From positions 2,046,001 through 2,110,000 of the forward strand of contig CP167917.1 in the NCBI GenBank assembly GCA_041504365.1: a DNA stretch of 64,000 nucleotides, in the 5' to 3' direction. Below the pieces are notes generated by a model. It made no database searches. It was not told where the DNA came from and worked only from the letters and a program-made list of their open reading frames with translations. Position numbers and translations under genes: made by a program. The first letter of the stretch is position 1. Each line of letters starts with the position of its first letter. Shown here in pieces: positions 1-64,000 of this stretch. Source of the DNA: Dryocola sp. LX212. GTDB taxonomy: Bacteria > Pseudomonadota > Gammaproteobacteria > Enterobacterales > Enterobacteriaceae.

Positions 1-1
1 G

Positions 2-1036
2 AATTATGGACTATTTCTGGCCAAAATTGTCACTGTTGTCGTCGCGATCGCGGCTGTTGTTCTCATTGTTGTGAATGCCGCGGTGCGTAAAAAACACCAG
101 CGTGGTGAACTGCGTCTCACCAACCTGAGCGAACAGTATCAGGAGATGCGTGAAGAAATGCAGGTCGCTCGTCTTGATAACCATCAGCAGAAACAGTGGC
201 ATAAAGGCCAGAAGAAAAAGCATAAGCTTGAGGCAAAACAAGCCAAAGCGCGGGCCAAACGCGGTGAAACAGTCAGTTCTGACAAGCCAACGCTCTATGT
301 GCTGGATTTTAAAGGCAGTATGGACGCCCACGAGGTCACTTCTCTACGTGAAGAAGTCACCGCCGTGCTGGCCGTTATCAAACCGGAAGATGAGGTGCTG
401 TTGCGACTGGAAAGCCCGGGTGGCGTGGTGCATGGATATGGCCTCGCGGCGTCCCAGTTGCAGCGCCTGCGCGATCATAAAGTTCGCCTGACCGTAGCAG
501 TAGATAAAGTCGCTGCCAGCGGCGGCTACATGATGGCCTGCGTGGCGGATCGCATTGTTGCCGCGCCGTTTTCTATTATTGGCTCCATCGGCGTCGTGGC
601 ACAGGTGCCTAACTTCCACCGTCTTTTAAAGCGTAACGATATTGATATCGAGTTACATACCGCTGGGCAGTACAAACGTACCCTGACGCTGCTGGGTGAA
701 AACACCGAGCAGGGACGCGAGAAGTTCCGGGAAGACCTGAACGAAACGCACCTTCTTTTTAAGTCTTTCGTACACGAAATGCGCCCGAGTCTGAACATTG
801 AAGCTGTCGCTACCGGTGAACACTGGTACGGCCTGCAGGCAAAAGAAAAAGGCTTAGTGGACGACGTCAGTACCAGCGACGATTTGCTTATCAGCCTGAT
901 GGCAAACCATGATGTCATTGGCGTGCGTTATGCCCAGCGCAAGAAAATGATGGATCGTTTCACGGGCAGTGCGGCAAACAGTCTGGATCGTTTGTTGCTG
1001 CGCTGGTGGCAACGCGGTGAAAAGCCGCTATTGTAA
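2..1036 (+). CDS. sohB: SohB, inner-membrane S49 protease (5' end outside window)
   Basis: Predicted inner-membrane peptidase of the S49 (signal peptide peptidase A) family. The reading frame is open from base 2, so the start codon and about four or five residues lie left of the window. It opens with one hydrophobic membrane anchor, then a charged Lys/Gln/Glu-rich stretch, then the S49 domain. The motif SGGYMMACVAD carries the probable catalytic serine, and GQYKRTLT carries the probable general-base lysine. Total length would match the roughly 349 residues of E. coli SohB. A strong hairpin terminator follows the stop codon. The convergent yciN downstream is the same order as in E. coli. Identity is very likely; the natural substrate of SohB is not well defined. 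Confidence 0.95.
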   Translation, partial: NYGLFLAKIVTVVVAIAAVVLIVVNAAVRKKHQRGELRLTNLSEQYQEMREEMQVARLDNHQQKQWHKGQKKKHKLEAKQAKARAKRGETVSSDKPTLYVLDFKGSMDAHEVTSLREEVTAVLAVIKPEDEVLLRLESPGGVVHGYGLAASQLQRLRDHKVRLTVAVDKVAASGGYMMACVADRIVAAPFSIIGSIGVVAQVPNFHRLLKRNDIDIELHTAGQYKRTLTLLGENTEQGREKFREDLNETHLLFKSFVHEMRPSLNIEAVATGEHWYGLQAKEKGLVDDVSTSDDLLISLMANHDVIGVRYAQRKKMMDRFTGSAANSLDRLLLRWWQRGEKPLL

Positions 1037-1050
1037 AGGAAGGATTAAGA

Positions 1051-1074
1051 GCGAGGCTGATAGCCTCGCTTTTT
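1051..1074 (+). terminator. Rho-independent terminator of sohB
   Basis: A perfect 8 bp stem (GCGAGGCT / AGCCTCGC) with a three-base loop is followed by five T residues, 14 bases after the sohB stop. It lies just before the end of convergent yciN, so it separates the two transcripts. Confidence 0.85.
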
Positions 1075-1087
1075 ACTTCAGGCGGCT

Positions 1088-1339
1088 TCAGTCCTGTAGA
1101 TGGTATTTTTCAGAAAGCAGGTGAGCCAGGTGTTTGAACATATTGAATACCGCAGTGCTTTTTCCGGTCGGTAAGCCTTGTTCATCAAGGAAGTATTCGC
1201 CGCTAAATACCAGCACGCCATTTTTTTGCTCAACGCCAGTAGCATGCATGCCGTGCATGAAATCTTCATGTTCACGGATGATCTTGTTGGCCTCGGCAAG
1301 AAGCGTCTCACGGTCAATAGGCTGAGTAGTAGATTGCAT
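1088..1339 (-). CDS. yciN: YciN, small cytosolic protein of unknown function
   Basis: The product has 83 residues, the same length as E. coli YciN, and sits in the same place between sohB and topA. It is mostly charged and helical, with no signal peptide or membrane segment, so it is probably cytosolic. The start has a good Shine-Dalgarno sequence (GGAG) on the minus strand. It converges on sohB and diverges from topA. No catalytic motif is visible and the family has no established biochemical role; identity rests on length, sequence resemblance and position. Confidence 0.9.
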
Positions 1340-1742
1340 GTTGTCTCCTCCAGAAAACTGGCGTTAGTTTACGTCCACATGACGGCGTTGGGCAATATCT
1401 CCCTGTAAAGTGTGGACCTGCAAAAAGTTGACCATGCTGGCGAGAAACGGTTTTGCATGCTAATAAAGTTGCGTATCGGATTTTATCAGGTAGAGTGTGA
1501 CGCTTTCGCAAATCTGGCAAAGGATTTGCTTGACATTCAACCAAACTTCCGTCGTGCTATGTCACCTGTACGAAAGAGCCGTTATCTCAATCACCTGCGC
1601 TGCTTCAGCTTTCGGATTAGGTGCTTGAAAAAAGAGTTGATCTCCCTTGCGGCTGCCGCAATATAAAAAAGGCGCGCCGATTGTGAGAGATTGAGACAGC
1701 GTGCGACGTATTCTGGATGAATTAAATTAGGTAAAGGTGAAT
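1340..1742. other. yciN-topA divergent intergenic region
   Basis: About 400 bases separate the divergent starts of yciN and topA. In E. coli the corresponding region carries several topA promoters sensitive to supercoiling and heat shock; I infer the same here but cannot place a promoter confidently. The short frames in it have no recognisable product. Confidence 0.5.
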
Positions 1743-4340
1743 ATGGGTAAAGCTCTCGTCATCGTTGAGTCCCCGGCAAAAGCCAAAACGATCAACAAAT
1801 ATCTCGGTAATGACTACGTGGTTAAGTCCAGCGTAGGCCATATCCGTGATTTGCCGACCAGTGGATCAACCACCAAGAAGAGCGCTGACTCTGCCTCCAC
1901 CAAAACGACCAAAAAGGTCAAAAAGGATGAACGCGGCGCGCTCGTAAACCGTATGGGTGTCGACCCGTGGCACAGCTGGGAAGCCCAGTATGAAGTGCTG
2001 CCGGGCAAAGAAAAGGTGGTTTCAGAACTGAAATCCCTTGCTGAGAAAGCCGACCATATCTATCTCGCAACCGACCTTGACCGCGAAGGGGAGGCCATTG
2101 CATGGCACCTGCGGGAAGTGATCGGGGGCGATGAATCGCGCTATAGCCGCGTGGTGTTTAACGAAATCACCAAAAATGCTATCCAGCAGGCATTCGAAAA
2201 GCCGGGCGAACTGAATATTGACCGTGTGAACGCTCAGCAGGCGCGTCGCTTTATGGACCGCGTCGTGGGCTACATGGTTTCTCCGCTGCTGTGGAAGAAA
2301 ATTGCCCGTGGCCTGTCCGCAGGCCGTGTGCAGTCCGTTGCGGTGCGTCTGGTTGTGGAGCGTGAGCGCGAAATTAAAGCGTTCGTGCCGGAAGAGTTCT
2401 GGGAAATTGATGCCAACCTGGCAACGCCTAAGGGCGACAATTTGCCGGTTCAGGTCAGCCACCACAAAGATAAACCCTTCCGTCCGGTCAATCGTGAACA
2501 GACCATGGCGGCGGTCAGCGAGCTTGAAAAAGCGAGCTACAGCGTACTTGAGCGTGAAGACAAGCCGACCAGTAGCAAACCTGGCGCGCCGTTTATCACC
2601 TCCACGCTGCAGCAGGCGGCAAGCACCCGTCTTGGTTTTGGCGTCAAGAAAACCATGATGATGGCGCAGCGCCTGTATGAAGCAGGCCACATCACCTACA
2701 TGCGTACCGACTCCACTAACCTGAGCCAGGACGCGGTGAACATGGTGCGTGAGTACATCGGCGAGAACTTTGGCAAGAAATACCTGCCTGAGTCACCGCT
2801 TCAGTACTCCAATAAAGAGAATTCTCAGGAAGCGCACGAAGCGATTCGTCCTTCTGACGTCGGCGTAGTTTCTGAATCCCTGAAGGATATGGAAGCGGAC
2901 GCGCAGAAGCTTTATCAGCTGATCTGGCGCCAGTTCGTGGCCTGTCAGATGACGCCTGCACAGTACGACTCCACGACCTTAACCGTCGCCGCCGGTGATT
3001 ACCGCCTGAAAGCGCGTGGCCGTATCCTGCGCTTCGACGGCTGGACAAAAGTGATGCCTGCGCTGCGCAAAGGTGACGAAGACAAAACGCTGCCTGCGGT
3101 GAACAAAGGTGACGCGATGTCGCTGGTTGAACTGCTGCCGGGCCAGCACTTTACCAAGCCACCCGCTCGTTTTAGCGAAGCGTCGCTGGTAAAAGAGTTG
3201 GAAAAACGTGGTATCGGTCGACCTTCCACTTACGCCTCTATCATTTCCACCATCCAGGATCGTGGTTATGTGCGTGTGGAAAACCGTCGTTTCTATGCGG
3301 AAAAAATGGGCGAGATAGTCACCGATCGCCTGGAAGAGAACTTCCGCGAGCTGATGAACTACGACTTTACCGCGCAGATGGAAAACAACCTCGACCAGGT
3401 GGCCAACAATCAGGCCGAGTGGAAAGGGGTGCTGGACGAGTTCTTCACCGATTTCAGCGGCCAGCTTGAAAAAGCGGCGCAGGAACCGGAAGAGGGCGGG
3501 ATGCGCCCGAACCAGATGGTGCTCACCAGCATCGACTGCCCGACCTGTGGCCGTCAGATGGGTATCCGTACCGCCAGCACCGGCGTGTTCCTGGGCTGTT
3601 CCGGCTACGCCCTGCCGCCGAAAGAGCGTTGCAAGACCACCATTAACCTGGTGCCGGAAAACGAAGTGCTCAACGTCCTTGAGGGCGACGACGCGGAAAC
3701 TAACGCCCTGCGCGCGAAGCGTCGCTGTGCTAAATGCGGCACCGCGATGGACAGCTACCTTATCGATCCGAAGCGCAAGCTGCACGTTTGTGGTAACAAC
3801 CCAACCTGCGACGGCTACGAAATCGAAGAGGGCGAGTTCCGTATCAAAGGTTATGACGGCCCTATCGTTGAATGCGAAAAATGTGGTTCCGAAATGCACC
3901 TGAAAATGGGGCGTTTCGGTAAATACATGGCCTGCACCAACGAAGACTGTAAGAACACCCGTAAGATTCTGCGCAACGGCGAAGTGGCTCCTCCGAAGGA
4001 AGACCCGGTTCCATTGCCGGAGCTGCCGTGCGAGAAATCAGACGCCTACTTTGTTCTGCGTGACGGCGCAGCTGGCGTGTTCCTGGCAGCCAACACCTTC
4101 CCTAAATCGCGTGAAACCCGCGCGCCGTTAGTGGAAGAGCTGTACCGCTTCCGTGACCGTCTGCCGGAAAAGCTGCGCTATCTGGCAAATGCCCCGCAGC
4201 AGGACGCGGAGGGTAATAAGTCGGTGGTACGCTTTAGCCGTAAGACCAAACAGCAGTACGTTTCCTCCGAGAAAGACGGCAAGGCCACCGGCTGGTCCGC
4301 CTTCTTCGTTGACGGGAAATGGGTCGAAGGGAAGAAGTAA
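1743..4340 (+). CDS. topA: DNA topoisomerase I
   Basis: Type IA topoisomerase that relaxes negatively supercoiled DNA by nicking and passing a single strand. The N-terminus [15 protein letters not shown] begins a Toprim domain with the acidic [13 protein letters not shown] motif. The active-site tyrosine is in the YMRTDSTN segment, near residue 319 in E. coli numbering. The C-terminal third has three tetracysteine zinc-ribbon motifs (CPTCGRQ, CAKCGTA and CEKCGSE regions) and a basic tail. Starting at the second methionine of the open frame gives 865 residues, the E. coli length. It is followed by its own terminator and then cysB. Identity is effectively certain. Confidence 0.98.
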
Positions 4341-4355
4341 TTTTCCTGTGAAATG

Positions 4356-4384
4356 AAAAACCGGAGCCTGGCTCCGGTTTTTTT
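4356..4384 (+). terminator. Rho-independent terminator of topA
   Basis: The stem CCGGAGC / GCTCCGG with a three-base loop is flanked by A residues upstream and seven T residues downstream. It starts 16 bases after the topA stop. Confidence 0.9.
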
Positions 4385-4533
4385 ATATCCCCTTATATAA
4401 CATCTTTATTATTTTTTCTTAATATCTATACAGAGAAGATATAACTGATATAGTGATCCCATTGCATTTTTCACTTTCATATCGTCTTACTCCCCGCATC
4501 GCCTGCGACGGGGCGTTTTGACCTGGATGGTAA

Positions 4534-5511
<978 letters not shown>

Positions 5512-5517
5512 TGACGC

Positions 5518-5555
5518 ACGGTATCTTCTTGTGCTTAAGAGGGTACCGTTCTTTT
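5518..5555 (+). terminator. Probable terminator of cysB
   Basis: An ACGGTA / TACCGT stem encloses a partly paired CTT/AAG interior and is followed by TCTTTT, starting 7 bases after the cysB stop. The stem is imperfect, so confidence is moderate. Confidence 0.55.
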
Positions 5556-5843
5556 CCGACAGAGGAATACGAATTAGACTCATCCGGATTTAAATCCCGC
5601 ACTTAATACCCCTCACATTATAATGGTTAATATGTCTCTATTATGCGACAGGCGTAGTTAACAATTAACCGCAGCGCAAATCCCAGTGTTCAATAACTTA
5701 TTTCATGTCAAAAGATTAAATCTTTTCCTGAAAACAGCGCGCAAATTCGCTGGCTTTTGAGCTAGAGTTTCTTTAGGATTAATCCCAACAGACGATTGTT
5801 TATACCGATTGTTAATGAATTTCTGATAAGTGGTGTCGATTGT
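5556..5843. other. Intergenic region upstream of ymiA
   Basis: Together with the cysB terminator this makes a gap of about 330 bases. It is AT-rich and presumably carries the promoter for the ymiA-yciX small-gene pair. I could not identify a specific box, and no coding frame of recognisable product is present. Confidence 0.4.
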
Positions 5844-5984
5844 ATGAGGTTAGCAATGCCTGCAGGACGTGAACAACCGCAAAGGGATCCCGAGCTTAAA
5901 CGCAAAGCATGGCTTGCGGTCTTTGTGGTTTCAGGCCTGTTCTGGCTGGTGGTCGCGCTGGTGGCCTGGCATTACTGGAGCTGA
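5844..5984 (+). CDS. ymiA: YmiA, small single-span membrane protein
   Basis: A 46-residue protein: a polar N-terminus (MRLAMPAGREQPQRDPELKR), then one hydrophobic helix ending in WHYWS. Length and position between cysB and acnA match E. coli YmiA. The first methionine of the open frame would add 16 residues absent from the family, so the start at MRLAMP is chosen. The downstream yciX start is only two bases after the stop, so the two are almost certainly co-transcribed and perhaps translationally coupled. No function is established. Confidence 0.85.
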   Translation: MRLAMPAGREQPQRDPELKRKAWLAVFVVSGLFWLVVALVAWHYWS

Positions 5985-5986
5985 AC

Positions 5987-6166
5987 ATGGTGACTCACGG
6001 ACAAGTGCAGCAGTCCAATCCTGTGTGTCAACAGGATGACAAAGCCATTCAGACGCAGAAGGGAGCAAAAAACGCCAAAAACGTGTCCCCCGAGCGCTGG
6101 AAACTGTCAAAGCAGCAGCAGGATTTTATCGATCTTTTTGCTGCTGACGATCACAAAAAACAATAA
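5987..6166 (+). CDS. yciX: YciX, small hydrophilic protein
   Basis: A 59-residue, Gln- and Lys-rich soluble protein with a conserved-looking C-terminal part (ERWKLSKQQQDFIDLFAADD). It starts two bases after ymiA stops and matches the position of yciX in E. coli. No membrane segment, signal peptide or metal motif is visible. Function is unknown; pairing with membrane protein YmiA suggests, but does not show, a joint role. Confidence 0.75.
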   Translation: MVTHGQVQQSNPVCQQDDKAIQTQKGAKNAKNVSPERWKLSKQQQDFIDLFAADDHKKQ

Positions 6167-6328
6167 TTACTCATTTCATTTACGTTTAATTAACTTGCTG
6201 TCAATCACACTTTTTATATTAGCGGCAGCAAACTGGCGTACTTATTAATAACTACACACGGCAATATTCTTCGCGACTGCTTAATTAGTCAGTCAATGTG
6301 CATAGCGTATATTAAAAGAGTAATGCTT

Positions 6329-6427
6329 ATGATTAACTTCGGAAGTCTTAAATACTGGTCATGGGTTGGCGCGTTCACCGTATCGGTGTTGTTCTGGGCG
6401 CAACTGATCGCCACGCTGGCTAACTAA
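6329..6427 (+). CDS. ymiC: YmiC-like micropeptide, one membrane helix
   Basis: A 32-codon frame immediately upstream of acnA encodes a short polar head (MINFGSLKYW) followed by one hydrophobic span ending at ATLAN. E. coli has an annotated small membrane protein, YmiC, at this position. Two in-frame ATG codons exist (6323 and 6329). The second sits about 8 bases after an AAGAG Shine-Dalgarno-like sequence and is preferred. Function is unknown. It has the composition of a real membrane micropeptide, but it is short enough that confidence is moderate. Confidence 0.65.
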   Translation: MINFGSLKYWSWVGAFTVSVLFWAQLIATLAN

Positions 6428-6581
6428 TTCAAACGCCCTGGCTCCGAGCCCGGGCGTTTTCGTCTCCGCAGCCGCTAAAATGCCATTTATCATTTTGGGT
6501 TGTTATCAAAACGTTACGACATGTTTGTGTTATCTTTAATAGTGACCCTGAATTCACTCAGGACATCGTTAAGGAGGAGCT

Positions 6582-9257
6582 ATGTCGTCAACCCTACGAG
6601 AAGCCAGTAAGGATACGCTACAGGCGCTGGATAAAACCTATCACTACTACAGCCTGCCGCTGGCATCAAAGGAACTTGGGGATATCACCCGTCTACCCAA
6701 GTCGCTAAAAGTTCTGCTTGAAAACCTGCTGCGCTGGCAGGATGAAGATTCGGTGACCCGAGAGGATATTCATGCGCTGGCGGGCTGGCTGAAAAACGCC
6801 CACGCCGACCGTGAAATTGCCTACCGCCCTGCGCGCGTATTAATGCAGGATTTTACCGGCGTTCCCGCAGTCGTCGATCTGGCCGCAATGCGTGAAGCCG
6901 TCAAACGTCTCGGCGGCGACACCGCCAAAGTAAACCCACTTTCTCCCGTCGACCTGGTCATTGACCACTCCGTTACCGTTGACCACTTCGGCGATGATGA
7001 TGCTTTCGAAGAGAACGTGCGCCTTGAGATGGAGCGTAACCACGAGCGTTATGTCTTCCTGCGCTGGGGGCAGCAGGCTTTCAGCCGTTTCAGCGTCGTG
7101 CCACCGGGCACCGGCATTTGCCATCAGGTAAACCTTGAGTATCTCGGGAAAGCTGTCTGGAGCGAAATGCAGGGCGATGAGCTCGTGGCCTATCCGGACA
7201 CGCTGGTCGGCACCGACTCCCACACCACGATGATCAACGGCCTCGGCGTTCTGGGCTGGGGAGTGGGGGGCATCGAGGCGGAAGCCGCCATGCTCGGCCA
7301 GCCGGTATCAATGCTGATCCCCGATGTTGTGGGCTTTAAGCTCGACGGCAAACTGGGCGAAGGCATTACCGCCACCGACCTGGTGCTGACCGTCACCCAG
7401 ATGCTGCGTAAGCACGGCGTTGTGGGTAAATTTGTTGAGTTTTACGGTGACGGGCTGGACTCGCTGCCGCTGGCGGACCGCGCCACCATCGCCAACATGG
7501 CACCAGAGTACGGTGCAACCTGTGGCTTCTTCCCGATAGATGCCGTGACGCTGGATTACATGCGCCTCAGCGGCCGCACGGAAGATCAGATTGCGCTGGT
7601 TGAAGCCTATGCTAAAGCACAGGGCATGTGGCGCAACACCGGTGATGAACCTGTCTTTACCAGCACGCTGTCTCTGGATATGAACGAAGTTGAGGCGAGC
7701 CTTGCCGGGCCAAAACGCCCGCAGGATCGCGTCGCGCTGGGTGATGTGCCAAAAGCCTTTAGCGCCAGCAACGAACTCGAAGTCAATTCATCGCAAAAAG
7801 ACCGCGCTCCGGTTAATTACATGATGGGCGGGCACGAATATCAGCTTCCTGACGGGGCCGTTGTTATCGCCGCCATTACCTCCTGTACCAACACGTCTAA
7901 CCCGAGCGTGCTGATGGCTGCGGGGCTGCTGGCGAAAAAGGCTCTGACGCTGGGGCTGAAACGACAGCCGTGGGTCAAGGCCTCCCTGGCTCCGGGCTCC
8001 AAAGTTGTTTCTGATTACCTGGCGAAGGCGAGACTGACGCCGTATCTGGACGATCTTGGCTTCAACCTTGTAGGCTACGGCTGCACAACCTGTATCGGTA
8101 ACTCCGGGCCGCTGCCGGATCCCATTGAGCAGGCCATCAAAAAAGGCGATCTTACCGTCGGTGCGGTGCTTTCCGGTAACCGTAACTTTGAAGGCCGTAT
8201 CCACCCGCTGGTAAAAACGAACTGGCTGGCTTCGCCGCCGCTGGTGGTTGCCTATGCGCTGGCCGGGAACATGAACGTTAACCTGGTGACCGATCCGCTG
8301 GGACACGATCGCAAAGGTGACCCGGTTTATCTTAAAGATATCTGGCCGAGCAGCCAGGAGATCGCCCGTGCGGTAGCCCAGGTTTCCACTGAAATGTTCA
8401 ACAAAGAATATGCTGAGGTCTTCGAAGGCACGCCGGAGTGGCGCAACATCCAGGTTGACCGGTCTGACACCTATGGCTGGCAGAGCGATTCCACCTATAT
8501 CCGTCTGTCGCCGTTCTTCGATGATATGGAAGCGGAGCCGAAGCCCGTTGAGGATATCCACGGTGCCCGCGTGCTGGCCATGTTGGGGGATTCGGTCACT
8601 ACGGACCACATCTCACCTGCGGGGAGTATCAAGCCAGACAGCCCGGCGGGACGCTATCTGCAAAATCACGGCGTGGAGCGCAAAGACTTCAACTCCTACG
8701 GATCGCGCCGCGGCAACCACGAAGTGATGATGCGCGGCACCTTTGCCAACATCCGTATCCGCAACGAAATGGTTCCCGGCATTGAAGGCGGCATGACGCG
8801 CCTGCTGCCCGGCGATGAGCTGATGTCCATCTACGATGCGGCAATGCGCTATCAGGCCAAAGGCATTCCGTTGGCGGTCATCGCTGGTAAAGAGTACGGC
8901 TCTGGCTCAAGCCGCGACTGGGCGGCAAAAGGCCCGCGTCTGCTGGGGGTGAGGGTGGTTATTTCCGAATCGTTCGAACGTATCCACCGCTCAAATCTGA
9001 TTGGCATGGGCATTCTGCCGCTGGAGTTCCCGCAGGGCGTGACGCGCAAAACGCTGGGCCTGACGGGAGACGAGACGCTCGATATCGCCGGCCTGAACGA
9101 CCTGAAGCCGGGCGCGACGGTGCCGGTGACGCTGATTCATGCCGACGGTCGCAAAGAGGTGGTGGAGTGTCGCTGCCGAATCGACACCGGCAATGAGTTA
9201 ACCTATTTCCGTAACGATGGCATTTTGCACTACGTGATCCGTAATATGCTGAAGTGA
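6582..9257 (+). CDS. acnA: Aconitate hydratase A
   Basis: Monomeric [4Fe-4S] aconitase interconverting citrate and isocitrate. In E. coli it is the stress- and stationary-phase enzyme and, as apoprotein, also binds RNA. The iron-sulfur ligands are the cysteine in [11 protein letters not shown] and the pair in [11 protein letters not shown]. Substrate-binding motifs such as GTDSHTT and [13 protein letters not shown] are intact. It has 891 residues, as in E. coli. A strong Shine-Dalgarno (AAGGAGG) precedes the start. E. coli acnA is controlled by SoxRS, RpoS, CRP, ArcA and FNR; I did not resolve those sites here. It ends in a REP-like repeat rather than a clear terminator. Confidence 0.97.
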
Positions 9258-9273
9258 GAAAGGAGATCCGCCC

Positions 9274-9354
9274 GAAGCGTAGGGCGGATAAACGAAGAGT
9301 CATCCGCCGCTGGGTTGTCTGGTGGATGGCGCTGCCGCTTATCCCCCCTACAAT
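9274..9354. repeat. REP/BIME-type palindromic pair after acnA
   Basis: Two head-to-head palindromic units lie between the convergent ends of acnA and ribA: a GTAGGGCGGATAAACG...CATCCGCC unit and a GGTGGATGGCG...CGCTTATCCCCCC unit. They resemble the other REP-like units in this window (36.8 kb and 52.1 kb) and the enterobacterial REP family. Such elements usually sit after genes and can stabilise 3' ends or stop transcription. Confidence 0.7.
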
Positions 9355-9364
9355 TGATCGAGAA

Positions 9365-9955
9365 TTATTCGGAAAGCAAATGCCCCATCTTCGCCGCTTT
9401 CGTGTCCAGATAGTGCGCGTTCTTCGGGTTACGCCCCACAATTAACGGCACTCGCTCAACGATATTAATACCCGCCTCGCTCAGAATTTCGACTTTCTTC
9501 GGGTTATTGGTCAGCAAGCGCACCGCGTCCACGCCCAGCAGCTTGAACATATCCGCGCATAAGGTGAAGTCACGCTCGTCCGCCGCAAAGCCTAACTGAT
9601 GGTTTGCTTCAACCGTGTCGTAACCTTTGTCCTGCAGGGCGTAGGCACGGATTTTATTCAGCAGCCCAATATTTCTGCCTTCCTGACGATGGTAAAGCAG
9701 CACGCCGCGGCCTTCCTCTGCTATGTGCGACAGCGCGGCTTCGAGCTGGAAACCGCAGTCGCAGCGCAGGCTAAACAGCGCGTCACCCGTCAGGCATTCA
9801 GAATGCACACGGGCCAGTACGGATTGATCCCCGGTAATATCACCAAAAACCAGGGCCACGTGGTCCTGCCCGGTTGCCAGTTCTTCAAAACCCACCATCA
9901 GGAAATCGCCCCATGGGGTTGGCAGTTTGGCTTCTGCCACACGTTTAAGCTGCAT
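9365..9955 (-). CDS. ribA: GTP cyclohydrolase II
   Basis: First committed enzyme of riboflavin synthesis. It converts GTP to 2,5-diamino-6-ribosylamino-pyrimidinone phosphate, formate and pyrophosphate. It has 196 residues, as in E. coli. The zinc site is [15 protein letters not shown] (three cysteines), followed by the nucleotide-binding [12 protein letters not shown] segment and the catalytic Tyr/Arg region. It is a stand-alone RibA, not the RibBA fusion. It is convergent with acnA and divergent from pgpB, so it is transcribed alone. No FMN riboswitch was seen upstream. Confidence 0.96.
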
Positions 9956-10161
9956 GTGATTCTCCAGGTACTTATTTTGACGCCCGGGGGCGACTGCCAG
10001 CTTTCTGGCGGCAATGATTATCGTTATTTTGCCACAAGGCGGAACACTTCGCCTAATAGACTGGCCGGTCTGCTATTTTTACCTGTAGCAGAACGTGCCG
10101 TTTTCCCTTCTGTGCACTTTTTCGGGTATCCTTGGGCGACTTTGATTGTTAAGGAGCAACA

Positions 10162-10926
10162 ATGCGGGCTATCGCTAAACGAACGGCTGCCGGTGCCGGA
10201 CTGCTATTAATCATGCCGTTAACCGTCTGGTTTTCTGGCTGGCAATGGGCACCTGACGGCGGTAACGCCTGGCTAAAAGCGATGTATTGGGTCACAGAGA
10301 CCGTGACTCAGCCCTGGGGCATTATCACGCACGTTTTGCTCTGCGGCTGGTTCCTGTGGTGCCTCAGGTTCCGCTTAAAAGCGGCGCTGATGCTTTTTGC
10401 TATCCTTGGTTCGGCTATCCTTATTGGTCAGGGTGTTAAGTCGGTGATTAAAGATAAAGTCCAGGAGCCGCGTCCGTTTGTGGTCTGGCTTGAAAAAACG
10501 CAGCATGTTCCGACCGATGAGTTCTACAATTTAAAGCGTAAGCAGCGCGGTGAGCTGGTTAAAAATCAACTTTCCACCCACAGCGAAGTGCCTGGCTGGC
10601 TGCGTCAGCACTGGCAAAAAGAGACCGGCTTTGCGTTTCCCTCAGGCCACACTATGTTTGCCGCCAGCTGGGCATTATTAGGTGTTGGGCTGCTCTGGCC
10701 GCGTCGCCGCACGTTTACCCTCGTCCTGCTGCTGGTATGGGCTACAGGCGTAATGGGTAGCCGTTTGCTGCTGGGCATGCATTGGCCACGGGATCTGGCG
10801 GTGGCTACGCTCATCTCCTGGCTGCTGGTCACGCTTGCCACCTGGCTTGCTCAAAAGTGGTGCGGACCGCTTACGCCGCCAGCGGAAGAAGACCAGGAAA
10901 TAGCCGAAAGGGATGAAGAACCTTGA
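10162..10926 (+). CDS. pgpB: PgpB, membrane phosphatase for phosphatidylglycerophosphate and undecaprenyl pyrophosphate
   Basis: Type 2 phosphatidic acid phosphatase (PAP2) of the inner membrane with its active site facing the periplasm. It removes phosphate from phosphatidylglycerophosphate and undecaprenyl pyrophosphate. The three PAP2 motifs are present: KDKVQEPRP, PSGH, and SRLLLGMHWPRDL, which holds the nucleophilic histidine. About six hydrophobic spans are seen. It has 254 residues, as in E. coli. Shine-Dalgarno AAGGAGC precedes the ATG. It diverges from ribA and lies upstream of lapAB, all envelope-lipid related. Confidence 0.95.
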   Translation: MRAIAKRTAAGAGLLLIMPLTVWFSGWQWAPDGGNAWLKAMYWVTETVTQPWGIITHVLLCGWFLWCLRFRLKAALMLFAILGSAILIGQGVKSVIKDKVQEPRPFVVWLEKTQHVPTDEFYNLKRKQRGELVKNQLSTHSEVPGWLRQHWQKETGFAFPSGHTMFAASWALLGVGLLWPRRRTFTLVLLLVWATGVMGSRLLLGMHWPRDLAVATLISWLLVTLATWLAQKWCGPLTPPAEEDQEIAERDEEP

Positions 10927-11063
10927 GATTATTGATTTAATCCCCATTTCTAATGAATTGGACGTCGCTAATGGATTCCCCGGGCTCCCCGGAAATGGTA
11001 ATTTATACCGTTGAACAGCATTAGGGCATAACAGTCGCGCAAGACCACATAACGGGAAGTAAT

Positions 11064-11369
11064 GTGAAATATTTATTCATCTTTTTACTGCTGCTGGCGA
11101 TCTTTGTGGTTTCCGTTACCTTGGGTGCGCAAAACGATCAGGTCGTTAACTTTAATTACCTGCTGGCGCAGGGCGAATACCGGGTCTCCACATTGCTGGC
11201 AACACTCTTTGCCGCTGGCTTTATCATCGGCTGGCTGATTTGTAGCCTGTTCTGGTTGCGCGTGCGTATTCTTCTTGCGCGTGCCGATCGTAAAGTTAAA
11301 CGCCTTGAGCAACAGGTGACCGTGGAGCCCGTGGTGCCAGCGACCTCCGTTCCGGCAGTGAAGGAATAA
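11064..11369 (+). CDS. lapA: LapA, inner-membrane partner of LapB
   Basis: A 101-residue protein with two transmembrane helices (about residues 1-20 and 42-62) and a cytosolic coiled tail (former name YciS). In E. coli it is co-transcribed with lapB and associates with the lipopolysaccharide assembly machinery. The two hydrophobic segments and a Lys/Arg-rich amphipathic region after the second helix fit the family. The lapB start follows 6 bases after the stop. In E. coli the operon has a heat-shock promoter; I did not identify the box here. Confidence 0.93.
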   Translation: MKYLFIFLLLLAIFVVSVTLGAQNDQVVNFNYLLAQGEYRVSTLLATLFAAGFIIGWLICSLFWLRVRILLARADRKVKRLEQQVTVEPVVPATSVPAVKE

Positions 11370-11375
11370 CCGTAT

Positions 11376-12545
11376 ATGCTGGAGCTGCTGTTTCTGCTGT
11401 TGCCCGTGGCTGCCGCTTACGGCTGGTACATGGGACGCAGAAGTGCGCATCAAGATAAACAACAGGAAGCCAACCGCCTGTCGCGAGACTACGTCGCCGG
11501 GGTGAACTTCCTGCTGTCTAATCAGCAGGACAAAGCGGTCGATCTCTTCCTGGATATGCTGAAAGAAGATACCAGCACCGTAGAGGCTCACCTTACGCTT
11601 GGTAACCTTTTTCGTTCTCGCGGTGAAGTCGACCGCGCAATCCGTATCCACCAGTCGCTAATGGAAAGCGCTTCGTTGACCTACGAGCAGCGTCTGCTGG
11701 CCGTGCAACAGCTGGGCCGGGATTACATGGCTGCCGGGCTATACGATCGGGCAGAAGACATGTTTGCCCAGCTGGTAGACGAAACCGACTTCCGAGTCAG
11801 CGCGCTGCAACAGCTGCTGCAGATTTATCAGGCAACCAGCGACTGGCAGAAAGCCATTGACGTTGCAGAACGCCTGGTCAAGCTTGGTAAAGACAAACAG
11901 CGTACGGAAATTGCCCATTTTTACTGTGAGCTTGCGCTGCAGTTGATGGGCAGCGACGATCTGGATCGCGCCATGTCGCTGCTGAAGAAGGGCGCGGCGT
12001 CGGACAAAAACTGTGCCCGCGTCTCTATCATGATGGGCCGCATTTTCATGGCAACAGGCGAGTATGCCAAAGCCGTGGAATCCTTACAGCGCGTTATCGA
12101 CCAGGACAGCGAGCTGGTCAGCGAAACGCTGGACATGCTGCAGGTCTGTTTCCAGCAGCTCAATAAGCCCGACGAGTGGGAAGCGTTCCTCAAGCGCTGC
12201 GTTGAAGAGAATGCCGGTGCCGTCGCGGAACTGATGCTGGCTGGTATTCTGGAGCAGAAAGAGGGTGCCGATACGGCGCAGGTATATATCAACCGGCAGC
12301 TGCAGCGCCACCCGACAATGCGCGTATTCCACCGCCTGATTGATTACCATCTTCATGAAGCAGAAGAAGGGCGGGCGAAAGAGAGTTTGATCGTATTACG
12401 TGATATGGTGGGCGAGCAGGTGAGGACCAAACCGCGTTATCGCTGTCAGAAGTGTGGTTTCACCGCCTTCACCATGTACTGGCACTGCCCGTCGTGCCGG
12501 GCATGGTCAACCGTTAAGCCCATTCGGGGTCTGGACGGACAATAA
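11376..12545 (+). CDS. lapB: LapB (YciM), lipopolysaccharide assembly and LpxC-turnover adaptor
   Basis: Inner-membrane-anchored TPR protein that directs FtsH to degrade LpxC, so setting the rate of lipopolysaccharide synthesis. The N-terminal hydrophobic anchor (MLELLFLLLPVAAAYGWYMG) is followed by about nine TPR-like helical repeats. A C-terminal rubredoxin-like metal site, CQKCGFTAFTMYWHCPSC, has four cysteines. It has 389 residues, as in E. coli. It is tightly linked to lapA and followed by a terminator. Identity is certain from architecture and synteny. Confidence 0.96.
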   Translation: MLELLFLLLPVAAAYGWYMGRRSAHQDKQQEANRLSRDYVAGVNFLLSNQQDKAVDLFLDMLKEDTSTVEAHLTLGNLFRSRGEVDRAIRIHQSLMESASLTYEQRLLAVQQLGRDYMAAGLYDRAEDMFAQLVDETDFRVSALQQLLQIYQATSDWQKAIDVAERLVKLGKDKQRTEIAHFYCELALQLMGSDDLDRAMSLLKKGAASDKNCARVSIMMGRIFMATGEYAKAVESLQRVIDQDSELVSETLDMLQVCFQQLNKPDEWEAFLKRCVEENAGAVAELMLAGILEQKEGADTAQVYINRQLQRHPTMRVFHRLIDYHLHEAEEGRAKESLIVLRDMVGEQVRTKPRYRCQKCGFTAFTMYWHCPSCRAWSTVKPIRGLDGQ

Positions 12546-12570
12546 AACGGCGGCAGGCTAGCGCCGTTTT
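12544..12570 (+). terminator. Terminator of the lapAB operon
   Basis: A 9 bp stem AAAACGGCG / CGCCGTTTT encloses a nine-base loop, overlapping the lapB stop codon. It ends in a T-run in the sense direction. Confidence 0.75.
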
Positions 12571-12749
12571 AAAAAAGCCCGCACTTTAGTTACAACATAC
12601 TTCTCTGTTTTTGCCTCCTCATTTTTGCATCGAGCAGCCATCGCCTGGCAGGCCTAAATGGCAACTGTAAATTTCCCCCGCGCCCGAGTAGAATGCTTGC
12701 CGTTTATCCCCTGCGCCGCGCTGGTGCCCAACAGTCAGAAGGTTAAGTC

Positions 12750-13484
12750 ATGAATTCAACCGCATCCTCCTCCCGTGTTGCCACCGATTCGCCACTTGTC
12801 GTTGCGCTCGATTACGACAAGCGCGACAGCGCGCTGGCATTCGTCGACCGTATCGACCCGCAGGACTGCCGCCTGAAGGTCGGTAAGGAGATGTTCACGC
12901 TTTTCGGGCCGCAGTTCGTCAGCGATCTGCAGCAGCGCGGCTTTGATGTCTTTCTCGACCTGAAATTTCATGATATTCCAAACACTACCGCCCGTGCGGT
13001 GGCGGCAGCGGCCGAGCTTGGCGTATGGATGGTTAACGTCCACGCCAGCGGCGGGGCGCGTATGATGAGCGCAGCACGTGAGGCGTTAACGCCATTTGGC
13101 AAAGATGCTCCGCTGCTGATCGCCGTCACCGTGCTGACCAGCATGGATGCCAGCGATCTGGCTGATTTAGGGATTAACGCAAGCCCGGCAGATTACGCTG
13201 AACGCCTCGCGCGCCTGACGCAAGACTGCGGTCTGGACGGCGTGGTCTGTTCGGCTCATGAAGCCGCGCGCTTTAAAAATGAGCTGGGTCAGGCATTTAA
13301 GCTGGTCACGCCTGGCATTCGTCCGGTTGGCAGCGAGGCGGGCGATCAGCGTCGTATTATGACACCGCTTCAGGCGCAGACGGCGGGCGTGGACTATATG
13401 GTGATCGGGCGTCCGATCACCCAATCTGCCGATCCGGCGCAAACGCTACGTGATATTCGCGCGTCGCTGCAACAGGGGGCATAA
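12750..13484 (+). CDS. pyrF: Orotidine 5'-phosphate decarboxylase
   Basis: Last step of de novo UMP synthesis: decarboxylates OMP to UMP without a cofactor. TIM-barrel fold with the catalytic Lys/Asp tetrad in [10 protein letters not shown] and a preceding DYDK. The phosphate-binding loop TPGIRP and the [10 protein letters not shown] segment are intact. It has 244 residues, against 245 in E. coli. A Shine-Dalgarno (AGAAGG) lies 9 bases before the ATG. The yciH start follows 2 bases after the stop, as in E. coli, so the two form one operon. Confidence 0.96.
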
Positions 13485-13486
13485 AC

Positions 13487-13813
13487 ATGAAAGATGAGAA
13501 CAGCCGTCTGGTCTACTCAACGGACACGGGACGAATTGACGAGCCTAAAGCGGCAGTGGTGCGTCCGAAAGGGGACGGAATTGTACGAATTCAGCGTCAG
13601 ACCAGCGGGCGAAAAGGCAAAGGGGTTTGCCTGATTACCGGTATCGATGCGGATGATGCCTCTCTTGCAACCCTTGCCGCCGAGCTGAAAAAAAAATGCG
13701 GCTGCGGGGGGGCGCTGAAGGACGGAGTGATTGAAATTCAGGGCGATAAACGCGACCTGATTAAATCATTGCTGGAAGCAAAAGGAATGAAAGTAAAACT
13801 GGCGGGCGGCTAA
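13487..13813 (+). CDS. yciH: YciH, SUI1/eIF1-like translation factor
   Basis: A 108-residue homologue of eukaryotic initiation factor eIF1 (SUI1 fold). It has a flexible basic N-terminus followed by the compact domain with KGVCLITGID, the Lys/Cys-Gly-rich KKKCGCGGALKDG loop and QGDKRDLI, all typical of the family. In E. coli it influences start-codon and initiator-tRNA fidelity in vitro and has been reported to inhibit translation under stress. It is coupled to pyrF. Hairpins follow its stop codon. Confidence 0.93.
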   Translation: MKDENSRLVYSTDTGRIDEPKAAVVRPKGDGIVRIQRQTSGRKGKGVCLITGIDADDASLATLAAELKKKCGCGGALKDGVIEIQGDKRDLIKSLLEAKGMKVKLAGG

Positions 13814-13834
13814 CGCTTTTATTTCATAGAAATT

Positions 13835-13861
13835 ATCAGGCCACGGTCATTACCGTGGCCT
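13835..13861 (+). terminator. Hairpin after yciH, copy A of a repeated 27-mer
   Basis: An inverted repeat GGCCACGG / CCGTGGCC with a short loop lies 21 bases after yciH. It has no T-run, so it may act as a weak terminator or 3'-end stabiliser. The same 27 bases, with two differences, recur at 13999-14025. Confidence 0.5.
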
Positions 13862-13955
13862 CAGACTAATGACAAACATAAAACGTTTGAGAATCGAACA
13901 GATCTCACAAAAAATAAATAAGGGAAATCAATTCATTGATTTTCGGCAGCTAACC

Positions 13956-13991
13956 ACAAAGAAGGAAAAACCACGCTTTTTCCTTCTTTGT
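13956..13991. terminator. Perfect 15 bp hairpin, possible bidirectional terminator
   Basis: The left arm ACAAAGAAGGAAAAA and right arm TTTTTCCTTCTTTGT are perfectly complementary around a six-base loop. Because the stem is A-rich then T-rich it could work as a terminator in either direction, serving yciH from the left and osmB from the right. Confidence 0.5.
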
Positions 13992-13998
13992 CAGCACG

Positions 13999-14025
13999 AT
14001 CAGGCCACGGTAATTGCCGTGGCCT
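13999..14025 (+). terminator. Hairpin copy B with T-run between yciH and osmB
   Basis: This is the second copy of the 27-mer at 13835, now followed by TTTTG, which makes it a plausible Rho-independent terminator. The two changes from copy A keep the stem. Confidence 0.6.
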
Positions 14026-14106
14026 TTTGTTATGTCTGCTGCAAGACCTGAAAGTCGTAACGTTTTTAATTCGTTAAAGCAATTAAGCTTTTGCTGGCAT
14101 CCAGCC

Positions 14107-14328
14107 TTATTTACCGACCTGGTGACCGATGATACCACCTACCGCTGCGCCACCCAGGGTACCCAAGGTACTGCCATCGGTAAGTACCGCACCGCCCAGC
14201 GCACCAGCACCCGCGCCAATAGCGGTATTGCGATCACGTTTGGACCAGTTTGAACAAGCACTCAGTGACATCGCAACGGTTACAGCCAGCACGACGGCGG
14301 CAATTTTTTTGTTATTTAAGGTCATCAT
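14107..14328 (-). CDS. osmB: OsmB, osmotically inducible lipoprotein
   Basis: A small outer-membrane lipoprotein of 73 residues. Its lipobox LSAC follows a hydrophobic signal peptide (KKIAAVVLAVTVAMSLSAC). The mature part has the glycine-zipper stretch typical of OsmB (GAGAGALGGAVLTDG and GGAAVGGIIGHQVGK). The start chosen is the first of two tandem ATG codons with an AGGAG ribosome-binding site about five bases away; longer upstream frame would place polar sequence before the signal peptide. E. coli osmB is induced by osmolarity and RpoS. It is convergent with yciH and transcribed alone. Confidence 0.94.
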   Translation of the reverse strand: MMTLNNKKIAAVVLAVTVAMSLSACSNWSKRDRNTAIGAGAGALGGAVLTDGSTLGTLGGAAVGGIIGHQVGK

Positions 14329-14583
14329 TTTTTCTCCTGAATAATTGATCCACGGAAACAAAGCCTCTCTACAAGTATAGCTTCTTAAGCGGTGATTCCG
14401 TGAAACTGCATAGCGATATAAACCCAAAATATAATTGGGATAGCTGTTACTTCCTGTTATATCGCTAATAATTAGTCTAAATGTTACAGAAAATTAATAC
14501 AGGTGAAAACTCTTAAAGGCGAGGCAGGATTAATCTGATTAGATCACTGTCTGTAACGTGACAGACAGTATCAGGGAATAGCG

Positions 14584-15342
14584 TCAGCTCAGAGGGAACT
14601 GTCTGACAATATCAATATGGATGCCGCTGTCCTGCAGCTGCTGTCGGGCGGTATCGTTCAGGCCGTCATCGGTGATGACGCGGCTGAAACGTGCCATTGG
14701 GCCCAGGGTGTATGGGTGGGTTGAGCCAAACTTGCTGCTGTCCGTCAGCACAATGGCTTCACTGCCTTTTTCCAGCACCGCGTTTACCACGTCGGCACGC
14801 ATCATATCGCGCCCTGTGAACCCCGTCTCCGGCAGGAACCCGTCAATCCCGATAAACGCCTTGCTGAAGTGAACCTGCTGGATGAACTGGCGGGTCAGAG
14901 GGCCGACCATGCTTTCGCTTTTCTTCTGATAAATGCCGCCCAGCAAAATTACTTCGCAGTTGGTATCTTTCAGAAGATGAGCGATATAGCTGCTGACGGT
15001 GATAAGCGTCACGCGCTTGCGTTCGGCAAGCGTACGGGCGAGAAGGGCATTGCTGCTGCCGTTTTCAATGAACACCGTCTCACCATCGTTAACCAGCGAT
15101 GCCGCAAACCCGGCAAGATTCTGCTTAAGCGTGAAGTTGTTCATCATGCGGGTTTCGACGTCGTCACTTTCCAGCGGCACAGCGTAACCGTGGGCGCGAC
15201 GCAGGTAGCTCAGCTTTTCCAGAAGATTCAAATCCTGACGGATGGTCACTTCGGAAACGCCGGTTGTTTTAGCGAGATCGGCCACGCTCATGCGGCCCTG
15301 ATCAATCACCATCTGTAATATGATTTGTTGTCTGGAATTCAT
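14584..15342 (-). CDS. yciT: YciT, DeoR-family transcription regulator
   Basis: A DeoR-family repressor of about 252 residues. It has an N-terminal winged helix-turn-helix ([21 protein letters not shown]) and a C-terminal sugar-phosphate-sensing domain with [10 protein letters not shown] and the conserved D-x-x-K/TDSSKFG segment. It strongly resembles E. coli YciT and lies next to osmB as there. I start at MNSRQQ; a TTG three codons earlier is possible. The same-strand ybiY-ybiW pair ends 43 bases before it, so it may be expressed with them and sense a sugar phosphate related to that pathway. That link is inference. Confidence 0.88.
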
Positions 15343-15385
15343 GTCAGCCAATTATAGGCGGTGGTTTTCGCCACCGCCGAAGTTA

Positions 15386-17818
15386 TCAAAGAGTATGTTC
15401 AGTTCGGGCTATAATATCATCCTGCGCGTCCGGAGATAAGGCCGTAAAGAATGCCGAATAACCTGCTACACGCACCACTAAATCACGATACTTGTCAGGA
15501 TGTTGTTTGGCATCGAGCAGCGTTTCACGGGAAACGATGTTGTATTGCACGTGCCAGCCTTTATGCGCTTCGAAGAAGGTGCGCAGCATAAACATCAGTT
15601 TCTCACGGTCTCGCGGGTTATCGAGCGTGGCGGGATTCAGTTTCTGATTAAGCAGTACGCCGCCCAGAATCTTGCTGGTTGGCAATTTCCCAACGGAGCT
15701 TATTACCGCAGTCGGTCCCAGACGGTCAGTACCCGATGCCGGGCTTGCCCCTTCCGCCAGCGGAGTTGTCGCCTTACGGCCATCAGGCGTTGCCATAGTT
15801 GCGGCGCCAAATGGGACGTTTGCAGAGATTGACGAGGTGCCCGCGTAGTAAGTTCCGCCAATTGGCCCGCGCCCAAAACGGGTATTGTGATACTGCTTCA
15901 GTTCATCAATATAGGTCTGGTAGGCTCGCGCCAGCAGCAGATCCACTTCATCTTCGTCATTGCCATACTTAGGCGCGCCGTTGATCAGACGCTGGCGCAG
16001 CTGTTCGCCGCTAAGCCCGTCAAAATCGTTCGCCAGCGCTTCGGCGAGCTGCTGCTGACCAATCACACCCTGTTCAAACACCAGCTTACGCACCGCCGCC
16101 AGGCTGTTGCCCAGGTTGGCGATCCCCACCTGCAAGCCAGAAACCCAGTCGTACTTCGCGCCACCCTGTTTGATGCTCTTACCGCGTTCGATGCAGTCAT
16201 CCACCAGCGCAGAACACAGGATATCGTGGGCGTTTTCTTCCAGAACGGTATCCACCACGCATTCGATCTCAATGGATTTCTGCGTGTAGTAGCGAATCTG
16301 CTCGTCCCATGCGTTCATCACCTCGTCGAAAGAGGTGAAGCTGCCTTCAGATAGCGCCTTTTCCTGCGGCAGGAATACTTTCCCGCTGGTGGCGTCACGG
16401 CCATGCTCAAGCGTTGCCAGCATGACGCGGGCAAAGTTGATGAAGCTCATGCCGGTGCAGCGGTAGCCCCACTTGCCGCCGACGGCGGTTTCGATGCAGC
16501 CAATCGCCGCATAGTCGTAGGCATCTTCGCGGCTGACGCCGAGCCTGATGAACTCGTCGATAACTATTTCGTCGTTGTTAAAGGCAGGCATACCGAAGCC
16601 GCAGCGAATGACCTGAACGCAGGCGTCCAGGAAGTCATTACTCATTCCCGCGTGGTAGCGCACGCTGAGATTTGGCTGGGTTGAGCGCAGCTGGCCGCAG
16701 GATTCCAGTACGGCATAAGAGAGCGGGTTGACCGCATCGACCGCATTCCCGTTGAGCAGCGTCTGGCCGCCGATGGTCACGTTTTGATACAGCGGGCTGC
16801 CCGCCGAGGCTTTGGAATGCGAGCCGGAGCGGATTTTGTTCACCTCCAGCAGCTTAAGCCAGCAGCTTTGCAGCAGTTCGATAGCCTGGTCGCGGCCCAG
16901 GGTTTGCTCCAGCTCAACGTCGCGGCGATACCAGGGATAAAGGTACTGGTCCAGACGACCAAAGCTGACGGAGTGGCCGTTGGACTCAATTTGCAGCACC
17001 AGCTGTACGAAGTAGCTCAGCTGTAGCGCCTGCCAGAAGGATTTCGGCGGCTGGTGGGCGATGCGTTCGCAGTTATCCGCCATTGCCAGCAGCTCGTCGC
17101 GGCGGGCAGGGCGGGACTCTTTGCCCGCCATCTCTTTTGCCAGCGCCGCAAAGCGCAGGATATGTTCGCTCAGGGCGCAGAAAGTAATATCGATCGCCTT
17201 CAGGAACTGCTCTTTATGCAGATCGTCCCAGTCGGTGAGGTGCAGACGTTCGCGGCGTTCGGCGACCTTTTCGCGCAGGCCATCAAGCCCCAGTTCCAGC
17301 AGCAGCGGGAAATTCACCGCCAGATGCGCGTCGCCGGAGGTCATGTTGCCTTCGGCTTTGATAATGCCGGTTGCCAGCAGCGCTTTCTGCTCGTCGGTAA
17401 ACATACCGTAGCAGCGATCCTGCACCGTCTGGCCCCTCCACCACGGGCAGATTTCATGCATCACGGCTTTGTCTTCTTCCGTGATAGAGAAGCCCGCGCC
17501 CGGACGGTCGCCCAGCTCGTCGATCTCTGTTTCAATCCAGCCCACGGTATATTCCGGGAAGAACGGCGCGCCGCGCACGTGGCTGGCCTGGTTGCCGACG
17601 ATCAGCTCGTCGTGTTTGATCCAGATGGTGCGTTTGGCCAGATGATGCGCCAGCGCCAGCGCGCGGCGAACCGGCAGCGGCTTATCCTGATGCTGCTGAT
17701 AAATCGCGGTGTAATGCCGGGCGCGCTCGGTACACACCGGCGGCTTCACGATATGGATCAGCGCTTCTTTGTGCGCTTTGACGCGCGGGCTGAGAAAGTT
17801 CAGGTTGAGTTCGGTCAT
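15386..17818 (-). CDS. ybiW: YbiW, glycyl radical enzyme (PflD/dehydratase family)
   Basis: A glycyl radical enzyme of 810 residues, the same length as E. coli YbiW, with near-continuous resemblance. The radical glycine is in the C-terminal motif RVAGYSAFF (Gly about 786). The catalytic cysteine is the single one in AIGCIETAVGG, followed by the conserved glutamate. A single Cys-x-Glu rather than the Cys-Cys of pyruvate formate-lyase places it with diol-dehydratase-like or unassigned PflD-type enzymes. Its substrate is not established. Its activase ybiY ends 5 bases upstream, so they form one operon, and fsaA is divergent. It should act only without oxygen. Confidence 0.92.
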   Translation of the reverse strand: MTELNLNFLSPRVKAHKEALIHIVKPPVCTERARHYTAIYQQHQDKPLPVRRALALAHHLAKRTIWIKHDELIVGNQASHVRGAPFFPEYTVGWIETEIDELGDRPGAGFSITEEDKAVMHEICPWWRGQTVQDRCYGMFTDEQKALLATGIIKAEGNMTSGDAHLAVNFPLLLELGLDGLREKVAERRERLHLTDWDDLHKEQFLKAIDITFCALSEHILRFAALAKEMAGKESRPARRDELLAMADNCERIAHQPPKSFWQALQLSYFVQLVLQIESNGHSVSFGRLDQYLYPWYRRDVELEQTLGRDQAIELLQSCWLKLLEVNKIRSGSHSKASAGSPLYQNVTIGGQTLLNGNAVDAVNPLSYAVLESCGQLRSTQPNLSVRYHAGMSNDFLDACVQVIRCGFGMPAFNNDEIVIDEFIRLGVSREDAYDYAAIGCIETAVGGKWGYRCTGMSFINFARVMLATLEHGRDATSGKVFLPQEKALSEGSFTSFDEVMNAWDEQIRYYTQKSIEIECVVDTVLEENAHDILCSALVDDCIERGKSIKQGGAKYDWVSGLQVGIANLGNSLAAVRKLVFEQGVIGQQQLAEALANDFDGLSGEQLRQRLINGAPKYGNDEDEVDLLLARAYQTYIDELKQYHNTRFGRGPIGGTYYAGTSSISANVPFGAATMATPDGRKATTPLAEGASPASGTDRLGPTAVISSVGKLPTSKILGGVLLNQKLNPATLDNPRDREKLMFMLRTFFEAHKGWHVQYNIVSRETLLDAKQHPDKYRDLVVRVAGYSAFFTALSPDAQDDIIARTEHTL

Positions 17819-17823
17819 GATGT

Positions 17824-18723
17824 TTATCCTCTTATCCAGGCGGTCATGCCTTTCTGGCTGGCATACTGTTCGGCAAACTGCAGCAGGTCGGGCGCGTCAA
17901 GGGGCTTCTGCGCTGCCAGATAGGGCACGTTCAGGAGTTTGTATTTGTTAATACCTAAGGTGTGGTAGGGCAAAAAATGAATTGTCTTCGCGCCGATTTC
18001 GTCGGCAGCAAAATCGCTGATAGCACGGATTGACCGCTTATCAGCGTTAAAATCGGGGATCAGCGGCACGCGAATGGTCATCTCCACATTGTGGGCGGCA
18101 AGCCTGCGAAAATTATCCAGCACCCGGTCGGCATTGCCGTCCGTCCACTGCTTAAAGCGTTGTTTATCTACATGTTTCAGATCCGCCAGCAGCAGATCCA
18201 GATGCGGGAGTGAAGGTTCGAGATATTTCCACGGCACGTGCAGGCAGGATTCTACGGCGGTATTGATTCCGGCTTCTTTGCTGCGTTGCAGCAGCGTGCG
18301 TACCATTTCAGGCTGCATAAACGGCTCGCCGCCCGAGAGGGTAATGCCGCCGCCGCTGCGGTCGTAAAATGGCTTATCGCGCAGCACTTTTTCCATAATG
18401 GCGTCTGCGCTTTGGGTTTCGCCGCACACGGTCAGCGCCTGCGTCGGACAGCAGTCGTTTAAAGCAAGAATGTCGCCCTCGGTGAGCTTTTCCCGAGCGA
18501 TAACCATTTTTTCATCTATGCGGGAGATCGCCTGCGGCGCGGCATGCTGGCAAAGCTCGCACCCGGCGAGGCAGAGACGTTCGTCAAATAAGATGTCGTG
18601 CGTGCGGGCGCGGCTTTCAGGGTTCTGGCACCAGCGGCAGCTAAGAGAGCAGCCTTTCAGGAAGACGACCGTGCGGATGCCCGGGCCGTCATGTGTCGAG
18701 TAACGCTGGATATTGAAAAGCAT
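17824..18723 (-). CDS. ybiY: YbiY, radical-SAM glycyl-radical-enzyme activase
   Basis: Radical S-adenosylmethionine activase that installs the glycyl radical on YbiW. The CxxxCxxC cluster motif is [10 protein letters not shown] second, ferredoxin-like cysteine-rich segment (CLAGCELC and a later CC) matches activases with extra iron-sulfur clusters. GGEPFMQ is the family's Gly-rich SAM-contact motif. It has 299 residues, slightly shorter than the roughly 308 in E. coli. It is the first gene of the ybiY-ybiW operon, divergent from fsaA. Confidence 0.9.
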
Positions 18724-18857
18724 AATTACGCCCCTTAACTTTCCTTCGTAAATTAAATAGGTTTCGAATGAAAGTTTTATTGATTTCGATCAGGAATCAA
18801 TCAGAAGGCGAAGCTATGATGACGGCAATGAGATCTGCAACGAATCTGGAGAACCTT

Positions 18858-19520
18858 ATGGAACTGTATTTAGACACCGCCGACGCGGCTGCCGTTAAGC
18901 GGCTGGCCCGCGTCCTGCCACTGCAGGGCGTGACGACTAACCCATCGATTGTTGCCAAAGCTGGCAAGCCGATCTGGGAGGTATTACCTGCGTTGCAGGA
19001 TGCGCTGGGTGGAGGAGGCAAGCTGTTTGCCCAGGTCATTGCGGCAAATGCGGATGAGATGGTGCGTGAAGCGCAGCTTTTGACCAGCCGCGTACCGGGA
19101 ATTGTAGTGAAAGTACCGACGACGGTTGAAGGCCTTGCGGCGATGAAACAGCTGAAAATTCTGGGCATCCCAACGCTTGGCACCGCTGTCTACGGTGCGG
19201 CACAGGGGCTGCTGGCCGCGCTGGCCGGTGCGGAATATGTTGCGCCGTATGTGAATCGCCTGGACGCGCAGGGCGGCGACGGCATTCAGATGGTTCAGGA
19301 CCTGCAGCAGCTGCTGACGCTGCATGCGCCACGGTCCAAAGTGCTGGCCGCGAGCTTCCGCACGCCGCATCAGGCCATGTCCTGCCTGCTGGCGGGCTGT
19401 GAGTCCATCACCTTACCGGTAGACGTCGCCGATCAGCTGCTGACGACACCCGCCGTTACCGCCGCCATCGCTACCTTTGAAAAAGACTGGCAGGGCGCTT
19501 TTGGTTCTTTAAGCCTCTGA
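18858..19520 (+). CDS. fsaA: Fructose-6-phosphate aldolase
   Basis: Transaldolase-family class I aldolase that splits fructose 6-phosphate, or joins dihydroxyacetone or similar donors to glyceraldehyde 3-phosphate. The Schiff-base lysine is in [34 protein letters not shown] carries other active-site and subunit-interface residues. It has 220 residues from the start preceded by CTGGAGAACC, the E. coli FsaA length. The longer open frame upstream has no support. The divergent ybiY-ybiW pair is the same arrangement as at the K-12 ybiW locus. FsaA and FsaB are close paralogues; FsaA is chosen from the neighbours. Confidence 0.9.
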
Positions 19521-19562
19521 TAAATGATTTCCTCTCCTGCGGGAGAGGAAATATCAGGTGTC

Positions 19563-19745
19563 TCAAATCTCCCACGGCGATTTTTTCAACTCGCCGTCCT
19601 GCGGCGCTTTGCCGCGGGCAATGCTCAGCAGCTCCGCCTTCAGGATCTCAAGATTGTTAATCGCCGAGGCGTGATCGCCGCCGACCAGAATATCCAGCAC
19701 CGTATCAATACGTCTGGCGAGCTGCTGCGGGTCCACTGTAGGCAT
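19563..19745 (-). CDS. yciZ: YciZ, UPF0509 small protein
   Basis: A 60-residue protein ending KKSPWEI, with the conserved core LARRIDTVLDILV. It resembles E. coli YciZ (UPF0509), which lies next to yciT there. Here ybiWY-fsaA has come between them, and the following K-12 genes (pdeR, rnb) are missing after it. Function is unknown. It has no signal peptide or membrane span. Confidence 0.85.
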   Translation of the reverse strand: MPTVDPQQLARRIDTVLDILVGGDHASAINNLEILKAELLSIARGKAPQDGELKKSPWEI

Positions 19746-19883
19746 AGTGCATCCTTTTATCTGCGGGTTATCGTTTGCGAATAATGCAAAAAAAGGCCGC
19801 CAAAGAGAAGGCGAAAGCGCCGTTTTTTCCGCTATTCATCAACAGATTATCGCACAAGATATAAGTAATGATTATTAGGGGAA

Positions 19884-21146
19884 CTAGCCGCGGGCGTAAG
19901 CAACAGGAACATCCGTAATTTTTGTTGTCCAGGCTGGGGAAAGCAGAGCGCGTTTCATCTGCCACTCCTGCTGAATGCCCTGCCCGGCAAACCAGAGTTT
20001 ACCCATACCTTTCTTTTTCACCTCGTCGAGCAGGCTCATCAGGGCTTCACTGTTGGGGCGCGGAGCACGATCGTCAAACAAATTCAGCTGCGCTACGCCC
20101 TGGCTGTAGAAATCCCCCAGCATGACCCCCGCCTTTTGATAGCGTGGCCCGTTCTTCCAGATTTCATCCAGGCAGCGAGTCGCCGCCGCCATAATATCGC
20201 GCGTGTCCTGCGTGGGGGTCATAAGGCGGGTGCCGCAGTTGTTGCCGTAATAAGGTTCGTGAAGATCGAACGGGCTGCTTTTGATAAAGGCACTGATGTA
20301 GCAGCAATACTGGTGCTGGGCGCGAAGTTTTTCGGCGGCGCGTGCGGCATAGTTGCATATCGCTTCCCGAACGGAGCGGTAATCCTGCACGCGGGCGCCG
20401 AACGAGCGGGAACTGATAATTTCCTGCTTTATCGGCACAAACTCCTCAAATACCAGACAGGGCTCACCGCGCAATTCGCGAACCGTTCTTTCCAGTACGA
20501 CGCTGAAGTGTTTGCGGATAAACCGCAGATCGCTGTCTGCCAGCTGGATTACGTTGTCGATCCCCATTGCGTTCAGCTTTTTACCAATTCGCCGCCCCAC
20601 GCCCCACACTTCGCTGACAGGCATCAGCGCCATCAGCTTTCTTTGCCGCTCACGGCTGGAAAGGTCGACCACGCCTCCGGTCTGCGTCCAAAGCTTGGCC
20701 GCATGGTTGGCGAGCTTTGCCAGCGTTTTGGTGGGCGCTATGCCCACCCCTACGGTCAGCCGGGTGCGTTTATAAATAGTCCTGCGGATCTCTCGTCCAA
20801 AAGCGTCCAGATCGGGGATACCGCTTACGTCGGCGAAGGCTTCATCGATGCTGTAAACCTCCACGCGTGGGCAGATCTCTTCCAGCGTATCCATTACCCG
20901 GTAGCTCATATCACCATACAGCTCGTAGTTGCTGCTGAAGGTGATAACGTTATGCTTCTCGAAGATATCCCGCTGTTTGAAGTAGGGCGCCCCCATGGTG
21001 ATAGCCAGCTTTTTAGCTTCTGCCGAGCGGGCGATCACGCAGCCATCGTTATTGGAAAGCACCACCACCGGCAGGCCCTGTAGCTTTGGATTCCAGGCCA
21101 GCTCGCAGCTGGCATAAAATGAATTCACATCGACAAGGGCAAACAT
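19884..21146 (-). CDS. umuC: UmuC, catalytic subunit of DNA polymerase V
   Basis: Y-family translesion polymerase subunit, active as UmuD'2C on RecA-coated DNA. Palm-domain acidic residues are in MFALVDVNSFYAS (Asp6) and YSIDEAF. It has 420 residues from the start at MFALVD, close to E. coli UmuC (422). The longer open frame upstream would overlap umuD and adds an unrelated hydrophobic stretch, so it is rejected. It begins 7 bases after the umuD stop, so it is in the umuDC operon under the LexA box at 21618. Confidence 0.94.
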   Translation of the reverse strand: MFALVDVNSFYASCELAWNPKLQGLPVVVLSNNDGCVIARSAEAKKLAITMGAPYFKQRDIFEKHNVITFSSNYELYGDMSYRVMDTLEEICPRVEVYSIDEAFADVSGIPDLDAFGREIRRTIYKRTRLTVGVGIAPTKTLAKLANHAAKLWTQTGGVVDLSSRERQRKLMALMPVSEVWGVGRRIGKKLNAMGIDNVIQLADSDLRFIRKHFSVVLERTVRELRGEPCLVFEEFVPIKQEIISSRSFGARVQDYRSVREAICNYAARAAEKLRAQHQYCCYISAFIKSSPFDLHEPYYGNNCGTRLMTPTQDTRDIMAAATRCLDEIWKNGPRYQKAGVMLGDFYSQGVAQLNLFDDRAPRPNSEALMSLLDEVKKKGMGKLWFAGQGIQQEWQMKRALLSPAWTTKITDVPVAYARG

Positions 21147-21153
21147 AGCGCGA

Positions 21154-21600
21154 TCAACTTGCTGACTGGCGGGTGCAAACGCGACGAAAAGTATTAATGA
21201 CGGTAGTGACAACGCCCACGATGCGGGTATCGTCCTCATCATTAAGCAAAATCGGCGCATACTCCGGGTTTTCTGCTCGCAGGTGCGGGGTGGGGCGCAG
21301 CACCAGGCGTTTCACGGTGAACTCACCGTTCAGGCAGGCGACAACGATATCGTGATGGTCGGCCCGCAGGCTGCTGTCTACCAGCAGCAATGAGCCGTCC
21401 AGAATACCGGCATCCCGCATCGATTCGCCCGAGACTCGCAGCACGTAGGTTGCAGAAGGGTGGGAGATCAGGTGCTTTACTAGGTTGATCCCCTCATCCA
21501 TATAATCTGCCGCCGGGCTGGGGAAACCCGCAGAGATGCGCTCCAGGTAAAGGGGAAGCGTCGGGGAGTTCAGGCTGACGTCAAGACGGTACAACATCAT
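21154..21600 (-). CDS. umuD: UmuD, self-cleaving accessory subunit of DNA polymerase V
   Basis: LexA-like S24 peptidase fold. RecA filaments promote self-cleavage to UmuD', which joins UmuC. The catalytic serine (SGESM, Ser60) and lysine (FTVKRL, Lys97) are at the E. coli positions. The cleavage site is Ala24-Gly25, as in LexA and MucA, where E. coli UmuD has Cys24-Gly25. Two tandem ATG codons start it; the first gives the E. coli residue numbering. The C-terminus runs a few residues longer than E. coli UmuD (148 against 139). A LexA box lies 17 bases upstream. Confidence 0.93.
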   Translation of the reverse strand: MMLYRLDVSLNSPTLPLYLERISAGFPSPAADYMDEGINLVKHLISHPSATYVLRVSGESMRDAGILDGSLLLVDSSLRADHHDIVVACLNGEFTVKRLVLRPTPHLRAENPEYAPILLNDEDDTRIVGVVTTVINTFRRVCTRQSAS

Positions 21601-21617
21601 GATCGGTTACTCATATG

Positions 21618-21637
21618 TACTGTGAATACATACAGTG
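21618..21637 (-). promoter_or_regulatory. LexA (SOS) box of umuDC
   Basis: TACTGTGAATACATACAGTG has the perfect CTG-N10-CAG core and matches the LexA consensus closely. It lies just upstream of umuD, where SOS repression of umuDC is expected. Confidence 0.93.
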
Positions 21638-21654
21638 TTAACTGAATTGCTATC

Positions 21655-21711
21655 GCGATCAAGTCGCTTGCCGACACTTTCTGAAAAGCGCTTGATGTGC
21701 TGATGAATTTA
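21655..21711. repeat. 57 bp module, copy 1 (umuD side)
   Basis: This stretch recurs at 27646-27702 with 54 of 57 bases identical, same orientation. It contains an imperfect inverted repeat (ATCAAGTCGCTT ... AAGCGCTTGAT) that could fold into a hairpin. It begins 17 bases after the end of a LexA box, as does the second copy. The two copies bracket the autotransporter and LysR genes. Confidence 0.85.
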
Positions 21712-22035
21712 TTTTTGCAGGGTCGGGAGCCAGCAGTCGCAGCAGAGAAAGAGAAAATACCTTTCCAGGAATGCATCACGCGATCTACCACGCCTCTCAT
21801 TTAATTTTTTATTACATTTTCACTTGCATACGATTAAACACAAATTAATTCGCAATTAAATTCTGCTTATGTTAGTGGCTGGCATATTTATTTAACATGA
21901 TTGAATAAGGTGCGCTGGTTATTTTTTAAGGCATTTATTTCGTCATTGCCTTGAGCGTAATGGGAAGGTTCATGCTTGCCATGAATTTTTATTGATCACT
22001 GCTGCAAGAATACTATGGTGTCTGGAGGCATTCAT
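21712..22035. other. AT-rich leader of the autotransporter gene
   Basis: Together with the SOS box and repeat this makes a gene-free gap of about 435 bases. The sequence becomes strongly AT-rich from about 21800, as expected for a promoter region silenced by nucleoid proteins in acquired DNA (inference). No coding frame of recognisable product lies in it. Confidence 0.5.
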
Positions 22036-25000
22036 ATGAAAATAATTAAAATTTTGTCAACGGACGCTCATCACGCCCCTTGTTCTCTTCATTTAAAAAC
22101 ATCCGCGAGCCTGATTGCCGGGGTTCTAAGCTTTGGTTGCATGGATGCAAATGCAGACATCGACGTGAACACATCCGGAAATGCAGGTATTACCAGTTCA
22201 GGTTTATATGTTGATGAAAATATAAAAATGTATGCGACCAGGACCACAGGCATCAAAGCAGAAAACAATACGAATATTTCTCTAAGCCTGGGAAGCATTA
22301 AAAACAATGCTGTCTCCGCTGCCGGAGCAAAGGGTCAGGTCGGAATCAGCGCCGCTGAGAATAGTCATATTTCCCTCACGGATACTACCGTATTAATGGA
22401 TCCCAAAACGGGTACTGGCGCAACAGTGACCGCAAATGACATGAGAGGAATTGTTGTTAATTCTGGCAGCCGTGTGGTTCTGGATAACACCAGTGTTATC
22501 CTCGGCGGGGGAGCAAAGGGGAATAATAATGGGGGCGCTGTCGTCTCCGGCGATGACGCTGAAATTTCCCTGAAAAATTCCTCTCTACTGACGTCTTCAT
22601 GGGGGGCGGTAGGCGTAGCAGCAGGACAAGGAGGCAGAATCAATCTTACGGAGGGAACCAAAATTCTGACCACCGGGACTCGCGGGAATAATGGCGGCAG
22701 TCATGGCATTACTGTAGAGAGCGCTGGAAGCCAGCTGTATGCAGAAAACGCCTCAATCAACACGACCGGCGGCTCGGCATATGGTGTAAAGGCAACCGAA
22801 GGGGGGAAACTCGATTTAAAAGATACCGCCATCTACACCGGCGGGGGCTATGGACATGGGGTAGTCATCGATGGTCCATCGGAGGCGACGATTTCAGGCG
22901 GCCTCATCCAGACTACGGGCAAAGGGGCTACTGGATTATGGGCGCGTAGCGGTGCCAACGTTAATCTGCAGAACGGTGGAAAAATAGAGACGTCAGGGGC
23001 AGCGATATCAGCTACCGCCCCGCTGGATAACGAAAAAACGCTCAGCCTGAGTCATGTATTACTGGCCAGTGGTGAAAACACCGTGGTTACCGGACGAGAC
23101 CTCCAGTTAACTTCTTCTGCCGTGAGCGCGAGTGCTGTAAGAGCCGAAGATAATGCCCGGATCTCCTTATTTGACACTCTTGTTGAGACCACCGGCACGG
23201 CAACCAGCACGACGACCACCGCAGCCCTGCACGCATTGTCTGGTGCGGCTATCAGCGGGACCGGTTTGTCTGTCGACGTTAGCGGAACAAATCAGGGTGG
23301 AATCCGTGCCGAAGGCGCGAACAGCGAAATTTCCCTTGTTAACAGCACGGTCTCCGTCAGCGGTCCGGGAAATGCGCTGCATTCCAGTGCCGCTGCTCGC
23401 GCCATTTCGGGGGCGTCTGTTTCCGTGACCCACTCTGCCTTAACCACCACCGGCATGACAAGCCACGGTGTCTCCGTGGAAGGTGCGGGTTCCCGCGCCC
23501 TGATCCGCGACACAACTATTGAAACGCGTGGCGCACGCAGCTCAAGTGTGAACATCAACGACGGAGCTAGTGCCGAAATCTACAGCAGTAAAATGCTGAC
23601 TACCGCAGGCTCGGGCATCACTGGTCCGTGGTCGCCGGGGATATTGCTTCAGGGAGCTGGTTCATCCTTGCTTCTGAAAGACAGCGAGATTTTCACTACG
23701 CAAAGCCCCAGCGGCGGGATCAGTGCCGGCAGCGGCAGCCAGCTTGAGGTGAACACAAGCAGAATAACCACCTCCGGTGATTATGGTACCGGTATTGGCG
23801 TCGCCAACAGCACCGCAGTCATCACCAACAGCCATATTAATACCTCCGGCAATGATAATGCGATGGGGATTGTGGCGAACGGCGGTGCTACGGTAACGGT
23901 AACGGGAGGCAGCGTCACCACGACTGGCAACGGCTCGCCGGTACAGTCAAATCTCACGTTCCCTCACGCCCTGGCCTCACGCAGCCCCGGTGCAATGCTC
24001 ACCGTTGATGGAACCACCCTGGTGACAAAAGGCGCTCAGGCCTACGGTGCCACCGCCGATGACGGCGGAAGCATCATCCTGAGAAATCTGTCAGTCAAAA
24101 CGCTGGGGGAAAACTCAATCGGTTTATATGCCGGTATCGGCGTGCTAAAACCGGGCAGCGTGGGGCTGACCGCGACAAATGTTTCCGTCGAAACGCTGGG
24201 TGATAATGCGGCCGGTGCGTTTGCTGGCCGCAAATATAAATCTGAAACCGCTGAAATGGCGCTGGACGGCGTCGCGCTGGCAACGCATGGTGATAATTCA
24301 CTTGGGCTCTGGGCTGAAGCAGGTGCCGGGCTGACGGCTAATAATACTGTGATAACCACCGACGGTGCGCTATCTCACGGCATTCTGGCGAGCAACGGCG
24401 GGCGGGTTCAGGCGAATAATGTCGTGGTCACAGCGCACGGCGAAAATGCGGCGGCGCTGGCCGTTCAGGGAACAGATGCCTGGACCGGGCAGGCAAATTT
24501 AATGAACACGACCCTTTCAGGGGAGCATGGCCACGGCATTGAAACCACCGGTTATGCGGATATCACTATGCAGAACAGCCGGGTGACAGGAGAACGGCAG
24601 TGGTTACAGGTAAACAATGGGGCGGGTAATTTGCAGGGTCACGCTAATATTAATCTGTCCGGGAGTGTGGCTACCGGTGCGGCGTTAACGCAGGACAATG
24701 CACATTCAGAAGTCGCGCTGAACAACACCAGCCTGTGGTTCTTAACCGATAATTCTGTGCTCGGTACGCTAAGTAATAATCAAAGCCTTATTCATTTCAG
24801 TACGTCAGAGAACCATCAGTATAAGTCATTGACGGTGAATAATTATCACGGCGACAACGGAACAATTGCGTTAAATACGCATCTGCACGATGACAATTCC
24901 CCCTCGGACCAGGTGGTGATTAATCGCGGACATGCCGATGGCTCAACCAATCTTAAAATCTCGAATACCAACGGCAGCGGCGCACTGACTCGCGGCAACG

Positions 25001-26439
25001 GTATTAAAGTCGTGGATGCCATCAATGGTGGGACCACGACAGCCGGAGCGTTCAGCTTGTTAAGTAAAGTGAAGGCGGGGCCGTATCAGTACACACTATA
25101 TCGATCAAGCGTGGACGGGAGTAATGAGCAGGCGTGGTACCTGCGTTCACATAAAGAAACCGATAGCCCGGGCAATGATATCGTTATCCCGCCGAATAAA
25201 CCTGATGATGAAATTCCTGCCATTCCACCAGATAATAAGCCTGATGATGAAACGCCTGCCATTCCACCAGATAATAAGCCTGATGATGAAACGCCTGCCA
25301 TTCCACCAGATAATAAACCTGATGATGAAATCCCTGCCGTTCCATCAGATAATAAGCCTGATCCGGGAAAACAACCGCCAGAAGGCAGCGATGAGACAGG
25401 CAATGATGGGGAAGGGGCACCCCCTGATCCGGTTGTTGAGCGACCTGTCGTCCCTGATTACCGAGCTGAAACCTCGCTGTATAAAGAGCTTCCGCAGCTG
25501 GCTTTACTCTACAATCGCATGCTCATGGACAGCCTCCATGAACGTACCGGCGAGCAATTCGCCAGCCCGGAAAATATTAAAAGAGCCGAAGCATCGCCTT
25601 CAATGAGCTGGGGGCGTGCCATCTATAAAAAAGGACGTCTGGATTTAAATGAATCCGAATCACGGTTTACGCTGAATGCCATTCAGCTGGGCATCGATTT
25701 ATACCGTAGGAGGAATGAAGAAGGGCGTTCCGATTTTGCCGGCGTGACGGGGAGTTTGGGCAAAATTAATAGCAAGGTCACGCACGCTGAGGGTGAATTT
25801 GCGGGCAGGAATGCCCTCAAATCGTGGGGTGCAGGCGTTTACTGGACTCATTTTACACCATCGGGCACCTATCTGGATGCCGTTGCGCAATACAATCGCT
25901 ATTATGCGGAGTCTTCACCGCACGACCTGGCTACGGTGAAGACAAAGGGCTATGGTTTAGCTGCCTCGCTGGAGACAGGATACCCATGGCAGCCTGACAA
26001 AAACGTGAAGCGTTTCGTTGAACCCCAGGCGCAGCTGGTTTATTCAACCGCAAAGCTGGACCGTCTTGATGATGATGCCGCTACCGTTAACTTTAGTAAA
26101 AGCGAGTCGCTTACAGGCCGGGTAAGCTTACGTTTTCACCAGACCTGGGATCATAACGGCAAAGAGAAAAACAGGAATAAACAGACCCAAACGACGCTCT
26201 GGCTACGTCCGGGGCTCCTGCATGAGTTCAAAGGGAAAAGCAGCACGGAATTTAGTTCGCAGGATGGCGCTGTGCCTTTCACCGCTAATACATCAGGAAC
26301 ATCGGGGCAGGTTATTGCCGGGAAAGATCATCAGTTTAACAACAGCGTTTCGCTTACCGGTACAATGAGCTACGAAAAATCCCTGGCGGGAGAGAATAAA
26401 AATTATGGTGGCATCGTCGGTATTAAAATAAAGTTTTAA
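22036..26439 (+). CDS. Large autotransporter adhesin (type Va secretion)
   Basis: A 1467-residue AIDA/pertactin-type autotransporter. It has an extended N-terminus with a signal peptide ending near MDANA. A very long passenger rich in Gly, Ser, Thr, Asn and TTG/GHG motifs follows, in repeats typical of a right-handed beta-helix. Then come a proline-rich linker with four 13-residue repeats and a C-terminal beta-barrel of about 280 residues ending in KIKF, a terminal Phe as needed for outer-membrane assembly. The ATG at 22036 has TGGAGG seven bases upstream; the ATG at 22015 has none. Its role is probably adhesion or biofilm, but no subfamily name is assigned. It converges on a LysR gene. Confidence 0.9.
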   Translation: MKIIKILSTDAHHAPCSLHLKTSASLIAGVLSFGCMDANADIDVNTSGNAGITSSGLYVDENIKMYATRTTGIKAENNTNISLSLGSIKNNAVSAAGAKGQVGISAAENSHISLTDTTVLMDPKTGTGATVTANDMRGIVVNSGSRVVLDNTSVILGGGAKGNNNGGAVVSGDDAEISLKNSSLLTSSWGAVGVAAGQGGRINLTEGTKILTTGTRGNNGGSHGITVESAGSQLYAENASINTTGGSAYGVKATEGGKLDLKDTAIYTGGGYGHGVVIDGPSEATISGGLIQTTGKGATGLWARSGANVNLQNGGKIETSGAAISATAPLDNEKTLSLSHVLLASGENTVVTGRDLQLTSSAVSASAVRAEDNARISLFDTLVETTGTATSTTTTAALHALSGAAISGTGLSVDVSGTNQGGIRAEGANSEISLVNSTVSVSGPGNALHSSAAARAISGASVSVTHSALTTTGMTSHGVSVEGAGSRALIRDTTIETRGARSSSVNINDGASAEIYSSKMLTTAGSGITGPWSPGILLQGAGSSLLLKDSEIFTTQSPSGGISAGSGSQLEVNTSRITTSGDYGTGIGVANSTAVITNSHINTSGNDNAMGIVANGGATVTVTGGSVTTTGNGSPVQSNLTFPHALASRSPGAMLTVDGTTLVTKGAQAYGATADDGGSIILRNLSVKTLGENSIGLYAGIGVLKPGSVGLTATNVSVETLGDNAAGAFAGRKYKSETAEMALDGVALATHGDNSLGLWAEAGAGLTANNTVITTDGALSHGILASNGGRVQANNVVVTAHGENAAALAVQGTDAWTGQANLMNTTLSGEHGHGIETTGYADITMQNSRVTGERQWLQVNNGAGNLQGHANINLSGSVATGAALTQDNAHSEVALNNTSLWFLTDNSVLGTLSNNQSLIHFSTSENHQYKSLTVNNYHGDNGTIALNTHLHDDNSPSDQVVINRGHADGSTNLKISNTNGSGALTRGNGIKVVDAINGGTTTAGAFSLLSKVKAGPYQYTLYRSSVDGSNEQAWYLRSHKETDSPGNDIVIPPNKPDDEIPAIPPDNKPDDETPAIPPDNKPDDETPAIPPDNKPDDEIPAVPSDNKPDPGKQPPEGSDETGNDGEGAPPDPVVERPVVPDYRAETSLYKELPQLALLYNRMLMDSLHERTGEQFASPENIKRAEASPSMSWGRAIYKKGRLDLNESESRFTLNAIQLGIDLYRRRNEEGRSDFAGVTGSLGKINSKVTHAEGEFAGRNALKSWGAGVYWTHFTPSGTYLDAVAQYNRYYAESSPHDLATVKTKGYGLAASLETGYPWQPDKNVKRFVEPQAQLVYSTAKLDRLDDDAATVNFSKSESLTGRVSLRFHQTWDHNGKEKNRNKQTQTTLWLRPGLLHEFKGKSSTEFSSQDGAVPFTANTSGTSGQVIAGKDHQFNNSVSLTGTMSYEKSLAGENKNYGGIVGIKIKF
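25201..25356 (+). repeat. Four tandem 39 bp repeats in the autotransporter linker
   Basis: Four in-frame copies of a 39 bp unit encode the 13-residue sequence PDDE(I/T)PA(I/V)P(P/S)DNK. The middle two are almost identical in DNA, indicating recent expansion. They form a stiff acidic, proline-rich stalk between passenger and barrel, and copy number could vary by slippage without breaking frame. Confidence 0.92.
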
Positions 26440-26477
26440 ATTTCATAGCGTATTCATATGAGCGTACTTAAAATTAA

Positions 26478-27407
26478 TTATGGCCTGGTCCTATTTAAAA
26501 GGATTTGTAAAAAAAACCGAAAATTATTTGATGCTTCCATTTCCTTGCGGTACGTCATGTAGATATCTATTTTTGGAACAGGAAATAAAGGCTTTATCGC
26601 TCGCAGATTAAAAAAACCAGCCAGGTCAAAAAATGTTTTGCTGGAAACAAAACCAATGCAGTCAGTTTGTGAAAGGACGGATAACTGAGCCAGAACAGAA
26701 TTGGTTTCAAAGACGAAATGCCGACTCCCAACACTCTCCATAGAGGTCTTTTGAATGTATTTTACGTAACTGTCTGAGTTTATATACCCAACAAAATCAA
26801 GCGTTTCTAGTTGCTCTGATGTGATGTCTTTTTCATGGTAAGGATTGGTGCTACGGCAAACCAAAACGAATTCTGTTTTAGAGTATTGAATGCACTTCAA
26901 TGCCGGATTGATGATAGGTGCCGCGGAGAAAATAACATCCACTTTTCGTAAGTTGAGGAGCTCATCTGCATCAGGTAGATAGACGTTCGTTTCTATGTAT
27001 TTTATTTTATAAGGTATTTTGTCATCTTTTATCTTTTTTAGCAGGGTGGGTAGATCGTGCAGCACGAGAGAGAAGGGAGAGTAGATTACCAGTTCTTCCC
27101 TTTTGTTTGTTTTTTCAACGTGATTGACAGCGTCACTTATTTGTTCAATAAGTTTATGCGTTTGTACATAAAGATCGTCAGAAAAAAGAGTAGGGGAAAT
27201 AGAGTTGCCATGACGAATGAAAAGGGGATCCTGAAAATGAAGCCGCAACTTTTGCAATGACTGACTAACCGAGGGCGGAGTTACCCCCAATATCTCTGAT
27301 ACAGCAGTAATGCTTCTTGTGGAATAGATAAGGCAGAAAATAGTTAATAAGTTCAGGTTGAAAGAAGTGACGCCCATAAGTTTGTCTGATATATGTTCTC
27401 TGTTCAT
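26478..27407 (-). CDS. LysR-family regulator, YbdO/YbeF-like, AT-rich
   Basis: A LysR-type regulator of 309 residues. The N-terminal helix-turn-helix reads NLNLLTIFCLIYST...VTPPSVSQSLQKLR. A periplasmic-binding-like effector domain follows. The helix-turn-helix resembles the LeuO/YbdO/YbeF branch. Its DNA is visibly more AT-rich than the housekeeping genes, a sign of acquisition. It faces the autotransporter tail to tail, 38 bases apart, so it does not share a promoter with it. It may still regulate it, but nothing in the sequence proves this. Effector unknown. Confidence 0.82.
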   Translation of the reverse strand: MNREHISDKLMGVTSFNLNLLTIFCLIYSTRSITAVSEILGVTPPSVSQSLQKLRLHFQDPLFIRHGNSISPTLFSDDLYVQTHKLIEQISDAVNHVEKTNKREELVIYSPFSLVLHDLPTLLKKIKDDKIPYKIKYIETNVYLPDADELLNLRKVDVIFSAAPIINPALKCIQYSKTEFVLVCRSTNPYHEKDITSEQLETLDFVGYINSDSYVKYIQKTSMESVGSRHFVFETNSVLAQLSVLSQTDCIGFVSSKTFFDLAGFFNLRAIKPLFPVPKIDIYMTYRKEMEASNNFRFFLQILLNRTRP

Positions 27408-27608
27408 TTTTATACCGTTGGTTAATTCGCTTCAAAATTATACTTGTATATTGTTACGGACGATTTATTCAGAAACGCTACTGCACAGCATAAATAAGTA
27501 TTCCTGAGTATAGTGGACAATATAGGCAGCGTGAGCGGATCGCTACGTATTTACCAGGCACTACAGAAGCATAGCAGAAGCATAAATGCCTCAAAAGACG
27601 CCTTTATA
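27408..27608. other. Intergenic region upstream of the LysR gene
   Basis: This is the left part of a gene-free stretch of about 400 bases (to 27803). It is AT-rich and contains two copies of AGAAGCATA nine bases apart near 27560. It presumably holds the LysR promoter. No remnant of umuD or a transposase was recognised. Confidence 0.4.
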
Positions 27609-27628
27609 TACTGTGATTATATCCAGTC
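27609..27628. promoter_or_regulatory. Second LexA-like box, orphan
   Basis: TACTGTGATTATATCCAGTC has the CTG-N10-CAG core and fits the LexA consensus, somewhat less well than the umuD box. No SOS-type gene starts beside it; the nearest genes are the LysR gene (201 bases, leftward) and btsS (176 bases, rightward). It is spaced 17 bases from the 57 bp module exactly as at umuD, so it looks like a duplicated umuD promoter region. Confidence 0.7.
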
Positions 27629-27645
27629 TTGGACCGGAGGCTGTA

Positions 27646-27702
27646 GCGATCAAGCCGCTTGCCGACACTTTCTAAAAAACGCTTGATGTGCTGATGAATT
27701 TA
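27646..27702. repeat. 57 bp module, copy 2 (btsS side)
   Basis: Direct repeat of 21655-21711, 54 of 57 bases identical. Weaker similarity continues a few bases leftward (58 of 63 from 27640). Two of the three changes weaken the internal inverted repeat, so this looks like the copy under less constraint. Confidence 0.85.
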
Positions 27703-27803
27703 GCTCGTTATCACGGCGCGTTTCGGTAACTTCAGGCTGATTCAAAGAAATAGTTTCCGTTGCAGGGTACAGTCGCGGCGTGTTGGATAACGGATGTCCG
27801 GAT

Positions 27804-29492
27804 ATGTATGAATTCAATTTAGTTTTGCTGCTGTTACAGCAAATGTGCGTGTTTCTGGTTATCGCCTGGCTGATGAGCAAAACACGCCTGTTTATTCCGC
27901 TGGTGCAGGTTACCGTGCGGCTGCCGCACAAGCTGCTGTGCTACATCACCTTCTCCATCTTCTGCATTATGGGCACCTATTTTGGCCTGCATATCGAAGA
28001 TTCGATTGCCAATACTCGCGCCATTGGTGCCGTGATGGGCGGCCTGCTGGGTGGGCCGGCGGTCGGGGGATTGGTGGGGCTGACCGGGGGCATTCATCGC
28101 TACTCCATGGGCGGAATGACGGCGCTCAGCTGCATGATCTCCACCATTGCGGAGGGGCTGCTGGGCGGCCTTGTTCACAGCGTGCTTATCAAGCGCGGGC
28201 GTCCCGATAAAATTTTTAATCCACTGGTGGCAGGCGGCGTCACATTTGTGGCGGAAATGGTGCAGATGGCGATCATTCTGCTTATCGCCCGGCCTTTTCA
28301 GGACGCGCTGTCGCTGGTCAGCAATATTGCCGCGCCGATGATGGTGACCAACACTCTGGGCGCCGCGATGTTTATGCGCATCCTGCTGGACAGGCGCGCC
28401 ATGTTTGAAAAATACACTTCGGCTTTCTCGGCAACGGCGCTGAAAGTGGCGGCCTCTACGGAAGGGATCCTGCGGCGGGGCTTTAACGAAGAGAACAGTA
28501 TGAAGGTGGCGCAGGTGCTGCTTAAAGAGCTGGATATCGGTGCCGTGGCGATCACGGATCGCGAAAAGCTGCTGGCCTTTACCGGCATCGGTGACGATCA
28601 CCATCTGGTGGGTAAACGTATCTCTTCTGACTATACCTGGCGGGCCATCGAGCATGACGAGGTGGTCTATGCGGACGGCAACGAGATGCCTTACCGCTGC
28701 TCGCTGCATCCCAACTGCAAGCTCGGTTCAACGCTGGTGATCCCTTTGCGCGGTGAAAATAAGCGGGTTATCGGTACGATAAAACTGTACGAGGCACGTA
28801 ACCGGCTCTTCAGCTCCATCAACCGCACGCTGGGGGAAGGCATCGCCCAGCTGCTGTCGGCCCAGATCCTGGCCGGCAAGTTCGAACAGCAAAAGGCGCT
28901 GCTGGCGCAGTCTGAAATCAAACTGTTGCATGCCCAGGTGAATCCACACTTCCTGTTCAACGCCCTGAATACGTTGATGGCGGTCATCCGTAACGACAGC
29001 GAGAAGGCCGGGCAGTTGGTGCACTACCTGTCGACATTCTTTCGCAAAAATCTTAAGCGCTCCTCCGGCACGGTCTCCCTGGCCGACGAGCTGGAGCATG
29101 TGAACGCCTATCTGCAAATTGAGCTGGCGCGCTTCCCGACCCAGCTGAAGGTGGATTTACAGGTGCCGGACATGCTGTCACAGCACAGCCTGCCCGCATT
29201 CACTCTGCAGCCGCTGGTGGAAAATGCGATTAAACACGGCACTTCGCACCTGCTGTGCAACGGCAATATCATTATTCGCGCTTACGCCGAAAACGAGCTG
29301 GTGGTTATTGAGGTGGAAGATAACGCCGGGCTGTACCAGCCGGAAAAAATCAGCGATGGACTGGGCATGAGCCTGGTTGATAAACGTCTGCGCGCGCGTT
29401 TTGGCGACGATTACGGTATTACCGTAAGCTGCAAACCCGATGAGTTTACTCGCGTCACTTTAAGACTGCCGGTGGAGGGATCCGCATGTTGA
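27804..29492 (+). CDS. btsS: BtsS (YehU), LytS-type pyruvate-sensing histidine kinase
   Basis: Membrane sensor kinase that in E. coli binds external pyruvate with high affinity and signals to BtsR. The start [15 protein letters not shown] gives 562 residues, as in E. coli. It has six to seven hydrophobic spans of the 5TM-LYT input domain ([18 protein letters not shown] region), a GAF-like domain, then a HisKA_7TM/LytS kinase core. That core has the phospho-accepting His in [13 protein letters not shown] and the ATP-site NAIKHG. A GTG eight codons earlier opens the frame but is not part of the family. It overlaps btsR by seven bases. Confidence 0.95.
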
Positions 29493-30205
29493 GAATACTG
29501 ATTGTTGATGACGAGCCGCTGGCGCTCGAGAATTTACGTTTGTTGCTGGAGGGCGAAAGCGATATTGAGATCGTCGGGGAGTGCACCAACGCCATAGAGG
29601 CGATTGGCACCATTCATAAGCTCCGTCCCGACGTGGTATTTCTGGATATCCACATGCCGCGCATCAGCGGGCTGGAGATGGTCGGCATGCTCGACGAGCA
29701 GCATCGCCCGCACATTGTTTTTCTCACCGCCTTTGATGAGTACGCGGTGCAGGCCTTTGAACAGTGCGCCTTTGACTACCTGCTGAAGCCCATTCAGACG
29801 GCACGTCTGCAAAAGACGCTGGACAGGCTCCGGCAGGGAAATCAGCAGCAGGATGTTTCGCAGCTGCCTGACTACCAGCAGCCGCTGAAATTTATCCCCT
29901 GCCTCAGTAGCAGCCGGATCTGGCTGCTACAGCTGGAAGATGTCGCCTTTGTCAGCAGCCGGGTGGGCGGGGTGTACGTCACCCGTCAGGACGGCACGGA
30001 GAGCTTCACCGAGCTGACATTGCGCACGCTGGAAACGCGAACGCCGCTGCTGCGCTGCCACCGGCAGTACCTGGTAAACATGAATTACCTGAAGGAGATC
30101 CGCCTGGAGGATAAAAATCAGGCGGAGCTGCTGCTGCGCGACGGGCAAATCGTGCCGGTCAGCCGCCGCTATCTGAAAGCGCTGAAGGAGACGGTGGGGC
30201 TGTAA
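29486..30205 (+). CDS. btsR: BtsR (YehT), LytTR response regulator
   Basis: Response regulator of 239 residues. The receiver domain has acidic residues IVDDEP, phospho-acceptor Asp in [10 protein letters not shown], Thr in FLTAFDEYA and Lys in LLKPIQ. A C-terminal LytTR DNA-binding domain ([12 protein letters not shown] region) follows. In E. coli it activates btsT. It overlaps btsS, so the two are translationally coupled. Here the target transporter gene lies in the same neighbourhood, unlike K-12. It converges on yjiA, 14 bases apart. Confidence 0.95.
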
Positions 30206-30219
30206 AGCCCACCGTTGTA

Positions 30220-31182
30220 TCAGGCAGGCCGTAGCCGGGCAAAGGCCTCGCGGATTTCGGCTTCGGGCAGTTGCAGACCAATGAACACCAGCGCGCTGCG
30301 CGGCGTTTCGTCCGGCTGCCAGGGGCGATCCCAGTCGGCGCTGTACAGCCGCTGCACGCCCTGGAACAGCAGGCGGCACGGCTGCTCTTCGATCCACAGC
30401 ATGCCTTTATAGCGCATCAAATTATCCGCAAAGCTGCTGAGCAGGCCTTCCATGACGGCAGACACCGCGGCCAGCGCGACCGGGTAGTCCAGTTCCACAA
30501 CAATGGACGAGACGGCGTTTTCAGCTGGCGCGATGCGGTGGAAGAGGGGTTTCGCAACCACCACGTTCTCTTCCAGCATAAATCCACGGGTATCAAACAG
30601 CAGCGCCAGGTCGATCTCACCCTGTACAACTTTATAGACGGGCGCCCGCGCGTTAATGCGCTGCAGCCGCTCAATCAACTCCGGGCTGTCACCGGCAATA
30701 TCCGTTTTGGTCAGCAGGATGCGGTCGGCATAGCCAATCTGCGACTGGGCAATAGCGAACTTATCCAGCTGTGCACCCGCATGCACCGCGTCCACCAGCG
30801 TGATAACCCCATCCAGCAGATAGCGTGCGCAAATAATTTCATGGGCGAAAAAGGCCTGTAAAATCGGCCCCGGATCGGCCATGCCGGTACACTCGATAAC
30901 CAGCCGGTCAAAATAAACCTCGCCTTTGTCGTAGCCGTCCAGCAGATCCAGCAGCGCCGCTTCCAGCTCGCCGGAGCGGGTACAGCAGATGCAGCCGTTG
31001 GCAAGCGTGGTGATGCGGGTAGCGCCGTCGCCAAGCAGCTGACTGTCGATGGGCATCTCACCAAATTCATTCTCGATAACCGCTATTTTATGATCCTGCT
31101 GCTTATGGAGGATTTGCTGCAAAAGGGTGGTTTTCCCTGCGCCGAGAAAGCCGGTTAAAACTGTTACCGCAATCGGGGTCAT
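30220..31182 (-). CDS. yjiA: YjiA, COG0523 metal-binding GTPase
   Basis: P-loop GTPase of the G3E/COG0523 family, related to zinc and cobalt metallochaperones. It has Walker A GFLGAGKTTLL, the metal-binding CxCC in NGCICCTR, and the GTP-specificity motif LTKTD. The C-terminal domain has a His-containing region typical of CobW-C. About 320 residues from the MTPIAVTVLTG start. It is last in the btsT-yjiX-yjiA operon, as in E. coli. The client metalloprotein is not known. Confidence 0.93.
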   Translation of the reverse strand: MTPIAVTVLTGFLGAGKTTLLQQILHKQQDHKIAVIENEFGEMPIDSQLLGDGATRITTLANGCICCTRSGELEAALLDLLDGYDKGEVYFDRLVIECTGMADPGPILQAFFAHEIICARYLLDGVITLVDAVHAGAQLDKFAIAQSQIGYADRILLTKTDIAGDSPELIERLQRINARAPVYKVVQGEIDLALLFDTRGFMLEENVVVAKPLFHRIAPAENAVSSIVVELDYPVALAAVSAVMEGLLSSFADNLMRYKGMLWIEEQPCRLLFQGVQRLYSADWDRPWQPDETPRSALVFIGLQLPEAEIREAFARLRPA

Positions 31183-31193
31183 AATTTTTCCTG

Positions 31194-31397
31194 TTAACAA
31201 CAACGCATTCCGCCTTTACCGTCCCCGCCATAGCGCGCCTGCTGGCGTTCACGGAAAAACTCTTTGTAGGTCATCACGGGCTTATCCGGATGGTTAGTCT
31301 GCATATGCAAAACGTAGGTATCGTAATCCGGGATGCCCACCAGCATGCGGGCGGCCTGGCCGAGATACTTTTTTGCCGCACCTAAGTTATCAAACAT
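31194..31397 (-). CDS. yjiX: YjiX, small protein of the btsT operon
   Basis: A 67-residue protein (YbdD/YjiX family) with a conserved aromatic core ([23 protein letters not shown]) and a C-terminal GKGGMRCC. Members always accompany CstA/BtsT-type transporters. A strong AGGAGG-like site precedes the chosen methionine; the longer open frame upstream runs into btsT and is not real. It is probably needed for or modulates pyruvate/peptide transporter activity, which is inference from constant linkage. Confidence 0.92.
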
Positions 31398-31455
31398 TTT
31401 TCCTCCTTTAGATCGTAAAGAAAGCCCCGGCAATCCGGGGCCTTGAGAGGGAGGA

Positions 31456-33609
31456 TTAATGGCCGTTGGAGATCTCAATGCCGCCTTCAGGCACCGGCAC
31501 AAACGGCGTCTCTTTGTCGGTTCGCTGGTCGTTATTACGGGCCTGCTTAATCGCGCGGATGCCGTAGAAAATAATGCTGTACACCACGATCAGGAACAGG
31601 ATGCTCAGCCCGGCGTTAGTATAGTTGTTGATGACGATGTGGTGCATGTTGCTGATTTGCTCCGGCGTCAGATCCGCACCGGCGTTAGCAATGCGCTCAT
31701 TATACTGGCCGGCCATATAGAAGAAGCCTTCCATCTGCGGATTGGTGCTGAACAGCTTCATGCCCAGCGCCCAGGTAGTGCAGAGCAGCAGCCACAGTGC
31801 AGGCACCACGGTAACCCAGATATAGCGGGTGCGTTTCATCTTCACCAGCACGACGGTGGCGAGGATCAGCGCGACGGCGGCCAGCATCTGGTTCGAAATA
31901 CCGAACAGCGGCCACAGGCTTTTCACGCCGCCTAACGGATCGACCACGCCCTGATACAGCAGATAGCCCCACAGGCCAACACAGCCAGCGGTGCCGATAA
32001 TACCCGCCACCAGCGAATCGGTTTTTTTCAGTCCCGGAATAAAGTTACCCAGCAGATCCTGCAGCATAAAGCGCCCGGAACGCGTGCCCGCATCCAGCGC
32101 CGTCAGGATAAACAGGGCTTCAAACAGAATACCGAAGTGATACCAGAAGCCCATGTCAGCCAGCGGCATGATCTTGTGGAATACGTGCGCAATCCCGACC
32201 GCAAGCGTAGGAGCGCCGCCCGCGCGGTTCAGCACAGAAGGCTCACCAATGTCTTTCGCCGTTTGCAGGATCTGCTCAGGCGAGATAACAAAGCCCCAGG
32301 AGCTGACGGTGGCGGCGGCATGGGCGGTCACGTCTTTTAGCTGCGCCATGATAAGCGGTGCGTTTTCTCCGCCCAGCTCATGCAGGTTTGGCATGGTAAT
32401 GCCCAGGCCCGCAGGCGGCGTATTCATGGCGAAGTAGAGGCCGGGTTCGATGATTGAAGCGGCGACCAGCGCCATCACCGCCACAAATGACTCCATCAGC
32501 ATGGCGCCATAGCCAATGAAGCGAGCGTCGGTTTCGCAGGCCAGCAGTTTTGGCGTGGTGCCGGAGGCGATCAGCGCGTGGAAACCCGACACCGCACCGC
32601 AGGCAATAGTAATAAACAGGAACGGGAACAGGGCGCCTTTCCACAGGGGACCAGTGCCGTCCGTGTACTGGGTCAGGGCAGGCATTTTCAGCTCAGGATT
32701 CAGGATCACGATGCCGATGGCCAGCCCGACGATAACGCCAATTTTCAGGAAGGTCGCCAGATAGTCGCGCGGGGCCAGGATCAGCCAGACCGGCAGCAGG
32801 GCGGAGACAAACGCGTAGCCAACCAGGGCAAAGGTGATGGTGGTATCTTTAAAGGTCAGCGCCGGGCCCCAGTACGGGTCGTGGGCAATCACGCCGCCGA
32901 ACCAGATGGAAGCCACCAGCAGGATCACGCCAATCACCGAGATCTCGCCCACGCGTCCCGGGCGGATGTAGCGCATGTAGATCCCCATAAACAGGGCAAT
33001 CGGCACCGTAGAGCAAACGGTAAACACGCCCCACGGGCTTTCTGCCAGCGCCTTAACCACGATTAAGGCCAGCACGGCCAGAATAATAATCATGATCAGG
33101 AAGCAGCCGAACAGGGCGATAGTACCGGGAACCGGGCCCATCTCTTCTTTGATCATCTCGCCCAGGGAAGCCCCGTTACGGCGCGAGGAGATAAACAGCA
33201 CCATAAAGTCCTGCACGGCTCCGGCCAGCACAACGCCCGCCAGCAGCCACAGCACGCCGGGCAAATAGCCCATCTGCGCGGCAAGCACCGGCCCGACCAG
33301 CGGACCCGCCCCGGCGATAGCGGCAAAATGGTGGCCGAACAGTACGTTGCGGTTCGTTGGCACGTAGTTCAGTCCGTCGTTGTTCAGCACGGCTGGCGTC
33401 GCGCGGTTAGGGTCGAGCTGCATGACCTTTTGCGCGATGTAGAGGCTGTAGTAGCGATAGGCCACGATATAAACCGAGACCGAAGCCACGACTATCCACA
33501 GCGCGCTGATGTGTTCACCCCGCCGCAGGGCAACCACGCCCAGGCAGCAGGCACCGAGGATGGCGATAACCATCCAGGGCAGATGCTTTAATAAATTGTT
33601 TCTGTTCAT
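31456..33609 (-). CDS. btsT: BtsT (YjiY), pyruvate:proton symporter of the CstA family
   Basis: Inner-membrane transporter of 717 residues (716 in E. coli) with about 16 to 18 hydrophobic helices. The CstA-family signature [23 protein letters not shown] is near residue 90. In E. coli it imports pyruvate and is induced by BtsSR when pyruvate is scarce but sensed outside. It is first in the btsT-yjiX-yjiA operon. The paralogue CstA has the same fold; the downstream yjiX-yjiA and upstream BtsR-like sites favour BtsT. The leader contains a terminator-like hairpin. Confidence 0.94.
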
Positions 33610-33643
33610 AATTAACCCAGTGATTTACTGACAAATGAAAAAG

Positions 33644-33684
33644 CCTTCTCAGATTTGTATGTTTAAAATTGATGTCTGAGAAGG
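33644..33684 (-). promoter_or_regulatory. Terminator-like hairpin in the btsT leader
   Basis: A perfect 10 bp stem CCTTCTCAGA / TCTGAGAAGG with a 21-base loop lies 35-75 bases upstream of btsT. Read toward btsT it is followed by CTTTTTC. That makes an attenuator or a post-transcriptional control structure possible. E. coli btsT is controlled after transcription by CsrA, but I cannot link this hairpin to CsrA. Confidence 0.45.
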
Positions 33685-33762
33685 AGGCCTGTTTTCGGGC
33701 AACAGGGTGCCAAATTTGACCACGAAGGAGGGGAAAACCTGCTTAACGGTCAATGGGGGGAA

Positions 33763-33790
33763 TAAGCGGTTATCTGACGGAATAAGCGGT
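33763..33790 (-). promoter_or_regulatory. Tandem BtsR-binding-type sites upstream of btsT
   Basis: On the minus strand the octamer ACCGCTTA occurs twice, 20 bases start to start, about 155-180 bases before btsT. This fits the tandem ACC(G/A)CT(C/T)A motif reported for YehT/BtsR upstream of E. coli yjiY, as I recall it. The published spacer may be one base longer. Confidence 0.7.
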
Positions 33791-33817
33791 TAAGGGGAGG
33801 CAAAACGGCCTGAAATT

Positions 33818-33833
33818 TGCGAGTCAGATCACG
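33818..33833 (-). promoter_or_regulatory. CRP-like site upstream of btsT
   Basis: TGCGA-N6-TCACG resembles the CRP consensus TGTGA-N6-TCACA with one mismatch in each half. It lies just upstream of the BtsR-type repeats. E. coli btsT expression depends on cAMP-CRP, so the position is sensible. Confidence 0.5.
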
Positions 33834-33898
33834 GTGAACGGGGCGAAGGCCAGCAAAACGCCAGCCGCCGCGCCTCGTTAATACGGATTTAAATAGCC

Positions 33899-35317
33899 TC
33901 AGGCCCGCTGCGGCAGGCGGCGTCGGTTACGCAGGCTGCTGAAGCCAACGGCTAAAATCGTAGCGGCCGCAGCCAGCCACAGGCTCATGCGCACCGCCTG
34001 AGCTTCCTGCACCACGCCGGTTCCGGTGTGCAGCCAGAACGACAGAATAACCCCGACCAGCGCCGCGCCCAGGCATTGTCCAAAAGTACGCATTATCGCC
34101 AGCACGCCAGAGGCATAGCCGCTTTGCTCTCGCGACGCGTTAGCCAGCATCTCGCGGTTATTGGGGCTTTGAAAACAGCCGAACCCGAGGCCGCAAATCA
34201 GGCTGCGCAGGGCGATATCCCAGATCTGAGCCTGTTCCGGCAGGAGCGCGAGCAGGATCAGACCGGCGGCGAATACGCAGAGCCCAACGGTGGAAATCAT
34301 TGCGGGCGGATAGCGGTCCGCCAGGCGTCCGGCGTGCGGGGCGGCAAGCATGATGCCAACCGGCCACGGCATAAACAGCAGCGCCGAAACGAAAGCGCTG
34401 TGGCCGTAGACGCTCTGGAACAGGAACGGCAGGGCGACGAACGTGATGCCCTGGCTGACAAAAGAAGCAAGCGAGGTGAGCGCAGCAAGAGAGAATCGCG
34501 CTGAGGCGAACATTTCCAGCGGCAGCAGCGGCTGCGCGGCACGACGTTGACGCCAGATAAACAGCCCGGCTGCGGCGACGGCGGTCAGACCATAGGCCGA
34601 TGCGGTGAGCAGCTCGTGAGCGTCTGCTTTGGCAAAGCTGACCGCCGCCATGATCAGTGCCCCCAGCATAACAGCCGAAAGCAGGGCGCCCGCGTAGTCA
34701 AAGGGTTTGCTCTGGTTAGTCTGATTAGCGGGTAAAACTCGCAGGCTGAGCAGAAACGCGGTAACGCCCAGCGGGACGTTTATGGCGAACAGCCACGGCC
34801 AGCCTAAAGAAGAGAGCAGGGTGCCGCCGAGCAGCGGCGCGACGGCGGTGCTGGTGGCAATCAGCAGGGCGTTCATACCGAGGATGCGCCCCAGCAGCCG
34901 GTTGGGGAATATTGTCCGCAGGATAGCTGGTGCAATGCTCAGCGTTGCCGCGCCGCCGATCCCCTGAACGATGCGCATCACGACCAGCATATCGAGAGAG
35001 GAAGAGAGTGCGCAGCCGAGTGAGGCAGAGGTGAACAGCGCCAGGCCAAAGGTGAACAGGCGGCGGAAGCCAAGGCGGGTGGCAAGGGCGGCGAAAATCG
35101 CCAGCGTCATTGCCGCAGATAATAAATAGCCGTTGGCGACCCAGACGGACGCGCCTGCCGTTACGTTCAGCGCCTTTGCAATCTGCGGCAGCGCGATATT
35201 AACCATCGAACCGTCGAAGACCGCCATCGTTGTGGTGGTCATTACGGCGATTGTCGCTAAACGCCGCTCGCGACCCGGAAGTCCCTCATCGCCGGGTTGA
35301 TCTGAAAAAAGTGCCAT
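33899..35317 (-). CDS. DHA2-type major facilitator efflux pump
   Basis: A 472-residue transporter with about 14 hydrophobic spans, as in the drug:proton antiporter-2 (DHA2) branch. Features include the early DGSMVNIALPQI segment (motif D-like), the RLGFRR loop and the GGAATLSIAPAILR motif-C-like stretch. It is close to the EmrB/SmvA/QacA group in layout, but I cannot name the substrate. It is divergent from a LysR gene 129 bases away, a common pairing in which the regulator controls the pump. Confidence 0.85.
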   Translation of the reverse strand: MALFSDQPGDEGLPGRERRLATIAVMTTTTMAVFDGSMVNIALPQIAKALNVTAGASVWVANGYLLSAAMTLAIFAALATRLGFRRLFTFGLALFTSASLGCALSSSLDMLVVMRIVQGIGGAATLSIAPAILRTIFPNRLLGRILGMNALLIATSTAVAPLLGGTLLSSLGWPWLFAINVPLGVTAFLLSLRVLPANQTNQSKPFDYAGALLSAVMLGALIMAAVSFAKADAHELLTASAYGLTAVAAAGLFIWRQRRAAQPLLPLEMFASARFSLAALTSLASFVSQGITFVALPFLFQSVYGHSAFVSALLFMPWPVGIMLAAPHAGRLADRYPPAMISTVGLCVFAAGLILLALLPEQAQIWDIALRSLICGLGFGCFQSPNNREMLANASREQSGYASGVLAIMRTFGQCLGAALVGVILSFWLHTGTGVVQEAQAVRMSLWLAAAATILAVGFSSLRNRRRLPQRA

Positions 35318-35446
35318 TAACTACCTCTGCCGTTCGGTGGGGAATTGTCGATGCGGGGACTATAGCCAGCGAGGAGATAAGGCGGAAGACGCAGCGGTTG
35401 CAGTTATTACCTGCACAAGACGCCGTATCTGATGCTAAGATGCGGT

Positions 35447-36355
35447 ATGACTGAACCCGATCTCAATTTACTCATCGCCCTCGACACGTTTCTGGCTGAA
35501 GGAAGCGTGGCCGGGGCTGCCCGCCGCCTGGGATTAAGCGCTTCGGCGATGAGCCGCACGCTAGGCCGCCTGCGAACGGCTACGGGCGATCCTCTGCTGG
35601 TGAGAGCCGGGCGCAACATGGTGCTCACGCCCTACGCGCAGGAGATACGCGAGCGGGCAAGAAACGCGGCATTTGAGGCCCGCGCGCTGCTCAGCCCCTC
35701 TTCCGCCGGACTCTCCCTGACGGCTTTGGACCGCACCTTTGTCATTCGGGCCAACGACGGATTTGTCGAGGCGTTTGGCGCGCAGCTGATTGCGGAGGTT
35801 GCCGCAGCAGCGCCAAAGGCGCGTTTACGCTTTGCGCCAAAGCCTGAAAAAAGCGCAAAGCATCTGCGGGAGGGGCTGGTGGATTTAGAGATTGGCACGC
35901 TGGGGGAGATGGGGCCGGAGATCCGCCTGCAGGCGCTGTTCCGGGACCGCTTTGTCGGCGTCGTCAGAAAAGGACATCCGCTGGCCGCAATGCCCGTGAT
36001 AAACGCTGAACATTATGTGGCATTCGGCCATGTCGTGGCATCCCGCCGGGAGCGTGTGACGGGGCCGGTAGACGAAGCGCTGGCCGATATTGGTTTGCAG
36101 CGCAATATTGCTGCCGTGGTGCCGGGCTTTCCGGCGTCGCTTGCGGTGGCAAAGGCGTCCGACCTCATTGCGCTGGTGCCGGGCTCCTTCCTGCTGAATC
36201 AGGCAGACTATGCATTTCACGTATTCGAGCTGCCGGTGAAAACTCGCGGCCTGACCGTTTCGCAGATGTGGCACCCGCGCAACGAAGTCGATCCGGCTCA
36301 CCGCTGGCTAAGAACGCTGGTGCTGGGCGTCTGTCGTCGGCTGGTGCCGGACTGA
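35447..36355 (+). CDS. LysR-family regulator divergent from the DHA2 pump
   Basis: About 302 residues. It has an N-terminal helix-turn-helix (LIALDTFLAEGSVAGAARRLGLSASAMSRTLGRLR) and a LysR substrate-binding domain. The start at MTEPDLNLL matches family N-termini; an ATG five codons earlier is possible. Divergent placement suggests it controls the pump gene and itself. A T-N11-A type LysR box is likely between them, but I did not single one out. Effector unknown. Confidence 0.83.
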   Translation: MTEPDLNLLIALDTFLAEGSVAGAARRLGLSASAMSRTLGRLRTATGDPLLVRAGRNMVLTPYAQEIRERARNAAFEARALLSPSSAGLSLTALDRTFVIRANDGFVEAFGAQLIAEVAAAAPKARLRFAPKPEKSAKHLREGLVDLEIGTLGEMGPEIRLQALFRDRFVGVVRKGHPLAAMPVINAEHYVAFGHVVASRRERVTGPVDEALADIGLQRNIAAVVPGFPASLAVAKASDLIALVPGSFLLNQADYAFHVFELPVKTRGLTVSQMWHPRNEVDPAHRWLRTLVLGVCRRLVPD

Positions 36356-36441
36356 ACCGAAGCCTCAGCCCGGTTGCGCATTGACAGCGCTGTACATATA
36401 GTTAAGAAAACCTCACCCTGCTCATGCTTCAAGGAGATCTT

Positions 36442-36735
36442 ATGAGTGCTACCAAAGTAACCGTCCTGCTTTTAAGCTGCCTGTTCTGTACCAGCGCGCT
36501 GGCCGACTCCCCGTTCAAGGACCTGCAATTTGGGAACAGCAAGCTACAGATCCTGGGCGATCTGAAAAAGGCCTGCCACACCCAAAAGCCCATGACTGAC
36601 GATGCGCTGGCCGCAAAAATCATGTCTACGGAAGAGAACCAGCGCCACGTCCGCGATGCGAAAATAGCCCTGGAGCGTAACAATCAGCAAAACTACTGGG
36701 ACGCGATTGGCAAAGTGGAATGCCCGGAAATGTAA
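36442..36735 (+). CDS. Small secreted protein, YicS-like
   Basis: A 97-residue protein with a clear Sec signal peptide (KVTVLLLSCLFCTSALA / DS). The short mature domain contains two cysteines (KKACHT and VECPEM) that could form a disulfide in the periplasm. The mature part resembles E. coli YicS (IERNNQ/NYWDAIGKVECP-type ending), though I rely on memory for that. AAGGAGATCT precedes the chosen ATG. It appears to be a single gene with a REP-like element after it. Function unknown. Confidence 0.7.
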   Translation: MSATKVTVLLLSCLFCTSALADSPFKDLQFGNSKLQILGDLKKACHTQKPMTDDALAAKIMSTEENQRHVRDAKIALERNNQQNYWDAIGKVECPEM

Positions 36736-36796
36736 TAAAAGACTCACCGCATTGCTTACCTGGCGGGCAGGCTTGCAATCGCGGATGAGAGGGGGT

Positions 36797-36832
36797 ACGT
36801 AGGGTGGATAAGCGCAAGCGCCATCCACCACG
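36797..36832. repeat. REP-like palindrome between the YicS-like gene and pqqU
   Basis: GGGTGGATAAGCGC / GCGCCATCCACC forms a compact palindrome between convergent genes. It shares its core with the unit ahead of the lacZ stop (52094-52125), so both are the same REP-type family. Confidence 0.7.
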
Positions 36833-36841
36833 GAGAACTCA

Positions 36842-38980
36842 TTATAAGAACGAATAACTCAGGTTTACGCCAACGCCGTAATTACGGCCCGGTGCGGGTT
36901 CGAAATAGCGCCCGTTGCCCTCGTTAACGATGACCGACCCGACATAATCCCGGTCGAACAGGTTATCCACCCGTCCCCAGACGTCCAGCAGCCAGCTTTC
37001 GCGGATACGGAATTTATAGCCGCTGTTCAGCGACGCGACGGTGTAGGTCGGCGCTTTCGCATCGTTTTCATCGTCGGCCTGGATATCACTCATATAACGC
37101 ACGTCCGCACCGGCATAAAAACCTTCCGCAGGGGCGTATTCCACCGCCGCGTATCCCATGTTGCGGGCGATGCCCGGCATCCGGTTGCCTTTACAGCTTT
37201 CGTCGCCGCAAACGTTAGTACGGTAGGTGGCGTCAAGATAAGTCCATGCTGCTTTCACCCGCCAGTCATACGCAAACTGCTGATCGAGCGAAAGTTCAAC
37301 GCCGCGACGGCGAGTTTCACCGGCGTTTTTGTAGGTGGTGCGCCCGCCGCTGCTTTGATCCACGACGATCTCATCGTCGGTATCCGTCTGGAATACGGCT
37401 GCGGTGAACAGACCGTTGCCAACGCGGGTTTTGCTGCCGACTTCAATGGTGTCGCTGGTGGACGGTTTCAGGCCAAAGTTCAGCCCGGACTGGCCGCTAT
37501 CGCGATAGGACAGCTCGTTGATGGTTGGCGTTTCAAAACCGCGGCCCGCCGAGGTGTAGACGTTCCACGCATCCGTAATCGCGTACTTTAACGACGCCGC
37601 AGGCAGCCATTTGTGATAGCTCGCGTCGCCGCTGTCATCCCCGTTGGCGCCGGTAACGTAGAAATCGTTGGAGTCGAAGTAGACCGAGCTGAAGCGCACG
37701 CCCGCGTCCAGGCTGAGCTTATCGGTGAACTGCCAGGCAGTCTGCAGATAAGGGTCAACGTTCCACATAAGGTTGCGTTCATCGCGGCGCATATTGCCTT
37801 TTTCCCCCAGTACCGTGGTGCCGTTTTCCACCACAAAGTTTTCAAAGCCTTTACGCTTCTCGGACATCGTCTCGTAGTCAAGGCCTGTCGTGAAGGTGAA
37901 CGGCATGGAGAGCAGGTTGCCGCGGTGCGTCCAGCGGGAATCAATGCCCTGATAGTGGCGGGAAAGCTGGATCACGCCGCCCGGGTGGGTAGGGTTAAGC
38001 TGTGGCCCAACGGGAATCGACTGGTACTGCGTCGTTTCCCGCTCACCGGCGTAGGCCATGATGCTGAGATCGTCATTCGCCGTCAGCTGGCGCTCGTAAT
38101 GCAGGCCAGCCTGCGTCTGTTTAGTGGTTTTACGGGTGTTGTACTGCTCGGCACGCGGGGCCTGGGTTGGGTTGTCGTGCCACTCCTGTTCGGTCAGGCC
38201 GCCCGGATCGTTTGCATCGATATCCACGCTGTTGAACAGGAAAGTCAGCTTGCTGGCATCATCCAGGCGCACGCCCAGTTTGGCATTGCCGAGGTTTTTC
38301 TGCGCGCTGCTGTGGTCACGATAGCCGTGGGTGGTAAAGCGTGAAGCGGACACAGAATAATCGACATCGCCAGCCTGCGTGCCGTCGCCGGTAGAGCCCG
38401 TGGCTTTGACGCTGTTGCGCCAGCTGCCAAAACTGCCGTAGTACGTACTGGCTTCAAGCGTTGGCGGCTGTGTGCCGGTTGTGGTCGTAACGTTGACTAC
38501 GCCGCCGGATGAGTTGCCGTATAACGCAGAAAACGGCCCGCGCAGGACTTCGATGCTGTCCACGCTGTTGATATCAATGTTAGACGTCTGGCCCTGCCCA
38601 TCCGGCATGGTGGCAGGAATACCGTCAACGTACATCCTTACGCCACGCACGCCGTAGGTTGAGCGTGAACCAAAGCCGCGAATCGACAGCTGTAAATCCT
38701 GCGCGTAGTTCTGGCGGTTCTGCACCTGCAAACCGGGGACTGCGCTCAGGCTTTCCGAGAGGTTCACGCGCGGCGCGGCCTGGCGCATATCGTCGCCGTA
38801 AACGACGCTGACTGCGGCGGGAGCGTCGAGTTCAGAAACTACGCCAGGCGTGGCGGTTACCACCATGGTTTGTTCGTTATTTTTAGGCGTCTCCCCGGCG
38901 AAGGCGGGAGAAACCCATGGCGACAGGGCTGGCAGCAGGAGCAGGGACAGGCGGGACTTTCCGTGTGGCATCATTTTCAT
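36842..38980 (-). CDS. pqqU: PqqU (YncD), TonB-dependent receptor for pyrroloquinoline quinone
   Basis: Outer-membrane TonB-dependent transporter of 712 residues that strongly resembles E. coli YncD, shown to import the cofactor PQQ for membrane glucose dehydrogenase. It has a signal peptide ending at AFA, a TonB-box-like EQTMVVTA, a plug domain (RGFGSRSTYGVRG, VDGIPATMPDGQG, VEVLRGPFSALYG-type motif) and a C-terminal 22-strand barrel. The start at MKMMPHGK is chosen because the open frame further upstream lacks a signal peptide. In K-12 it is next to yncE and ansP; here ansP is about 10 kb away and yncE is absent. Confidence 0.93.
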   Translation of the reverse strand: MKMMPHGKSRLSLLLLPALSPWVSPAFAGETPKNNEQTMVVTATPGVVSELDAPAAVSVVYGDDMRQAAPRVNLSESLSAVPGLQVQNRQNYAQDLQLSIRGFGSRSTYGVRGVRMYVDGIPATMPDGQGQTSNIDINSVDSIEVLRGPFSALYGNSSGGVVNVTTTTGTQPPTLEASTYYGSFGSWRNSVKATGSTGDGTQAGDVDYSVSASRFTTHGYRDHSSAQKNLGNAKLGVRLDDASKLTFLFNSVDIDANDPGGLTEQEWHDNPTQAPRAEQYNTRKTTKQTQAGLHYERQLTANDDLSIMAYAGERETTQYQSIPVGPQLNPTHPGGVIQLSRHYQGIDSRWTHRGNLLSMPFTFTTGLDYETMSEKRKGFENFVVENGTTVLGEKGNMRRDERNLMWNVDPYLQTAWQFTDKLSLDAGVRFSSVYFDSNDFYVTGANGDDSGDASYHKWLPAASLKYAITDAWNVYTSAGRGFETPTINELSYRDSGQSGLNFGLKPSTSDTIEVGSKTRVGNGLFTAAVFQTDTDDEIVVDQSSGGRTTYKNAGETRRRGVELSLDQQFAYDWRVKAAWTYLDATYRTNVCGDESCKGNRMPGIARNMGYAAVEYAPAEGFYAGADVRYMSDIQADDENDAKAPTYTVASLNSGYKFRIRESWLLDVWGRVDNLFDRDYVGSVIVNEGNGRYFEPAPGRNYGVGVNLSYSFL

Positions 38981-39190
38981 CAGTACAAATTCATCAGGTG
39001 AGAAGGGCGAGCGTCCAGACGAACCATCTGGAACATTTACGCATATGTTAATACTTATGAAGAAAGTTTGAAAACTGTAAAGGCACTTTACGTTAATGAT
39101 AAGTGTTGGTGAAGAAGGGGCGAAGAGCAAGGAGAGTGCTGTAAACAAACGAGGAGCGGGAAAACCGCTCCAAACGTCAGGCAGGGCTAT

Positions 39191-40882
39191 CTAATCCGCT
39201 GAGATTATCACCTCAATGAGATTAGTCTTCCCGCTGGCTATGCCGCTCTTCACCGCTGTTGCGATGTCCACTGCCTGGGTGACCCGGCACGCACTAATAC
39301 CCATCGACGCCGCGAGCGACTGAAAGTCAATGCAGGGATTGACGAGATCCATGCCGATAAATCGCCCCTGGGCAACGGAAGTGTAGGATGACTGGCTTTT
39401 CATGAAGTTTTTAAGCACGTTGTACTCAAAATTATTCATGACGATAAACGTCACCGGCAGTTTTTCGTGGGCGGCAGTCCACAGCGCCTGCGGTGAATAC
39501 ATTGCTGCGCCGTCGCCCACCAGACAGACTACCGGCTCGCGGCCGAGCCCCAGCGAATGGCCTACCGCAGCAGGCATGCCCCATCCCAGGCCTCCACCGC
39601 GCATAAAGTAATATCGCTGGTATTGTTGGTCGGAAATAAATTTCCTGATGTGGTTGGTTGTTGCAATCGCCTCATCAACGAGGGTGAGGCCCGGCGGGAT
39701 AGCGCGGAGAACCTCGTGGGCTGCGACCAGGGGCGAAATAACAGGGTGAGTAAATTCCAATGTGAAAACAGCCTCAAGCAGCTGCTGACTTTTTTCACGC
39801 TCGCTTTTCGCTTCGTTAATACGCTTCTGAAAAAGAGTTTTCTTACGATAGGTCAGGCGTTCGAGCTTAGGTAACAGCTGCTGAAGCGAGATTTTGATAT
39901 CGCCCATCAGCGACAGCCTGGTGGGATAAGTTCTGCCTAACTCGTTCATATCTGAAGAAAGCTGATACACAACGCAGTCCTGCGGAATAGCTTCAGCTTC
40001 GCTGTAGAGAATAGTGATTAAACTTTTGCCGCCCAGTATGAAGACGGCATCGTAGTTCATAATGATTTTTGCGATATCCCGGGACACCGTCGGCATATTC
40101 CCTCGCCACAGGGGATGATGGGGCGGGAAGGGCAAATTTAACGGCCAGGATGAACCGTAAACGTGCGCCCCCAGCATTTCTGCCAGCAGAACAGTCTCAT
40201 CCGTTGAGTGGTTGCTGTGAATTTCATCACCGGCAATCATCATCAGCTTACCTGGCTGCACATGGCTTAGCTCAACCGCAAGCTCATCCAGCGAGCTGGC
40301 GACGGTATGGTAATTCACCCGCGAAGAGGCAAGAATGCTGGCATCGTGCATCTCTTCCATAACGTCCATGGGGAGCGAGAGCAGCACCGGACCTGCCGGG
40401 GGATAGCTGGCATCGTGAAACGCTCGCCTTACCAGCACCGGAAGCTGAGCGGCGCTGGTCACTTCTTTTGTCCACTTCACGACGGGGGAAGCAATGGACA
40501 CCACATCATCATAAAGTAAAGGCTCGCGCACATAGTGCCGGGTGTCCTGCTGGCCGACCGTCACGACAAGCGGTGTTTTCATGATTCGTGAGTTAATCAG
40601 GTTACCCATGCCGTGGCCCAGTCCGCTTGCGGTATGCAAATTCAAAAAACCTGTTTTACCTGATGCCTTTGCGTATCCGTCAGCAATAGCCACCGCGCTG
40701 CTTTCCTGCAATGCCAGAACATAATGAATATCTTCGTGGCGAAGCAGGGCATCGATGAGCGGCAGCTCTGTGGTGCCAGGATTGCCAAAAATATATTCAA
40801 CGCCTTCGCTTTCAAGCACTTCAAGCAGCATATCTGCACCCGAACGCAGCGAGAAGTCTGCAAGCGTATTGATGGATTTCAT
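39191..40882 (-). CDS. ThDP-dependent decarboxylase/lyase, benzoylformate decarboxylase-like
   Basis: A 563-residue thiamine-diphosphate enzyme. It has the N-terminal Pyr domain with the activating glutamate (LALQES, Glu60) and the GNPGTTELP loop, a central domain without an evident FAD site, and the C-terminal PP domain with GDG (about 456) to NN (about 484). Layout and the NLHTASG histidine (His83) match benzoylformate decarboxylase. However, the active-site serine is Thr, and the region of its second histidine (GGKSLITILYS) lacks His. Substrate is therefore unknown; decarboxylation or acyloin formation are both possible. It is third in an operon with an SDR and a condensation-type acyltransferase. 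Confidence 0.82.
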   Translation of the reverse strand: MKSINTLADFSLRSGADMLLEVLESEGVEYIFGNPGTTELPLIDALLRHEDIHYVLALQESSAVAIADGYAKASGKTGFLNLHTASGLGHGMGNLINSRIMKTPLVVTVGQQDTRHYVREPLLYDDVVSIASPVVKWTKEVTSAAQLPVLVRRAFHDASYPPAGPVLLSLPMDVMEEMHDASILASSRVNYHTVASSLDELAVELSHVQPGKLMMIAGDEIHSNHSTDETVLLAEMLGAHVYGSSWPLNLPFPPHHPLWRGNMPTVSRDIAKIIMNYDAVFILGGKSLITILYSEAEAIPQDCVVYQLSSDMNELGRTYPTRLSLMGDIKISLQQLLPKLERLTYRKKTLFQKRINEAKSEREKSQQLLEAVFTLEFTHPVISPLVAAHEVLRAIPPGLTLVDEAIATTNHIRKFISDQQYQRYYFMRGGGLGWGMPAAVGHSLGLGREPVVCLVGDGAAMYSPQALWTAAHEKLPVTFIVMNNFEYNVLKNFMKSQSSYTSVAQGRFIGMDLVNPCIDFQSLAASMGISACRVTQAVDIATAVKSGIASGKTNLIEVIISAD

Positions 40883-40919
40883 GGCCTGTCTACCTTATTC
40901 AGAGGAACGTCATGCGGCT

Positions 40920-41660
40920 TCAGTATTCTTCGCGAGTAGGGCGGATGACTATCTCATTCACGTCAACCTCCGCGGGCTGTTCTATGGCGTAAGCAACCGC
41001 TTTGGCGATAAACAGCGCCGGAATGGCCTGCTGATAGAATTCGCCCAGAAACGCTTTGCTGTCGGAGTCAGAGCTACCGTGCTGCAATTCACTTTCAACG
41101 GCGCCTGGAGAGATAAGCGTTGTGCGGATATGACTGCCAGCCTCGTATCGCAGCCCCTCGCTTAGCGCCCTGACGGCAAATTTTGTCGCGCTATAAACCG
41201 CACCTCCCGGACTCAGCACTTTTATCCCGGCGACCGAGGCCACGTTAATGAAATGTCCTGACTTTTGGTTTTCGAAAACGGGCAGCGCCGCAGCGATACC
41301 GTTAAGTACCCCTTTAATATTGGTATCAACCATCTGATCCCACTCCTGCGTTTTAAGCGAGGCCAGGGGAGCAATTGCCATATAGCCTGCGTTGTTGATG
41401 AACACATCAACACGACCAAATTTTGCAACAGCAACGTCCACTACACTTTTAACCTCGCTGAGGCGGGTCACGTCGGCTTTAATAGCAATAGCCTGGCCAC
41501 CGGTTTGGGTAATTTTATCGACCAGGGAATTGATGCGATCGATGCGCCGGGCAACGAGCACCAGCGTTGCCCCTTTTTCGGCCAGAAAAAGAGCGATAGC
41601 TTCACCAATTCCACTGCTTGCTCCGGTAACGACGACAACCCGTTGAATTAAATCACTCAT
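40920..41660 (-). CDS. Short-chain dehydrogenase/reductase
   Basis: Classical SDR of 246 residues: nucleotide-binding TGASSGIG (12-19), NNAG (89-92), catalytic Ser142, and YSATK (Tyr156, Lys160). The residue pattern after strand 2 (ARRIDR) favours NADPH. It resembles the YdfG/clavaldehyde-reductase-like group that reduces small keto or aldehyde groups. AAGAGGTG precedes the start. It is 37 bases before the ThDP enzyme and 77 after the acyltransferase. It could reduce the carbonyl product of the ThDP enzyme; this is inference. Confidence 0.85.
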
Positions 41661-41737
41661 AAATCACCTCTTGATTATTAATTAAATCAGATGTTCGAAT
41701 TTTAAATATCAATAAGCGATGCGTTCTATTAGCTTTG

Positions 41738-42979
41738 TCACGCGTCATTTAACGCCGAGGTTAAAATCCCCTCAGCCGTTTTTAAAAATTCAGGTAATGG
41801 CTGGTAGCTGGTGTGTATAAGATGTATGGCATCATGCAATGTGGAAACGCCGATGGTTTGCTCCCCCTCTGTACCAATCAAAACATTCGGTCCCCAAACC
41901 GCTTCTAAGGTTAACTCGCCGAAATTACAGGGAAAAGGGAGCGCGCCAAGGTTAGAGATTAAAATATCCGGAGCGCAGCTTTGCTTATCAAAATTAATTA
42001 ACGCATTTATTTCAGGATTATTCATAAAGCTCTGAAAATGATGAATAAATGTGGCCATGCCCGATCGGGTTCGGACAGGCTGCAGATCGCCTGTCACCGC
42101 TCGGGCAAGGTTCCAGAATGCTTTAGTGGCGCAGGCCTCATAGCTATAGGTTGGGAAAAGTACTGAAAAGCTCATCCCGTAATCTAAATCGAAAAACTTG
42201 CGTGCATCAATGGGAGTACAAATACGCACAGGGTTGTTTGAATCGATAAAATAGCGAGAATAAGCCTGCGCAAAGGCGGCTGCCAGCGCACCATGCACGG
42301 TGGTGTTTTCTCTTCTGGCTCGCAGGCGGATACCGACAGAAAGCTCTGCGGAAAGCCGTCTTCTGACGATGTTTAGTTTTGCCAGGCTGCGTTCAGTATA
42401 GGGCACTGACGTTGGTCTTCCTGCTGGCATGCTAATGTCAGCAACGGGTGTTTGAGCGTTAGTGCAAATATCTTCAACGGCCAGCCGCAGCGGAAGAGCT
42501 TCCAGCACTTCATCCGTCAGGACTGACAGTACGTCCCGAATAAAATGGGTCAGAGAAAGGCCGTCAGCAATAGAATGGTGTGAGGTCATGATAAGAATGC
42601 AACGCGTATCGCTGTAAAGCAGCGCTGCTCTGAGTAAAGGCAAATCGCCTGTACCAAACGGGGCGGAGAATTCCCGCTTAATTTCGTGTTCTATATCAGT
42701 TGTATTATCAAGTCTGACAACGCGTAATGGAATTTTGGCCGAGGAATCTGCAACAAAATGCAGGGGCCATCCATTGTCAGCCTTCACGCGCACGTTAATT
42801 AATGGATGACGCGACTGGACAGCATACAGGGCTGCGGTCCAGGCATCTATAGTTGTATTACCGGCGATCTCGGCGGTAACCGTGAAATGTTTTGGGCTAA
42901 CTGGGTCGATTAACCATGCATAACTTTCTAGTGGACCGAGTGCTCTGAGAAAAACTTCACTTTCTGTTGCAGTTTTCAT
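41738..42979 (-). CDS. Free-standing condensation-domain acyltransferase
   Basis: A 413-residue protein of the chloramphenicol-acetyltransferase-like superfamily (NRPS condensation domains, PapA5, alcohol acyltransferases). The catalytic HHxxxDG motif is HHSIADG at residues 134-140. A SNLG segment and LEAVWG near the C-terminus match the structural motif pair of stand-alone condensation or PapA enzymes. No carrier, adenylation or thioesterase domain is attached. It should join an acyl thioester to an alcohol or amine. GAGGG lies seven bases before the ATG. It is the first gene of the operon and is more AT-rich than the housekeeping genes. Confidence 0.8.
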   Translation of the reverse strand: MKTATESEVFLRALGPLESYAWLIDPVSPKHFTVTAEIAGNTTIDAWTAALYAVQSRHPLINVRVKADNGWPLHFVADSSAKIPLRVVRLDNTTDIEHEIKREFSAPFGTGDLPLLRAALLYSDTRCILIMTSHHSIADGLSLTHFIRDVLSVLTDEVLEALPLRLAVEDICTNAQTPVADISMPAGRPTSVPYTERSLAKLNIVRRRLSAELSVGIRLRARRENTTVHGALAAAFAQAYSRYFIDSNNPVRICTPIDARKFFDLDYGMSFSVLFPTYSYEACATKAFWNLARAVTGDLQPVRTRSGMATFIHHFQSFMNNPEINALINFDKQSCAPDILISNLGALPFPCNFGELTLEAVWGPNVLIGTEGEQTIGVSTLHDAIHLIHTSYQPLPEFLKTAEGILTSALNDA

Positions 42980-43406
42980 AACGCCCTCATAGAAATATAA
43001 TTAATACAACGAATGTTGTCATGTGCGTATCAGCACAAGAAATATATTGTATATGCAGGGGGTGATATCTATCTAAAGTGATTAATGTAAAGTAAATTAT
43101 TGGTCTGAGTTTTTATGAGAGCATAAGTTGTTAATTTTCTCACCGTGACTATACAAATAAAAGAACCTTCTGCAAATAAAAATAACGCCAACGGAATAGC
43201 AATAAAACAGAAAAGTAATATTGTTTTCTTATGGTGTCGTAAATATATTATGTTTTCAAAAATGTTGAAGTGCCGATTTTGCGTAAATGGCATGTTTATT
43301 CTGTGCCACTACAAAGCGTTAGAGATTTGGGGAGAGGTCAGCAGGATGTGAAATAATTTCAGAGGGGGGAATATTATCCATCCATGGATAGCATCAAACG
43401 TTATGT
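42980..43406. other. AT-rich region between ariR and the acyltransferase operon
   Basis: A 427-base gap with low GC content. It presumably holds the operon promoter on the minus strand. An inverted repeat ACAAC-GAAT-GTTGT at 43006-43019 lies 27 bases upstream of the acyltransferase start, a possible operator or leader hairpin. ATCCATGGAT near 43387 is a short palindrome just after ariR. Small frames here are AT-rich noise. No clear terminator of ariR was found, so read-through from the ycgZ operon is possible. Confidence 0.4.
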
Positions 43407-43685
43407 TCAGATGTCGTCCATTGTGTAACCAACAACGATTTCCAGCGTTTTACGAATGACGTCAGCCGTGACAACATCGTCGGTACATTCCAGAGCATTC
43501 ACCAGCCACAAAATGATCGCTTTGTTCGTAACATGGCCTTCCGAAGCGAGAATATTGCTAATCGCGGAACCCAACAGGGCAGACTCTTCGGCCAGCAGGT
43601 CGCCAGCACAACGAAAATATTCTGACATAGCCGTGTTTGACAGGGCTTTATAGATATCGGATTGCTGTTGCGTAGCCTGTATCAT
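43407..43685 (-). CDS. ariR: AriR (YmgB), biofilm and acid-resistance regulator
   Basis: A 92-residue helical protein aligned throughout with E. coli AriR (88 residues): shared features are YFR near 24, EESALLG and VIRKTLEIVVGYT. In E. coli it represses biofilm formation, aids acid resistance, and may act as a dimer. It is third in the ycgZ-ymgA-ariR operon controlled by BluR/BluF. ymgC, which follows in E. coli, is not recognised here. Confidence 0.9.
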   Translation of the reverse strand: MIQATQQQSDIYKALSNTAMSEYFRCAGDLLAEESALLGSAISNILASEGHVTNKAIILWLVNALECTDDVVTADVIRKTLEIVVGYTMDDI

Positions 43686-43725
43686 GTCGTTTCACCGTAA
43701 GTTGATTGTTAGTGACCTTTGTAAG

Positions 43726-44031
43726 TCAGTGGATGTTGTCTTTGCCCTGCGGCTGCCCGTCGCGGAAAAACGAACCGGGCATTTCACTATTACTTTGATC
43801 TCTTTCGCTTAACTTATGCTTGAGACGGCGGCGTTTCGTTGCCATCGTTGTTACATCATTAATCACACGCACGATGGCCTCACGGCGCTGAACGTCGGTT
43901 TCTCCAGCCTCCATGGCGCGCAGTTTTGCTACCAGGGTTTGCGTGTTAATCGCCCCCTTGCCCTTCAGAAGGGCCAAAACCGCTTCACCAATAAGTTCAT
44001 CTGCCTGTCGATCAAATTCACTACTTTTCAT
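43726..44031 (-). CDS. ymgA: YmgA, small connector-type protein
   Basis: A 101-residue protein. The core ADELIGEAVLALLKGKGAINTQTLVAKL and QRREAIVRVIND matches the YmgA/AriR family. In E. coli it feeds into the Rcs pathway and represses curli when the operon is on. The start at MKSSEFDRQ removes a 44-residue open-frame extension that overlaps the intergenic region and does not resemble the family. The C-terminus is longer and more basic than in E. coli (RRRLKHKLSE). Confidence 0.85.
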   Translation of the reverse strand: MKSSEFDRQADELIGEAVLALLKGKGAINTQTLVAKLRAMEAGETDVQRREAIVRVINDVTTMATKRRRLKHKLSERDQSNSEMPGSFFRDGQPQGKDNIH

Positions 44032-44193
44032 AACTACGTCTCTGATGGCCACACTATCCAGCACCGGAAGCGCAGCAAGAAGCCAACTTTCCGATGGAAC
44101 AGGTCCGCCGGAGACTGGCAGCCAGAAGTGAAATCGTGAACTTACCTCTGCCAGAGTTGACAAAAATAAACGGGTAAAGCGTTGCTGGTGGTC

Positions 44194-44439
44194 TTATACC
44201 TCGCGCTCGAACAGCAGGCCAATCAGCGCGTGATAATGGCTCTCTTCTTCCGGCCCGGATGCATGCTCGAGGCGGGAGAGCAGTTTAGTACACAGCGTTT
44301 TTCGGTTCAGGTTACGGCCGTCTCCCAGGATCTCCACCACGATTTGCCCCAGCGTCTCCTGCTGAGAAGGCATGCCAGCTTTGTTAAAGTACTGGGCGAT
44401 ATCGTTGGCAGTGTCCGGTAGGTAACTGTTCTGGCGCAT
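44194..44439 (-). CDS. ycgZ: YcgZ, BluR-regulated connector protein
   Basis: An 81-residue protein strongly resembling E. coli YcgZ (AQYFNKAG, QQETLGQIVVEILGDGRNLNRKTLCTKLL and HYHALIGLLFE in matching order). First gene of the operon repressed by BluR; in E. coli it acts on the Rcs phosphorelay with YmgA, lowering curli and raising colanic acid. The promoter region directly upstream has paired TGTACA sites. Confidence 0.92.
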   Translation of the reverse strand: MRQNSYLPDTANDIAQYFNKAGMPSQQETLGQIVVEILGDGRNLNRKTLCTKLLSRLEHASGPEEESHYHALIGLLFEREV

Positions 44440-44483
44440 TTTTCGCTCCTGTAAAATTTAGGTCATCAAAAAGTTACATTTAA

Positions 44484-44523
44484 ACTATACACATTTTGCA
44501 AAGCTGTACATAAAAGCTGTACA
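44484..44523 (-). promoter_or_regulatory. ycgZ promoter with tandem BluR-type TGTACA sites
   Basis: AGCTGTACA occurs twice, 13 bases apart (TGTACA at 44505 and 44518), just upstream of a TATAGT -10-like hexamer on the minus strand (44484-44489). MerR-like regulators of the MlrA/BluR type bind TGTACA-containing half-sites. A further TGTACA lies at 44613. The assignment to BluR is inference from position. Confidence 0.6.
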
Positions 44524-44782
44524 AAAAAATTAAAGTTTTTTGATCAAAAAGTGCTAATCGTTATAATACATATAGTTATAGGGTGGTGGGCAATGTAACG
44601 CACCGGTAATATTGTACATCTGTGGTAAAACTGAAAAGTCGAAGCTGTGTCTGGCGCTAAGTTGCTGAGCCGAAAGGCTTAACTTATGTAAATTCCCTGT
44701 TAATTTTACGTGTACTTTCGAGACGAAACGGCAACAATCTGCTAATGTGAACAGCTTAACGCTTACCCCTTTCGGAAACTTC
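44524..44782. other. Divergent ycgZ-bluF intergenic region
   Basis: The rest of the roughly 340-base gap holds one TGTACA (44613-44618) and AT-rich sequence expected to carry the bluF promoter. No coding frame of recognisable product lies in it. Confidence 0.4.
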
Positions 44783-46006
44783 ATGCTCACAACAATCCTT
44801 TATCGCAGCCATATTTGCGAAAACGTCTCGGTTAAATCACTCGAGGATATGGTTTCCGCTGCCAGCTGCCGAAACGGCGAGGCGGACGTCACGGGCATTC
44901 TGCTGTTCAACGGCACGCACTTTTTCCAGCTGCTTGAGGGGCCGGACGAAAGCGTTTCAGCTATCTATAAGCACATTTGCGAAGATACCCGGCACTACAA
45001 CGTTGTGGAGCTGATGCGCGACTACGCCCCCTCGCGACGTTTTGGGAAATCCGGGATGGAACTCTTTGATTTAAGAGAGCATGACAGGGAGGACGTCCTG
45101 CAAACGGTGCTGGATAAAGGCACGTCGAAGTACCAGTTAATTTATGACGATCGCGCGCTGCAGTTCTTCCGGACGTTCGTGGAATCGACCGAAAAAGAAA
45201 ACTACTTTGAAATTCCGCCCGCTGGCTCCTGGGAATTTATCGCCGACGACGCCATCCTGCCGCCAGCGACGGTGACGATGGATAGCAAGACGGAGTGCAA
45301 CTTCGCGTTTCAGCCGATCGTAGATCCTCTGGCCAGGGAAGTTGTGGCGCTGGAGGCTTTACTCCGTACGCCTGATGGTGGTTCCCCGGAGGCGTGGTTT
45401 GCAGGGCTGACGGGCAATGAGAGTTATGAAGCGGACCTGGACTGCAAAAAAGTTGCCTTTGCCATGGCCCGGAAATTAAATCTGCGGGAGCAGACCCTGA
45501 CCGTGAACCTGCTGCCAATGACGCTGGTGAATATTCCTGGTGCGGTCAACTTTCTGCTGCAGGAGATTGAAATTAACGGCCTGGTACCGGAACAGATTAT
45601 TGTGGAGTTCACCGAGCGCGAGATAATTTCCCGCCTTGATGCCTTCACCGATGCGGTACGGCAGCTGAAAGCGGCGGGTATTCGGGTTGCCATTGAGCAC
45701 TTTGGCGAAGGCTTTGCCGGGCTGTCGCTACTGGCGCAGTTTCAGCCGGATAAGATTAAAATCAACCGCGATTTAATCCGCGACGTGCACAAAAGCGGTC
45801 CGCGTCAGGCCATTATTCAGGCCATCATCCGGTGCTGTACATCGCTGGAAATCACGGTCATTGCCGTAGGCGTTGAAAAGGCGGAAGAGTGGATGTGGCT
45901 AGAGTCCGCAGGCGTTTATCAGTTTCAGGGGCACTTGTTTGCCCGGCCTTGCCTGGCGGGCATCCCGGCGATTGCGTGGCCAGAAAAAAAAGTCCCCTTC
46001 ATCTAA
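44783..46006 (+). CDS. bluF: BluF (YcgF), blue-light anti-repressor with BLUF and degenerate EAL domains
   Basis: A 407-residue photoreceptor: N-terminal FAD-binding BLUF domain with Tyr in ILYRSH and Gln in GTHFFQLLEG, then an EAL-like domain. Blue light makes it bind BluR and lift repression of ycgZ-ymgA-ariR. The EAL signature itself reads EALLR, but the DDFG loop is EHFGEG and other metal ligands are changed, so cyclic-di-GMP hydrolysis is unlikely, as in E. coli. The start MLTTILYRS is chosen by family; a longer open frame exists upstream. Confidence 0.93.
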   Translation: MLTTILYRSHICENVSVKSLEDMVSAASCRNGEADVTGILLFNGTHFFQLLEGPDESVSAIYKHICEDTRHYNVVELMRDYAPSRRFGKSGMELFDLREHDREDVLQTVLDKGTSKYQLIYDDRALQFFRTFVESTEKENYFEIPPAGSWEFIADDAILPPATVTMDSKTECNFAFQPIVDPLAREVVALEALLRTPDGGSPEAWFAGLTGNESYEADLDCKKVAFAMARKLNLREQTLTVNLLPMTLVNIPGAVNFLLQEIEINGLVPEQIIVEFTEREIISRLDAFTDAVRQLKAAGIRVAIEHFGEGFAGLSLLAQFQPDKIKINRDLIRDVHKSGPRQAIIQAIIRCCTSLEITVIAVGVEKAEEWMWLESAGVYQFQGHLFARPCLAGIPAIAWPEKKVPFI

Positions 46007-46255
46007 GCCTTTGCACGGTGGTCGGAGAATGACTTCATTCGTTCCGGCCGCAACTCTCTCCTGATATCCCCAGCTGATACAGTACAAACGGCTGTACATG
46101 TATTTTCAATCACTTCCATTTGCTATGCTCACTTGGTGTAAGATGATCTGATTATTCAGTCTTTTTCTGCTTGTACAGGTAAATAAAATTTGTACAACTT
46201 AACCGGAATGGTTAGTTTAAAGATTGACGTATCGGGTTTGCGCAGGGGAGAGCTT
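46007..46255. promoter_or_regulatory. bluF-bluR intergenic region with paired TGTACA operator
   Basis: TGTACA occurs at 46093, 46172 and 46191. The last two form TTGTACA-N13-TGTACAA, an inverted repeat of the MlrA/BluR type, 60 bases before the bluR start. This suggests bluR has its own promoter and represses itself. Confidence 0.6.
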
Positions 46256-46987
46256 ATGGCCTATTACAGTATCGGTGACGTCGCCGAACGATGCGGAATC
46301 AACCCCGTCACGCTTCGCGCCTGGCAGCGACGCTATGGCTTACTGAAGCCACAGCGCAGCGAAGGCGGGCACCGGCAGTTTGACGAGGAAGATATCCAGC
46401 GCATCGAGGAAATAAAACGCTGGATGAAAAACGGCGTGCCTGTTGGCAAAGTTAAAGCGCTGCTGGAAGGCAAAAAAATCACCTCAGACGATAGCTGGAC
46501 ATCGCTACAGGAAGAGATGATGGGCATCCTGCGCCAGGTGCGTCCGGCCAGGCTGCGGGCAAACCTCGCCACGCTGGGGCGCGATTATCCCGTTGACGAT
46601 CTGATTGACCGGGTATTTGTCCCGGTACGCCAGCGGCTTTGTCTGGAACAGAACACCGCACGCGTGATGAGCAGCCTGCTGGATGGCGCGCTGATAAACT
46701 TTGCCGTGCTGTCGCTTGCGGAATCCCTGAAAAAAGCTGGCAAAGAAGCGCTGCTAATCGGGTGGGACACCGAAGACCGCACGCGCCTGTGGCTCGAAGC
46801 CTGGCGGCTGTCGCAGCAGGGGTGGCACATTGACGTGCTGGCCGAGCCGCTGGATTCGCCGCGACCGGAAATGTTCCCAGGACAGCATATTTTTGTGTGG
46901 GCGGGACCCAAAATGTCGCCGCGTCAGAAAGAGCAGCTGGACCACTGGCAGGAGCAGGGATATACCATGTACAGCCATACGGCTTAG
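46256..46987 (+). CDS. bluR: BluR (YcgE), MerR-like repressor
   Basis: A 243-residue repressor: N-terminal MerR helix-turn-helix ([21 protein letters not shown]), then a B12-binding-like C-terminal domain lacking the B12 histidine motif. It represses ycgZ-ymgA-ariR at low temperature and is antagonised by light-activated BluF. The start MAYYSIG has AGGGGAG upstream; the open frame begins at a TTG 22 codons earlier. It is paralogous to MlrA; the MAYYSIGD N-terminus and BluF neighbour identify it as BluR. Confidence 0.93.
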
Positions 46988-47048
46988 AATTTTAGAGAGA
47001 GCGCCCGGATTTACTGAACCAGCAAATTTAACCGGGCTTCAAAGGATA

Positions 47049-47306
47049 TTACCGTTGCGTTACGCCTGCCCAGGACTGCGTTTTATTGCCGCTAAATAAA
47101 AATGCCAGCGTCTGGCGATATATATCCGCCAGAATCTCATTCGTTTCGCTTTCCAGTTGCTGAGTAATCACCATTTTTAAATCGCGCGGCGTGGCAAAGC
47201 CTTTTTCCGCAACTAATCTTTGTTTTACCGCATTAACCAGTGCCGATTCTGATAAAAACTGCGTGGGAATAGTATGAACAGAGTTGTTCATATGCATATC
47301 AGTCAT
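47049..47306 (-). CDS. AriR/YmgB-fold small protein next to bluR
   Basis: An 85-residue protein whose C-terminal half (FATPRDLKMVITQQL...ETNEILADIYRQTLAFL) follows the AriR pattern of a helix pair with D-x-I-x-x-T-L. The N-terminus is different. GAGGA lies about nine bases before the first ATG. It is convergent with bluR, so it is not in the ycgZ operon, but it adds a fourth family member to the module. Function unknown; a connector role is inference. Confidence 0.65.
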   Translation of the reverse strand: MTDMHMNNSVHTIPTQFLSESALVNAVKQRLVAEKGFATPRDLKMVITQQLESETNEILADIYRQTLAFLFSGNKTQSWAGVTQR

Positions 47307-47507
47307 TCAAAACGATCCTCAAAGGTTGATCATCATTTACAGGTCAGGGGGAGAGCCGGAAAATTTCCGGAATAAAGCAGGTAAAGCATCCCTTGCTTCA
47401 CCTGCTAAAAAGCCTTTTATTTATAGACGATACTGCATCATTCACCGGAAAGACTTAACGGTTTAAGATAAATCCTGGCTAAGTCTGATCTGCGTATGCG
47501 GCACCAG

Positions 47508-48503
47508 TTATAAAGAGCGTGGATGAGTGACGACCCTGCGCGAATAGCCACGGAAGCCAAGCATCCCCATAGCACCCGCCAGAACGGCTTCGACGATCAG
47601 CATAAAGAAGGTGAACCAGCTGGCCTTCGCCGTTGCCGCAGCCGCTTTTTCGCCTGCTTCACGAGCTTTTTGTTCAGCCTGCTTTTTCAGCTCGGCGTAT
47701 TTCGCCTGTGCCGCCTGATAGTTCTTTTCGGTTTGATCAACTATCTGCTGGGCTTCCGCATCGCTTTTGCCCGTACGCGCCATAATAATATTCTTCAGCG
47801 CTTCTTTATCAGCCGCCTCAAAGGTGCTGCTGTTACGGGAAGCCAGACCCTTCACGAAACTGGTGATGTCTTCCCCCTGGCCTAACTGATCCTGTGCTCT
47901 TTGCCCTTCATTAGTCGCCTGCTGTTGCAGCGCCTCCGGCTGCAGCTCAGGTTTACCCGTTTGCCTTAACGTTGTCATCAGCTGATTCTGTAGATCATCA
48001 AGATTGATGTTGTTTTCATCGAGCTTTTCTTTAGCCATATTGGCTACCGAAGGCGCAGCAGCCGACAGGCCGTTGCCCAGCGTCTGCACGCCAGCCCCCA
48101 GCACGTTAGCCGCTCCGGTTACGGCGTAATTCGCTATAGCGAGAAGAAAAACGCTGCAAATAAGCGTGTTAACGCCAAACATCATGACGCCGTGCAGGCA
48201 GCCGTCGCGGTGTGCCAGATAGCCGCTGAGATACCCCCCGGCGGCGATGGCAATGAGCATGCTTACGCCGGTCCAGATAGCCGCGCCGGTCGCCACCCCG
48301 TCCAGCGGATTTTGTTCCTTAAGCGGATCGATTGTCGTGGTACCCACTGCGGTACCTAACACCATGAGAAGTAGATAGATCACCATAGAAATAACCACAC
48401 CGGCAAAAATAGCGCTCCAGGAGATACGCTTCAGGAAGGTTCCCTGTACCGGAATTAATTCAGGGTCATAAGTTCTGGTATCAGCAAAGTTACGGTCGGT
48501 CAT
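47508..48503 (-). CDS. Unassigned multi-span membrane protein with a Gln/Lys-rich coiled-coil insert
   Basis: I do not recognise a named family; similar proteins in Enterobacter are often labelled PhnA-like. From MTDRNFADT it has 331 residues. There are hydrophobic helices near 20-45, 70-95 and 105-130, then a long polar region (about residues 150-280) rich in Asp, Glu, Gln and Lys, probably helical and exposed. One C-terminal membrane span (about 295-320) precedes a basic tail. GGAG precedes the start. The topology suggests an envelope-stress or osmotic protein, but nothing in the sequence proves a role. Confidence 0.6.
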   Translation of the reverse strand: MTDRNFADTRTYDPELIPVQGTFLKRISWSAIFAGVVISMVIYLLLMVLGTAVGTTTIDPLKEQNPLDGVATGAAIWTGVSMLIAIAAGGYLSGYLAHRDGCLHGVMMFGVNTLICSVFLLAIANYAVTGAANVLGAGVQTLGNGLSAAAPSVANMAKEKLDENNINLDDLQNQLMTTLRQTGKPELQPEALQQQATNEGQRAQDQLGQGEDITSFVKGLASRNSSTFEAADKEALKNIIMARTGKSDAEAQQIVDQTEKNYQAAQAKYAELKKQAEQKAREAGEKAAAATAKASWFTFFMLIVEAVLAGAMGMLGFRGYSRRVVTHPRSL

Positions 48504-48903
48504 AGTGAACTCCACGTTTTTTGTGATAGCGAAGAAAGCCCAACGGGAGCCATGCCTATAAAACATGGCGGTCTTGTTAAGAATAGTCTGTTAGCGGCAG
48601 GATGGCATAAGTTGATAAATAAAACGTCAGCTTGACAATGTCATGACGTTAATATCATTAAATATCAGTTGCGGTTGAAGTGGATTTTATTTGCTAGTCC
48701 ATAAAATGGCTGCTGACAATAAAAATAAAATAATAGCGACGTTAATAAAACTGCACGGATATTTGTTATTAAATCAATCAGGACGCTGCAAGTTTTTATT
48801 GGGGGGAAGCTGGAGAGATTTAATTAGCGAAACCAGTGATGTTCGTCAGGGTAGGGAGTACGGAGGGAAAGGTGGATACCAGGCGGTACCCACCCTGAGG
48901 CGA
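48504..48903. other. Intergenic region between the membrane-protein gene and ansP
   Basis: A 400-base AT-rich gap. A TTGACA (48632) followed 15 bases later by TATCAT could be a plus-strand promoter, but no convincing downstream gene follows before ansP. Nothing else recognisable. Confidence 0.3.
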
Positions 48904-50403
48904 TTAGCCTTTTAGATCGTCAGCCGGCGTCAGCTTTTCCGCTGGCGTTTCTTCGTGGTGATCGTGCACCTGATGTGCAAGCTCATGCACGCGCTTGCGC
49001 GCGCCGAACCAGCCAAGCACCAGAATAACGGCAATCAGCGGGATGGACGCGATGGTATAAGTGCCGTTCGGGTAGTCGAACGCCATCAGCACCAGCACGC
49101 TCAGCAGGAACAGCAGCGTCAGCCATGAGGTAAACGGTGCGCCCGGCAGCTTAAAGCTGACGTCCTCCGCCTTGCCCTGTTTGATGGCCTGACGCAGCTT
49201 CATCTGGCAGACCACGATAAATGCCCAGGAAGCAATAATCCCCAGCGACGCCACGTTCAGCACGATCTCAAACACCTGCGAAGGCACGTAATAGTTGAGT
49301 ATCACACCAATCACGTAAATTCCCAGTGTGACCAAAATCCCCGCGTACGGCACCTGCTGTTTGCTCATTTTAGACATAAACTTTGGTGCCGAACCGCCCA
49401 TAGACATGGAGCGCAGGATACGGCCAGTGGAGTAAAGACCGGAGTTCAGGCTTGAGAGCGCCGCGCTAAGAACCACCATGTTCATGATGTCGCCAATATA
49501 AGGCACGCCAAGCTTTGAGAAGAAGGTCACAAACGGACTCTGGCCCGCCTGATAAGCATTCCACGGCAGCAGCAGAACCAGCAGCACTACGGAGCCAACG
49601 TAGAACAGGCCGATACGCCAGATCACGCTGTTGATCGCTTTCGGCACCATATTCTGCGGATCTTTACACTCTCCCGCCGCGGTGCCCACCAGCTCGATAG
49701 AGGCAAATGCGAAGACGACGCCCTGCACCAGCACCAGCGCGGGCAGCAGGCCATGCGGGAAGAAGCCGCCGTTATCGGTGATCAGGTGGAAGCCGGTGGC
49801 GTTGCCGTCGAGCATTTTTCCGCTGCCCAGGAACACGGTCCCGACCACCAGAAACGCCACGATCGCCAGCACCTTAATCAGCGCGAACCAGAACTCCATT
49901 TCGGCGAACCACTTCACGCCAATCATGTTCATGGTGCCGACAATTGCCAGCGCGCCCAGGGCAAAAACCCACTGCGGCACGTCGCCAAACGCACCCCAGT
50001 AGTGCATGTACAGCGCTACGGCGGTGATATCAACGATCCCTGTCATCGCCCAGTTTACAAAATACATCCAGCCCGCCACGTAGGAGGCTTTCTCCCCGAG
50101 AAACTCACGGGCATAAGAGACGAAGCTGCCGCTTGAAGGGCGATGCAGAACCAGTTCGCCCAGCGCGCGCAGTATAAAGAAGGAGAAGATGCCGCAGACC
50201 AGATAGACCAGCGCCAACGCCGGGCCTGCCATCTGAAGACGGGCACCCGCGCCAAGAAACAACCCCGTACCGATGGCGCCGCCGATGGCGATCATCTGCA
50301 CCTGTCTATTGCCCATTGCTTTGTGATAGCCGGCGTCGTGAGAGTTAAGCCAGCGCCTCTTGGCAGCGCGATGCTCAGCCTCGGTTTTATGCGTTGTTTT
50401 CAT
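48904..50403 (-). CDS. ansP: AnsP, L-asparagine permease
   Basis: Amino-acid/polyamine/organocation (APC) transporter of 499 residues with 12 hydrophobic helices. It has the N-terminal IAIGGAIGTGLFLGAG motif of the family, HRPSSGSFVSYAREF, and the long resemblance to E. coli AnsP including NGTYTIASIP. It imports L-asparagine using the proton gradient. The tail is His/Glu-rich, differing from E. coli. In K-12 it lies one gene from yncD; here the two are separated by accessory genes. Confidence 0.95.
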   Translation of the reverse strand: MKTTHKTEAEHRAAKRRWLNSHDAGYHKAMGNRQVQMIAIGGAIGTGLFLGAGARLQMAGPALALVYLVCGIFSFFILRALGELVLHRPSSGSFVSYAREFLGEKASYVAGWMYFVNWAMTGIVDITAVALYMHYWGAFGDVPQWVFALGALAIVGTMNMIGVKWFAEMEFWFALIKVLAIVAFLVVGTVFLGSGKMLDGNATGFHLITDNGGFFPHGLLPALVLVQGVVFAFASIELVGTAAGECKDPQNMVPKAINSVIWRIGLFYVGSVVLLVLLLPWNAYQAGQSPFVTFFSKLGVPYIGDIMNMVVLSAALSSLNSGLYSTGRILRSMSMGGSAPKFMSKMSKQQVPYAGILVTLGIYVIGVILNYYVPSQVFEIVLNVASLGIIASWAFIVVCQMKLRQAIKQGKAEDVSFKLPGAPFTSWLTLLFLLSVLVLMAFDYPNGTYTIASIPLIAVILVLGWFGARKRVHELAHQVHDHHEETPAEKLTPADDLKG

Positions 50404-50631
50404 TATTGTCCTGTTTGTCTCGATGTGTTAACCCTTGAAACTGCCTGTCCTGTGGTTTGTGGATCGCGGACATGACAAATTTCGGCGGTGAATCCTGGCA
50501 GGAAATTAGCGGCAACGCAAAACCTGCTTTGCTATTCATGATGTCACTGTTATTGCTTAAGAATCGTAATCTCAGCTGGCGATGTGTTAACGTTCATTCT
50601 CTTCGCAACGTCCCTGGTGAGTAAGCAGCCT

Positions 50632-50982
50632 GTGAAACGAGAAAATCTCTTTGCCGCCGTCTATGAAAAGTATCAGGTAGAGCCTGATTACCCCTGGCAG
50701 AAGTTAAGCGACTACGCGGTGCTGCGGCACAAATTCAAACGTAAATGGTTTGCGCTGGTCTACCGCATAGAGCCGCAAAAGCTTGGACTGGAAGGAGAAG
50801 GGCTGGTTGAGGCGATGAACCTTAAAGTTCAGCCGGCAATGATTGGCTCGCTGCGCATGATGCCGGGTGTTTTGCCCGCTTACCATATGAACAAAGAGCA
50901 TTGGGTGACCGTGCTGCTGGATAAAGTGCCAGAGGAAGAGATCCTCGGGCTGCTCGATGAGAGCTATCAGTTAACCCGCTAA
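50632..50982 (+). CDS. MmcQ/YjbR-family protein
   Basis: A 116-residue protein of the MmcQ/YjbR family. It shows EPDYPW near the N-terminus, RHKFKRKWFALVY, and MNKEHWVTVLLDKVPEEEI...LLDESYQLT, which is the family's signature C-terminus. The GTG at 50632 is chosen because GGTGAG lies ten bases before it and the protein then begins at the usual family position. The fold is double-wing, DNA-binding-like, but no function is established. It is followed by a LysR gene 19 bases on, so the two are probably co-transcribed. Confidence 0.78.
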   Translation: MKRENLFAAVYEKYQVEPDYPWQKLSDYAVLRHKFKRKWFALVYRIEPQKLGLEGEGLVEAMNLKVQPAMIGSLRMMPGVLPAYHMNKEHWVTVLLDKVPEEEILGLLDESYQLTR

Positions 50983-51001
50983 TTCCCTTCAGGAAGGATG
51001 C

Positions 51002-51892
51002 ATGAGCCTGCTCAACTTTACCCTTGCGCAAATCGAAGCCTTTGCGTGCGTCTGTGAAAGCGGCACCCTGACCCAGGCGGCGCGTAAACTGAAGAAAGAC
51101 CGCACGACCATCAGCGAGCTGGTGGATTATCTGGAGCTTGATCTCGGCTATCCGCTGTTTGACCGCTCAACGCGTCCGCTGACGCTCACCGAAGCCGGGC
51201 AGCTGCTCTATCGTCAGGCCCGCTTGTTCTTGCACGAGGCGCAGGCGTTTGCCCAGATAGCGAGGCAGATCCCCCAGCAGATGAGCGCGCATATCACCCT
51301 GTGTTACGACCCGTTTACCCCGCGTGATTTCCTGTACCGCCTGACCAGACTTTTGCAAAGCAGACAGATTCAGCCAGAGCTAATTATGTGCGAGCGTAGC
51401 CAGGCGGAGCAGTGGCTGGAGGAGGGGCTGGCCGACATCGGCCTGTTCCAGGCGATGAACCGTTCTGTAAACGGTACGCTGCGCTGGCGGGTGACCGGCA
51501 GCATTTCGCTGGCGGTGTACGCCGCGAAGGGATTCTTCCCCGCAATGCCTGTCTCCATTTTGCAGCTTGCTTCCAGTACGCAGCTGATCCCTTTCCAGGC
51601 CATGCCGGACTGGTTAGCGCAGCGGTTACGGATTGCTGACCGTACGGTGCGTGTAAATGAAATCGCCATGCTGGAGAAGCTGCTTGGGGCGGGAGACGGC
51701 TGGGCGTTCCTGCCGGACCATTTTCGGGCGGAAAACTGGCCCGACGTTGAACGGGTCGAAACGGAATTTGGTGATTCAGGCCTGTCGCATCCGATGGTGA
51801 CGCTGTCAAAACCGGGGCAAATAGCGCAGCCGTTGTTAACGCAGTTATTGGATGCAATGCAGGAAGCCTGGGGGGTTGATTCTTCCGGATGA
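51002..51892 (+). CDS. LysR-family regulator
   Basis: A 296-residue LysR-type regulator. The N-terminal winged helix-turn-helix (LAQIEAFACVCESGTLTQAARKLKKDRTTISELVDYLE) precedes an effector domain with the usual bilobed pattern. AGGAAGG precedes the ATG. Probably in one transcript with the YjbR-type gene. Target genes and ligand are unknown; the adjacent lacZ is on the opposite strand behind a REP array and there is no evidence it is a target. Confidence 0.8.
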   Translation: MSLLNFTLAQIEAFACVCESGTLTQAARKLKKDRTTISELVDYLELDLGYPLFDRSTRPLTLTEAGQLLYRQARLFLHEAQAFAQIARQIPQQMSAHITLCYDPFTPRDFLYRLTRLLQSRQIQPELIMCERSQAEQWLEEGLADIGLFQAMNRSVNGTLRWRVTGSISLAVYAAKGFFPAMPVSILQLASSTQLIPFQAMPDWLAQRLRIADRTVRVNEIAMLEKLLGAGDGWAFLPDHFRAENWPDVERVETEFGDSGLSHPMVTLSKPGQIAQPLLTQLLDAMQEAWGVDSSG

Positions 51893-52125
51893 CGCTGGTG
51901 CTTATCCGGCCTACGGTTATGGAACTGTGGAATGGATTTGCCGGATGACACTGGTGCTTATCGGGCCTACGGTTGGGGAACTGCGGGATGGATTTGCCGG
52001 ATGACGCTGGTGCTTACCCGGTCTACGGCTGGGAAATTGCGGGATGGATTTGCCGGATGACGCTGATGCTTATCCGGCCTACGGTTGTGAGTCGTAGGGT
52101 GGATAAGCGCAGCGTCATCCACCGG
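51885..52125. repeat. Tandem REP/BIME array, 56 bp period
   Basis: Four units starting at 51885, 51941, 51997 and 52053, each beginning CCGGATGACRCTGRTGCTTA and continuing through a palindrome to CCTACGGTTG, repeat with an exact 56 bp period. A fifth, inverted unit (52094-52125) of the GTAGGGTGGATAAGCG...CATCCACCGG type closes the array just before the lacZ stop. It lies between the 3' ends of the LysR gene and lacZ. Confidence 0.9.
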
Positions 52126-52130
52126 CGGTT

Positions 52131-55253
<3,123 letters not shown>

Positions 55254-55385
55254 TCAAAGTTGTCGGCCACTATGATTTTTAAACGCCGGGCTGTAAAGAA
55301 TCATGATGGGTTCTTCCGGGGGCGATCACACACGGGAAAAATATGCGCTAAGGTCTATAAAGTCATCGCAGGAGAGGAGTCCATT

Positions 55386-56000
55386 ATGATGAAACTCTAT
55401 GGTGCGCCGGGGTGCGGCTCGGCGATTGTTGAAATGATGTTTGTGCTGGCGGGTGAGCAGTACCGCTGGATTAACGTTGAGGGGTTTGACGAGCCGGGGC
55501 CGCAGCGTGACGCTCTGCTTGAGCTGAACCCGCTTGGCCAGGTGCCGACGCTAAAGCTCGACGATGGCAGCATCCTGACGGAAACCGCGGCCATTGCGCT
55601 GAATCTGCTTGATAGTCATCCTGAGCTGGCCCCGCCTGCAGGTTCATCCGAACGCCAGCGCTTTCATCACCTCCTGATCTGGTTGGTGGCGAATGTCTAT
55701 CCCACATTCACCTACGGCGACTACCCCGACCGCTGGACACAGAGTGGTGCCGAAGAGCTTCGCGACAGCACCAATCGCTACCGGCAGCAGCTGTATCTGT
55801 GGCTTGAGTCGCAGCTTGGGCACGGGCCGTACGTATTCGGCGACCACATCTCGATACTGGATACTTACCTCGCCGCAATGATTAGCTGGCGCCCCCGGCA
55901 GGGTTGGTTTGAACAAAATACACCTAAACTCTACGCCGTTGCCCAGGCTGTGCGGGCACGCGAAGAATTGCATGAAATTTTGAGCCGCAATGAACTGTAG
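55386..56000 (+). CDS. yncG: YncG, glutathione S-transferase-like protein
   Basis: A 204-residue GST-fold protein: N-terminal thioredoxin-like domain (KLYGAPGCGSAIVEMMF) with the cis-Pro site GQVPTLKLDDG and ESxAI-like TETAAIAL, then the helical C-terminal domain (VYPTFTYGDYPDRW). It strongly resembles E. coli YncG, located near ansP there too. GGAGAGGAG precedes tandem ATG codons. Substrate unknown. Confidence 0.9.
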   Translation: MMKLYGAPGCGSAIVEMMFVLAGEQYRWINVEGFDEPGPQRDALLELNPLGQVPTLKLDDGSILTETAAIALNLLDSHPELAPPAGSSERQRFHHLLIWLVANVYPTFTYGDYPDRWTQSGAEELRDSTNRYRQQLYLWLESQLGHGPYVFGDHISILDTYLAAMISWRPRQGWFEQNTPKLYAVAQAVRAREELHEILSRNEL

Positions 56001-56074
56001 CGATCGCACCATCGATCATATGGCCCTCCGCATTTTCGCTATAGTGAACTCAATTAACACAGCGGAGCCTGTCC

Positions 56075-56896
56075 ATGTCGTTCAATCTCAAGGCCTATCT
56101 GGCGCGTATCCGCTTTAGCGGCGGCTGCGCACCGGACTTAGCAACTTTGCAGCAGATACATCTGCGCCACACCTGCACCATCCCCTTTGAAAATCTGGAC
56201 GTGCTGCTGGGACGCCAGATTCTGCTTGATGACAACAGCGTTTACGCGAAGCTGGTCGCTGCCGGGCGGGGAGGTTACTGCTACGAGCAAAACGCCCTGC
56301 TGCGGCGGGCACTTGTCGAAATTGGCTTTCAGGTTGCTGACTTAGCCGCGCGGGTGGTGATTATGCGCCCGCAGGAGATGCCGCCCAGAACCCACCGCCT
56401 GCAGCTGGTGACGCTTGGTGAGGAACGCTGGCTGGCGGATGTGGGGTTTGGCGGTAAAACGCTGACGGCGCCGATTAAGCTGGAGCTGAACAGCGAACAA
56501 GTTACGCCACACGGCGTGTATCGACTTACGCCTGCTGATGACGATTATCTGCTGAGCGTAAAAGAAGAGAGTGACTGGCTGCCGCTGTACCGCTTCGATC
56601 TGCAACCGCAGTACTTTGCCGATTATGAAATGGCGAATCACTATGTTGCTACATGGCCCGCCTCCCACTTCAGGCATAATCTGACGCTGTGCCTGAAAGG
56701 GGAAGAGGGGCAGACCGTCACGCTCAGTAATAATCAGCTGAACGCGGCGGGGCAGAAACAAGCGCTGCCCGATGCCGTTGCCGTATACAACGCGCTGCAA
56801 ACCCAGCTCGGCCTGCGCCTTGACGATAAGCAGCATGGTATCGGGCTTGCTACTTTCACCGCTGCGTTTAATCTTGTGATGCAGAAGACAAATTAA
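56075..56896 (+). CDS. nhoA: Arylamine N-acetyltransferase
   Basis: Acetyl-CoA:arylamine N-acetyltransferase (NhoA/NAT), which acetylates arylamines and N-hydroxyarylamines. The catalytic triad is exactly at family positions: Cys69 (GGYCYEQN), His107 (RTHRLQ) and Asp122 (LADVGFGG). It has 273 residues, against 281 in E. coli. It is followed 20 bases later by pptA, probably on one transcript. Confidence 0.94.
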   Translation: MSFNLKAYLARIRFSGGCAPDLATLQQIHLRHTCTIPFENLDVLLGRQILLDDNSVYAKLVAAGRGGYCYEQNALLRRALVEIGFQVADLAARVVIMRPQEMPPRTHRLQLVTLGEERWLADVGFGGKTLTAPIKLELNSEQVTPHGVYRLTPADDDYLLSVKEESDWLPLYRFDLQPQYFADYEMANHYVATWPASHFRHNLTLCLKGEEGQTVTLSNNQLNAAGQKQALPDAVAVYNALQTQLGLRLDDKQHGIGLATFTAAFNLVMQKTN

Positions 56897-56916
56897 CACC
56901 CCAATGGAGAAGACCC

Positions 56917-57147
56917 GTGCCGCATATTACCGTTAAGCATTTCCCGCGTGAACTGAACGAAGAACAGAAAAAAGCCCTGGCAGACGATCTCTGCGAGACG
57001 GTGAAGAAGCACTTTGGCTCTAAGGATGCGTCGCTGTCTGTGGCGCTTATCCCGGTAGAGCAGGAGCGCTGGAAGGCAGAGGTCTACGACGTTGAAATAG
57101 CGCCAGAGCTTGAAAACTTAGCCAGAAAACCGGGCTACAGCCTGTAA
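56917..57147 (+). CDS. pptA: PptA (YdcE), 4-oxalocrotonate tautomerase-like enzyme
   Basis: A 76-residue tautomerase-superfamily protein. The start is GTG, placing Pro as the second residue, so that removal of Met exposes the catalytic Pro1. GGAGAAG lies about seven bases upstream. It resembles E. coli PptA (PHI-K-FPRELnEEQK...KKPGYS). It has phenylpyruvate tautomerase activity in E. coli, with unclear physiological role. It follows nhoA. Confidence 0.9.
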   Translation: MPHITVKHFPRELNEEQKKALADDLCETVKKHFGSKDASLSVALIPVEQERWKAEVYDVEIAPELENLARKPGYSL

Positions 57148-57391
57148 CGGCTGGATGAGGTGCGGGTATTAACGTATTCTCAACGTTGGTAATTGCACCT
57201 CATTTTTCGACAGATCTTTTTGTCACCATTCTTGCCTGCATTGTGTTTCGTAACTCAGGTCATCAACGCTATGATTTCCCCAACTCCCGAAAGCATCTCT
57301 GAAGGTATAAGTTAGAGGATGTTCCAGATAGCACTTAATCGCTTCAATAATAATAAGAGCCGTTGAAGCCTACGCTGGCTGCCTGCGGCAG

Positions 57392-58432
57392 TTAACTTTG
57401 CGCTTTCGACATATCGCTCAGCAGTACGGCAATCCCTTTGCCGCCTTCGCTTTGTTCGAGGCCAATTTTCACTACGATGGTCAGCGGAACGGAGAGCAGC
57501 ATGCCCACAGGGCCAAGCAGCCACCCCCAGAATATCAGCGACAAGAAAACCACCAGCGTCGACAGGCCCAGTCCTCGCCCCATGATGCGCGGTTCAATGA
57601 TATTGCCGAACACCAGATTGATGGCCAGATACCCGGCCACCACGAGTAACGCATCGTAGAGACCGCTAAATACCAGTACCTGTGCGACGGGTGGGATGGC
57701 CGCGAGCACCGAGCCGATGTTAGGAATATAGTTGAGCGAAAAGGCCAGCAGCCCCCATACAAAGGCAAAGCGCACGTCCAGCGTGGCTAACATTACCCAC
57801 ACAATAAGCCCCGTTACCAGGCTGATGGCCGTTTTCAGCACCAGATACTGGCTGACGCTGTCCAGCGCTCGCTGAATGGCCCCCATCCCTTCGGCGGGGC
57901 GTGACATAAGCTGCTGAAGTTTTAGCGGCAGCTGAGGCACTTCGAACAGCATAAACACTACGGTAAGCAGCAGCAGGAAGACAGACGTCATGGCGTTTGA
58001 AAGCTGGGTGATAAGCGAGCTGACCAGCGTCATGGCAGCATTCGGATCGATATACTTCACCAGTTCATCCACCGACACCGTAATTCCCGCGCGCTGCAGC
58101 CAGGGTTCGATTGCCTGCAGCGGCGTAATCAGCGATGACCGGTACTGCGGCAGGGTCCGCGCCAGCTCGTTAAGGGACGTTCCCAGATAGGCCAGCAGCA
58201 GCGCCATCAGCATGACAATCGTCATCACAACGAGTGAAATCGCCAGCACCCGCGGCACCCGCAAACGCTCCAGACGGCGGATCAGCGGGTTAAGGATCAC
58301 CGCGATAAACATCGCCAGAATAAAAGGCACGATCATATCGGCGGCGATCTTCACCCCCGCCATGATGATGACCAGCATCCCCAGCATGATGACAATTTTT
58401 AATCCGCTGAGGGTGACAATGGGTTTTGCCAT
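57392..58432 (-). CDS. tqsA: TqsA (YdgG), AI-2 exporter family protein
   Basis: A 346-residue AI-2E-family inner-membrane protein with about seven to eight spans; resembles E. coli TqsA over its whole length (MAKP(I)[46 protein letters not shown]). In E. coli it affects export of autoinducer-2 and biofilm formation. It lies divergent from mdtJI as in K-12. Confidence 0.94.
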
Positions 58433-58946
58433 GAAATGAGGTTCTCCACATCATTGTGAGATAAATGTCGTTCCGGTATCTGTCCGGGCGATTAATTTAT
58501 CCGAGTTTAGAGACATAATACGGGGAAGGGCAAGCCGCGGTACATTTATTTTCTGCGTTATTGCAAAGTAAAGAAGTGAAAAGGGAAGGCAGGATAATCC
58601 TTAAATATGGTATAAATCCGGCGTGTTTAACTACCGAGGACAATTTACTATCCGCAACCGATGAGAAGCAACACCGCGGATATGTTGTAAAAACTATGGA
58701 CATTATGTGTGCGAACAAGCTGTTCAAAACGTTATTAATGCACCACCGCGTTATCTTCTCTTCTGCTTTCCCCCTGTCCGGCGAACAACACTGGCGCAAC
58801 GCGCTGTAGCCCCGCTCTCCTGCACATTCCTGCACGCAAAACGCTTGCGCTGCAAGGCTTTTTGACGATCTATTTTTAGCCTGCCTGTCGCCGTTGGCGA
58901 TATTGCATGCTGCTGCACCGTTATTTTCTCTGTCAGGAGAGAAATC
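58433..58946. other. Divergent tqsA-mdtJ intergenic region
   Basis: A 514-base gap. It should hold promoters for both genes. A weak palindrome TCCGC...GCGGA encloses a CAACCGATGAGAAGC stretch near 58650-58680. Frames here have no Shine-Dalgarno and no recognisable product. I see no RNA gene. Confidence 0.4.
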
Positions 58947-59321
58947 ATGATTTACTGGATTTTATTAGGATTGGCAATCGCCACTGAAATTATTGGCACC
59001 TTGTCGATGAAATGGTCGAGCGTGAACGACAGTAACCTCGGTTATATTTTCATGCTGGGCATGATCACCCTTTCTTATATTTTGCTGTCCTTCTCCATCA
59101 AGCGCATTGCGCTGGGCGTGGCGTATGCCATGTGGGAAGGGATAGGTATTTTATTCATCACCCTGTTTAGCGTTCTGCTGTTTGATGAGTCGGTCTCACT
59201 GCTTAAAATTACCGGGCTGACCACGCTGGTAGTAGGGATCGTATTAATTAAATCAGGCACCACCACCAGAACCAGGCGTGACGATAAAGCGAAACGTGGA
59301 GGGGATCATGCAATCGTTTGA
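58947..59321 (+). CDS. mdtJ: MdtJ, SMR-type spermidine exporter subunit
   Basis: A 124-residue small multidrug resistance protein with four transmembrane helices. It contains the membrane-embedded Glu14 equivalent ([15 protein letters not shown]) and [16 protein letters not shown]. With MdtI it forms a heterodimer that exports spermidine. AGGAGAG precedes the ATG. It overlaps mdtI by 14 bases. Confidence 0.95.
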
Positions 59322-59637
59322 ATGGATTCACGCGGGCTGGCTGCTGATCGCCATCGTGCTGGAGATAACGGCAAACATCTTCCTTAAGCATTCCGATGGT
59401 TTCCGCCGTCTGGGTTACGGCCTGCTTTCCTTGCTCTCCGTCCTCGCTGCGTTTAGCGCGCTGGCGCAGGCCGTAAAGGGCATCGAGCTTTCCGTGGCCT
59501 ATGCCCTGTGGGGGGGCTTCGGCATCGTTGCCACCGTCGCCGCGGGCTGGATCCTGTTCGGCCAGCGGCTGAACTGGAAGGGCTGGCTGGGGCTGGTTAT
59601 TCTGCTGGCGGGTATGGTGATTATTAAGCTTGCCTGA
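59308..59637 (+). CDS. mdtI: MdtI, SMR-type spermidine exporter subunit
   Basis: A 109-residue four-helix SMR protein with Glu in [12 protein letters not shown], the family's essential site, and [12 protein letters not shown]. Partner of MdtJ. The start overlaps the end of mdtJ, indicating translational coupling; GGAGG lies about seven bases before it. The longer open frame upstream is not used. Confidence 0.95.
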
Positions 59638-59645
59638 GGGAGCTT

Positions 59646-59671
59646 CGCAGCCCGCGGGACCGCAGGCTGCG
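59646..59671. terminator. Hairpin between mdtI and ydgD
   Basis: CGCAGCC / GGCTGCG with a 12-base GC-rich loop lies between convergent genes. It lacks a T-run, so it is only a possible bidirectional terminator. Confidence 0.35.
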
Positions 59672-59690
59672 GGTTAGCAATGACAGCGAA

Positions 59691-60497
59691 TCACTGAGTA
59701 GCTAACTGTTCCAGACGGTCGCGGAAGCCGGTGACGGAAATGGCACGGTTATCAGCGCGGTAGCGGTCTTTCGCGGCGGGTGCCGAGCTTTGCACCGCAA
59801 TCAGCTGCCAGCCCTTGTCCGTTTTCAGCATCAAAGGCGAGCCGCTGTCGCCCGGCAGGGTATCGCACTGGTGGGAAAGCACCGTTTTTTGCGCCCAGCC
59901 GGTGATCAGGCAGCCGGTATGGGTATAAAGATCGTCGAGATGATCTTCCGGATAGCCGGACTGGGTGACCTGTCTGCCGCTGGCTTTCAGCGCCACCGTC
60001 AGCGCATCGCGGTCGCCTTCAAAGAGCGGCAGCGGGGTAATGCCCGAAGGCGGATTATGCAAAATAACCAGCCCAAAATCATGCGGCGCAGCCCCGGCCG
60101 GGACAATCCAGCCATCGCCATCCGCCTTCAGCCGACGGCCGAGGGTGCTTTCCACGCGGCCTTCAATATCATGAATTTCGTAACGCCATTTCCCTTTGTT
60201 CGAGATGAAACGCAGCGCCACCGCGCGGTCAGGTTTGCCGCGAGGCGGCTGCAGCAGACAGTGCCCGGCGGTCAACGCCAGATGAGGGGAAATAAGGGTG
60301 GCCGTGCAGAGATTACCGCTGGCGGTTTCTAACTGACCAATAGCATCCCAGGGGCTGTTTTCCGGATCAGAGACGTGTACGCGGTCATCGTGGCCATAAA
60401 ATAGCGTTTTAACATCTGCAGCGCTGTCATCATCAGCATGGGAGAGGGCAGGAAGTAAACACAAAGCTCCCAGTAGCAACACAACTTTTCTTAGCAT
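59691..60497 (-). CDS. ydgD: YdgD, periplasmic trypsin-like serine protease
   Basis: A 268-residue chymotrypsin-fold protein with an N-terminal signal peptide ([17 protein letters not shown]). The catalytic triad is His in LTAGHC, Asp in PHDFGLVIL and Ser in PGDSGSPL. Two cysteine pairs could form disulfides. It resembles E. coli YdgD across its length and sits between mdtI and asr as there. Substrate unknown; proposed to process Asr in E. coli-like bacteria by proximity only. Confidence 0.92.
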
Positions 60498-60605
60498 ATC
60501 ACTCTCTAATGGGGCGATTAATTATGATTATGTATAAACCCGACGAATGGGATAACTATAGACGGGTAACGCCGAAAGTGGGAGTAAAAACAGCGTGCTA
60601 CGCTC

Positions 60606-60689
60606 TTAAATCCAAAAACTAAAGGTAATGATGCCGCAGATAATCAGCAGCGAGAGGATGATTTCAAAACCGTAGCGCCGCAGCATCAT
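60606..60689 (-). CDS. ydgU: YdgU, 27-residue membrane micropeptide
   Basis: A 28-codon frame: two starting methionines, a basic LRRYG and a hydrophobic helix (FEIILSLLIICGIITFSFWI). E. coli has ydgU of the same length downstream of asr. TGGAGA lies about five bases before the first ATG. It is between ydgD and asr, behind the asr hairpin, so it is probably expressed by read-through from asr. Function unknown. Confidence 0.75.
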   Translation of the reverse strand: MMLRRYGFEIILSLLIICGIITFSFWI

Positions 60690-60700
60690 CCGGTCTCCAG

Positions 60701-60731
60701 AAAGAAACACCCGGCAGGCCGGGTGTTTCTA
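60701..60731 (-). terminator. Hairpin between asr and ydgU
   Basis: A perfect 11 bp stem GAAACACCCGG / CCGGGTGTTTC with a four-base loop. Read from asr it is followed by TTTCT, a weak T-run, so it is probably a partial terminator that sets the asr to ydgU ratio. Confidence 0.65.
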
Positions 60732-60767
60732 TGGGGGGACGTCGTTAGCGGGATCAACCCGACAAAC

Positions 60768-61088
60768 TTATGCTGCTGGCTGTGCAGCTGGCTTGGTTGC
60801 AGAGTGAGTCGCTTTTTTATGGTGCTTTTTAGCAGCCTGAGCTTTCTGCTCTGGTTTAGCGGCGGTAGCTTCTGTTTTCTTCACTTCTTTTTTGTGTTTC
60901 TTAGCGGCCTGAGCTTTCTGCTCGGTAGCTGCTTTTTTGTGCTTTTTATGATGGGTAGTTTTTGCTGGTGCTTTAGCCGGTGCGGCGACGGTGGCAGCAG
61001 GTGCTGGAGCGGCAGTAGTTTCAGCAGCGAAAGCGGCGGAAGACAAACCCATCAGTGCAGCAACGGTCAGCGCTAATACTTTATTCAT
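60768..61088 (-). CDS. asr: Asr, acid shock protein precursor
   Basis: A 106-residue periplasmic protein with a signal peptide ([21 protein letters not shown]). The mature part is almost entirely Ala, Lys, Thr, His and Pro, highly basic, with internal duplication of [11 protein letters not shown]. coli asr is induced strongly by acid through PhoBR and RstAB and its product is cleaved in the periplasm. Identity is clear from composition and the ydgD-ydgU-asr neighbourhood. The promoter should lie in 61089-61262. Confidence 0.95.
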
Positions 61089-61262
61089 CTCGACATCCTC
61101 GAATTTGGTTTTTGTGTAACCCCACTATGGGGCCGTTGAGATGAACTATAGGCCTGCGGCCCAGTGCCTTCAGTGAGTGATTGGTTTCGGCGTGTAACGC
61201 AATGTACAAAAGGGGGATGTGGGGGCTAAAACGCCGGGAACGGAGGCTCCCGGCGACGGGCC

Positions 61263-62747
61263 TTACAGATAGCGCGATTCTAAATGTTTGCGGAAATACT
61301 GCGGGTTAAGGTCTTCCCCCGTCGCATTGGTCATCAGCTGCGAGGTGGTGAAGCGGCTGCCGTGCTGCCAGATATTCTGGCGTAGCCAGTCGAACAGCGC
61401 AGTGAAATTTCCCTGCGCAATGTCGTTGTCGAGCTGCGGCAGGGCGAGGCTGGCGGCGCTGAACAGCTGCGCGGCGTACATTGCGCCCAGGGTATAAGAC
61501 GGGAAATAGCCGAAGGCGCCGTCCGTCCAGTGGATGTCCTGCATACAGCCGTTGCGGTAGTTGTCTTTGGTGGACAGGCCCAGCCAGTGCTGCATCTTCT
61601 CATCCCACAGCGCCGGAATGTCGTCCACCTCAATATCGCCATTAATCAGCGCACGCTCAATTTCGTAGCGTAGAACGACGTGCGCTGGGTAGCTTACCTC
61701 ATCCGCATCCACGCGAATAAACCCGCGTTCCACACGCTGGTTCACGGCGATGAAATTCTGCTTATCGAAGGCGGCCTGGTTCCCGAAGCGCGCAATAATC
61801 TTCGGCAGCAGCAGGTTAAGGAACGCTTTGCTGCGGCCCAGCTGCATCTCAAAGAACAGGCTCTGGGACTCATGGATGGCGGTTGAGCGGGCAAGCGCCA
61901 CCGGCTGCCCCAGCCACTCGCGTGGAAGATTCTGCTCATAACGAGCGTGACCGGTTTCATGGATAACACCAAAAAGCGAGGTAATCAGATCGCTTTCGTC
62001 ATAGCGGGTGGTGATACGGACGTCTTCCGGTACGCCGCCGCAGAACGGGTGCGCGCTGACGTCCAGACGCCCCCCGTTGAAATCGAAGCCCAGCATCTGC
62101 ATGGTTTCAAGGCCCAGCTCACGCTGCGTCTGGATGGCAAAAGGGCCGATGGGGTCGAGGGCAGGACGTTGAGACTGTTTATCGACCACTTTTTGCAGCA
62201 GATCAGGCAGCCACCCTCGCAGATCGCCAAACAGCACGTCCAGCTTTTCACTGGTCATGCCCGGCTCGTAGAGATCGAGCAACGCATCGTAAGGGGTTTT
62301 CCCCTTGGCTTCAGCGCGCAGCCTTGCCTCTTCGCGGCTCACGCGGACAACCTCTTTCAGATTGGCGGCAAAACCCTGCCAGTCGTTGGCCGGGCGCTGC
62401 GTACGCCAGCCGTGTTCACAGCGGGTGCCGACCAGCGATTTCTCTTCAACCAACGAGTCCGGCAACACTACCGCTTCCTGATACTGACGCGTCATTTCAC
62501 GCAGGTTAGCGCGTTCAACATCGTTAAGATCTTCCTGAGCGGCGGCCTGCAGGAAAGTAACGGTTTTCTTGTCGGTCAGGATCTGATGTTGCAGAACGCT
62601 CAGCTCTGCCAGAGCTTCACCCCGGGCGGTGCTGCCGTTTGGCGGCATATTGGTGAACATATCCCAGCCAGCGATGGCGGAAAGATGTCCAAAGCGGGAC
62701 AGGCGGCGGAAGGTGCGGGTGAGATGGTTATAGTTTTGCTTTTCCAT
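61263..62747 (-). CDS. M32 family metallocarboxypeptidase (Taq-type)
   Basis: A 494-residue helical metalloprotease. The zinc motif is HETGH at 263-267 with the third ligand Glu293 in IHESQS. Family-specific HPF (233-235) and the DVRITTRY motif (242-249) are present. It removes C-terminal residues from peptides and is expected in the cytosol, with no signal peptide. It is absent from this position in K-12, where asr and ynfM are adjacent, so it is an insertion or a K-12 loss. Confidence 0.92.
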   Translation of the reverse strand: MEKQNYNHLTRTFRRLSRFGHLSAIAGWDMFTNMPPNGSTARGEALAELSVLQHQILTDKKTVTFLQAAAQEDLNDVERANLREMTRQYQEAVVLPDSLVEEKSLVGTRCEHGWRTQRPANDWQGFAANLKEVVRVSREEARLRAEAKGKTPYDALLDLYEPGMTSEKLDVLFGDLRGWLPDLLQKVVDKQSQRPALDPIGPFAIQTQRELGLETMQMLGFDFNGGRLDVSAHPFCGGVPEDVRITTRYDESDLITSLFGVIHETGHARYEQNLPREWLGQPVALARSTAIHESQSLFFEMQLGRSKAFLNLLLPKIIARFGNQAAFDKQNFIAVNQRVERGFIRVDADEVSYPAHVVLRYEIERALINGDIEVDDIPALWDEKMQHWLGLSTKDNYRNGCMQDIHWTDGAFGYFPSYTLGAMYAAQLFSAASLALPQLDNDIAQGNFTALFDWLRQNIWQHGSRFTTSQLMTNATGEDLNPQYFRKHLESRYL

Positions 62748-62819
62748 AGGGCCTCGCGAGTGTTATCGACGCTGCAAAAAATAGCAAAAAGCGTTGAAAA
62801 ACACGAGGCCCGACGGTAG

Positions 62820-64000
62820 TTACTGTGCGCGATGGTGCAAACGGGAACCGGTTAGCAGGGCAATCACCAGCAGCGCACCGATAAAGCCCGCTACGCCGTT
62901 CCAGCCGAACTGATGCCAGAACACGCCGCCGAGTGTACCGGCGATGCTGGATCCCAGGTAATAGCTGAACAGGTAAAGAGAGGAAGCCTGGCCTTTTGCG
63001 CGTTTCGCGCGTGGCCCAATCCAGCCGCTGGCGACCGAGTGGGCAGCAAAAAAGCCTGCGGAGAACAGCAGCATACCGCCGAATATCACAACCAGCGGAG
63101 AAAAAACGGTGAGGACAAGCCCCAGCAGCATGATGCCGGTCGAGAAAATCATCACCGGGCCACGCCCAAATTTCGCCGTCATAGCGCCCGCTTTCGGTGA
63201 GCTCCATGTCCCGGTCAGATAGGCCACGGACAGCAGGCCCACCACGGCCTGGCTCAGGAACCAGGGCGCTTCCATCAGCCGGTAGCCAATATAGTTAAAG
63301 AGCGTGACGAACGCGCCCATCAGCAGGAAGCCTTCGGCAAACAACAGCGGCAGCCCGTGGTCGCGCCAGTGCAGACGGAAATTAATAAACAGCGTTTTTG
63401 GGCGCAGTGAAGAAGGGCGGAAGTGCCGTGATTCCGGAAGGATTTTCCAGAACATAAGGGCCGAAGCCAGAGCAAAACAGCCGATCGCGGCGACGGCAAT
63501 GCGCCAGTTGAAGAAGTCCGTTATCACGCCGCTCAGCAGGCGTCCGCTCATGCCGCCGATAGAGTTGCCGCTGATATACAGCCCCATAGAGAAAGCCACC
63601 ACGCTCGGGTGGATCTCTTCGCTGAGATAAGTCATGCCCACCGCCGCTACCCCGCTGAGCGACAGGCCAATCAGCGCCCGCATAATCAGGATGCCGTGCC
63701 AGCTGGTCATCATGGTCGACAGCAGTGTGCAGCAGGAAGCCAGCAGCAGGGCGGTGACCATCACCGGTTTGCGGCCAATCGCATCGGACAGGGGGCCGGT
63801 AAACAGCAGGCCGATGGCCAGCAGGCCGGTAGAAATGGAGAGGGAAATACTGCTGCTGGCAGGCGTAACGCCAAACTCCTGCGACAGGACGGGCAGGATC
63901 GGCTGCACGCAGTACAGCAGGGCAAAAGTGGCAAGCCCGGCTGAAAACAGCGCCAGGGTTACGCGCATAAACTGCGGCGTACCACGCTTAATATAAAGAG
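62820..64000 (-). CDS. ynfM: YnfM, major facilitator transporter (5' end outside window)
   Basis: Major facilitator family, about 12 spans, strongly resembling E. coli YnfM (arabinose/drug-efflux-like group). The reading frame continues without a stop from 62820 to the window edge. Codons upstream of the internal ATG at 63968 read LYIKRGTPQFM, matching the E. coli sequence before that methionine. So the true start lies beyond 64000 and roughly 24 residues are missing. Conserved GPLSDAIGRKPVM (motif A) is present. Substrate not established. Confidence 0.93.
   Translation of the reverse strand, partial: LYIKRGTPQFMRVTLALFSAGLATFALLYCVQPILPVLSQEFGVTPASSSISLSISTGLLAIGLLFTGPLSDAIGRKPVMVTALLLASCCTLLSTMMTSWHGILIMRALIGLSLSGVAAVGMTYLSEEIHPSVVAFSMGLYISGNSIGGMSGRLLSGVITDFFNWRIAVAAIGCFALASALMFWKILPESRHFRPSSLRPKTLFINFRLHWRDHGLPLLFAEGFLLMGAFVTLFNYIGYRLMEAPWFLSQAVVGLLSVAYLTGTWSSPKAGAMTAKFGRGPVMIFSTGIMLLGLVLTVFSPLVVIFGGMLLFSAGFFAAHSVASGWIGPRAKRAKGQASSLYLFSYYLGSSIAGTLGGVFWHQFGWNGVAGFIGALLVIALLTGSRLHHRAQ

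Follow-up and report, generated by a model that had tools for sequence, protein, structure and literature searches.

The umuD promoter region of Dryocola sp. LX212 is present twice, once at each end of an accessory segment that carries a large autotransporter gene and a lysR gene. The segment is missing from the corresponding site of a sister species, Cedecea sulfonylureivorans. We infer that it entered by homologous recombination within a conserved part of the promoter, with incoming DNA that carried a diverged umuD-type promoter, and we give this route about an even chance.

The two copies of the repeat occupy positions 21618-21711 and 27609-27702 of the window, by which we mean the whole 64 kb stretch of DNA that was analysed. 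Each consists of a LexA-type box, a 17-base gap and a 57-bp module, with order, orientation and spacing all identical in the two copies (Table 1). The left and right modules are identical at 54 of 57 positions, and repeat finding extends the pair to 63 nt at 92% identity. Elsewhere in the window, the module is matched at no more than 30 of 57 positions on its own strand and 31 of 57 on the opposite strand, and the best match in 100 base-shuffled windows is 33/57. Thus, the module pair is not a chance match. A DNA search of the organism's own genome (E ≤ 0.001) returns these two copies and no third. The box, gap and module proposed for both ends of the segment in the first-pass annotation are therefore confirmed. 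That annotation does not mention how weakly the other parts of the repeat agree between left and right (16/20 for the boxes and 6/17 for the gaps).

Table 1. Features of the umuDC-btsS region, with positions in the window
Feature	Position	Strand	Evidence
umuC, DNA polymerase V catalytic subunit, native, intact	19884..21158	-	NCBIfam NF002955, 717 bits, above cut-off
umuD	21154..21600	-	Pfam Peptidase_S24; NCBIfam NF007621 above cut-off; 97% aa to sister
Native LexA-type box of umuD (left copy)	21618..21637		Top LexA-matrix site; 19/20 to sister
17-base gap, left copy	21638..21654		15/17 to sister, 6/17 to right copy
57-bp module, left copy (upstream half of umuD promoter)	21655..21711	-	55/57 to sister
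Insert-specific AT-rich leader of autotransporter, 38% GC	21712..22035		No counterpart at sister's empty site
Autotransporter, 1467 aa, AC_1 autochaperone and beta-barrel	22036..26439	+	Pfam PF18883, PF03797; TIGR01414
LysR-type regulator, 309 aa, 38.5% GC	26478..27407	-	Pfam HTH_1, LysR_substrate
Insert-specific 201 bp, lysR to right LexA box	27408..27608		No relatives found
Second LexA-type box (right copy)	27609..27628		Second LexA-matrix site; 17/20 to sister's box
17-base gap, right copy, strongly diverged	27629..27645		7/17 to sister, 6/17 to left
57-bp module, right copy	27646..27702	-	54/57 to left copy, 54/57 to sister
btsS-like sensor kinase	27780..29492	+	Pfam 5TMR_LYT, His_kinase; 99% aa to sister
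btsR-like response regulator	29486..30205	+	96% aa to sister

The two boxes of the repeat are also the two best sites in the window when it is scanned with a LexA matrix, scoring 21.5 and 18.8, and the next site scores 11.7. The matrix was made from 16 E. coli boxes, which themselves score 14.1-25.3. The sequence CTG-N10-CAG is present in the boxes of both copies.

The genes of the segment were called from open reading frames of at least 80 aa, and the autotransporter and lysR genes, which are convergent, are those with matches in Pfam or NCBIfam. Models for Ag43 and AIDA-I match the autotransporter, but far under their cut-offs, and the top NCBIfam model for the LysR protein (CitR) is likewise below its cut-off. 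The GC content is 49% for the segment and 38.5% for lysR, compared with 54.3% for the window. At E ≤ 1e-150, the autotransporter is found in 5 of 392 family genomes (this one included), spread over three genera, and a LysR relative (50-80% aa identity) adjoins it in all four other carriers, in contexts that differ. Thus, the pair is a rare accessory cassette, as its style had suggested in the first-pass annotation. A 243-bp query that spans 27408-27650 finds its own genome only among 343 family genomes.

In one genome of another genus, L084 (G285), the same convergent pair (69% aa identity for the autotransporter and 79-80% for LysR) also sits between pieces of a umuDC operon. Unlike the segment described here, the G285 pair has a broken umuDC around it and, as neighbors, a foreign umuDC as well as a transposase gene that, by reading of its sequence, appears to be of IS3 type; no such genes are present in the segment.

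In C. sulfonylureivorans, umuC, umuD, one LexA box, one module and btsS are contiguous, which is the single-module arrangement of umuDC joined to btsS that the first-pass annotation had suggested looking for. When the flanks of the segment are joined, they are colinear with this empty site and match it without gaps at 2309 of 2400 positions (96.2%); the window genome is therefore longer by 5,991 bp. Homology to the empty site ends at 21711 on the left side. On the right side, the DNA upstream of the btsS-like gene is native from 27703 on, with 73 of 77 bases the same as in the sister. The outer DNA of both repeat copies is native: umuD (whose neighbor umuC is 96% identical to its sister counterpart at the amino acid level) retains its whole promoter region, and btsS retains its native upstream DNA and a LexA-type box. 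Together, the repeats and the empty site bear out the earlier proposal of a segment flanked by long direct repeats, with the umuD promoter region duplicated in them. A second suggestion, that the right edge of the segment had moved btsS near a LexA box, is wrong, because the sister's lone box also starts 171 bp from the start of the btsS reading frame, exactly as in the window. The real start of the btsS-like gene may be a few codons further in. We take this gene and the response-regulator gene after it to be putative btsS and btsR; no NCBIfam model gave the name btsS for the sensor kinase.

The genome collections used hold one genome per species, and the species of the window is represented by one genome. 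The empty site in C. sulfonylureivorans could itself reflect secondary loss of the segment by recombination between the repeats. Its module does not have the pattern of a simple left-right crossover product, although the bases that differ could be later changes.

The first-pass annotation had offered two identities for the repeated sequence: the umuD promoter region, or an SOS-linked module. The module, as judged by its position relative to LexA boxes, represents the upstream part, about half, of the promoter of umuD and is no separate mobile module linked to SOS, so that the duplicated unit is the entire promoter. What looked like a mobile module is ordinary promoter sequence. In the left module, TTGATC lies on the minus strand at 21657-21662 and the module ends in TAAATT. 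The right module, with TTGATC on the minus strand at 27648-27653, makes up the rest of a second umuD-type promoter region, this one directed at lysR. The main support for the link is a comparison of umuDC-type promoters anchored on the LexA box. It covers the left copy and 35 of 38 loci (three with a low box score or a short upstream stretch were left out), takes in E. coli as well as the sister, and draws two loci from each of a few genomes; in four of the loci the box is only 40-131 bases before umuC, and there is therefore no whole umuD between them. Of these 36 promoters, 24 have TTGATC at a distance of 17, 18 or 19 bp from the box, and 12 are without it there. The spacing is 19 bp in both repeat copies. 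TAAAT occurs 71-76 bp from the box 11 times in the same comparison. Also as expected of descent from a umuD promoter, the left copy (module 55/57, box 19/20) and the right copy (54/57, 17/20) both resemble the sister's, with just 7/17 for the right gap.

An alignment without this anchor is a weak test, for umuD as well. Applied to nine umuDC upstream regions other than those of the window and the sister, it finds clear similarity to the module in one, from Cedecea (G001), whose score beat all shuffles. Among the other eight, three scores are reached by 4, 6 and 11 of 200 shuffles and five by 66-144. Nor do the data support the module as a btsS element: for btsS upstream regions of three genomes (G285, G343 and G005), shuffled sequences equal the module score in 102, 68 and 9 of 200 cases.

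Copies of the module are few, which is contrary to the dispersed repeat that the first-pass annotation had named as the finding that would refute its proposal. At E ≤ 0.001, the repeat is found in 2 of 60 relatives, namely the organism itself and its sister. These two genomes also give the strong matches among 392 family genomes (E ≤ 1e-21), and 12 further genomes give weak matches of 19-51 bases (E 0.0017-0.0087). In a collection of 84,980 species, from which the window's own record is possibly omitted, the exact module core is found in one record, that of C. sulfonylureivorans. The promoter repeat has no match in E. coli genomes, plasmids or phages, and the module core has none in viral contigs.

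The right copy has diverged unevenly. Compared with the sister, it differs at 3 of 57 positions in the module, 3 of 20 in the box and 10 of 17 in the gap. Left and right copies differ at 3/57 module positions versus 11/17 gap positions (Fisher p 8e-7, post hoc); the boundaries used are those of the first-pass annotation and come from the same data, and the test is therefore descriptive. Such unevenness fits entry by homologous recombination. The exchange, either one crossover with a circular molecule or recombination with DNA of a relative, would have taken place within the conserved module, and the incoming DNA would have brought a diverged umuD-type promoter. A crossover in the module would place donor sequence on the inner side and keep native sequence on the outer side, consistent with the pattern of the right copy. 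The outcome would be one promoter copy that still serves umuD and a second, diverged copy beside btsS that faces lysR. Counter to this route, a simple old duplication with uneven decay, or a tandem duplication that preceded the insertion, could look alike. Also, an origin of the right gap in another umuDC-type promoter is unsupported, since its score is equalled in 494 of 500 shuffles, and its foreign origin is thus not demonstrated. The searches revealed neither a donor molecule nor a donor junction. Remnants of umuD or umuC were not detected at significance in the two insert-side intergenic stretches (best E 0.047) or in 27408-27660.

Instead, a staggered break or replicative event might have copied the umuD promoter region as a long target duplication of ~94-98 bp, after which the right copy decayed because it no longer drives umuD. 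We view this as a doubtful but serious possibility. It would account for the native state of both outer flanks and for a repeat unit that corresponds to a single uninterrupted stretch of the empty site. Moreover, each of the three module copies (left, right and sister) has private changes, as expected of an old duplication. However, decay should then be roughly even, yet the right copy's differences from the sister are concentrated in the gap. We know of no enterobacterial transposon with target duplications this long.

The umuD promoter might also have been duplicated in tandem first, with the cassette landing later between the copies. This order of events would explain why the copies diverged long ago and why the insertion itself made no duplication. 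It requires two events, the sister has a single copy, and no tandem pair is seen in 60 relatives or 392 family genomes; hence, we find it distinctly improbable.

Very improbable is a site-specific island with the module as attL/attR core and its integrase gene lost: the long direct repeats at both ends, a relative with the empty site, and imperfect inverted symmetry on the plus strand of the left module (3 of 200 shuffles fold equally well) would suit it, but the right copy folds in an ordinary way (matched by 108 of 200 shuffles), the repeat does not stop at the module but includes a LexA box at a constant distance and is promoter sequence, no recombinase gene is recognised, and searches of phages, plasmids and viral contigs do not find it. 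As the first-pass annotation had stated, no transposase or integrase is recognised among the reading frames of the segment or in the family searches of its two large genes. The segment therefore does not match a composite transposon or IS-borne cassette, which would have a transposase gene, or IS ends flanked by short target repeats. An inverted pair of 15 nt (93%) near the ends, at 21924-21938 and 27582-27596, has counterparts of similar size elsewhere in the segment. Segment DNA matches no phage record and one plasmid record, from Ochrobactrum, over 213 bp of the autotransporter only. The LysR protein has no match in viral contigs and weak matches (~30% identity) in nine plasmid records. Bases 24000-27603 have no match in E. 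coli genomes, and Rfam models find nothing over 21100-28100 up to E = 1.

A separate reading concerns function and is compatible with any of these origins. The right copy, which has no umuD or known SOS gene directly downstream, might have been selected as an SOS promoter for lysR, such that DNA damage alters the regulator and hence the autotransporter. We consider such selection unlikely; SOS control of lysR through the right box is possible, as judged from sequence features. The score of this box lies inside the range of the matrix boxes, it keeps the conserved CTG-N10-CAG, it faces lysR from ~200 bp upstream, and TATAAT lies within it on the lysR strand. By contrast, one half-site is GACTGG where most other umuDC-type promoters have TACTGT or CACTGT; the leader would be ~200 bases; and G285 has no LexA box between lysR and the upstream transposase gene. 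A sigma-70 scan of 27380-27830 finds no site reaching 9/12, a weak negative because the scan also fails to report the native umuD promoter in the form described here.

It is more doubtful still that insertion at a divergent SOS promoter brought lysR, and thereby the surface autotransporter, under the control of LexA without damage to either host gene. If this is true, surface display would shift upon DNA damage, and the presence of the gene pair at umuDC loci of two genera would point to a route by which adhesin-like genes enter the SOS regulon. A second promoter copy, if it works, would link DNA damage with a surface protein.

The literature searched, which was available in part, yielded no description of this insertion. 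In Pseudomonas, integron-like elements insert in rulB/umuC-type genes, and the umuDC-type SOS operon is described as an insertion hotspot; these elements use a fixed site within rulB, a 3-bp GAT repeat and a xer-type integrase (PMC4542609). Here, too, accessory DNA sits at a umuDC-type operon, but it has left umuC whole and lies in the promoter region instead; its flanking repeats measure ~94 bp, and it has no recognised recombinase gene. Insertions are known to gather at umuDC-type loci, and our segment is an example from the promoter side. A mobile element in Vibrio cholerae disrupts recA but supplies a complete, divergent recA of its own, and it excises in circular form (PMC4405046). The segment resembles that element as an SOS-locus insertion that brings a diverged version of the interrupted part, and differs in that it duplicates the promoter region only. 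It provides a cleanly bounded case, with the empty site known, of accessory genes in a divergent SOS promoter region whose neighbors show no visible harm. The Enterobacteriaceae umuD promoter with its LexA operator shares the LexA box and the upstream TTGATC with the two repeat copies; unlike it, the right copy is not followed by umuD and combines a diverged spacer with the GACTGG half-site.

The repeat that bounds the segment is confirmed by sequence comparison. The first-pass annotation had described a LexA box, a 17-base gap, and a 57-bp module at both ends, and both copies have this arrangement, with modules identical at 54 of 57 positions. What that annotation lacked is the contrast between alike modules and unlike gaps: the boxes agree at 16/20 positions, and the gaps at merely 6/17. 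Apart from the two copies, the module's best match within the window is 30/57 on its own strand and 31/57 on the opposite one, and the top match in 100 shuffled windows is 33/57. In a scan of the 64 kb with a LexA matrix made from 16 E. coli boxes, the left and right boxes rank as the top two (21.5 and 18.8), and the third site scores 11.7. The two copies are the only matches to the repeat in the whole genome at E ≤ 0.001.

Copies of the repeat at the ends of the segment (window positions)
Feature	Copy	Position
LexA-type box	left	21618-21637
57-bp module	left	21655-21711
LexA-type box	right	27609-27628
57-bp module	right	27646-27702

The one-module site joining umuDC to btsS that had been suggested as a check is found in Cedecea sulfonylureivorans (G002, the sister), a same-genus species in which umuC and umuD are joined directly to btsS through a single box and a single module. 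When the window flanks are joined at the module, they match the sister without gaps (2309 of 2400 bases identical); thus, the window genome carries 5,991 bp more. The repeat is present in two of the 60 genomes searched, these being its own and the sister. Among 392 family genomes drawn, strong matches occur in the same two (best E values 5e-101 and 7e-65); 12 further genomes match over 19-51 bases (E 0.0017-0.0087), which we attribute either to chance or to brief similarity between promoters. The exact module core yields one record, NZ_JAERMU010000008.1 (C. sulfonylureivorans), in a collection of 84,980 species from which the window's own record is possibly absent.

To identify the module, 36 umuDC-type upstream regions were compared, each anchored at its own LexA box. 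In 24 of these, TTGATC is found upstream at a distance from the box of 17 (16 regions), 18 (5), or 19 bases (3), and the other 12 lack it there; we infer from its position that it is the -35 hexamer of the umuD promoter. TAAAT occurs 11 times at 71-76 bases upstream. Because the module runs from just before TTGATC to a TAAATT, we interpret it as the upstream half of a umuD promoter. The repeated unit is thus a complete umuD-type promoter region, with its right copy oriented toward lysR. In unanchored local alignment, the module stands out in only one of nine other umuDC upstream regions, that of Cedecea G001; for btsS, it does so in none of the three compared.

Both outer flanks of the segment are native, matching the sister at 1151 (left) and 1158 (right) of 1200 bases. 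The right copy resembles the sister in module (54/57) and box (17/20) but in just 7 of 17 gap bases, whereas the left gap matches at 15/17. Simple duplication of the promoter, followed by even decay of the right copy, does not readily give this pattern. A crossover within the module, involving incoming DNA that bore a diverged umuD-type promoter, would yield it; we favor this origin, with about an even chance of its being correct. No donor was found. A search of 343 family genomes gave no relative of the 201 bp adjoining the right box, and the similarity of the right gap to other umuDC-type promoters is no greater than that of shuffled sequence.

The umuD promoter region is kept at the left copy, and the DNA upstream of btsS is native (73/77 bases as in the sister). 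The first-pass annotation had suggested that the insertion could have placed btsS near a DNA-damage-responsive site. This is wrong, because a LexA-type box lies at the same distance, 171 bp, from btsS in the sister. The right copy lies ~200 bases upstream of lysR, and its box may bind LexA. Its half-site is GACTGG, where most other umuDC-type promoters have TACTGT or CACTGT, and a sigma-70 scan near this copy gives no 9/12 site, although it likewise misses the native umuD promoter as described. Given these two results, SOS control of lysR is a possibility rather than a finding.

The segment encodes an autotransporter of 1467 residues with AC_1 and beta-barrel domains and, convergent with it, a LysR regulator; no recombinase gene was recognized. 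Four tandem 39-bp units (window 25195-25350), encoding a proline- and aspartate-rich repeat, lie between the passenger and barrel. Matches to the autotransporter at E ≤ 1e-150 occur in five of 392 family genomes, including its own, from three genera; in each of the other four, its neighbor is a LysR relative (50-80% identity). The contexts of the pair vary. In three genomes of genus g20, one flank is what we take to be an mdaB/qseBC-type region; the other is presumably a nanA-type gene in G343 and G024 and a parE-type region in G277. In G285, of a different genus, the pair has a 5' umuD piece on one side and, on the other, a foreign umuDC that precedes 3' umuC pieces, with a transposase gene in between. 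The pair is thus at a umuDC locus in two of three genera, which may be coincidence.

Genes of the umuC/rulB type are known insertion hotspots (PMC4542609), and in V. cholerae, an island in recA brings its own divergent recA (PMC4405046). The segment is partly like both but is a member of neither group: umuC is whole here, and no recombinase was recognized. We regard this accessory insertion as well bounded yet fairly ordinary, and its repeat as informative.

Other variation was seen at umuDC loci. Near-identical foreign umuDC genes occur in two genera (G193, L146 7533-9945; G285, L084 13530-16200), with 427 of 440 UmuC residues identical and 93.4% DNA identity over 2.1 kb. In both genomes, they directly abut native umuC starting near codon 78, which suggests a mobile umuDC inserting into umuC. 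Among the matches listed, umuC matches start at codon 77, 78, or 84 in G095, G193, G199, G222, G096, and G091 (loci including L147, L148, and L150), and those of G095 and G096 extend to the contig end; insertion into enterobacterial umuC may recur at this point. The sister carries ~3.1 kb downstream of umuC (L031 4541-7646, facing window 19888-19933), including a 515-aa membrane-protein-like ORF, that is missing from the window; therefore, the other side of umuDC is also variable. Sequences of 30-36 bp that recur in several genomes (window 9321-9353 and 52048-52124; L031 13255-13288; L085 5606-5641) are perhaps REP-type intergenic repeats.
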